Source of the DNA: Longimicrobium sp.
GTDB lineage: Bacteria > Gemmatimonadota > Gemmatimonadetes > Longimicrobiales > Longimicrobiaceae
DNA: 35,522 nt
Direction: 5' to 3'
NCBI GenBank assembly: GCA_036389795.1
Contig: DASVWD010000165.1
Span: 1-35,522 of the forward strand
Both the position numbers and the translations under genes were made by a program. The notes below the pieces were generated by a model, which saw only the letters and a list, made by a program, of their open reading frames with translations, was not told the origin of the DNA and did not search any database. The first letter of the stretch is position 1, and the number at the start of each line of letters is the position of its first letter. This document shows positions 1 through 35,522 of this stretch, in pieces.

Positions 1-84
1 CGCGTGCTGAAAGGTCGGCTGGGTGAATAGAGGTGCGAACGCCGCAAAGAGCCCCGACAACTCCGAGGTGACGAACTGCATCTG

Positions 85-116
85 TACCTCCGGTGCTGGT
101 GGGGGCACCGGAGGTA
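85..116. repeat. 12-bp perfect hairpin of unknown role
   Basis: Positions 85-96 and 105-116 are exact reverse complements (12 bp, GC-rich with A/T ends) around an 8-nt loop. An A-rich run follows on the + strand. It could be the terminator of a gene that ends left of the window, or a structured leader element. There is no T-tract after it, so the role is open. Nothing in 1-200 looks like a coding gene. Confidence 0.45.
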
Positions 117-200
117 AAGATAAACAGAGTCAACGAATGGCTAAAGTCGAGCTCAGGGCGCATGCGCTGAAGGTCGTTTCCGCGCAAGAGGTTGTGCGCC

Positions 201-330
201 CGAAGGATCTGCGGGCGGGGATCACGCGTCAGCCGGCCTCACGCTCGGACCCGACCCGCAGATCCTTCGTCGCCGCACGGCATCCGCTCATTCCGACGGT
301 CCCGCGCGGCGGCTCCTCAGGATGACAGCG
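201..330. repeat. Dispersed-type intergenic repeat with 15-bp inverted arms
   Basis: Positions 201-215 and 255-269 are perfect 15-bp inverted repeats containing GGATCT and AGATCC, separated by 39 nt. They are followed by a tail ending in CTCAGGATGAC at about 314-324. A degenerate version of the tail (GATCCCTCCGCAGAATGACG) occurs near 13326-13345. The layout is that of a non-coding dispersed element rather than a gene. It occupies the leader region of metK but lies upstream of the predicted promoter. Confidence 0.5.
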
Positions 331-381
331 CCGGGAGGCGAGCTCGTAGCAGCACCCTCTGCACGCCCGACCTTCCCACGC

Positions 382-410
382 TTGTCCGTCCCGCCCCGAG
401 TCGGTACATT
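382..410 (+). promoter_or_regulatory. Predicted sigma70-type promoter of metK
   Basis: TTGTCC at 382-387 and TACATT at 405-410 are separated by exactly 17 nt. Each matches the -35/-10 consensus at 4 of 6 positions. The predicted start of transcription near 417 would give a 5' leader of about 40 nt before the GTG start at 456. No SAM riboswitch core is visible in this leader. Confidence 0.45.
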
Positions 411-455
411 CCCCCGCTCCCAATCGTCCCAGGTCATTTCGACAGAGGCATTTCC

Positions 456-1631
456 GTGGCGCACCGCCAGCTCTTCACCTCGGAGTCGGTCACCGAGGGG
501 CACCCCGACAAGATCGCCGACCAGATCTCCGACGCCGTCCTCGACGCCATCCTGGAGGCCGACCCCGCGGGCCGCGTGGCCTGCGAGACGCTGGTGACCA
601 CGGGCGTGGCCGTGGTGGCCGGCGAGATCAGCACCCGCACCTACGTCGACATCCCGGCCATCGTGCGGGGCACCCTCAAGGCGATCGGCTACACCGACGC
701 GGCGTACGGGATCGACGGCCACACCTGCGCGGTGATGACCACCATCGACCAGCAGTCGCCCGACATCGCCATGGGGGTGGACACCGGCGGCGCGGGCGAC
801 CAGGGGATGATGTTCGGCTACGCGACCGACGAGAACGACGCGCTGATGCCCACCCCGATCCTGCTGGCGCACCGCCTGGCCGAGCGGCTGGCGCACGTGC
901 GCAAGACGGGGAAGATCGAGTGGCTGCGCCCCGACGGAAAGACGCAGGTGTCGGTGGAGTACGAGGACGACCGCCCGGTGCGCATCGACACCGTGGTCGT
1001 CTCCACCCAGCACGACCCCGAGGCCACCCAGGAGCAGATCCGCGAGGAGGTGGTGGAGCACGTGCTCACGCCCGTGCTCCCGGCGGAGCTCTTCGACCGC
1101 GAGCGCTGCACCATCCACGTGAACCCCACCGGGCGCTTCGTGATCGGCGGCCCGCACGGCGACGCGGGGCTCACCGGGCGCAAGATCATCGTCGACACCT
1201 ACGGCGGGATGGGCCGCCACGGCGGCGGCGCCTTCAGCGGCAAGGACCCCACCAAGGTCGACCGCTCGGCGGCGTACGCGGCGCGCTGGGCGGCCAAGCA
1301 CGTGGTGGCGGCGGGGCTGGCGGGCCGCTGCGAGATCCAGCTGGCCTACGCGATCGGCGTCGCCCAGCCGGTCTCGGTGCGGGTGGACACCTTCGGCACC
1401 GCGCAGGTGGACGAGGAGAGGATCGAGCGGGCGCTGCGCGAGGTGTTCGACTTCACCCCGCGCGCCATCATCGACGCGCTGGGCCTGAGGAACCCGATCT
1501 ACCGCCCCACCGCCGCCTACGGCCACTTCGGGCGCCGCTGCGAGATGGGCGGCAACGGCCAGCAGGTGAAGCTCTTCCCCTGGGAGGAGACGGCGCGGGT
1601 GGACGACCTGCGGACGGCGGCCGGGGCCTGA
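456..1631 (+). CDS. metK: S-adenosylmethionine synthase (MetK)
   Basis: Makes S-adenosylmethionine from methionine and ATP in the cytoplasm. The 391-residue length is normal for the family. Visible signatures are GHPDK at residues 15-19 with the catalytic His16, [13 protein letters not shown] at 114-126, and the phosphate-binding [14 protein letters not shown] starting near residue 256. The GTG at 456 is chosen because the conserved family N-terminus ([15 protein letters not shown]) begins right after it and AGAGG at 444-448 is a suitable ribosome binding site. The open frame extends upstream to 192, but that part is not conserved-looking. It stands alone, with its own promoter candidate and no ahcY or methionine-cycle gene beside it. 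Its product feeds several SAM users in this window, including the SpeD homologue at 29321-29680 and a methyltransferase at 23605-24264. Confidence 0.97.
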
Positions 1632-1637
1632 ACGGCG

Positions 1638-1660
1638 GGGGACAGGGAACAGGGGACAGC
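1638..1660 (+). repeat. Heptamer-type 23-bp repeat (copy 1 of 3)
   Basis: A 23-bp run with 7-bp periodicity (GACAGGG, AACAGGG, GACAGCC). It is identical to 33911-33933 and to the reverse complement of 34211-34233. It sits a few bases after the metK stop codon, in a gap with no gene. Confidence 0.7.
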
Positions 1661-1710
1661 CGGGCGGAGCCACGCGCCGGCGGCCGGCTCCCGCGCCGAT
1701 CCCCGTGAAG

Positions 1711-1765
1711 TACCCTCCCGAAGTTGGGAGAGGGTGGCGACGCGGTAGCGGCGCCGGGTGAGGGC
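1711..1765. repeat. Intergenic repeat with CCC-GAAGTT-GGGAG hairpin (copy 1)
   Basis: TACCCT..CCCGAAGTTGGGAGAGGGT is followed after a variable stretch by GGGTGAGGGC. The same layout recurs at 26657-26710, where the stem is complete. This copy lacks two bases of the left arm. It lies in the 308-nt gap between metK and the DUF151 gene; apart from this and the 23-bp repeat I see nothing else in that gap. Confidence 0.6.
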
Positions 1766-1939
1766 CTCCCGCGGAGATCCGGAGCCGACCGGCGTCCGTA
1801 TCTCCCGGGGGCCGACCGGCGGAGCTTCGGGTCCGGCCCGAAGTATGCCGGGAAGGGGATGGTACGCTGCGGTGGGTGGCAACGGCGGAAGACCCGGCCG
1901 GGCGCCATCCACCGATTTTTCGGCCCGCGAGCGGGTGAG

Positions 1940-2464
1940 ATGATCAAGGTACGGGTGCAGAGCCTGGGGCTCGACCAGAACACGAAGTCGCCGGTGGTGA
2001 TCCTCCAGGAGGAGGAGGGCGAGCGCGTCCTCCCGATCTGGATCGGGCCGGCGGAGGCCAGCGCCATCGCCATGGAGCTGGCGGGGATGAAGTTCGCCCG
2101 CCCGCTCACGCACGACCTCTTCCCCTCCATCATCCGCGGCCTGGGCGGCATCCTCACCCGCGTGCTCATCACGCGCGTGCAGGACAACACCTACTACGCC
2201 GAGCTGGTGATCCAGCGCGGCGACGAGGTGTTCACCATCGACGCCCGGCCCTCGGACTCCATCGCCATCGCGCTGCGCACGCGCGCCGACCTGTACGCGG
2301 GCGACGACCTGCTGACGGTGGCCGCCTTCGAGATCACCTCGCCCGACCCCGACGCCCCCGAGACGGGCGGCGGCGAGGGGCCCTCGCTCGGCATGAGCGC
2401 CGAGGAGCTGAAGGAGCACCTGCGCAAGCTGAACCCCGAAGACCTGGGCCGCTTCAACCCGTGA
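1940..2464 (+). CDS. Bifunctional nuclease family protein (DUF151)
   Basis: A 174-residue DUF151 protein. The body runs from MIKVRVQSLGLDQ through SPVVILQEEEGERVLPIWIG, EASAIAMELAGMKFARPLTHDL and IDARPSDSIAIALRTRADLY, all characteristic of the family. Family members have been linked to DNase and RNase activity and, in plants, to defence regulation; the bacterial role is poorly defined. The C-terminal tail contains a UvrB/C-like helical stretch (SAEELKEHLRKLNPEDLGRF). The ATG at 1940 is preferred over the upstream in-frame start at 1724 because the conserved domain begins there and GCGGGTGAG precedes it. Its stop overlaps the start of the next gene (GTGA, 2461-2464), so the two are translationally coupled. 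Confidence 0.9.
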   Translation: MIKVRVQSLGLDQNTKSPVVILQEEEGERVLPIWIGPAEASAIAMELAGMKFARPLTHDLFPSIIRGLGGILTRVLITRVQDNTYYAELVIQRGDEVFTIDARPSDSIAIALRTRADLYAGDDLLTVAAFEITSPDPDAPETGGGEGPSLGMSAEELKEHLRKLNPEDLGRFNP

Positions 2465-3471
2465 GCCTCCGCCCGCAGGCGCGCGGGCCGACGCGCTCCG
2501 CCGCGGCCCGCCTGGCGCTCCCGCTCTTCTGCGCCCTCGCGTGCGCCGCCGCCCCGGCCGGAGCGGCGGCGCAGTCGTTCCTCCGCGGCCGGGTCACGAA
2601 GGACGGCGAGGGCGTGCCGGGCGCGCCCGTGGAGCTGCACCGGGTGACGGCCGACTCCGGCGGCGTGGTGGCCCGCGCGACGTCGGGGCCGGGCGGCGCC
2701 TTCGCGCTCCCGCTCCCCCCGGTGGACACGGCGGCCGGCTTCACCCTCCTCTTCGCCACGGCCGCCGCGGGCGGGGTGCGCTACTTCGGCCCGGCGCTGC
2801 GGCCGGGCGCGCCGCCCGCCGGCTACGAGATCGCCGTCCACGACACCACCTCGTCGCCCGCGGCCGCCGAGTCGGTGCGCGTCTCCCGCCGCGACCTCCT
2901 CCTCGCGCCCGAGGAGGGCGGGGGGTGGCAGGCCACCGAGGTGCTGCGCGTGCGCAACCTGGCCCGCCGCACGCTGCTGGCCGACCCCCGGCCGCTGGTG
3001 GGGCTCGCCCTCCCGGCCGGCGCCACGGCGTTCGAGGCGAGTCCGGAGGGCGGGGGCCCCTCCCCGGCCAACCCCGGGCTGGCGCACGTGGGCGGCCGCG
3101 TGTGGTTCACCGAGCCGCTCCGGCCGGGGGACCGGGAGCTCGCCTTCCGCTACCGCCTGCCCCCCTCCGTGCGGCGCACCGAGGTGGTGTTCGCGCAGCC
3201 CGCCGACACCTTCTTCCTCTTCATCCGCGAGCCCGGGCCGCGGGTGAAGGTCACCGGCATCCTCTCGGGCGCGCCGATGGCGGCCGAGGGCGCGCGCTTC
3301 GTCCGCTACGACGCCTACGGGGTGCGCCCCGGCACCCGCATCGGGCTGGACTGGGCGGACGGCGGCGGCGGCCCGCGCGCGGGCCGGTGGCTGGCCGCCG
3401 CGGCCCTGGCCGGCGCCGCCGCGGCCGTGGCGGCGTGGATCGCGCGGCGGCGGCGCGCGGCGGCGGGGTAG
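2461..3471 (+). CDS. Secreted carboxypeptidase-regulatory-like protein with C-terminal membrane anchor
   Basis: A 336-residue protein with a signal peptide (hydrophobic core about residues 17-36, likely cleavage after AAA near residue 38). A carboxypeptidase-regulatory-like beta fold follows at about 41-125 (LRGRVTKDGEGVPGAPVELHRV). A second beta-rich region comes next, then a single hydrophobic helix at about 310-327 followed by RRRR. The domain should therefore face the periplasm and be anchored in the inner membrane. No enzymatic motif is visible; a structural or binding role is likely. It is coupled by a 4-bp overlap to the DUF151 gene and ends 9 nt before recO. Confidence 0.75.
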   Translation: MSLRPQARGPTRSAAARLALPLFCALACAAAPAGAAAQSFLRGRVTKDGEGVPGAPVELHRVTADSGGVVARATSGPGGAFALPLPPVDTAAGFTLLFATAAAGGVRYFGPALRPGAPPAGYEIAVHDTTSSPAAAESVRVSRRDLLLAPEEGGGWQATEVLRVRNLARRTLLADPRPLVGLALPAGATAFEASPEGGGPSPANPGLAHVGGRVWFTEPLRPGDRELAFRYRLPPSVRRTEVVFAQPADTFFLFIREPGPRVKVTGILSGAPMAAEGARFVRYDAYGVRPGTRIGLDWADGGGGPRAGRWLAAAALAGAAAAVAAWIARRRRAAAG

Positions 3472-3480
3472 GGAGCGGCC

Positions 3481-4281
3481 GTGGCGCTGGTCACCACGCG
3501 GGCGCTGGTGCTGCAGGCGTTCCCGTACAGCGAGACGAGCAAGATCCTGCGCCTGTACACGTGGGACCTGGGCCTGCGCTCGGTGATCGCCAAGGGGGCG
3601 CTCCGGCCGAAGAGCCGCTACGGCGGGGTGCTGGAGCCGTTCACCGAGGGGAGCGCCACCTTCTACGCCAGGGAGGGGCGCGACCTGCACACCCTCTCGG
3701 GCTTCGACCTGATCCGCAGCCGGCAGGGGCTGGGGGCCAGCCTGGCCGCCTTCGCCGGCGCCTCGCTCCTGGCCGAGCTGGTGCTGCGCTTCTCCACCGA
3801 GGAGCCGCACCCGGCGCTCTACGAGACGCTCTCGGCCGCCTGGGACGCCATCGCGGCGGCGGACGAACGGGAGACGGCCGCCGCGGCGCTCACCGGCGCC
3901 TGGACCATCGTCTCCCTCCTCGGCTACGAGCCGCAGACGGACCACTGCATCGTCTGCGAGCGCCCGCTGGTGCCCGCCGAGCCGGTGCGCTTCGACACCG
4001 TGGCGGGAGGCGTGGCGTGCCTGCGCTGCCGCCCCGCCGGCCGGGTGGTGGACGCCGCCTCGCGCGCCGAGCTGTCGCGGATGGTGCGCGGCTTCGCCCC
4101 CGAGCGGCCGCTGGCCAACCCCGGGCTGCAGCGCGCCCTGCTGCGCGCCTTCCTGGAGACGCACCTCTCGCAGGACCGGCCCTTCCGCTCGCTCGACCTC
4201 TTCCTGGACCAGGTGGGCGGGGAGGAGGACGACGAGGAGGAGGACGAGGACGAACGCGACGCCCGGCCCTTTCCCTGGTAG
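3481..4281 (+). CDS. recO: DNA repair protein RecO
   Basis: RecO loads RecA on gapped DNA together with RecF/RecR and anneals SSB-coated strands. The N-terminal OB-fold is recognisable (TTRALVLQAFPYSETSKILRLYT, then VIAKGALRPKSRYGGVLEPF), and a zinc site is formed by C156, C159, C180 and C183 (CIVC..CLRC). The length of 266 residues is normal. The C-terminus carries an unusual acidic run (GGEEDDEEEDEDERD) that many homologues lack. Start GTG at 3481, 9 nt after the upstream stop. Third gene of a likely operon that begins at 1940. Confidence 0.93.
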   Translation: MALVTTRALVLQAFPYSETSKILRLYTWDLGLRSVIAKGALRPKSRYGGVLEPFTEGSATFYAREGRDLHTLSGFDLIRSRQGLGASLAAFAGASLLAELVLRFSTEEPHPALYETLSAAWDAIAAADERETAAAALTGAWTIVSLLGYEPQTDHCIVCERPLVPAEPVRFDTVAGGVACLRCRPAGRVVDAASRAELSRMVRGFAPERPLANPGLQRALLRAFLETHLSQDRPFRSLDLFLDQVGGEEDDEEEDEDERDARPFPW

Positions 4282-4423
4282 GGTCTCGCCCGCCCTGGAG
4301 TGTCCCTGGAACAGGCAGCCCGGAAGAGGAGGCCGCCGCGGCCCGCGCGCGGGTGAATCCTCGGCGCGCGTGCGGTGTACTGGGCGGCCGCCGGACGTGC
4401 CCGCGGGGCCGTCCGGCGCTTGC

Positions 4424-4451
4424 TTGACCCGCGGGCGACGGTGCGGATAAG
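4424..4451 (+). promoter_or_regulatory. Predicted promoter of the secreted FlgD-Ig-like gene
   Basis: TTGACC at 4424-4429 and GATAAG at 4446-4451 are 16 nt apart (17 nt if ATAAGT is taken as the -10). The -35 matches consensus at 5 of 6 positions. It lies in the 260-nt gap after recO, about 90 nt upstream of the next start codon. Confidence 0.5.
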
Positions 4452-4541
4452 TTGCACACTCCAGCGCCAGTCATCCCCGAGATCCCGACATCCATGGAGG
4501 ATACGCCGAGCGTTTGAACGTATGAACAGAGAGAGGTGGTG

Positions 4542-5042
4542 ATGCTCCGCGCCCCGCCTGTTCTGCTCATCCTCCTGGTGGTCTACGGGTTTCTGTCACC
4601 TCCCGTCACACGGGCGCAGGATTCCAGCAACCAGGGTCAGCCGGTGGTCCCGTCCAGGGGGTTCCGGCTGGAGCAGAACTACCCGAACCCCGCCAATCCG
4701 GGCACGTTCATCCCGTTCTACCTGGAGGAAAGCCTGTTCGAGAATGGAGAGTCCCGGACGGTCTCCATCCGAATCGTCAACATCTTTCGTCAGCTTGTCG
4801 CGATCCCGAAGGCCGTGGGCCACCCGCGCGGCCGCAACGTGCTGGTCAACAACCTCGCCTACACCGAGCCGGGCCGGAAGCAGGCCCAGTGGGACGGCCG
4901 CGACCTGAACGGCAGGCGCGTTCCGACGGGCGTGTACTACTGCGAGCTGGTGGTGGACGGGCAGACGGACTACATCCGCATCCTGGTCACCAATCCCCGC
5001 AGGCGACCTCGGTTCCCCATCCCGTTCTTCCGGGGAGGCTAG
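4542..5042 (+). CDS. Small secreted protein with FlgD-Ig / sorting-type domain
   Basis: A 166-residue exported protein. The signal peptide is at about residues 1-24 (cleavage near TRA-QD). LEQNYPNPANPGTFIPFYL at 43-61 is the typical opening of FlgD-Ig-like or T9SS-style C-terminal domains. WDGRDLNGRRVPTGVYYCELVVDG at 117-140 is the matching closing half. The tail is basic and proline-rich (RRRPRFPIPFFRGG). Such domains usually sit at the end of large secreted proteins; here the domain is almost the whole product. The ATG at 4542 is preferred over two in-frame GTGs just upstream because AGAGAGG at 4530-4536 is correctly spaced. It has its own promoter candidate and terminator, so it is probably monocistronic. 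Confidence 0.75.
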   Translation: MLRAPPVLLILLVVYGFLSPPVTRAQDSSNQGQPVVPSRGFRLEQNYPNPANPGTFIPFYLEESLFENGESRTVSIRIVNIFRQLVAIPKAVGHPRGRNVLVNNLAYTEPGRKQAQWDGRDLNGRRVPTGVYYCELVVDGQTDYIRILVTNPRRRPRFPIPFFRGG

Positions 5043-5073
5043 AAGCCGGTTCGACATCGCGTCGAGCCGGCTT
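5043..5073 (+). terminator. Rho-independent-type terminator hairpin
   Basis: Arms 5043-5055 and 5061-5073 form a 13-bp stem with one G-U pair and a 5-nt loop, starting at the base after the TAG stop. CTTCGTTG follows; the T-tract is weak, as is usual in such GC-rich DNA. Confidence 0.75.
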
Positions 5074-5922
5074 CTTCGTTGTGGGCGCGCGGGGTTCGCA
5101 CGGGGACCCGCCGGCGCCGGGAGCGCGGCCTCCTACCCAGTCCGGCAAAAGACTTTTTCTCACGCAGAGTCAGCAGAGTCAGCGGAGAACCCCTCTGGTG
5201 GCGCTGCCGACTCCGCGGGAGGCCCGAGGTTTTCCGGATCAGGGTCCGGACCAGCCTGCTCCGGAGCGGACCGGATCCGAGGCGGCCGCCGGGCGGCTCC
5301 GCGCGAAAGGATGCGATCCCAACCTTATCCGTCACTTCCGCACACGTTTCGCTTCCCCGGGGATCGGAGCCGCTCCGCGCCCAGGCCCGCTTCGCCGGTC
5401 CACGGTCCTCCCCTAATCCGCCACCGGCCGATCCGTGCGCGCCAGGGCCGCACTCCCCGGATACCCGGGATCCTGGGACCGCGGCGCTGCCCCGCGTCAC
5501 GTTCCTTTTCGGAGTGGCATGGCCGCTTTTGCGCTGAGACACATCGACTCTCTACCGGACCGGCGGGTCAGCCCCTAGTATACGCGAAGGGGTCATCCAC
5601 CAGATTTTATTTTTCAAGATGGCACGTTAGGGGCTGATACGCTCCGGCATCGAGCCGTCGGGCGGCCCGTTCCGGCGTAGATCTTTTAGGGACCAAATAG
5701 TTGAACTGGCGGTCTGCCCGTGCCGCGAGCGCTTGCCCGCGGGAGACCGCACCCACACCCCGCAGACGGTGGGCGAAAGGCCTGGCCGGCCCGCCCGCCG
5801 TCCGAGTCCCGCCCGGAACCCCCCGGGCGCCTCGTCCCCCCGCACGTGGAGGTGATCCACGGCCCCAATTCCACCGGCGCGGTTCGGTCCTCGATCGGTC
5901 ACCCACCACCAGGAGGAACCGG
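5074..5922. other. 849-nt gene-free stretch before the multicopper oxidase
   Basis: No convincing coding frame. It contains a truncated copy of the CACGCAGAG hairpin repeat (5153-5220) and an imperfect palindrome around 5235-5280 (GGTCCG..CGGACC within CGGATC..GATCCG). An unusually AT-rich patch lies at about 5575-5700 (TAGTATAC, ATTTTATTTTTC, ATCTTTTAGGG) and is the likeliest place for the promoter of the following gene, though I cannot define a clean -35/-10 pair. Confidence 0.5.
5153..5220. repeat. CACGCAGAG hairpin repeat, truncated copy
   Basis: The left half is intact (CTCACGCAGAG.. to ..CGGAGAACC, 9-bp internal period GCAGAGTCA). The right half stops after GCCGACTCCGC. Related full copies lie at 11078-11146, 11163-11236, 13236-13296 and 29902-29987. 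Confidence 0.7.
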
Positions 5923-8900
5923 ATGTCCAGGCAGCCCCTGCTTCCCGCGCTGGCCGCGCGCGGACCCACCCGACGGGCGCGGCGCTCCACCTCCACCCGG
6001 CGCCGGCCGCCGCCCTGGCTGCGGCTCGGCGCCCTCGCCGCGGGGCTCGCCGCCCTGCTCCCGGCGGCGGCCGCCGCCCAGACCTGCGCCCGCACCCTGG
6101 TCGCGGACGTCGTCGCCTTCGACCAGGTGATCTTCTACAACCGCCTGGGCGCCTTCGACCCGGCCGCCATGATCTACGCGCTCCGGCGCGACGTGGTGGC
6201 CGAGAGCTCGGCGGGGCTGGTCGCCGGCAACGTGCGGCTGCGCGACGGCAAGCGCCCCCGGCCGCTGGTGCTGCGCATGAACGTGGGCGACTGCCTGCAG
6301 GTGAAGTTCCAGAACCTGCTGGCGACCGCGCCCGTCGACGACGAGCAGCCCGTCACCCGCCACGCGGGCGTGCACGTGCTGGGGATGCAGCTGGTCAACA
6401 GCATCCGCGACGACGGCTCGTGGGTGGGAAGGAACGACAGCAGCACCGTGCTCCCGGGCGGGCGCGCCACCTACACCTTCACCGCCGAGCGCGAGGGCGC
6501 CTACCTGCTCTACAGCACCGGCGCCAACACCGGCGGCGAGGGCGACGGCGGGTCGCTGGCCCGCGGGCTCTTCGGCGTGGTGAACGTGGAGCCCCGGAAT
6601 TCGGAGTGGTACCGGAGCCAGCTGACCGCGGCCGAGCTGCAGCTGGCCACGGCGAAGGACGCCAACGGCGTGGCGCTCAAGACGCCGGCCGGGCAGCCGG
6701 TGATCAACTACAACGCGACCTATCCCAGCACCATGACCGGGTGCGGGGGGTGCGCGGGGCTGCCGATCCTGAAGATCCTGAACGGGCTGGAGATCGTCCA
6801 CTCGGACCTGACGGCGATCATCACCGGGCCCAACAAGGGGCCCTTCCCGGCGGGGACCTACCCGGGCGTGGCCGTCTACCCGGACCGCACCCGGCCCTTC
6901 CGCGAGTTCACCATCGTCTTCCACGACGAGATCGGGATCGTGCAGGCGTTCCCGCAGTTCGAGGACCCGAAGCTCGAGTTCACCCTGCACGGCGGCCGCG
7001 ACGCCTTCGCCATCAACTACGGCACCGGCGGGATCGGCGCCGAGATCCTGGCCAACCGCTTCCGCGTGGGGCCGATGCACGCCTGCAACGACTGCAAGTT
7101 CGAGGAGTTCTTCCTCTCCTCGTGGGCGGTGGGAGATCCGGCCATGGTGGTGGACGTCCCGGCCAATCGCGACGCCAACGGCGACGGGGCGCCCGACCCG
7201 GGCCCCAAGGCCACCAGGGCGCTCTTCCCGTCGGACCCGTCGAACGTGTACCACGCGTACATGAACGACAACGTCAAGTTCAGGAACGTGCACGCGGGGC
7301 CCAAGGAGCACCACATCTTCCACCTGCACGCCCACCAGTGGATCCATACGCCCGACAGCGACAACTCGACCTACCTGGACAGCCAGGCGATCGGGCCGGG
7401 GTCGGGCTACACCTACGAGATCACCTGGGGCGGGGCGGGGAACCGCAACAAGACGCCGGGCGACGCCATCTTCCACTGCCACTTCTATCCCCACTTCGCC
7501 ATGGGGATGTGGGCGCTCTTCCGCACGCACGACGTGCTGGAGACCGGCACCGTGCTGGACGCCGCCGGCAAGCCGGTGGCGGGCGCGCGGGCGCTCCCCG
7601 ACGGCGAGATCGCGGCGGGGACGCCGATCCCGGCGGTGGTGCCGATCCCGGGCGAGCCGCTGGCGCCGCTGCCGAACGCGGTGGCCAACAACCCGGGGTA
7701 CCCGTTCTACATCCCGGGCGTGGCGGGGCACCGGCCGCCCAAGCCGCCGCTCGACACCCGCTTCGACGGCGGGCTGCCGCGGCACGTGGTGCGCGGCGGC
7801 GTGTCGGAGTTCCCGCCGATCAACCGCCTCGACTTCAGCAAGGAGGCCGTCACCCTCAACGCGCAGGCGCTCCCCGAGGCGGGCACCGCCACCGAGCAGG
7901 CGGCGATGAACTTCCACGACCTGCTGAACGTCTCCACCTACCGGGTGGACCCGGTGACGCTGGCGGTCACCGCCAGCAGCCTGCGGATGAACGGCCGGCC
8001 CCGGGTGGCGGGCGCGCCGTACGCCGACCCGTGCGTGCGCTCCGACGGCACCCCCGACACCACGCAGATGCGGATCTACAAGGGCGCGAGCTTCCAGCTC
8101 GACACGAAGTTCAACAAGGCGGGGTGGCACTTCCCGCAGCACCGCATGTCGGCGCTGTGGGACGACGTGAACCCCACGCGGGCCGGCACGCGCGCGCCCG
8201 AGCCGATGTTCCTGCGCGTCAACTCGCGCGACTGCGTGGAGTTCCGGCTGGTGAACCTGATCCCCAAGGAATACCTGCAGGACGACTTCCAGGTGAGGAC
8301 GCCCACCGACGTGATCGGGCAGCACATCCACCTGGTGAAGTTCGACGTGACCAGCTCCGACGGCGCCGCCAACGGCTTCAACTACGAGGACGGCTCGTTC
8401 AGTCCGGGGGAGACGCGCGAGCGCGTCGAGGCGATCCGGCGCTTCAACGGGTGCGTGGGCGCCCTCTCGGGCGACACCCGCGACGGCACCTTCACCTGCC
8501 CGGTGGCGAAAGCGCACCCGTTCTTCGGGGCGGGGCCCAACAACGACTGGGTGGGGGCGCAGGAGACGGTGCAGCGCTGGTACGCCGACGACGTCCCCAA
8601 CAACCAGGGCGTCGACCGGACGCTGCGCACCATCTTCACCCACGACCACTTCGGCCCCTCCACGCACCAGCAGAACGGGCTGTACGCGGGGCTGGTGGCC
8701 GAGCCGAGCGGGTCGCAGTGGCGCAACCCCGAGACGGGGGTGATCATGGGGAGCCGCCACGACGGCGGGCCCACCAGCTGGCGGGCCGACATCCTGACCC
8801 CCGACGCCTCGAAGAGCTACCGCGAGTTCAACCTGCTCTTCCAGGACTTCGCGCTGGCGTACCAGGCGGGGGGCACCACCTTCCCCGACCCCGCCCGGGC

Positions 8901-10950
8901 CGTCAACCCGCCGGGCAAGTTCGAGGTGGGGCTGCCGTTCCTGCTCCGGCCGCCGATCGCGCGCAACCGCTGCCCGAGCCCCAACGACGACCCCTCGCTC
9001 ACGCCGCCGTGCCCCGAGATCATCTCGGCCGACGACCCGGGCACCTTCACGGTGAACTACCGCAACGAGCCGGTGGCGCTCCGGGTGCGCGACCCGGCCA
9101 CCAACACGCAGGCGGCGGGGACGGCGGGCGACCTGGCCTTCGCCTTCAGCTCGAACGTGACGCGGGCCGACACGCGGCTCAACACGCAGCCCACCTTCTA
9201 CCCGGCGCTCACCGGGGGCGTGCAGCCGCGCGACCCGTTCACCCCGCTCATGCGCGCGTACCAGGGCGACCAGGTGCAGGTGCGCATCCTGGTGGGGGCG
9301 CACGAGGAGGGCCACAACTTCAGCATCCAGGGGGTGAAGTGGCTCTTCGAGCCGTCGTTCACCAACTCGGGGTACCGGGCCAGCCAGATGATGGGGATCA
9401 GCGAGCACTTCGAGTTCGAGCTGCCGCGGATGCCGAAGAACACCCTCGCCGCCACCGCCGACTACATGTGGCGGGCCAGCACGGCGACCGACGGGCTGTG
9501 GAACGGGGTGTGGGGGATCCTGCGCACCTACCGGGCGACGCAGGCGAACCTGCTGGCGCTCCCCAACAACCCGCGCCCCGACCTGGTGATCGCCAACATC
9601 GCCGACTTCAACGGCGTCTGCCCGCGCACCGCCCCGGTGCGCACCGCCGACGTCACCGCGGTGCGCGCGGCCGACATCCTGTCGGCGGGGACGCTGGTCT
9701 ACAACGGCCGCACGGCCAACGGCGGGCCGCTGCACGACCCGGCGGCGCTCATGTACGTGCGCACGGGCGACCTGGACGCGCTGGGCAACCTCAAGTCCGG
9801 GGTGGCGATCGAGCCGCTGGCGCTGCGCTTCCGCGCCGGCGACTGCATCCAGATCACGCTGCGCAACCAGCTGCCGGCCACGGTCCCCGACTTCAACGGG
9901 TTCACCACCCTGCCGATGATCGTGGACCAGTTCAACATGAACCAGCTGCGCCCCTCGAGCCACGTGGGGCTCTCGCCGCAGCTCGCCTTCGTGGACGTCA
10001 CCCGCGACGACGGGCTCAACGTGGGGCTGAACCCCACGCAGACCACGGCGCCGGGGGCGGCGCAGACGCTGCAGTGGTACGCGGGGAGCCTCAACCTCAA
10101 CGCCGCGCGCGACTCGCTGTTCGCGCAGGCGGTGGAGTTCGGGGGGCTCAACCTGCACACGGCCGACCTGATCAAGCAGCCGGTGAAGGGGCTGATGGCG
10201 GCGACGATCGTGGAGCCCGCGGGCGCCACCTGGCAGTTCGACTCGGGTCCCAGGCGGTCGTCCGCCACGGTGTTCCTCACCGACGGCACCGCCTTCCGCG
10301 AGTTCGTCACCCAGTTCCAGAGCGCCGTCAACCTGCAGCTCGCCAACGGCGCGGCGATCCCCAACGTGGCCGAGGCCGAGGACCCGGAGGACTCGGGGCA
10401 GAAGGGGATCAACTACCGGACCGAGCCGATGTGGTTCCGCTTCGGCTTCGCGCCCGACGCCCCGCTCACCTTCACCCGCACGGTGAACTTCTCGCGGGCC
10501 ACCGCCAACCGCCTGGTCGGCGCCGACCCGCGGACGCCGATCTTCACGGCCACCGCGGGCGAGCAGGTGCGCTTCCGCGTGCTGGGCCCGGGCGGCAACG
10601 AGCGCAACGGCGCGTTCCAGGTCCACGGGCACATCTGGCAGGAGCTGCCGTGGATCAACAACAGCCTGCGGCTGGGCTTCAACTCGCTCTCGGAGTGGAA
10701 GGGGTCGCAGGAGGGGCTGGGGCCCAGCTTTCACTTCAACGTGCTGCTGCGCAACGGGGCGGGCGGGCTCTTCCAGGTCCCGGGCGACTACCTCTTCCGC
10801 GACCAGGCGTCGTTCGGGTTCGACAACGGCCGCTGGGGGATCTTCCGGGTGCTGGCGCCGGCTCCCGCGCTCGCCCCGGCGATCGACCCGGCGGCGGGGG
10901 AGACCACCACCGAGCCGACCACGCAGGAGCCGAAGACGGACGAGCCGTGA
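5923..10950 (+). CDS. Giant exported multicopper oxidase, MofA-like in size and layout
   Basis: A 1675-residue exported protein of about six cupredoxin-like domains arranged as three pairs. Copper-site motifs are visible. H463-H464-I-F-H467-L-H469-A-H471 contains an HxxHxH element. H518-C519-H520 with H524 and M529 is a canonical type 1/type 3 HCHxxxHxxxxM signature. A second pair has HIH at 801-803 and HDHxxxxxH at 907-915. Others are HEEGH at 1127-1131 and HGH at 1568-1570. Only the first pair has the complete Cys-containing signature. An Arg-rich N-terminus is followed by a hydrophobic export signal with likely cleavage after AAAAA-QT near residue 52. The ATG at 5923 is set by AGGAGG at 5911-5916. 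The family oxidises metals or phenolics. The size is close to the putative Mn(II) oxidase MofA (about 1660 residues), but the substrate is not proven. Confidence 0.88.
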   Translation: MSRQPLLPALAARGPTRRARRSTSTRRRPPPWLRLGALAAGLAALLPAAAAAQTCARTLVADVVAFDQVIFYNRLGAFDPAAMIYALRRDVVAESSAGLVAGNVRLRDGKRPRPLVLRMNVGDCLQVKFQNLLATAPVDDEQPVTRHAGVHVLGMQLVNSIRDDGSWVGRNDSSTVLPGGRATYTFTAEREGAYLLYSTGANTGGEGDGGSLARGLFGVVNVEPRNSEWYRSQLTAAELQLATAKDANGVALKTPAGQPVINYNATYPSTMTGCGGCAGLPILKILNGLEIVHSDLTAIITGPNKGPFPAGTYPGVAVYPDRTRPFREFTIVFHDEIGIVQAFPQFEDPKLEFTLHGGRDAFAINYGTGGIGAEILANRFRVGPMHACNDCKFEEFFLSSWAVGDPAMVVDVPANRDANGDGAPDPGPKATRALFPSDPSNVYHAYMNDNVKFRNVHAGPKEHHIFHLHAHQWIHTPDSDNSTYLDSQAIGPGSGYTYEITWGGAGNRNKTPGDAIFHCHFYPHFAMGMWALFRTHDVLETGTVLDAAGKPVAGARALPDGEIAAGTPIPAVVPIPGEPLAPLPNAVANNPGYPFYIPGVAGHRPPKPPLDTRFDGGLPRHVVRGGVSEFPPINRLDFSKEAVTLNAQALPEAGTATEQAAMNFHDLLNVSTYRVDPVTLAVTASSLRMNGRPRVAGAPYADPCVRSDGTPDTTQMRIYKGASFQLDTKFNKAGWHFPQHRMSALWDDVNPTRAGTRAPEPMFLRVNSRDCVEFRLVNLIPKEYLQDDFQVRTPTDVIGQHIHLVKFDVTSSDGAANGFNYEDGSFSPGETRERVEAIRRFNGCVGALSGDTRDGTFTCPVAKAHPFFGAGPNNDWVGAQETVQRWYADDVPNNQGVDRTLRTIFTHDHFGPSTHQQNGLYAGLVAEPSGSQWRNPETGVIMGSRHDGGPTSWRADILTPDASKSYREFNLLFQDFALAYQAGGTTFPDPARAVNPPGKFEVGLPFLLRPPIARNRCPSPNDDPSLTPPCPEIISADDPGTFTVNYRNEPVALRVRDPATNTQAAGTAGDLAFAFSSNVTRADTRLNTQPTFYPALTGGVQPRDPFTPLMRAYQGDQVQVRILVGAHEEGHNFSIQGVKWLFEPSFTNSGYRASQMMGISEHFEFELPRMPKNTLAATADYMWRASTATDGLWNGVWGILRTYRATQANLLALPNNPRPDLVIANIADFNGVCPRTAPVRTADVTAVRAADILSAGTLVYNGRTANGGPLHDPAALMYVRTGDLDALGNLKSGVAIEPLALRFRAGDCIQITLRNQLPATVPDFNGFTTLPMIVDQFNMNQLRPSSHVGLSPQLAFVDVTRDDGLNVGLNPTQTTAPGAAQTLQWYAGSLNLNAARDSLFAQAVEFGGLNLHTADLIKQPVKGLMAATIVEPAGATWQFDSGPRRSSATVFLTDGTAFREFVTQFQSAVNLQLANGAAIPNVAEAEDPEDSGQKGINYRTEPMWFRFGFAPDAPLTFTRTVNFSRATANRLVGADPRTPIFTATAGEQVRFRVLGPGGNERNGAFQVHGHIWQELPWINNSLRLGFNSLSEWKGSQEGLGPSFHFNVLLRNGAGGLFQVPGDYLFRDQASFGFDNGRWGIFRVLAPAPALAPAIDPAAGETTTEPTTQEPKTDEP

Positions 10951-10985
10951 GCCGGTGAGGCGGCGGTGACGTGCAGGTGACGGAG

Positions 10986-11024
10986 GGAGGCGCCGTCCGG
11001 CCAGCCAGGCCGGGCGGCGCCTCC
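10986..11024 (+). terminator. Terminator hairpin of the multicopper oxidase
   Basis: Arms 10986-11002 and 11008-11024 form a 17-bp stem with one G-U pair and a 5-nt loop, 35 nt after the stop codon. Confidence 0.7.
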
Positions 11025-11077
11025 GCCGGAGCACCCGTCCCGGCTCTCACCGAGTTCCGTATCGATCTGAATGCTGG

Positions 11078-11146
11078 CTCACGCAGAGACGCAGAGGCAC
11101 AGAGAACTTCACGCTGTTTCTCTGCGTCTCCGTGTCTGTGCGTGAG
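11078..11146. repeat. CACGCAGAG hairpin repeat (full copy)
   Basis: The left arm 11078-11107 (8-bp period ACGCAGAG) and right arm 11116-11146 form a long imperfect palindrome that begins CTCACGCAGAG and ends TGCGTGAG. Part of the 378-nt gap between the oxidase and uvrC, which otherwise holds only the next copy and the terminator. Confidence 0.8.
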
Positions 11147-11162
11147 GTCCAAAAACTTCAGG

Positions 11163-11236
11163 ACTCACGCAGAGTCTGCGGAGTCAGCGGAGAACCCATC
11201 CGTTCACCCTGCCGACTCTGCTAACTCTGCGTGAGA
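11163..11236. repeat. CACGCAGAG hairpin repeat (second copy in the same gap)
   Basis: Left arm 11163-11196 and right arm 11210-11236, ACTCACGCAGAG.. to ..CTCTGCGTGAGAC, spaced by CATCCGTTCACCC. It lies 16 nt after the preceding copy, so two hairpins of the same family are adjacent. Confidence 0.8.
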
Positions 11237-11328
11237 CAAAGTCTTTGAAATCGTCTGCCGGAAGGGGAACGCACCGCGCCGCCGGTGTATCAGACGCCTC
11301 GATTTCCCTGGATCTCCCGCGGTTTACG

Positions 11329-13203
<1,875 letters not shown>

Positions 13204-13235
13204 CCTGGCTCTTTCGCATATCCCAACGGAATAGC

Positions 13236-13296
13236 CTCACACGGAGTCAACGGAGAACCCCGCAGTTTCTCCGTGACTCCGTTTCCTCCGTGTGAG
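13236..13296. repeat. CACACGGAG variant of the hairpin repeat
   Basis: Left arm 13236-13258 and right arm 13265-13296 (CTCACACGGAGTC.. and ..CCTCCGTGTGAG) form an imperfect palindrome 33 nt after the uvrC stop. Its position suggests it may double as the uvrC terminator. Confidence 0.75.
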
Positions 13297-13352
13297 ACAT
13301 TCGGTTATGGATCTCGATCCCGAGCGATCCCTCCGCAGAATGACGTGACCGC

Positions 13353-13380
13353 TGGACATGCGCGGCGGATCACGTAGCTT
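13353..13380 (+). promoter_or_regulatory. Predicted promoter of the 13430 lipoprotein gene
   Basis: TGGACA at 13353-13358 (5 of 6 to consensus) and TAGCTT at 13375-13380 are 16 nt apart, giving a 5' leader of about 45 nt. Confidence 0.4.
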
Positions 13381-13429
13381 TGGCGACTCCGTTCCCACCG
13401 CGTTCCCACCGCCACTTCCCAACTCCCCG

Positions 13430-14320
13430 ATGAAAAACTCCGCCGTATTCGCCGCGATGGCGATCCTCGCGCTCGCACCCGTATCCGCGTGCATGTCCGA
13501 TGAAGAAGCGCAGAAGAGCTGGGAGGAGAGGCACGCGGTCGATCCCAACTCGCGCTACGGGAAGGAGCTGGCCGAGGCGCAGGAGTACTGGAGGGCGGAG
13601 GACGGGGTGAAGGCCACCCTGATCGAGGGGGAGGAGGGGTACGTCGACATCCTGAAGACGCAGGACGGGCGCAACGACGGGGAGAAAGGCTACTCGTCCA
13701 CGGTCCGGGAGCGGCTCTACGGCGACTTCACGGTCCTGCTCCTCGACAGCGTCCGGGTCGGCGGAGAATGGATGCACCGGGTGACGAACGGATCGGTGGT
13801 GGGGTGGGTGCCGGCGTCGAAGCTGAAGCGGTGGCCGGAGCGTCCCGCGTACCCCGATCCGCTCGCGGTGCCGATCGGGGCGGGGGTGGACTCGCTCCAC
13901 CAGCTCACCGCGTCGCCGTTCTGCGAGGCGTTCAAGTGCACGCTCCTCCGGAGCCTGGAGGCCGAGGGAGGCAGCGTGCTCAACCAGATCGCCATCACCG
14001 GCGCGTGGGGGTGGGAGCTGCAGGTGGAGAGCGACGGGGCGCGCGTGTCGGGCGCGACGGTCACCATCAGCGCCCGGGCCCGGGACGCGGAGGGCCGCGT
14101 CCGCCTCCGCCTGGAGGACCGGCGCTTCGCGGACGCGGTCGTGCGCACCATCCTGGGCCGGGCCTGCCCCGCCGCGGAGCGCCTCGCCGAGGAGAGCATG
14201 AACCGCCCGCCGGCCGCCGGCGAGGAGCCGCCCTCCGCCGAGTGCGGCGAGTGGACCCTCCAGGCCGCCCAGGACACCGCGCACCACGCCACCCTCCGCA
14301 TGCGGCGCCAGGGCGAATAG
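13430..14320 (+). CDS. Lipoprotein of unknown function with SH3-like stretch
   Basis: A 296-residue putative lipoprotein. A hydrophobic N-terminus (MKNSAVFAAMAILALAPVSAC) ends in a lipobox with Cys21. A stretch at about residues 75-130 (STVRERLYGDFTVLLLDSVRVGGEWMHRVTNGSVVGWVPASKL) resembles bacterial SH3 domains, with the typical closing V-G-W-V. The C-terminal half has four cysteines (FCEAFKC, RACP, AECGEW) and may form a second domain. I do not recognise a named family. The ATG at 13430 is chosen over the in-frame 13358 because the lipoprotein signal starts there. Flanked by a promoter candidate upstream and a hairpin downstream, so probably monocistronic. Confidence 0.7.
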   Translation: MKNSAVFAAMAILALAPVSACMSDEEAQKSWEERHAVDPNSRYGKELAEAQEYWRAEDGVKATLIEGEEGYVDILKTQDGRNDGEKGYSSTVRERLYGDFTVLLLDSVRVGGEWMHRVTNGSVVGWVPASKLKRWPERPAYPDPLAVPIGAGVDSLHQLTASPFCEAFKCTLLRSLEAEGGSVLNQIAITGAWGWELQVESDGARVSGATVTISARARDAEGRVRLRLEDRRFADAVVRTILGRACPAAERLAEESMNRPPAAGEEPPSAECGEWTLQAAQDTAHHATLRMRRQGE

Positions 14321-14330
14321 AAGGAAGCCG

Positions 14331-14360
14331 CGCCCGAGGCCGGAGATCCTGCCTCGGGCG
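14331..14360 (+). terminator. Possible terminator hairpin
   Basis: Arms 14331-14340 and 14351-14360 are a perfect 10-bp GC-rich stem with a 10-nt loop, 10 nt after the lipoprotein stop. No T-tract. Confidence 0.45.
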
Positions 14361-14456
14361 GCGGTCCGCAGCCCCGGTCCCCCCTTGCCCGCTCTCCCTC
14401 CCGCTTGAAATCCCCCGCGTACGCTTCGTGCGTGGGCGCGTCCGCACTCAACCACC

Positions 14457-14488
14457 AACGCACTCACGCACTCACGCACTAACGCACT
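14457..14488 (+). repeat. Octamer tandem repeat (A/C)ACGCACT, four copies
   Basis: AACGCACT, CACGCACT, CACGCACT, AACGCACT in direct succession, ending 12 nt before the ddl start codon. The same octamer, in phase CGCACTAA, makes the longer array at 26385-26438. Confidence 0.85.
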
Positions 14489-14500
14489 TCGGGGTTAGGG

Positions 14501-15496
14501 ATGAACATCGCCGTTCTGATGGGGGGAACGAGCGCGGAGCGGGAGGTCTCGCTCGCGTCGGGGCTGGGGATCGTGAAGGCGCTGCGCGAGCGCGGGCACC
14601 AGGTGTGGACGGTGGACACGGCGCGCGGGTTCGTCGCCCCCGAGCGCGAGGGCGACCTCCTCCCCGAGGGCGTCCACGCCGCCCCGCCGGACGACGTGGA
14701 GGGCGCGCTGGCCCCGATCGCCCTGGCCGACGTGGAGCAGGTGCGCCAGGCCGACGTGGCGTTCCTGGCGCTGCACGGCGGGGCGGGGGAGGACGGCACC
14801 GTGCAGGCGCTCCTGGAGCTGATGGGGGTGCGCTACACGGGCACCGGGCCGCTGGGCTCGGGCGTCGCCATGGACAAGGACATCTCCAAGCGCCTGCTGC
14901 GCGACGCCCAGGTCCCCACGCTGCCGTGGCGGGTGGCGCGCGCGCCGGACTTCCGCTACGACGCCGACATCATCGAGGACCTGATCGGCTACCCCACCGT
15001 GGTCAAGCCATCGCGGCAGGGCTCCAGCGTGGGGCTCACCGTGGTCCGGGAGCCCGACGCCCTGGAGGCGGCCGTGCGCGAGGCGGCCCGGTACGACAGC
15101 GAGGTGATGATCGAGCGCTACGCCCGGGGGCGCGAGCTGACCGTGGGGATCCTGGGCGACCAGGCGCTGCCCCCGGTGGAGATCCGCCCCAAGAAGGGGC
15201 TCTACGACTACGAGTCGAAGTACACGCCGGGGATGACCGAGTACTTCTGCCCGGCGCCGCTGGACGAGGAGCTCACGGCGCAGATGCAGGCCTACGCGCT
15301 GCGCGCCTTCAAGGTGCTCAAGCTGCGCGGCTACGCCCGCGTCGACTTCATCCTGGCCAAGGAGCAGCTCTTCTGCCTGGAGGCCAACACCCTCCCCGGG
15401 ATGACCGCCACCAGCCTGCTGCCGAAGGCGGCGTTAGCGGCGGGGATCGAGTACCCGGAGCTGTGCGAGCGGATCGTGCGGCTCGCCGTCGGGTAA
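14501..15496 (+). CDS. ddl: D-alanine--D-alanine ligase
   Basis: Joins two D-alanines with ATP for peptidoglycan precursors, in the cytoplasm. At 331 residues it is a normal single-subunit ATP-grasp ligase. Visible motifs are MGGTSAEREVSLASG at the N-terminus, HGGAGEDGTVQALLE, MDKDISKRLL, the ATP-binding VVKPSRQGSSVG loop, RVDF, and the metal-binding EANTLPGMT near the C-terminus. Start ATG at 14501, preceded by GGGGTTAGGG. It does not sit in a mur/fts cluster. The octamer array at 14457-14488 occupies its leader and could influence expression. Confidence 0.95.
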   Translation: MNIAVLMGGTSAEREVSLASGLGIVKALRERGHQVWTVDTARGFVAPEREGDLLPEGVHAAPPDDVEGALAPIALADVEQVRQADVAFLALHGGAGEDGTVQALLELMGVRYTGTGPLGSGVAMDKDISKRLLRDAQVPTLPWRVARAPDFRYDADIIEDLIGYPTVVKPSRQGSSVGLTVVREPDALEAAVREAARYDSEVMIERYARGRELTVGILGDQALPPVEIRPKKGLYDYESKYTPGMTEYFCPAPLDEELTAQMQAYALRAFKVLKLRGYARVDFILAKEQLFCLEANTLPGMTATSLLPKAALAAGIEYPELCERIVRLAVG

Positions 15497-15589
15497 TCCT
15501 TCGCGGCCTTGCGGCCCCGTGTTAGATTGCACTGGAGGCGGCGCCGGCGTCCCGCGCCGCCTCTTCGTCGCCCTCTGCTGCAGCGGTTC

Positions 15590-16477
15590 ATGCCCTACTA
15601 CGACAGCTCCTACGGCTCGCCCTTCCGCTCCACGGTGACGAAGTGGGTGCGGTGGCTGCTGATCGCCAACACGGCCGTCTTCGGGGCCACGCTCGTGCTC
15701 ACGCTCGCGCGCGTCTCCGAGGCCGTGGTGTTCGACTGGATCGGCCTGAGCCCGCTGCACGTGCTCTCCCGGCCCTGGACGCCGCTGACGTACGCGTTCG
15801 CGCACGCCGGCGTCTTCCACTGGCTGTTCAACATGATGGCGCTCTTCTTCTTCGGCCCGCGGCTGGAGGAGCGCTGGGGCGGGAGGGAGTTCATCAAGTT
15901 CTACGTGATCGCGGCCCTCGGCGGGGCGCTCTTCTCGTTCGTCAGCCCCCACGGCACCGTGGTGGGCGCGTCGGCGGCCATCAACGGCCTGCTGATGGCC
16001 TGGGCGGTGTACTGGCCCGACGACGAGATCCTGTTCTTCGGCGTCTTCCCGATCCGGATCAAGTGGCTGGTGCTGGCGATGGGGTTCTTCAGCATGTTCA
16101 GCGCGATGGGCGGCTCGCCCGACAGCGGGGTGGCGCACCTGGCCCACCTGGGCGGCTTCCTCACCGCGCTCGCCTACCTGAAGAGCCCGTGGGCGCCGCG
16201 CTCGTGGGGCGACCTGCCGGCGCGCGCCCGCAAGCCGAAGAAGCCGTCGCGGGCGCTGGTGCCTTGGGTGGGGAAGAAGGAGGAGGCCGCCGCCCGCCCG
16301 GCCCCGCCGCCCCCCGCCGCCGCGGCCGGGGCGCGCCGCTCCGCCCGCGCCGAGCGCGAGCTGCTGGACGACGTGGACCGCATCCTGGACAAGATCTCGG
16401 CCCAGGGCCTCTCCTCGCTCACCCCCGAGGAGCGCGCCCGCCTGGACGAGGTGAGCCGCCGCTACCGGACCAACTGA
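15590..16477 (+). CDS. Rhomboid-family intramembrane serine protease
   Basis: A 295-residue polytopic inner-membrane protease that cleaves substrates within the membrane. Six hydrophobic helices are apparent between residues about 15 and 200. HWLFNMMALFFFGPRLEERWGG matches the HxxxN helix and the WR-like loop. Ser128 lies in GASAAING (usually GASG), and His186 in SGVAHLAHLGG completes the Ser-His dyad. A proline/alanine-rich linker leads to a short helical C-terminal module (ELLDDVDRILDKISAQGLSSLTPEERARLDEVSRRYR), a tail known from other rhomboids as DUF6576. The ATG at 15590 is chosen because the upstream in-frame extension to 15509 is Arg-rich and unconserved. A TAGATT at 15523-15528 could be a -10 element, but I see no good -35. 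Confidence 0.88.
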   Translation: MPYYDSSYGSPFRSTVTKWVRWLLIANTAVFGATLVLTLARVSEAVVFDWIGLSPLHVLSRPWTPLTYAFAHAGVFHWLFNMMALFFFGPRLEERWGGREFIKFYVIAALGGALFSFVSPHGTVVGASAAINGLLMAWAVYWPDDEILFFGVFPIRIKWLVLAMGFFSMFSAMGGSPDSGVAHLAHLGGFLTALAYLKSPWAPRSWGDLPARARKPKKPSRALVPWVGKKEEAAARPAPPPPAAAAGARRSARAERELLDDVDRILDKISAQGLSSLTPEERARLDEVSRRYRTN

Positions 16478-16590
16478 GCGGCCGCGGCCTCCGGGCTGGG
16501 CGAGCTCTTCGGACCTCGGGAGCGCAGAGGGGCTGGACTGCCGCCTCGCTCGCGAGGGGAATCGGCGGCCCTTGATCGGGGAGCCAGGCG

Positions 16591-16893
16591 ATGAGCACGA
16601 CGGAAGGGACCAACGCACAGGGCGCGGCATTCCTGGGCGCAGTGCTCGGGGCGGTCCTCGGCGCTCTCCTGGGCCACTGGCTGATCGGCGCGTTCGTCGG
16701 CGGGATCGGAGGGCTGTGCTGGTGGGCGGCCGGCGACCGATCCGAGGGGTCGTCCGCGCCGGAGGACGGCGGGTACGGCCCACCTGCCGGTCGTGAAGAC
16801 GATGACGGCTACCCGTGCGGAGTACCGGGCTGCTCGGAGCGGCACGCCTCGGCGAGCGAGGCCAGCTCTCACGGTAGAATGTACTGGGCCTGA
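16591..16893 (+). CDS. Small glycine-rich membrane protein with Cys/His tail
   Basis: A 100-residue protein of unknown function. Two hydrophobic glycine/alanine-rich segments span about residues 12-47 (GAAFLGAVLGAVLGALLGHW, IGAFVGGIGGLCWWAAG), resembling a glycine-zipper hairpin. A hydrophilic tail ends in YPCGVPGCSERHASASEASSH: C76, C81, H85 and H94, with C-x4-C-x12-H spacing like a degenerate zinc finger without the final His. Start ATG at 16591 with GGGGAGCC upstream. It follows the rhomboid gene by 113 nt on the same strand and is closed by the hairpin at 16952-16995. No named family recognised. Confidence 0.6.
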   Translation: MSTTEGTNAQGAAFLGAVLGAVLGALLGHWLIGAFVGGIGGLCWWAAGDRSEGSSAPEDGGYGPPAGREDDDGYPCGVPGCSERHASASEASSHGRMYWA

Positions 16894-16951
16894 CCTCGGG
16901 ATCGCGTCGGCCCGGCCGAACGGTCGGTCCGTTCCAGCGGACCTGGCGAGA

Positions 16952-16995
16952 CGAGAAGACCCCTCTCCCGAACCTGCGGGAGGGGGGTCTTCTCG
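16952..16995. terminator. Bidirectional terminator between convergent genes
   Basis: Arms 16952-16970 and 16977-16995 form a 19-bp stem with one G-U pair and a 6-nt loop, located between the + gene ending at 16893 and the - gene ending at 17025. The core CCCTCTCCCG..CGGGAGGGG resembles the repeat at 1711 and 26657, so it may be a co-opted copy. Confidence 0.8.
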
Positions 16996-17024
16996 TGCAA
17001 GCGAGCCGCCGTTCCTGGCGAAGC

Positions 17025-17744
17025 CTACGGCCGGCCCACCACCTCGTAGGCGCGCGCCACCCAGGCGCGCTGGTCGGCGGGGGCCAGGCGGCGGGCCAGC
17101 TCGGCGGCCAGGCGCTCCGGGTCGTTCTCCAGCGCGGGGAGGCTCCGCTCGAACTCCGCGACGCGCACGGAAAGGTCGCCGGCGAGCGGGGCCTCGGAGG
17201 TGACCACCAGCAGGCTCGAGCGCGGGCCCGCGGGCTTCCACCCGGCCGGGCGGAAGCAGGAGACCTGCCTGCCGTTGTACAGCACGTGCCGGACGCTCCC
17301 GGCCGCCTGCGGCGAGCGGTGGATCGCCGGGCGGGTGCCGCCGGAGGCCATCGCGTCCCGCGCCTCGGCCGAGGCCCCGGTGCGCGCGTCGCTCACCTGG
17401 CGCCCGCTCCCGTACACCTCGCCCTCGCGGTCGCAGGGCGGGGTGCCGCCCGCGGGGCGCCCGCCCAGGCCGGGGGTCTCCAGGTAGTGCGTGCCGGCGG
17501 GGAGCCGCGGGTCGGCGCCGGTGCCGGGGTACACCAGCCGGGCGTCGGCCGAGTCGAACACCACCATCGCCACGTACGCGGGGCGCCAGAGCTGCAGGAC
17601 GCTGGTGGGGCCCGTCTGCGCGAGCCGCGGCTGCAGGCCGGTGGGGCCCCCGCCGAGGTCGCCGGGCATCCGGGGAGCCGTCACGCACCCGGACGCGAGG
17701 GGAAGGGCGAGAAGGGAGGAGAGGAGGATCGTTCTGGCTCGCAT
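17025..17744 (-). CDS. Lipoprotein of unknown function
   Basis: A 239-residue putative lipoprotein. MRARTILLSSLLALPLASGC is a clear signal with the lipobox LASGC (Cys20). The mature part has no catalytic motif that I can name. It includes RPAYVAMVVFDSADARLVYPG, two cysteines (PPCDREG, VSCFRPAG) and a helical C-terminus (LENDPERLAAELARRLAPADQRAWVARAYEVVG). The ATG at 17744 is preferred over the in-frame 17801 because the signal begins there. Transcribed leftwards and terminated by the hairpin at 16952-16995. Its upstream region faces the divergent gene at 18104. Confidence 0.7.
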   Translation of the reverse strand: MRARTILLSSLLALPLASGCVTAPRMPGDLGGGPTGLQPRLAQTGPTSVLQLWRPAYVAMVVFDSADARLVYPGTGADPRLPAGTHYLETPGLGGRPAGGTPPCDREGEVYGSGRQVSDARTGASAEARDAMASGGTRPAIHRSPQAAGSVRHVLYNGRQVSCFRPAGWKPAGPRSSLLVVTSEAPLAGDLSVRVAEFERSLPALENDPERLAAELARRLAPADQRAWVARAYEVVGRP

Positions 17745-18103
17745 GGGGCTTCTCCGGATGGGGCTGGGACTGGAGATGGGACCGGCGACGCCCGTTCGCA
17801 ATCCGGGTGCGAGGCCGTAAGTCGTTTCTTCGCAACGGAGCGGCGTCTACGATAACACCCGCCGCGCCCCCGCGGGAGGACAGGTGTTTCCCGCCGCGGG
17901 GGACGGTCGCCCGGCTGCGCCGCGGGGACGGCTCCGCCGCGGCGCCTTCCGGCGACCCGCGCGCGCGCCCATTTCCGCGGAACCGCTTGCTCCGGCCGCG
18001 CGGCGCCCCTACCATTGGCCGACGGAGATACACGCCGATTTCTTGGCACGTCCGCTTCATTTCCAGCGTCCCCCTCCTTTCACCTCCCACTCCCCCGATC
18101 TCC
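17745..18103. other. 359-nt divergent intergenic region
   Basis: Separates the leftward lipoprotein gene from the rightward membrane-protein gene, so it should hold promoters for both. I can propose only the rightward one (17987-18015). No repeat of the window's families is present. Confidence 0.4.
17987..18015 (+). promoter_or_regulatory. Predicted promoter of the 18104 gene
   Basis: TTGCTC at 17987-17992 and TACCAT at 18010-18015 with a 17-nt spacer; predicted leader about 85 nt. Confidence 0.35.
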
Positions 18104-18748
18104 ATGAGGATCGAGCCTCTGTTCCGTGCGCTGCGCGGCGCCGGCGGCTGGCTGGTCTCCCAGCTCCCGGAGATCGTCCTCCAGTGCATCGTGCTGGTGA
18201 TCAGCATCGTGGTGGCGCTGGCGGTGGACCAGTGGACGTCGGAGCGGAGCGACCGGGAGCTGGCGCTGCAGTCGCTGGACAGCTTCGAGCTCGAGATCCG
18301 GCAGAACCAGCGGCGGCTGGAGGACTCGGGGCCGTTCCGCGCCGGCCTGCGCGAGGTGCTGGTGAGGATGGAGGAGTCGGGGCGCCTGGGCACGATGGAC
18401 GAGTTCTACTCCACGGTGGGGCTGGAAGCGCTGCGCCCGCCCCACCTGCTGGACACGGCGTGGCAGGCGGCGCTCGTCACCGACGCCCTCTCGCGCATGG
18501 ACTACGCGACCGTCTCGGCGCTGTCGCTCACCTACAGCCGGCAGGACCGCTACCGCAGCTTCAGCGAGGAAGGGCTCCCCGCTGCGCTGCGCCCCGGCGG
18601 CACCCCCGGGGCCGAGGCGCCGGCCGCCATCCGCAGCACCATCCTGTACCTGAGCGAGGCCATCGAGGACGAGGAGGAGCTGGTGGTGGTCTACCAGCAG
18701 GCGCTGCAGCGGATCGAGGCCGCCCGCCGCCGCCTGGGAGGGACGTGA
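18104..18748 (+). CDS. Single-pass membrane protein, DUF6090-like
   Basis: A 214-residue protein. A short N-terminal segment precedes one strong membrane helix at about residues 20-38 (LPEIVLQCIVLVISIVVALAVDQW). Next come SERSDRELALQSLDSFELEIRQNQRRLED and a mainly helical soluble part. The pattern of membrane helix plus E-I-x-x-N-x-x-x-L matches small membrane proteins annotated DUF6090; their function is unknown. The ATG at 18104 follows an otherwise unconserved in-frame extension from 17807. Its stop lies only 7 nt from the stop of the convergent gene on the other strand, leaving no room for a terminator between them. Confidence 0.65.
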   Translation: MRIEPLFRALRGAGGWLVSQLPEIVLQCIVLVISIVVALAVDQWTSERSDRELALQSLDSFELEIRQNQRRLEDSGPFRAGLREVLVRMEESGRLGTMDEFYSTVGLEALRPPHLLDTAWQAALVTDALSRMDYATVSALSLTYSRQDRYRSFSEEGLPAALRPGGTPGAEAPAAIRSTILYLSEAIEDEEELVVVYQQALQRIEAARRRLGGT

Positions 18749-18755
18749 GGCGGCG

Positions 18756-19265
18756 CTACTGGAGGGGGTAGCCCGCCTCGCCGGGGAGCCGGCCGTCGAT
18801 GCGCACCATCCGCATCCCGGGGCGCACCGCCGCGGCCGGGACGAAGGTGATCGCGCCGGGGACGCTGGTCACCAGCTCCCGCGCCATGTCGTTGCTGTAG
18901 ACGATCTGGGGCCCCGAGGTGGCCTCGGCGCGGAAGATCTTCGCGATCCAGTACTGCCGGAACTGCGCCTCGGTCATCCGGTAGATCTGGCGCAGCACCA
19001 TCTCCCGCTCGGCCGCCACGGGCGCGCGCATCAGCAGCGTCACGCGCTGGCGGTCGGGCCAGAACTGCTGCTCTCCCAGGAAGATGCGCCGCAGCTGCGC
19101 CAGCGTGAGGTTCTCGACGCGGGTCTGCGGGTGGACCACGATGGCCACTGCGACCGCCGGGCCGGCGCGCCGTGCGGCCGTCTGCCCGGGCGCGGGGGCG
19201 GGCGCCGCGGCGGCCAGCAGCAGCGCGGCCAGGGCGCCGCGGAGGGCGCGGGAGGAGCGGGCCAT
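18756..19265 (-). CDS. PstS-like periplasmic substrate-binding protein
   Basis: A 169-residue exported protein. After a signal peptide (RALRGALAALLLAAAAPAPAPGQ), VAIVVHPQTRVENLTLAQLRRIFLGEQQFWPDRQRVTLLMR and the end PGAITFVPAAAV match the phosphate-type periplasmic binding-protein fold (PBP-like) in its short form. Such short forms lack the full two-lobe ABC binder, and their ligand is unknown. It starts 8 nt after the stop of the barrel protein gene on the same strand, so the two are almost certainly cotranscribed. No ABC permease or ATPase is nearby, which argues against a classical phosphate importer. Confidence 0.75.
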   Translation of the reverse strand: MARSSRALRGALAALLLAAAAPAPAPGQTAARRAGPAVAVAIVVHPQTRVENLTLAQLRRIFLGEQQFWPDRQRVTLLMRAPVAAEREMVLRQIYRMTEAQFRQYWIAKIFRAEATSGPQIVYSNDMARELVTSVPGAITFVPAAAVRPGMRMVRIDGRLPGEAGYPLQ

Positions 19266-19273
19266 CGCCGGGC

Positions 19274-20365
19274 TCACGGGTGCGGGGCGGGGGCGGGCCG
19301 CGGCGGAGCGGCTTCGGCGCCGCCCGCGCTGGGGACCACGAAGCTGGCCTGGAGCCACAGGCTGGGCGCCGCGTCCGACCCCTGCGGGCGCTCGCGCCGG
19401 TACTCGGCCTTGAGCGCGGCGTAGGGGGCGAAGTCGTAGCGCACGCCGGCGATGGCCGCGTCGTAGCGGGGGGCGAGCGGCGCCAGCAGCGAGTCGGCGG
19501 GGGAGACGCGCACGCGCTCCAGCCGGGCGTACGGCTTGAAGGCCTGGGCGCCGCCGGGGAGGCGCCACGCCGCCTGCAGGTACCAGGCGTCACCCGCCGC
19601 CCATTCGCCGCCGCGGGAGGGGCGGTGCAGGAGGCGGGTGTACTCGGCGATCAGCTCGGGGCTCTCGCGCAGCCAGGCCACGTGCGCGGTGAAGATCCGC
19701 TCGTCCACCCGCGCGGCGCTGTCGGAGGTGACCCGGTCGAAGTACGCGCCGCCGCCCGCCTGGAGCCCCGGCAGCGCGGCCGGCCGCACGTACAGCGCCG
19801 CCAGGGCGGCCCGGCTGGCGTTCGCGTCGCCACGGTTGCCGGGGCTGGCCAGCGTGGCGCCGCGGCCGTTGCCCACCCCCACGGCGTACCCGGCGCCGAG
19901 CGCCGGCCCCGGGAGGGCGCCCTCGGCCAGCACCCCCACGAAGTGCACCGGCACCAGCGCGCGCGCGGGCTGCGCCACCGCCGGCGGCCCGGCCGTGGTC
20001 TGCAGCCACACGCCGTGGTGGTAGGTGGCGTACCAGTACGAGACCGGCACGTGGTAGCGCCCCGCCGAGAGCTTGAGCCGGTCGCTGAAGTCGTAGCGCA
20101 GGATCAGGCGCTCGGCCTCGAAGTCGAAGCCGCTCGCCCGTCTCCCCGTGGTCGTGAACTCGCCGAAGAAGGCGAGCCGGTCCGTGAGCACGGCGCTCAG
20201 GTGCCCCACCATCTGCCCCAGCAGGAAGCCATCGGGCTCGTCCTCGCGCCCGGAAGCCGCGTACTCGACGTCGCCGAACGCCATGACTCGCACCAGCGGC
20301 GACTGCGGCCGGGCGGCGGGGGCGAGGCAGAGCGTGAGCAGGAGGGCGAGCGGGCGGGCGCGCAT
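19274..20365 (-). CDS. Outer-membrane beta-barrel (porin-like) protein
   Basis: A 363-residue exported protein. The signal peptide is MRARPLALLLTLCLAPAARPQS. The rest is alternating amphipathic strands rich in Tyr/Trp/Phe (FDFEAERLILRYDFSDRLKLSAGRYHVPVSYWYATYHHGVWLQTT, YARLERVRVSP, GVRYDFAPYAALKAEYRRER), as in porin-like outer-membrane proteins. It ends with a proline/alanine-rich tail. The ATG at 20365 is chosen for the signal peptide; the open frame extends to 20449. It directly precedes the PstS-like gene and follows a small membrane-protein gene by 88 nt. Confidence 0.75.
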   Translation of the reverse strand: MRARPLALLLTLCLAPAARPQSPLVRVMAFGDVEYAASGREDEPDGFLLGQMVGHLSAVLTDRLAFFGEFTTTGRRASGFDFEAERLILRYDFSDRLKLSAGRYHVPVSYWYATYHHGVWLQTTAGPPAVAQPARALVPVHFVGVLAEGALPGPALGAGYAVGVGNGRGATLASPGNRGDANASRAALAALYVRPAALPGLQAGGGAYFDRVTSDSAARVDERIFTAHVAWLRESPELIAEYTRLLHRPSRGGEWAAGDAWYLQAAWRLPGGAQAFKPYARLERVRVSPADSLLAPLAPRYDAAIAGVRYDFAPYAALKAEYRRERPQGSDAAPSLWLQASFVVPSAGGAEAAPPRPAPAPHP

Positions 20366-20453
20366 GCAGCGCTTTCGGAGCGGGTGCGAAGGGACGCGCA
20401 TTAACCAGAGGGAGAATCTTAACGCCTGTGTCCGTGCTTCCCAAGACAAACCT

Positions 20454-20810
20454 TCACCCGTCTTCCGCCGCTCCGCTCCCGGTCCGCCGCGGGGCGAACG
20501 CGGCGGCGGCGAGCACGAGCATCAGCCCCAGGCCAAGGAACGCCTGCGGCACGGGGACGGCGATGACGGCGAGGAGCCCGTACGCGACGCCGAGCAGGTC
20601 GGCGGCCCGGAGGACGGCGCGCGCGGAACGATGGTCCGCCGCCGGCGCCGCCAGGTTCAGCATCCCCAGGAACACCAGCGCGAGCCCCGCCCCCGCGAAC
20701 CAGACGGCGTCGGGCGTGAGCGCGTCGTGCTCCACGGCGGTGTAGAGCACGTGCACGCCGCCGAGGGCGACCAGGAGCCAGGCGCAGACGCGCCGGATCG
20801 CTCGCATCAT
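20454..20810 (-). CDS. Small four-helix membrane protein
   Basis: A 118-residue hydrophobic protein with about four membrane helices (CAWLLVALGGVHVLYTAVEH, WFAGAGLALVFLGMLNLA, LLGVAYGLLAVIAVPV, FLGLGLMLVLAAAAF) and charged ends. No family recognised. The gene starts 7 nt after the stop of the barrel protein at 20818, so it belongs to the same leftward transcription unit. Two adjacent ATGs (20810 and 20807) are possible starts. Confidence 0.7.
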   Translation of the reverse strand: MMRAIRRVCAWLLVALGGVHVLYTAVEHDALTPDAVWFAGAGLALVFLGMLNLAAPAADHRSARAVLRAADLLGVAYGLLAVIAVPVPQAFLGLGLMLVLAAAAFAPRRTGSGAAEDG

Positions 20811-20817
20811 ACGAGGC

Positions 20818-21885
20818 TCAGATCCGCACGGAGAGCGAGGTGACGACCGCGGTGCTGGTCTTCGAGAGGCCGGTGCCGCTGTCGCGGTCGGGGAAGATCT
20901 CCTCCTCGGCCCCGAAGAAGGTGCGCGCCTCGGTGCGCCAGAGCGCCGGCCCGCGCGCCACGTCCACCCCCAGCGAGGCGCCCCAGGTCCGCAGCCCGGG
21001 GATGATCACCCCGCCCTGGTCGTCGAAGCGCTCCACCCGGCCGTTGATCCCCAGCGTGGGCGCCACCCACCAGCGGCCCACCAGCGACCCCGCGTACCAG
21101 GTGTCGCCGTCCTGCGTCCCCACGTCGAATGTGCCGATCAGCAGCGACTGCGCGGTCGGCGTCACGCGCGCCACGAAGTCGTGGAAGACGCGCACGCCCT
21201 GGCCGCCCGCCGTGGCGTGCGGCTCGCGGCCGATGAAGTTCGAGTACGACAGCGTGAGCGCGGAAGCCGGCGTCCAGTCGAGCCGCACGCCCACCGCCTT
21301 GTCCTCGTTGTTCTCGGCGACGTTCTGCCACCCGTTCACCACGTTCAGCTGCGCGGTGAGCGCCGGCGTGGCGTTCCAGGTGGCGCGCACGCCCACCTCG
21401 TAGTACGAGGCGAACTCGCTGGCCAGCGAGCGCGTGTAGTTCGGGTTGTCGATGGAGATCCAGCTCTCGCTGCCCAGGTGCGAGAGCATGATCCCGCCGT
21501 CGATCCACAGGCCCTGCGCCAGCGAGACGCCGACGAAGGCCTCCTGCAGGTGCGGGAGGAAGTTCGTCTGCCCGCCCAGCTCGTCGGGCTCGGCCGCGTA
21601 GTTGACCTGCACCGAGGTCCCCGCCTGCAGCGCCAGCCGCCCCCGCACGCGCGACGACGCGTAGCGCGCCTCCACGTGCGCCAGGTTGAGGTTGAACTCG
21701 TCGTGCCGCGCCGCCTGCGTGGTGAACGCGCGGTCGTGCGACTCCGGCCGCCCGAAGTCGTAGGCGTAGTACGCGTCCACGAACGCGCCGAACGTCACCG
21801 TGCCCGCGCTGTCGGCCGGCGCCTGCGCGGGAAGCGACGCGGGGAGCATGGCGGCGGCCGCGCCCGCGAGGAGCATTCGTCTCAT
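20818..21885 (-). CDS. OmpL-like outer-membrane porin (BBP2 type)
   Basis: A 355-residue outer-membrane barrel. The signal peptide is MRRMLLAGAAAAMLPASLPAQ. VTFGAFVDAYYAYDFGRPESHDRAFTTQAARHDEFNLNLAHVEARY is typical of the N-terminus of BBP2/OmpL-like porins, followed by regularly spaced aromatic strands and a C-terminal strand ending in VRI. It would form a channel; the substrate is unknown. First gene of the leftward run that continues with the four-helix protein, the second barrel and the PstS-like protein. Confidence 0.8.
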   Translation of the reverse strand: MRRMLLAGAAAAMLPASLPAQAPADSAGTVTFGAFVDAYYAYDFGRPESHDRAFTTQAARHDEFNLNLAHVEARYASSRVRGRLALQAGTSVQVNYAAEPDELGGQTNFLPHLQEAFVGVSLAQGLWIDGGIMLSHLGSESWISIDNPNYTRSLASEFASYYEVGVRATWNATPALTAQLNVVNGWQNVAENNEDKAVGVRLDWTPASALTLSYSNFIGREPHATAGGQGVRVFHDFVARVTPTAQSLLIGTFDVGTQDGDTWYAGSLVGRWWVAPTLGINGRVERFDDQGGVIIPGLRTWGASLGVDVARGPALWRTEARTFFGAEEEIFPDRDSGTGLSKTSTAVVTSLSVRI

Positions 21886-21931
21886 GTCTGTCGATCGGGG
21901 GACGAGGAGAGGACGAGGAGCAGGACGTGAA

Positions 21932-21960
21932 AGCGCCGCCGCGGGTCCCGCGGCGGCGCT
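21932..21960 (-). terminator. Terminator of the 29680-22014 gene run
   Basis: A near-perfect palindrome: at least 12 bp of paired GC-rich arms around GGTCC. On the - strand it is followed by TTTC. It lies 54 nt beyond the stop of the flavoprotein gene and separates that run from the porin gene. Confidence 0.75.
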
Positions 21961-22013
21961 GCGACGCGCAGGAGTTTACGTCGCGGGGGCCGTCGGCGGA
22001 AGAATCTCGTCGA

Positions 22014-23561
22014 TCAGCCGCCCGAGCCCACCCGCGCCAGCGCCCGCTCCGCCGCCGTGACGCCGCGGTGCTGCGCCTCCTCGAAGAGCGAGAGGCCGCT
22101 CAGGTCGGAGTGGGCGTAGAAGACGGGGCCGGCGGCGCCCCGCAGGAGCCGGCGGGCGGGGGAGGAGAGGAAGCCGGGCGCCGGCCGCACCATCGCGTGG
22201 CCCATCCGCATCACGTCCACGCGGCGCACGCAGCGGCGCAGGTCCGGGTGCGCGCGCTCCAGGTCGGCGAGGATCAGCTCCACCCACTCCGTCCAGCTGC
22301 GCCGGAGCAGCGCCTGGCGCGCCGCGGCCGGCGCCTCGTGGGCCAGGGCGCGGTAGTACGTCCACACCCAGCGGTCCTGGAAGGTGCGCAGCGACTGGTG
22401 GTTGGCCACCACGTAGCCGAGCCCCGGCGAGTCGGCGATCACGTTGTCCCACGCGGGCTCCGCGCCCCGCTCGCGCGGCCGGCGGTCGAGCGTGAGGTTC
22501 GCCGTCACCCAGGGCGAGTAGACGAAGTCCGGCCGCGGCGCGCCCTCGACCACGTACGGGGCCAGGAAGGAGGGCGCCGCCCACACCACCGCGTCGCACA
22601 GGTACTCCGCGTCGCCCGCCAGCACCCGCGCCCCCGTCCCCCGCGGCTCCACCCGGTGCACGGGGGCGCCCGTCGCGACGAAGCGCCCCAGCCGCTCCAG
22701 CAGCCGCCGCACGATCCAGCCGTTCCCCTCGGGCCAGGCGAGCGGCCCGCGCTCGTCGTCCTCCGGCGGGCGCGCGGCGAAGTAGTGGATCCCGGCCCAG
22801 GCGCTGGTGTCCGCCGCCAGCGCCCCGTAGTCGTCGCGGCAGGCGTAGTCCACGTACCAGCGCAGGGCGGGCGAGCGGAACCCCTCCGCCTCCAGCCAGC
22901 GCGCCATCGACACGCCGTCCAGCGGCGACGGCTTCGCCCCCAGTGCCATCGGCAGCGTGAACTCGCCCATGGCGCGCAGCTCGGCCATGCGCAGGTCGAA
23001 GCGGCGCAGCTCGTCGCGCTCCGCCGGCGTGTCGGCGAGCGGCTCGCGCAGCCCTTCGCGCCACTCGCCCCAGCGGAAGAGGCGCTCCTTCGGCGCGAAC
23101 ACCAGCGCCGTCTCGTCCCACGCGCCGTCGCGGAAGACGCCCAGGTCCGCGAACAGCTCCCGCACCAGCACCGTCTCGCGCCCGGGGAGGGGGACGTAGT
23201 GCGCCGCCCAGGGGTAGGCGCTCACCTCGTTCTCGCCCCAGCGCGCGTTGCCGCCCGCCTGGTCCTCCATCTCCAAGACCACGAAGTCCTCGAAGCCGCG
23301 CCCGGCCAGCCGCCACGCCGCCGAGAGCCCCGCGATCCCGCCCCCGACGATGACGACGGGCACGCGCACCGTCCGCCGCGGCGCGGGCAGGCGCGCCCGG
23401 TCGCGCAGGCCGTGCCCTCGCGCCCCGCCGTCGTCCGCGAAGCCGCCCTCGATGCGGCGGTCCGTCTTCGGCGCGCACCCCACCAGCGCGGCGGCCGCCA
23501 GGGACGCCGCCGTCGCCACGAACTCGCGGCGGGAGACGCTCACCGGGTGGTCCGCGTCCAC
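22014..23561 (-). CDS. Tat-exported FAD-dependent amine-oxidase-type oxidoreductase
   Basis: A 515-residue flavoprotein. SRREF at 10-14 plus AATAASLAAAALVGC is a twin-arginine signal ending in a possible lipobox (Cys29), so the folded enzyme would be exported and perhaps lipid-anchored. The FAD dinucleotide-binding motif VVIVGGGIAGLSAAWRLA (about 69-86) with a ribose-binding Glu near 97 and the LE-MEDQAGGNARWG stretch place it with flavin amine oxidases and desaturases. The substrate cannot be read from sequence. A GTG seven codons in (23543) would place the signal closer to the start and is a good alternative. Located 43 nt after the methyltransferase gene and last in the leftward run that includes speD and an aminopropyltransferase; oxidation of an aminopropylated amine is a reasonable guess only. 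Confidence 0.8.
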   Translation of the reverse strand: MDADHPVSVSRREFVATAASLAAAALVGCAPKTDRRIEGGFADDGGARGHGLRDRARLPAPRRTVRVPVVIVGGGIAGLSAAWRLAGRGFEDFVVLEMEDQAGGNARWGENEVSAYPWAAHYVPLPGRETVLVRELFADLGVFRDGAWDETALVFAPKERLFRWGEWREGLREPLADTPAERDELRRFDLRMAELRAMGEFTLPMALGAKPSPLDGVSMARWLEAEGFRSPALRWYVDYACRDDYGALAADTSAWAGIHYFAARPPEDDERGPLAWPEGNGWIVRRLLERLGRFVATGAPVHRVEPRGTGARVLAGDAEYLCDAVVWAAPSFLAPYVVEGAPRPDFVYSPWVTANLTLDRRPRERGAEPAWDNVIADSPGLGYVVANHQSLRTFQDRWVWTYYRALAHEAPAAARQALLRRSWTEWVELILADLERAHPDLRRCVRRVDVMRMGHAMVRPAPGFLSSPARRLLRGAAGPVFYAHSDLSGLSLFEEAQHRGVTAAERALARVGSGG

Positions 23562-23604
23562 TTCGCGGGGGATTCGGAGAGGTGGGCGGGCGCGACGATT
23601 TCGT

Positions 23605-24264
23605 TCATCGCGAGTCTTCGCCGCGGGCCACCGACACCGCGCGCGTGATCACGAAGCCGTGCTCCGGGCTCACGACCTCGTCGACGCGGTGGACCGGGAG
23701 CCCCCAGCCGCGCAGCTCGTCGGCCAGCGGCTCGGCGCGGGCGCCCTCGGGCCGCGAGCTCCCGTACGAGCAGACGATGAGCAGCCCTCCCGGCGCCACG
23801 AAGCGCTCCAGGAGCCGCTCGGCGTAGCGCCGGCGCAGGGTGCCCGGGACGTACACCAGTTCCGTCCGCACGAAGTCGAACCGCATCGGCGGCTCCCAGA
23901 AGAGCGCGTTGCCGGTGAAGATCCGCTCCCGCCACTGCGGCAGCCGCCGCCGGGCCAGCTCCGCCAGCTTCGCGGAGATGTCGAGGCCGTAGGGCTCGAC
24001 CACGTGGCCGTCCTCCCGCGCCCAGGCGGCGACGCTCTCCATCAGCAGCCCGCTGGCGCAGCCGACGTCGAGGAACGTCCCGTCCTTCTCGATCGGCGCC
24101 ACCACCGGGCGGCGGAAGCGCTCCCAGTCGCGCTCGTCGCGCCCGAAGCCGGACTGCTGCCGCGGATTGGCGCCGGCCAGGTACGCCGCCTCGAGGCACG
24201 CCAGCTCCTCCGCGAAGAACCTCTCCTCGTCCGCCGTCAGCGTCGTGCGCCCCTCCGGATTCAC
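23605..24264 (-). CDS. Class I SAM-dependent methyltransferase
   Basis: A 219-residue Rossmann methyltransferase. Motif I is FLDVGCASGLLMESVA (from residue 64), the acidic end of strand 2 is LDISAKLAELARRRLP, and the motif IV region is FDFVRTELVYVPG. The substrate is unknown. The GTG start at 24264 overlaps the stop of the upstream GNAT gene by four bases (GTGA), indicating translational coupling. The longer in-frame extension would run through the GNAT gene in another frame and is not real. Confidence 0.85.
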   Translation of the reverse strand: MNPEGRTTLTADEERFFAEELACLEAAYLAGANPRQQSGFGRDERDWERFRRPVVAPIEKDGTFLDVGCASGLLMESVAAWAREDGHVVEPYGLDISAKLAELARRRLPQWRERIFTGNALFWEPPMRFDFVRTELVYVPGTLRRRYAERLLERFVAPGGLLIVCSYGSSRPEGARAEPLADELRGWGLPVHRVDEVVSPEHGFVITRAVSVARGEDSR

Positions 24265-24821
24265 CCGGCGTTCCCCGGTGGCTCGCCGCCCAGGTCCGAC
24301 CGCAGGACCGCGTACATCGCCAGGTCTTCGAACGCACCGCGCACCAGCATGTACTGCCGCTGGACCCCCTCGAACTTCATCCCGAGCTTCTGCATCACCC
24401 GCCCGGAGGCCGGGTTGCGGGTCAGGTGCCGGGCCTGGATGCGGTTCAGCCCGAGCTGGCGGAAGCCGAAATCCACCAGCGCGGCCGCCGCTTCCGTGAC
24501 GTAGCCCTGGTTCCAGAACGGCACTCCCACCCAGTAGCCCAGCTCGGCGCGGCGGTGGGCGGGGGTGAGGCGCAGACTCACGGTCCCGACCAGTCCGTCG
24601 TGGGCCGACGTGATCGCGAGGGCGAGGAGGCTCCCCTCCTCCCACGCCGGCCCGTGCGACGCGATCCACGCCTCGGCCATCCCGTCCTCGTACGGGTGCG
24701 GGATGTTCTGGGTCATCATCGCGACCTCCGGCGCGCCGGCGAGCCTCTGGACCACCGCGGCGTCGCCCGCTTGGAAGGGCCGCAGCACCAGCCGTTCAGT
24801 CTTCAGGACCGGGATGGACAT
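24261..24821 (-). CDS. GNAT-family N-acetyltransferase (RimJ/RimL type)
   Basis: A 186-residue acetyltransferase. LKTERLVLRPFQAGDAAVVQRLA is the typical RimJ/L opening. ELGYWVGVPFWNQGYVTEAAAALVDFGF contains the acetyl-CoA-binding region. LNRIQARHLTRNPASGRVMQKLGMKFEG is the characteristic NxxSxRVxEKxGF-like segment. The acceptor could be a protein N-terminus, a small amine or an antibiotic; sequence alone does not decide. It starts 35 nt after the stop of the aminopropyltransferase gene and is coupled to the following methyltransferase. Confidence 0.88.
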   Translation of the reverse strand: MSIPVLKTERLVLRPFQAGDAAVVQRLAGAPEVAMMTQNIPHPYEDGMAEAWIASHGPAWEEGSLLALAITSAHDGLVGTVSLRLTPAHRRAELGYWVGVPFWNQGYVTEAAAALVDFGFRQLGLNRIQARHLTRNPASGRVMQKLGMKFEGVQRQYMLVRGAFEDLAMYAVLRSDLGGEPPGNAG

Positions 24822-24856
24822 AAGTGAAGGTTGCGTCGGTTGCGAGCCCCAGGCGG

Positions 24857-26356
24857 TCACTGGGCGATCCGCTTCCACTCCTCGCCGTAGTAGCGCACCA
24901 GCGCCTGGTCGTCGAGCCGGTTGGGCTCCGCCGGCACCGGGCGCATGTCCGCGGGGAACTCGAAGAGCTGGGGGAGCACGGCGGGCGTCAGGTAGCGCAG
25001 GCCGCCCGGCAGCCGGTCCGGCACGCGGAAGTCCCCGCCGCGCGCGCCCAGCACGAAGCCCCACTCGCCGAACGAGGGCACGTACAGGTGGTAGGGCCAG
25101 GTGCGGTACCCCGCAGCCTTCAGCGTCTCCACGATGCTCCAGTACGCCGTGGGCGCGAAGAGCGGCGACGTGCTCTGCACCACGACCAGGCCGTCCGGGC
25201 TCAGGTGGCGCGCCAGGAGGCGGTAGAAGGCCGTCGTGTACAGCTTCCCCACCGCGTAGTTCGACGGGTCGGGGAAGTCGGCCACCACGAAGTCGAAGCG
25301 CTCGCCGTTCTGGGCCAGCCACACGAAGGCGTCCGCGTTCACCACCCGCACCCGGGGCGACGTGAGCGCGCCGCCGTTGATCGCCGTGAGCGTGCGGTTG
25401 GTCGAGAACAGCCGCGTCATCGCGGGGTCCAGGTCGACCAGCGTCACCTGCTCCACCCGGGGGTAGCGCAGGATCTCGCGCACGGCCAGCCCGTCGCCGC
25501 CGCCGAGGACGAGGACGCGGCGGGCGCCGGGGAGCGCCGCCAGGCCGGGGTGCACCAGCGCCTCGTGGTAGCGGTACTCGTCGCGCGAGCTGAACTGGAG
25601 GTGGCCGTTCAGGAAGAGGCGCAGGTCGTCCTTCCAGGCGGTGAGCACGATCCGCTGGTAGCGCGAGTTCTCCGCGAACACCACCGGGTCCGCGTAGATG
25701 TCGGCCTCGGCCGCGCGCGTGATCCGCTCCGCCCCCGCCATCCCCGCCGCCAGGACGGCGAGGATCGCGACGCAGCCGGCCACGGTGAGGCGCGCGGCGC
25801 CCAGCGAGCGGCGGAACAGGTAGGTGGACCAGAGGGCGACCAGGGCGTTGACGATCCCGAACGCCAGCGCCGAGCGCACCAGCCCCAGGCGCGGCACCAG
25901 GACGATGGGGAAGAGGAGCGAGGCCCCCAGCGCGCCCAGGTAGTCGAAGGTGAGGACGTTGGCCACCACGTCCTTGAACTCGTAGCGGTCGCGCAGGATG
26001 CGCATCAGCAGCGGGATCTCCAGCCCCACCAGCGCGCCGATGATCATGACGAGCGTGTAGAGCAGGAGCCGGAACGCGTCCGTGTAGGCGAAGGCCAGGA
26101 AGAGCAGGGTGGACGAGAAGCCGCCCACCAGCGCCACCATGAGCTCCACGGCCACGAAGCGGGCCACCAGCCCGCGCGTGACGTAGCGCGAGAGCCAGCT
26201 CCCCACGCCCATGGCGAACAGGTAGGTGCCGATCACGGTGGAGAACTGCGTGACGCTGTCGCCCAGCAGGTAGCTGGAGAGCGCCCCGGCCACCAGCTCG
26301 TAGACCAGCCCGCTCGCCGCGATCAGCAGCACCGTCAGGAACAGCGCGACCTGCAT
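24857..26356 (-). CDS. Membrane-embedded polyamine aminopropyltransferase (spermidine-synthase-like)
   Basis: A 499-residue two-part protein. Residues about 1-205 form some seven membrane helices (VALFLTVLLIAASGLVYELVAG, FSTVIGTYLFAMGVGSWL, DYLGALGASLLFPIVL). Residues about 215-499 are a spermidine-synthase domain with YHE at 263-265, the decarboxylated-SAM loop LGGGDG at 284-289, VDLDP at 307-311, and D360-FPDP with NYAVGKLYT supplying the conserved catalytic Asp. It would transfer an aminopropyl group to an amine at the membrane. The ATG at 26356 with adjacent GAGGTGAG is preferred to a GTG at 26389 that lies inside the octamer array. The SpeD homologue encoded at 29321-29680 could supply its donor. 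Confidence 0.9.
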   Translation of the reverse strand: MQVALFLTVLLIAASGLVYELVAGALSSYLLGDSVTQFSTVIGTYLFAMGVGSWLSRYVTRGLVARFVAVELMVALVGGFSSTLLFLAFAYTDAFRLLLYTLVMIIGALVGLEIPLLMRILRDRYEFKDVVANVLTFDYLGALGASLLFPIVLVPRLGLVRSALAFGIVNALVALWSTYLFRRSLGAARLTVAGCVAILAVLAAGMAGAERITRAAEADIYADPVVFAENSRYQRIVLTAWKDDLRLFLNGHLQFSSRDEYRYHEALVHPGLAALPGARRVLVLGGGDGLAVREILRYPRVEQVTLVDLDPAMTRLFSTNRTLTAINGGALTSPRVRVVNADAFVWLAQNGERFDFVVADFPDPSNYAVGKLYTTAFYRLLARHLSPDGLVVVQSTSPLFAPTAYWSIVETLKAAGYRTWPYHLYVPSFGEWGFVLGARGGDFRVPDRLPGGLRYLTPAVLPQLFEFPADMRPVPAEPNRLDDQALVRYYGEEWKRIAQ

Positions 26357-26384
26357 CTCACCTCGGATCGGGTCTCCGTACTCT

Positions 26385-26438
26385 CGCACTAACGCACTAA
26401 CGCACTAACGCACTAACGCACTAACGCACTAACGCACT
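26385..26438. repeat. Octamer tandem array CGCACTAA, six and three-quarter copies
   Basis: Six exact copies of CGCACTAA followed by CGCACT. It ends 28 nt upstream of the ATG of the aminopropyltransferase gene, just outside the ribosome binding site. An alternative GTG start at 26387-26389 lies within the last copy. Copy number in such arrays often changes by slippage. Confidence 0.95.
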
Positions 26439-26656
26439 GCAGTTCGGGCGTGTCCCTCCGCTGCGCTCCGGGCCGGGCTGCGCGCGCGGTAGGGCACGGT
26501 ACCACTGTGCCCAACCGCGCCGGGCCACCGCCGCGACGATACCCCGAGTCGCGGCGGCGTCCCGGCCCTCCGGGCGCGCATCCCTCACGCAACCGCAGGG
26601 GACAAGGAACAGCCAGCACACCCGATCCCCGACTATCGCACCGGAGGCGTAAAGTC

Positions 26657-26710
26657 TACCCTCTCCCGAAGTTGGGAGAGGGTTGCCGCTCCAAGGCGGC
26701 GGGTGAGGGC
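26657..26710. repeat. Intergenic repeat with CTCTCCC-GAAGTT-GGGAGAG hairpin (copy 2)
   Basis: A perfect 10-bp stem (ACCCTCTCCC / GGGAGAGGGT) around GAAGTT, then GGGTGAGGGC about 20 nt further on. The same element lies at 1711-1765. Confidence 0.75.
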
Positions 26711-26737
26711 TGCCTGCCGCCGCGCGGATGCGAGCCC

Positions 26738-26947
26738 TCAGAAGATCGCCGCCGCGATGATGATGGAGAGCCCGATCGCCAGCGCGCCGATCAAGGTGGC
26801 CAGCGCCGTGTTGTGCTCCTCGATGATCTCCTTCCACATGGTCCCGGGCGTCATCCGGTCGATGGCGAACAGGGCCAGGATGAAGATCACGATGCCCAGC
26901 AGCGCGTAGACGGCCGCCGCCAGCAGGTTGGGGAGAAGGTCGTCCAT
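26738..26947 (-). CDS. DUF350 membrane protein
   Basis: A 69-residue, two-helix membrane protein. LLPNLLAAAVYALLGIVIFILALFAIDRMTPG followed by EIIEEHNTALATLIGALAIGLSIIIAAAIF matches the DUF350 unit (half of an E. coli YjfL-type protein), including the conserved D-x-x-T-P and E-x-x-x-x-N-x-A positions. The function is unknown. DUF350 genes repeatedly neighbour spermidine-synthase-like, SpeD and DUF4178 genes, as here. Start ATG at 26947, 11 nt after the stop of the 63-residue protein gene. Confidence 0.85.
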   Translation of the reverse strand: MDDLLPNLLAAAVYALLGIVIFILALFAIDRMTPGTMWKEIIEEHNTALATLIGALAIGLSIIIAAAIF

Positions 26948-26958
26948 GCCGTCCGCGC

Positions 26959-27150
26959 TCACTTTCCGCCCGTGTAGCGTCCCGTTCCCACGTAGGGAGA
27001 GCGGTACGCGCCGGGGTTGTCGCGCACCGAACGGGGCCCCGCCCGCTCCTCGCGGGTGGGGAGCATGCTCCAGCCGCGGTACTCGGCCCACCCCAGCAGC
27101 CCCAGCACCGCCAGCCCGAACGCCAGGTACAGCCTCACCCCTCGCCTCAT
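26959..27150 (-). CDS. 63-residue one-span protein of the polyamine-type cluster
   Basis: A small protein with one N-terminal membrane helix (RLYLAFGLAVLGLLGWAEYRGW) and a polar tail that ends SVRDNPGAYRSPYVGTGRYTGGK. The tail, with its R-D-N-P-G-x-Y-R core, looks conserved in style, but I cannot name a family. The ribosome binding site GGGAGGCGTGAG lies directly before the ATG at 27150. It lies between the DUF4178 and DUF350 genes on the same strand, 11 nt from the latter. Confidence 0.75.
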   Translation of the reverse strand: MRRGVRLYLAFGLAVLGLLGWAEYRGWSMLPTREERAGPRSVRDNPGAYRSPYVGTGRYTGGK

Positions 27151-27182
27151 CTCACGCCTCCCGCCAGGTCACTTCGAAACCC

Positions 27183-27391
27183 GTAGGGGCGAGGCCCGCC
27201 TCGCCCGTTGATCCTCGCCCGAAGGAGCGAATTCTGCCCCACTCGTCACGAAGCCAGCCTCCCCGCGCCGAACCCGCGTCCGCGTCTCGTAGGGGCGAGC
27301 ATGCGAGTCCGTGCAGAGTCGGTATCGGCGCGAGAGGCCGCCTGCTGCGCAAGAGCCGGCATCCGCCGGTCGAGGCATGCCTCGCCCCTAC
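27183..27391. repeat. GTAGGGGCGAG inverted repeats
   Basis: GTAGGGGCGAGG occurs at 27183-27194 with an internal 8-bp hairpin (GGGCGAGG/CCTCGCCC). It recurs at 27289-27299 and, inverted, at 27381-27391, where the last two bound a 103-bp segment with GCATGC beside each arm. The block fills the 260-nt gap between the DUF4178 gene and the 63-residue protein gene. Confidence 0.75.
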
Positions 27392-27410
27392 GAAATACTG
27401 CCCGGGCTCC

Positions 27411-29324
27411 CTACTCGTCGTCGTCGCCCCCCGCGTAGTCGCTCTCCGCCCAGCGCCTGGTCTCGAAGCTCCCCATGGCCGTGAGCGCGAACACCGGCGG
27501 CGTCAGCAGCAGCAGGAAGGCGAAGACGTAGAACGACGTCGCCGGCACGTCGCGGCGCACCTCCACCGTGTAGCGCACCGGCGCCGGGCCGTCGGGCGAG
27601 ACGTGCAGCAGGTAGCGCCCCGCCGGCACGCTGGGCACCCGCGCCGACTCGTCCCGGTCGCCCTCGCTCCAGCTCTCGCTCCCCTCCACGCCGTGGTAGA
27701 AACTCACCTCGCGCCCGAAGAGCACCACCTTCCCCGAGGCCTCGTCCACCAGCGCGAAGTCGAAGTACGCCCATTGGTTGTCCAGGTCGGTGCGCACCTT
27801 CACGTCCAGGTTCGAGGTGCGCCCCCCCACCTGGAACGGCCCCAGCACCACGCCGCGCTCCTCCTCCGGCGTGAACGGGTCGTAGGCGAAGCTCGCACTC
27901 GCCACGGGCGCGTCGCTCGTGCTCGCCTTGCGGTAGAACAGGAACACCAGGAAGAGCGCCAGCAGCACCGCGAACGCCGCCCACATCTGCCGCACCGCCG
28001 GCCGGTGCGGCGACGGCTGGTTGGCGAAGACGCCCTTCGGCAGGGGCGGCTTCCCCGGGAGGGCGAACGCCTCCCAGACCTGCGTGCCGGGGACGTACTC
28101 GCCCAGGCTCCAGGTGTCCTCGCCCTCCGTCTGCTCCAGCGACAGTATCCGCGGCGGCGCCACGTAGTCGTTCGTGAGCGCCTTGTCGCCCACGCGCACC
28201 TCCCACGGGAACTCGCCCAAGACGAACGTCGTCTCTGCCTCCGCCGTCTGGAAGTGCTTGAAGGTGGTCCCGTGCAGGTGCGCCATCGGCCGCCGCACCC
28301 TGCCGCCGACCCGGGGCGTGGAGCGCAGCGTGACCACGTCGTTCCAGTGCCCCTGGTACTCGGTCAGGTAGCGGAAGCCGCGCTCGCGGTTGTACAGCAG
28401 GTACTCGTCCCAGGAGTACTCCACCCCTTCGACCCGGATCGTCCGCACCTGGAAGCCGAGCACGTCCCACTCCGCCCCGTGCAGCCGCCCGCGCGTGCCC
28501 AGCGGGATCCTGGGCTCCCGGATGATGTTCCACTTGAAGTTCTGCAGCACCTGGTGCGCGGGCGAGCGCGCGTCCAGCACCGACGCGCAGTGCCGGCACA
28601 CCACGTTCACGCTGAGCCCCGCCGCCCGCACCTCCACCGTTCCCCCGCAGTTGGGACAGGAGAACGTCTCGGCTTCCGCGCGCGGCGCCGCGGCCTCGTC
28701 CTCGGTCGCCAGCCCGGTGAGCCGCAGGTCCGCGAACTCGACGTACCTTCCCGCGAAGAGCAGCGGCGGCGCCTCGCTGTAGTCGATGGTCGCGAAGCCG
28801 TCTCCCTCCGCCGTCTTCAGGTCGGCGAAGGGGACCTCGTCCTTGTCCCAGTACTCGAACGGCAGCTCGCCCTCCGTCCCCGCGTAGCGCGCGCGGGTGA
28901 GCGAGGCGACCTTCCACAGGGTCCCCGCCATCCAGAACGTCTGCCCCGGCTGGACGGTGTCGGCCGGCGGCAGCGCCCCGGCGTCGGCCGGGAAGCTCAC
29001 CGCGTACTCGGCCAGCGCGTCGGAGAGCCAGCCGCTGGTGCCGTCGGCGAACACCAGGTGCCACTCGCTCCAGCGGCCGCGCTCGTACTCGTAGACGATG
29101 CGCCCCACCACCTGGAACGGCCGCCCCTCGAGCTCCCCCCGCGTGCCGATGCGAACCGGAGAGGCGGTGATCGGCACCTGCGACTTGCGGCCGACCGCCT
29201 CCAGGTCCAGGTCGCGGCGGACCAGCACCGAGCGGCAGTAGCCGCAGGTGGTCTGCACGGCGCCGGACCAGAGGAACTCGACCGGGGCGCCGCAGCTGGG
29301 GCAGGAGGCGGCGGGGCGCGTCAT
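27411..29324 (-). CDS. DUF4178 membrane protein with two zinc ribbons
   Basis: A 637-residue protein with a repeated layout. Zinc ribbon 1 is C8/C11/C27/C30, followed by a DUF4178 domain to about residue 200 (RIGTRGELEGRPFQVVGRIVYEYERGRWSEWHLVF). Zinc ribbon 2 is C223/C226/C243/C246, followed by a second DUF4178 domain to about 420 (PLGTRGRLHGAEWDVLGFQVRTIRVEGVEYSWDEYLLYN). Then come a membrane helix (about 446-464), an extracytoplasmic beta domain and a last helix near 590-612. Function unknown. Its ATG overlaps the speD stop (ATGA, 29321-29324), so the two are translationally coupled. An apparent longer frame runs through speD and is not real. Confidence 0.88.
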   Translation of the reverse strand: MTRPAASCPSCGAPVEFLWSGAVQTTCGYCRSVLVRRDLDLEAVGRKSQVPITASPVRIGTRGELEGRPFQVVGRIVYEYERGRWSEWHLVFADGTSGWLSDALAEYAVSFPADAGALPPADTVQPGQTFWMAGTLWKVASLTRARYAGTEGELPFEYWDKDEVPFADLKTAEGDGFATIDYSEAPPLLFAGRYVEFADLRLTGLATEDEAAAPRAEAETFSCPNCGGTVEVRAAGLSVNVVCRHCASVLDARSPAHQVLQNFKWNIIREPRIPLGTRGRLHGAEWDVLGFQVRTIRVEGVEYSWDEYLLYNRERGFRYLTEYQGHWNDVVTLRSTPRVGGRVRRPMAHLHGTTFKHFQTAEAETTFVLGEFPWEVRVGDKALTNDYVAPPRILSLEQTEGEDTWSLGEYVPGTQVWEAFALPGKPPLPKGVFANQPSPHRPAVRQMWAAFAVLLALFLVFLFYRKASTSDAPVASASFAYDPFTPEEERGVVLGPFQVGGRTSNLDVKVRTDLDNQWAYFDFALVDEASGKVVLFGREVSFYHGVEGSESWSEGDRDESARVPSVPAGRYLLHVSPDGPAPVRYTVEVRRDVPATSFYVFAFLLLLTPPVFALTAMGSFETRRWAESDYAGGDDDE

Positions 29325-29680
29325 GCGGGCACCGGCGCGGCGTAGGGGCGCTCCAGCGCGCGGACCCGCACCTCGTCCGCCCCGAAGAGCTCGCGCAGGC
29401 GGGCCGCATAGTCCCACTCGGGGCGCGGCCGGCAGCAGAACAGGTTCAGGCAGAGCGAGCCGTGCTCGGGGAAGGTGTGCACGGCCAGGTGGCTCTCGGC
29501 CAGCAGGCAGAGCCCGGTGACGCCGCCGTGGCCCGGGAAGCGGTGCCAGAGCGGCTCGCCCACGGGGTGCAGCCCCAGGTCGGCCACCATGCGCGCGAAC
29601 AGCCCCTTGAGCACGCCCACGTCGGCCAGCGCGGCGGGGTCGCACCCGTGCGCCTCCACCAGCCACTCGCGCCCGTTCAT
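29321..29680 (-). CDS. speD: S-adenosylmethionine decarboxylase proenzyme (SpeD)
   Basis: Makes decarboxylated SAM, the aminopropyl donor for polyamine synthesis. A 119-residue bacterial class proenzyme with its self-cleavage and active-site residues in place: E62-S63 in LLAESHLAVHTFPEHG (Ser63 becomes the pyruvoyl group), His68, and a Cys pair at 82-83 in LNLFCC. These numbers coincide with the well-studied Thermotoga enzyme. The C-terminus is slightly short but complete. First gene of the leftward run. Start ATG at 29680, with a promoter candidate about 95 nt upstream. metK in the same window makes its substrate. Confidence 0.92.
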   Translation of the reverse strand: MNGREWLVEAHGCDPAALADVGVLKGLFARMVADLGLHPVGEPLWHRFPGHGGVTGLCLLAESHLAVHTFPEHGSLCLNLFCCRPRPEWDYAARLRELFGADEVRVRALERPYAAPVPA

Positions 29681-29778
29681 CGGGCGCTCGCGGCGAGCGG
29701 CGGCGTCGCTCGGGAGACGGGGGTCCGTGGCAAGCTCGGGAGAAGACGGAGCGTCATCGGCGGTGGCGGGATGGCGGC

Positions 29779-29808
29779 AGTATAGCGGCTCCAGGTCCGC
29801 CCGTACAA
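29779..29808 (-). promoter_or_regulatory. Predicted promoter of the speD run
   Basis: On the - strand TATACT (29784-29779) is preceded by TTGTAC (29808-29803) with an 18-nt spacer. The -10 matches consensus at 5 of 6 positions. The predicted leader is about 90 nt. Confidence 0.4.
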
Positions 29809-29901
29809 GGCTCGGCGCCGAAGTCTCGGCGCGGGCGGAAGATACGAGAATCGGGGAATCGCGGTTTCGTCAGGCCGAATCTCTATAAAGACAACTGCTC
29901 T

Positions 29902-29987
29902 GTCTCACGCGGAGGAAGCAGAGGTAGCAGAGGAAAACCACGGTATGTGGTGAGCTCTCTGCTTCCTCTGCTACCTCTGCGTGAGGC
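29902..29987. repeat. CACGCGGAG hairpin repeat (full copy)
   Basis: The left arm 29902-29939 (GTCTCACGCGGAGGAAGCAGAGG.., 9-bp period) and right arm 29955-29987 (..CCTCTGCGTGAGGC) form a long imperfect palindrome between the SDR gene and speD. Confidence 0.8.
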
Positions 29988-30025
29988 TAGGCTGTTCGAA
30001 TCGAACTGCGGGAAGGGATTTCGGC

Positions 30026-30976
30026 TCAGCGCGGGGGCGCGCCTTCGCCCTGCGGCTGGCGCATCAGTTCGGCCACGCGGCGCCACCCTTCGCGGGCGTC
30101 GCGCACCGAGGGGGCCCAGCCCGCGGCCTCCTTGAAGCGGCGGTTGGAGACGCGCTGGCTGCGCGCCATGAACATCGCGTCGTCGCCCGCGGCCAGCTTG
30201 AGCAGCCACACCGGCGGGCGCACCACGAACGGCCGCCCCGCCGCCTCGGCCACGGCCTTCGCCAGCTCGCGGCGGGTGAGCGGCTCGTCGTCCACCACGT
30301 CGTAGACGCCCGAGGGCGCCCCCTCCAGCGCGGCGGCGACGGCGGCCGCGGCGTCGTCCACCCAGATGCTGGGGAAGTAGGCGTCGCCCGCGCCGATCAG
30401 GAGCAGGGCGCCGCGGCGGGCCAGCGCCAGCGTGTCGAGCGTCGACTCGGCTTCCGGGCCGTAGAAGTAGCCCATGCGCAGCACGACCCCGCGCCCGCCC
30501 CCGGCCGCGAAGCGCTCCACCTCCGCCTCCGCCGCCAGCGACGAGGCCAGCAGCGGCGCGGCCTCGGCCGAGGCGCCCGCGGAGTCGATCCAGTCGCTCC
30601 CGCCGTCCGCCAGCACGAAGCAGACGCCGGGGTAGAGGAAGGCGGAGGCGCCCGCCGCCAGCGCCGCGTCCACCAGGTTGCGCGTCCCCTCGGTGCGGAT
30701 GCGGTCGTTCTCGGCCCACGCCTCGGGGCGGCGCGCCTGGCTCCGCGGCGGGATGCGCGTGGCCAGGTGGAGCACCGCCTCGCTCCCCGCCACCGCGCCG
30801 CGAACCGCCGCGGGGTCGAAGAGGTCGGCGCGCACCGGCACGGCGCCCAGCCGGCGCAGCAGCTCGTCGTTGGAGCCGGAGCGGGAGAGAGCGCGCACGC
30901 GGTGCCCCCCGCCCGCCAGCAGCCGCACCACGGGGCGCCCGAGCACCCCCGTGGCGCCGGTCACGAAGATCTCCAT
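30026..30976 (-). CDS. NAD-dependent epimerase/dehydratase-like (atypical SDR)
   Basis: A 316-residue extended-SDR protein. The cofactor motif is GATGVLG at 7-13, followed by ADLFDP, LHLAT and a C-terminal substrate half (SIWVDDAAAAVAAALEG, YDVVDDEPLTRRELAKAVAEAAGRP). The catalytic YxxxK is not apparent. The expected region reads PLLASSLAAEAEVERF, with Ser/Ala where Tyr and Lys should be, so it may be an atypical, possibly non-catalytic or NmrA-like member. Start ATG at 30976. Divergent from the hydrolase gene at 31187. Confidence 0.8.
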   Translation of the reverse strand: MEIFVTGATGVLGRPVVRLLAGGGHRVRALSRSGSNDELLRRLGAVPVRADLFDPAAVRGAVAGSEAVLHLATRIPPRSQARRPEAWAENDRIRTEGTRNLVDAALAAGASAFLYPGVCFVLADGGSDWIDSAGASAEAAPLLASSLAAEAEVERFAAGGGRGVVLRMGYFYGPEAESTLDTLALARRGALLLIGAGDAYFPSIWVDDAAAAVAAALEGAPSGVYDVVDDEPLTRRELAKAVAEAAGRPFVVRPPVWLLKLAAGDDAMFMARSQRVSNRRFKEAAGWAPSVRDAREGWRRVAELMRQPQGEGAPPR

Positions 30977-31096
30977 CGGTTACCTCGAGCGAGGCAGAGG
31001 CGGATCGGAGCGTCGCGCCGAGCCTGACGCACGCTCCACTCCCCAACGTAACCAGGCCGTCCCCCGTTCTGGCAAGTGATCCGGACGGTCGGGTTG

Positions 31097-31131
31097 GCGA
31101 AGTGCGAAGTGCGAGGTACGAAGTGCGGACG
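31097..31131 (+). repeat. Heptamer array, about five units of RCGRRGT
   Basis: GCGAAGT, GCGAAGT, GCGAGGT, ACGAAGT, GCGGACG in succession. It lies 56 nt before the hydrolase start codon. Related heptamers (GTACGGG) follow the same gene at 31826-31873. Confidence 0.75.
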
Positions 31132-31186
31132 TCCGCGGGTCCCCGTCTTGCCGCCCCGGCCAGGCGACCCGGGAGCGGAGGAGCGC

Positions 31187-31825
31187 GTGAGTGAGGTCGA
31201 GAGCGGGGTGGGGGAGGACCGGTTCGAGGAGGTGACGCTCGACACCCTCCGCGGCGGGGTGGCGTGCCGGTACTACCGCGCGGAGCGGCCCCGGGGCGCG
31301 GCCGTCTTCGTCGGCGGCGTGGGCGGGGGGTGGGACACGCCCGCGCGCGGCCTCTACCCCCGCCTCTGCGGCGAGCTGCCGGCCGAGGGGATCGCGTGCC
31401 TGCGCGTGCGCTTCCGCTTCCCGACCGTGCTGGAGGAGGCCGTGCACGACGTGGTCTCGGCGCTCGCGTTCCTGCGCGACGAGCGCGCGGGGCCGCTGGC
31501 GCTGGTGGGCCACTCGTTCGGCGGGGCGGTGATGGTGCGCGCCGCCGCCGCGGCCGAGGGCGTGCGCACCGTGGTCACCCTGGCCACGCAGGCGTACGGC
31601 GCCGAGCGGGTGGGCGAGCTGGGCCCGAACCGCTCGATCCTGCTGCTGCACGGCACCGCCGACACCATCCTTCCCGTGGCGGCGTCCGAGCACCTCTACC
31701 GGCTGGCCCGCGACCCGAAGGAGCTCGCCGTCTTCCCCGGCGCCGGCCACAGCCTGGACGCGGCCGCCGGCGAGGTGCACCGGCGGGTGCGGGGGTGGAT
31801 CGTGCGGGAGCTGCCGGATGCGTGA
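31187..31825 (+). CDS. Alpha/beta hydrolase (dienelactone-hydrolase type)
   Basis: A 212-residue alpha/beta-fold hydrolase. The nucleophile elbow is GHSFGG with Ser110, the acid is Asp159 in HGTADTILP and the base is His188 in GAGHSLD, so the triad is intact. The oxyanion-side segment is FVGGVGGGWDTPARGLYPRL. The substrate is unknown. The GTG at 31187 is preferred because CGGAGGAG stands just upstream and the extension to 31076 lies in heptamer-repeat DNA. The stop codon abuts another heptamer array. Confidence 0.85.
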   Translation: MSEVESGVGEDRFEEVTLDTLRGGVACRYYRAERPRGAAVFVGGVGGGWDTPARGLYPRLCGELPAEGIACLRVRFRFPTVLEEAVHDVVSALAFLRDERAGPLALVGHSFGGAVMVRAAAAAEGVRTVVTLATQAYGAERVGELGPNRSILLLHGTADTILPVAASEHLYRLARDPKELAVFPGAGHSLDAAAGEVHRRVRGWIVRELPDA

Positions 31826-31873
31826 GTGCGGGGTACGGGGTACGGGGTACGGGGTACGGAGTACGGGGTGCGA
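31826..31873 (+). repeat. Heptamer array GTACGGG, about seven units
   Basis: GTGCGGG, three GTACGGG, GTACGGA, GTACGGG, GTGCGA, starting at the base after the hydrolase stop codon. Confidence 0.9.
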
Positions 31874-31932
31874 AGAGCGGCGGTGGGCGGGGGACGTGCA
31901 ATTTCGCCCGGACTCGGTTATCTTATCCGATT

Positions 31933-31960
31933 CCGTACTTCGTACCTCGTACCCCGTACA
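31933..31960 (-). repeat. Inverted heptamer array CGTACYY, four units
   Basis: CCGTACT, TCGTACC, TCGTACC, CCGTACA: the reverse complement of the GTACGGG array 60 nt upstream. Together they could fold as a large stem that encloses the AT-rich presumed promoter of rpsD (TTATCTTAT at 31918-31926). Confidence 0.8.
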
Positions 31961-32014
31961 TTTCGAGCATCCGGCTTGCAGGCACGGGCCGGCGACTTTT
32001 CGGAGGAAAGACGA

Positions 32015-32647
32015 ATGCCTGAACGCACGCCCAGAGTACGCCAGATCCGCCGCTTCGGCACGCCGCTGCCGGGGCTCACGCGCAAGGAGCCCGACTGGAA
32101 GACCTACCCGCCGGGGCAGCACGGCCCGGCCGGCGCCCGCGGCGGGGGCGGCGGGCGGCGCAAGCGCAGCGAGTACGGGCGCCAGCTCCTGGAGAAGCAG
32201 AAGCTCCGGCTCAACTACGGCGTCTCCGAGCGGCAGCTGCGCAACTACCTGGCGCGGGCGCTGCGCGAGTCCGGCGTCACCGGCGAGCAGCTCCTCTCCG
32301 TCCTGGAGCGGCGGCTCGACAACGTGGTCTTCCGCATGGGGCTCGCCGCCACCATCCCGGCCGCCCGCCAGCTGGTGGCGCACGGGCACGTGCGCGTCAA
32401 CGGGCGCCGCGTGGACCGCCCCGGCTACCTGGTGGAGGTGGGCGACGTGGTGGGCGTGAGCGACAAGGCCCGCAACATCCCCGGCGTGATCGACCAGGTG
32501 CAGCGCGGCCCCGAGGTGCGGCTCCCCGGCTACCTCGCCATGGACCCCACCGACAAGTTCACCGCGCGCGTGGTCACGCTCCCCACCCGCGCCGACGTCC
32601 CGCTCATCGTCGACGAGGCCGCGGTGGTCGAGTTCTACGCCCGCTGA
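32015..32647 (+). CDS. rpsD: 30S ribosomal protein S4
   Basis: Primary 16S rRNA binder and small-subunit assembly protein, 210 residues. The S4 RNA-binding domain is clear ([48 protein letters not shown]). The N-terminus ([33 protein letters not shown]) lacks the four-cysteine zinc site, so it is the zinc-free form. The ATG at 32015 follows CGGAGGAAAG. It stands alone, not in the usual rpsM-rpsK-rpsD-rpoA order. It is either the only copy, relocated, or a second paralogue. Confidence 0.96.
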
Positions 32648-32675
32648 CCCGCGCCCGGCCCGCCGGATGCTCGTC

Positions 32676-32708
32676 CACCGCCCGCCCCCTCGCCGGGGGC
32701 GGGCGGTG
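32676..32708 (+). terminator. Terminator of rpsD
   Basis: Arms 32676-32689 and 32695-32708 are a perfect 14-bp stem with a 5-nt loop, 28 nt after the rpsD stop, followed by CGCTTTCC. Confidence 0.8.
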
Positions 32709-32841
32709 CGCTTTCCGGGCCGACAACTCCGGCGCGGCCTCGGGCGTCTCAACGAAGGCCGCACGGCGGGACGGGTGCGATCCGGCGCGGCGCGGGGGGC
32801 TACAGCCCTCCGCGCCGCCTTCGCCGTCCATCGGCTGGGGC

Positions 32842-32866
32842 CACTGGGCACTGGGCACTGGGCACT
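32842..32866 (+). repeat. Heptamer array CACTGGG, about three and a half units
   Basis: CACTGGG three times plus CACT, ending 17 nt before the HtrA-type start codon. Confidence 0.9.
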
Positions 32867-32882
32867 GACGCGAGGAGGCAGG

Positions 32883-33893
32883 ATGAGGGGGAAGAACGTG
32901 GCGGGCGCGGCGCTCGCGCTGGGCGCCGGCCTGGCGATCGGCGGGGCGGCGCGCGGCGCCGGGGCGCCCCCGGCCCGGGCGCAGGCGGGGTTCGCGCAGG
33001 AGGAGCAGGTGGTGATCCGGGTGGCGCGGCAGGCCTCGCCCGCGGTGGTGGGGATCGCGCGGCCCGAGGCCTCCGGCTCGGGCGTCGTCATCCGCCGCGA
33101 CGGGGTGATCGTCACCAACGCGCACGTGGTGGGCGACTTCCGCGAGGTCGAGGTGACGCTCGCCAACGGGCGCACCCTCACCGGCCGGGTGCTGGGGCGC
33201 GACCCCACGGTGGACATCGCCGTGGTGCGCGTGCCCGGGGGCGACCTCCCCGCCGCGCCGCTCGGCGACTCCGACCGGCTGGAGCCGGGGCAGGTGGCCA
33301 TCGCCATCGGCAACCCGCTGGGGCTGGAGCGCACGGTCACCACGGGCGTGGTCTCGGCGGTGAACCGCAACCCGCGCGGCCTGGAGCTGGCGGGGCTCAT
33401 CCAGACCGACGCGGCCATCAACCCCGGCAACTCCGGGGGGCCGCTGCTGGACTCGCGCGGCCAGGTGATCGGCATCAACACCGCCGTCCTGCGCGACCCC
33501 GAGACGTACGGCGTGGCGCCGGGGCTGGGCTTCGCCGTCCCCATCAACCTGGCCAACGACGTGGTCCGGCAGGTGCTGGCCACCGGCAGCGTGCGCCGCG
33601 CCTTCCTGGGAGTCAACTTCGCCGACGTGGAGCGCGAGATGGCGGCGCAGTTCGGGCTCCCGGTGCAGGAGGGGGTGATCGTCACCCGCGTGGGGCGCGG
33701 CACCCCGGCGGCCCAGGCCGGCGTCCGGGTGGGCGACATCATCACCCGCATCGGCGACACGCCGGTCGCGCGGGGCGGCGACCTGCGGCGGGCGCTGCGC
33801 GGCCTCTCCCCCGGCTCCAGCACCGTGCTGTCGATCCTGCGCCCCGACGGCGCCCGGCGCGTGACCGTGCGCCTGGGCGAGGTGCGGAGTTAG
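32883..33893 (+). CDS. HtrA/DegP-type periplasmic serine protease with one PDZ domain
   Basis: A 336-residue exported envelope quality-control protease. The signal peptide is ALALGAGLAIGGAARGAGAPPARAQ. The S1C protease domain has an intact triad: His81 in TNAHVV, Asp111 in DPTVDIAVV, Ser184 in NPGNSGGPL. One PDZ domain follows at about 240-330 (FLGVNFADVEREMAAQFGLPVQEGVIVTRVGRGTPAAQAGVRVGDIITRIGD). One PDZ rather than two resembles the DegS layout, but a DegS membrane anchor is not obvious. The ATG at 32883 follows GAGGCAGG. Confidence 0.92.
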   Translation: MRGKNVAGAALALGAGLAIGGAARGAGAPPARAQAGFAQEEQVVIRVARQASPAVVGIARPEASGSGVVIRRDGVIVTNAHVVGDFREVEVTLANGRTLTGRVLGRDPTVDIAVVRVPGGDLPAAPLGDSDRLEPGQVAIAIGNPLGLERTVTTGVVSAVNRNPRGLELAGLIQTDAAINPGNSGGPLLDSRGQVIGINTAVLRDPETYGVAPGLGFAVPINLANDVVRQVLATGSVRRAFLGVNFADVEREMAAQFGLPVQEGVIVTRVGRGTPAAQAGVRVGDIITRIGDTPVARGGDLRRALRGLSPGSSTVLSILRPDGARRVTVRLGEVRS

Positions 33894-33910
33894 GGAACCG
33901 CGAGGGGATG

Positions 33911-33933
33911 GGGGACAGGGAACAGGGGACAGC
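33911..33933 (+). repeat. Left 23-bp inverted repeat around the antitoxin-like gene
   Basis: An exact reverse complement of 34211-34233 and identical to 1638-1660. Heptamer structure RACAGGG. It lies 18 nt after the HtrA-type stop. Confidence 0.9.
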
Positions 33934-33954
33934 CTGCAACTACAGGGGTGACGG

Positions 33955-34161
33955 ATGTCGACGGCGAAGCGCGAGGTTCCTCGGAAGAAGACCTATCGTC
34001 TGCCTCAGTCCAAGATCGACGAGGCGATGCGGGTGCTCGGGACCCGGACGGAGACGGAGACGATCGAGCGGGCGCTGGACCTGGTCCTCTTCCGCAGCCG
34101 GCTGGTCGAGGGAGTGCGTGCGATCAAGGGTGCCGGCCTGGTGAACGTGCTGGACGACTAG
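33955..34161 (+). CDS. Solitary antitoxin-like ribbon-helix-helix protein
   Basis: A 68-residue protein. KKTYRLPQSKIDEAMRVLGTRTETETIERALDLVLFR has the strand-helix-helix pattern of VapB-type ribbon-helix-helix antitoxins and DNA binders. The tail SRLVEGVRAIKGAGLVNVLDD resembles an antitoxin's toxin-binding end. No PIN-domain or other toxin gene is adjacent: the next gene is ilvE, 200 nt on. The ATG at 33955 follows AGGGGTG. The gene is bounded by perfect 23-bp inverted repeats (33911-33933 and 34211-34233). Confidence 0.75.
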   Translation: MSTAKREVPRKKTYRLPQSKIDEAMRVLGTRTETETIERALDLVLFRSRLVEGVRAIKGAGLVNVLDD

Positions 34162-34210
34162 AGGCTTGCCGCCGCGCGCACGTCCCCCGTGATCGCGGCG
34201 GTTTCTGCCC

Positions 34211-34253
34211 GCTGTCCCCTGTTCCCTGTCCCCTGTACCCTCATCCCCTGTAA
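34211..34253 (-). repeat. Right 23-bp inverted repeat and extra heptamers
   Basis: 34211-34233 is the exact inverted copy of 33911-33933. Further CTGTACC-type heptamers continue to about 34253. Confidence 0.9.
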
Positions 34254-34264
34254 CCTCCGGCACC

Positions 34265-34293
34265 TTGCGGAGAAGCGCCCGGGGCGGTAGAAC
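34265..34293 (+). promoter_or_regulatory. Predicted promoter of ilvE
   Basis: TTGCGG at 34265-34270 and TAGAAC at 34288-34293 with a 17-nt spacer; leader about 63 nt. Confidence 0.4.
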
Positions 34294-34362
34294 AATCGCC
34301 TGGGGAGAAGGCTTCGCCCCGCCGCCGTCCGCGGCACTCCGGCACCCGAATCGAAGACACTG

Positions 34363-35325
34363 ATGGCTACCAGTTCCGGGCCCACCCGGCTGATCTGGCG
34401 CGACGGGCGCCTGGTCGACTGGAAGGACGCCACCATCCACGTGATGAGCCACGTCGCGCACTACGGCTCCAGCGTGTTCGAGGGGATCCGCTGCTACGAG
34501 ACCTCCGCGGGCCCCGCCATCTTCCGCCTGCGCGACCACATCCGCCGCCTGGCCGACTCGGCGCGCATCTACCGCATCCCGATGCGCTGGTCGGTGGAGG
34601 AGCTGTGCGAGGCCGCGGTGGAGACGGTGGCCGCCAACGAGGTGCCGCACTGCTACCTGCGCCCGGTGGTGATGCGCACCGGCGAGCAGATGGGGATCCT
34701 GGCGAACGACGAGCACGTGGAGACCTTCGTCATCGCCTACATCTGGGGGACGTACCTGGGCGAGGGGGCGCTGGAGAACGGGGTCGACGCGGTGGTCTCC
34801 ACCTGGCGTCGCGCGGCGCCCGACACCTACCCCACGCTGGCCAAGGCCGGCGGCGGCTACCTGAACTCGCAGCTCGCCAAGATCGAGGCCAGGCAGCGCC
34901 GCGCCGACGAGGCGATCATGCTCGACTCCTTCGGCCACGTGTCGGAGGGGACCGGGCAGAACCTGTTCGTGGTGCGCGACGACATGCTGTGGACCTCGCC
35001 GATCTCAGCCGGGATCCTGGCGGGGGTGACGCGCAACTCGGTGACCCGCATCGCCCGCGACCTGGGGTACACGGTGCGCGAGGAGAGCCTGCCGCGCGAG
35101 CTGCTCTACATCGCCGACGAGGTGTTCTTCACCGGCACGGCGGCCGAGATCACCCCCGTGCGCACGGTGGACGGCGTCCCCGTGGGCGAGGGGCGTCCGG
35201 GCCCCGTCACGCGGGAGATCCAGGACCGCTTCCTGGGCATCGCCCGCGGCCAGATCCCCGACCCCTACGGCTGGCTCACCCCGGTCCCCGCGCGCGAGCC
35301 CGCCGGCGCCGGCGTGGGCTCCTGA
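34363..35325 (+). CDS. ilvE: Branched-chain amino-acid aminotransferase
   Basis: Last step of isoleucine, leucine and valine synthesis (and first step of their breakdown): transfers an amino group using pyridoxal phosphate. At 320 residues it is a normal class IV aminotransferase. HYGSSVFEGIRCYET is the family N-terminal motif, Lys161 in PTLAKAGGGYLNSQLAK is the PLP lysine, and EAIMLDSFGHVSEGTGQNLFVV and FFTGTAAEITPV complete the cofactor site. It stands alone with its own promoter candidate and terminator; no other ilv/leu gene is in the window. Confidence 0.95.
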   Translation: MATSSGPTRLIWRDGRLVDWKDATIHVMSHVAHYGSSVFEGIRCYETSAGPAIFRLRDHIRRLADSARIYRIPMRWSVEELCEAAVETVAANEVPHCYLRPVVMRTGEQMGILANDEHVETFVIAYIWGTYLGEGALENGVDAVVSTWRRAAPDTYPTLAKAGGGYLNSQLAKIEARQRRADEAIMLDSFGHVSEGTGQNLFVVRDDMLWTSPISAGILAGVTRNSVTRIARDLGYTVREESLPRELLYIADEVFFTGTAAEITPVRTVDGVPVGEGRPGPVTREIQDRFLGIARGQIPDPYGWLTPVPAREPAGAGVGS

Positions 35326-35350
35326 CCCAGGCGCGCCGACGGCGATCGAC

Positions 35351-35377
35351 AGGGCGGGCCCCCGCGGGGCCCGCCCT
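35351..35377 (+). terminator. Terminator of ilvE
   Basis: Arms 35352-35362 and 35366-35376 are a perfect 11-bp GC stem with a 3-nt loop, extended by an A-T pair (35351/35377), followed by TTCGCC. A group II intron-like sequence starts 8 nt further on. Confidence 0.8.
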
Positions 35378-35384
35378 TCGCCGT

Positions 35385-35522
35385 GTGTGCCCAGCATGGA
35401 CAGTGGTCAGGAGGTGAAAGTCCTCCCGGAACTTGGTCGTAGGGACCGAAGCGAGCCGCAAGGCGCCGACCGCGAGGGGAGCGCTGAAAGAAGCGGGGTA
35501 GCGAACCCGTCGAGCCGACGAA
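35385..35522 (+). mobile_element. 5' end of a group II intron (probably IIC), cut by the window edge
   Basis: The sequence from about 35385 opens GTGTGCCCAGCATGG, followed by the hairpin GGAGG-TGAAAGT-CCTCC at 35410-35426, GGTC..GACC at 35435-35447 and GCC-GCAA-GGC (a GNRA tetraloop) at 35455-35464. GTGTG as first bases and the GAGGTGAAAGTCCTC element are hallmarks of bacterial group II intron domain I. Insertion directly behind a terminator hairpin is the habit of group IIC introns. No reverse-transcriptase frame is visible because it would lie to the right of the window. The exact first base could be 35383 or 35385. Confidence 0.78.

Follow-up and report, generated by a model that had tools for sequence, protein, structure and literature searches.

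A group IIC-type intron begins behind the ilvE hairpin at the end of a Longimicrobium contig and has near-identical copies that probably lack a reverse transcriptase gene

The window, a stretch of 35,522 nucleotides, represents the entire contig C165 of a 7.5 Mb Longimicrobium genome assembled in 285 contigs. Towards its right-hand end it encodes a branched-chain amino acid transaminase, IlvE, which scores 389 bits against TIGR01122 (cut-off 245.55), 394 bits against NF005146 and 159 bits against PF01063 (Table 1). The gene is followed by a perfect hairpin with an 11-bp core (GGGCGGGCCCC-CGC-GGGGCCCGCCC, 35352-35376), which becomes a 12-bp stem when the closing A35351-T35377 pair is included, and this region folds with an energy of -38.5 kcal/mol (z = -4.66). 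The hairpin has no T-run and a pattern scan for U-tailed terminators gave no match there, so that its designation as a presumed intrinsic terminator derives from its position and from the parallel intron sites described below. The few bases between hairpin and intron have counterparts (CGT, CTCGT, TCGT and CGTT) behind the hairpins of other intron copies and are expected, from their position, to hold IBS1.

Table 1. Features at the right-hand end of the window
Feature	Coordinates	Strand	Basis or remark
ilvE, branched-chain amino acid transaminase	34363..35325	+	gene upstream of the intron insertion; TIGR01122, NF005146, PF01063
Hairpin 3′ of ilvE, perfect 12 bp (presumed terminator)	35351..35377	+	11 bp without the closing A-T pair
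5′ exon tail TCGCCGT (predicted to hold IBS1)	35378..35384	+	position; similar short tails elsewhere
Group IIC-type intron, first 138 nt (start of domain I)	35385..35522	+	cut by contig end; copies, full-length relatives, conserved boundary, covariation
Domain I hairpin (GGAGGTGAAAGTCCTCC)	35410..35426	+	covariation in relatives

The final 138 nucleotides almost certainly form the start of a mobile group IIC-type intron, which lies behind the ilvE hairpin in the same orientation as the gene; this degree of confidence applies to the group IIC-type intron itself, its possible ORF-less nature being graded separately below. The intron opens with GTGTGCCCAGCATGG (35385-35399), in which the initial GTGTG fits the group II 5′ boundary GUGYG, and includes GAGGTGAAAGTCCTC (35411-35425); neither of the core strings, GTGTGCCCAGC and GTGAAAGTC, has a second occurrence in the window. 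It begins 7 nt after the 12-bp hairpin, or 8 nt after its 11-bp core, in agreement with the spacing of about 8 nt from the last base of a perfect stem that was given in an earlier reading of this DNA from sequence only (hereafter the sequence-only reading). The domain I hairpin has a GGAGG-CCTCC stem enclosing TGAAAGT, and all five of its pairs are kept in nine of nine relatives, one of them with a two-sided change from A-U to G-C (columns 26-42). When nine 5′ ends drawn from the whole phylum were folded together with RNAalifold, the consensus structure contained seven pairs that have changed on both sides. Rfam gave no match above the gathering score in the window, and the best match in its last 1.5 kb reached only 20.5 bits (E 0.054, below threshold), as domain I is cut by the contig end. 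When folded alone the 138 nt are no more stable than shuffled sequences (z 0.29). An alternative start at 35383 (GTGTGTG) was rejected on the grounds that the two bases before 35385 vary among the relatives, and the start at 35385 that was originally proposed coincides with the boundary conserved in them.

Matches to the 138 nt are present in 36 of 395 sampled Gemmatimonadota genomes. The closest full-length introns, in genomes G011, G001 and G016 (G011:C65, G001:C218 and G016:C95), are 96-99% identical over this segment, extend over 1890-1898 nt, beginning with GTGTGCCC and finishing with CCCGAT, and have the same boundaries and sites behind a hairpin; a more distant intron in G012 measures 1908 nt. 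These full-length relatives score 102-107 bits against RF02001 (group-II-D1D4-3; gathering score 32), 39-45 bits against RF01998 and about 41 bits against Intron_gpII. The suggestion that the start and hairpin in the window match bacterial group II 5′ ends is thus borne out, since relatives of such high identity continue into the group-II-D1D4 models. They encode an RT/maturase (TIGR04416, 418-421 bits; cut-off 300) with RVT_1 and GIIM domains and no endonuclease domain, which in G001 is an open frame of 485 aa. The best solved relative of this protein is the GsI-IIC RT (476 bits), against 142 bits for LtrA. Degenerate copies also occur: in G012:C88 (L065) an in-frame TAG splits the RT frame, and this copy is probably a pseudogene, and in G012:C34 (L068) a 5′ intron fragment lies behind a hairpin and loses similarity after about 70 nt, so that truncated remnants do exist.

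Within the Longimicrobium genome itself the intron 5′ end (136-140 nt) is found at eight contig ends, the ilvE copy included, and is 99-100% identical over the intron. Recurrence at these eight contig ends and in relatives that possess full-length introns excludes a chance resemblance, and the contig stops at position 35522 because short reads did not bridge the intron, a repeat with at least eight copies in this genome. A single group II 3′ end of 137-143 nt, 100% identical among its copies, is found at the beginning or end of seven other contigs; it comprises domains V and VI, lies outside the window and scores 45.9 bits against RF00029 (gathering score 40). Domains V and VI of these 3′ ends have a bulged A located 8 nt from the 3′ end and fold with a z of -4.91, and the domain V pairs covary. 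Domain V reads CCGC-CGUAU, which may represent the CGC triad of class C. Searches for further 5′ or 3′ ends of this intron family in the genome returned none, and the same searches found ends of 76-82% identity in relatives. From their numbers we infer that the 5′ and 3′ ends, which are located on separate contigs, belong to one element. A comparison of the ilvE 5′ flank with the seven 3′ flanks by synteny with G012 gave scattered short matches in translated searches and no pairing.

The insertion sites follow a uniform pattern. A hairpin precedes each of the 31 distinct 5′ ends from this genome and its Gemmatimonadota relatives, where a site was scored by a stem of 11 bp or more, counting G-T pairs, within 14 nt before the intron; hairpins of this kind are found at 94 of 9980 window positions (0.9%). 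All eight 5′ ends of the Longimicrobium genome are among these sites, and a U tract is missing from several of the other site hairpins as well as from that of ilvE. The proposal that the intron occupies an IIC-type site behind the ilvE hairpin accordingly stands, both in the identity of the gene (TIGR01122) and in the 31 of 31 sites located behind hairpins. Class C introns are known to insert behind intrinsic terminators (PMC4424553; PMC8919778). An ilvE orthologue in G012 (74% identical), where the hairpin is followed by no intron, offers a natural insertion-free site, although its flanks could not be matched any further. One copy in the Longimicrobium genome (L021) lies behind an apparent tRNA-Leu gene, as judged by eye. 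In G016, intron copies (L045, L051, L056 and L060) abut a repeated palindrome, CACAGAGGCACRGAGA..TCTCYGTGCCTCTGTG, with zero spacer, and in these cases a repeat family serves as the landing site.

A second lineage of the intron is encountered in relatives, measuring about 0.66 kb where whole, from which the RT has been deleted but which retains sequence matching both RT ends. Its members are the intron in G001:C531 (664 nt) and those in G017 and G010:C46. The two kinds of end in the Longimicrobium genome have opposite affinities. The 5′ ends are 96-99% identical to the RT-bearing introns (G011:C65, G001:C218 and G016:C95; 1.89-1.90 kb) and just 76-80% identical to the ORF-less ones where these are visible (G001 and G017), whereas the 3′ ends are 85-91% identical to the ORF-less lineage and 80-82% identical to the RT-bearing introns. 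The approximately 58 nt that precede domain V align with the domain IV remnant of the ORF-less introns rather than the C-terminus of the RT. A domain V pair, U10-A27, is shared with the ORF-less lineage, where the RT-bearing relatives have G-C. This pair was rejected as an unfailing sign that the ORF is lost, because the intron in G254:C48 is ORF-less yet has the RT-type pair. This intron (L191) and that in G187:C4 (L196) belong to the same family, lie outside the Longimicrobium family and are independently ORF-deleted or RT-truncated, which implies that ORF loss has happened more than once.

No group II intron RT was detected in the Longimicrobium assembly with RVT_1 and TIGR04416, the interiors of the intron copies being unassembled, and a search of the genome for the middle of the ORF-less intron found none. 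The same pattern is observed in G017, a genome that is 98% complete in about 60 contigs and has four 3′ ends of the ORF-less type and no RT above the cut-off. Since the 5′ and 3′ ends have opposite affinities and no other ends of the family are present in the genome, the simplest reading is a single mosaic, probably ORF-less. Judged by these sequence affinities, the Longimicrobium copies are likely to consist of a complete ribozyme core without an RT gene, in which a 5′ part of the RT-bearing type is joined to a 3′ part of the ORF-less type. A fuller account, which we offer tentatively, is that at least eight near-identical ORF-less IIC mosaics have moved recently, and that the exchange of the 5′ part may have matched them to a driver RT that is now not visible. 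The sequence-only reading had located the remainder of the intron just outside the window, together with a possible RT. Its first part is supported by domains V and VI, which lie about 1.8 kb further on in full-length relatives; the RT may not hold, given the 3′ ends of the ORF-less type and an assembly without RT in which the intron interior is unassembled.

It is possible, but unlikely, that the intron is instead an ordinary autonomous RT-bearing IIC element of about 1.9 kb whose RT is hidden in the collapsed, unassembled middle. The high identity of its 5′ end to RT-bearing introns would be expected in this case, and the interiors of repeats do drop out of assemblies: G016 shows 12 5′ ends and an equal number of 3′ ends, and only the copy in C95 is assembled through with its RT. 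Against this, all seven 3′ ends are closer to the ORF-less introns, the segment before domain V aligns with ORF-less domain IV, and the assembly is without an RT. The differing affinities of the two ends could also be explained by two intron families, one RT-bearing with eight copies of which only 5′ ends are seen and the other ORF-less with seven copies of which only 3′ ends are seen. This requires the 3′ ends of the one and the 5′ ends of the other all to be missing, although in relatives the searches pick up 5′ and 3′ ends of either kind and the G016 copies show both ends, and we therefore consider it very improbable. Least credible of all is that the similarity is accidental, or that a 5′ fragment cut short and without a 3′ end lies at ilvE. 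The contig does stop inside the element and such fragments exist (for example G012:C34), but eight near-identical copies that stop at an equal depth of 136-140 nt indicate a repeat break and not independent truncation.

The mosaic, probably ORF-less copies resemble bacterial group IIC introns in their terminator-like hairpin sites and small ribozyme, and the RT of their relatives shares with these introns the absence of an endonuclease domain and, as judged by sequence similarity, a closest match to GsI-IIC. They differ from them in having a Longimicrobium-type Gemmatimonadota host, in being apparently ORF-less, and in that some of the hairpins are devoid of a U tract. Among the relatives, the G001:C531 intron and the related ones in G017 and G010 are like the Longimicrobium copies in the 3′ end, the domain V pair and the domain IV remnant, and unlike them in the 5′ end. 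TeI3 and TeI4 of Thermosynechococcus elongatus are class IIB/CL introns that are not known to be terminator-bound. They are comparable to the present family in that RT-bearing and ORF-less forms occur side by side (PMC2882425), and their ORF-less forms retain remnants of both ORF ends and outnumber the RT-bearing ones (PMC2882425).

In the mechanism that we propose, the intron RNA, bound by an RT/maturase, would recognise the DNA hairpin and the few bases after it, would reverse-splice behind the hairpin and would then be copied into DNA. Group IIC RNPs recognise a hairpin together with a short IBS1 before they reverse-splice into the site, and class C introns identify their exons through IBS1 and IBS3 with no EBS2. 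For introns that lack an endonuclease domain, the replication fork supplies the primer (PMC4424553). ORF-less copies would depend on RT supplied in trans. Mobilisation of this kind has been demonstrated for the Thermosynechococcus introns (PMC2882425), and by analogy with these we infer that the Longimicrobium copies, which presumably splice, may move with RT provided in trans. The position of the insertion, beyond the hairpin, should make it of little cost to ilvE.

These observations confirm a mobile ribozyme family in Gemmatimonadota that is located systematically on the 3′ side of genes, and a literature search found no dedicated work for this phylum. The intron repeat also accounts for where many of the contigs in the genome end. 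The kind of element is already known, and the aspect of most interest is that it is plausibly, though not demonstrably, a non-autonomous mosaic. Bacterial introns without an ORF have been described as rare (PMC4424553); if the ORF-less mosaic is true, the Longimicrobium copies would constitute a second system, of class IIC, of multiplied non-autonomous group II introns.

A group II intron of a different type is also present in the same genome, on the minus strand of G000:C28 (L031, approximately 1880-2640), where it is assembled whole at about 0.7 kb. No RT was found in this intron, which scores 71.5 bits against RF02003 and 46.6 bits against RF00029 and possesses a domain V of the AGC kind, starting with GAGCCGGAUGCGGGAAA.
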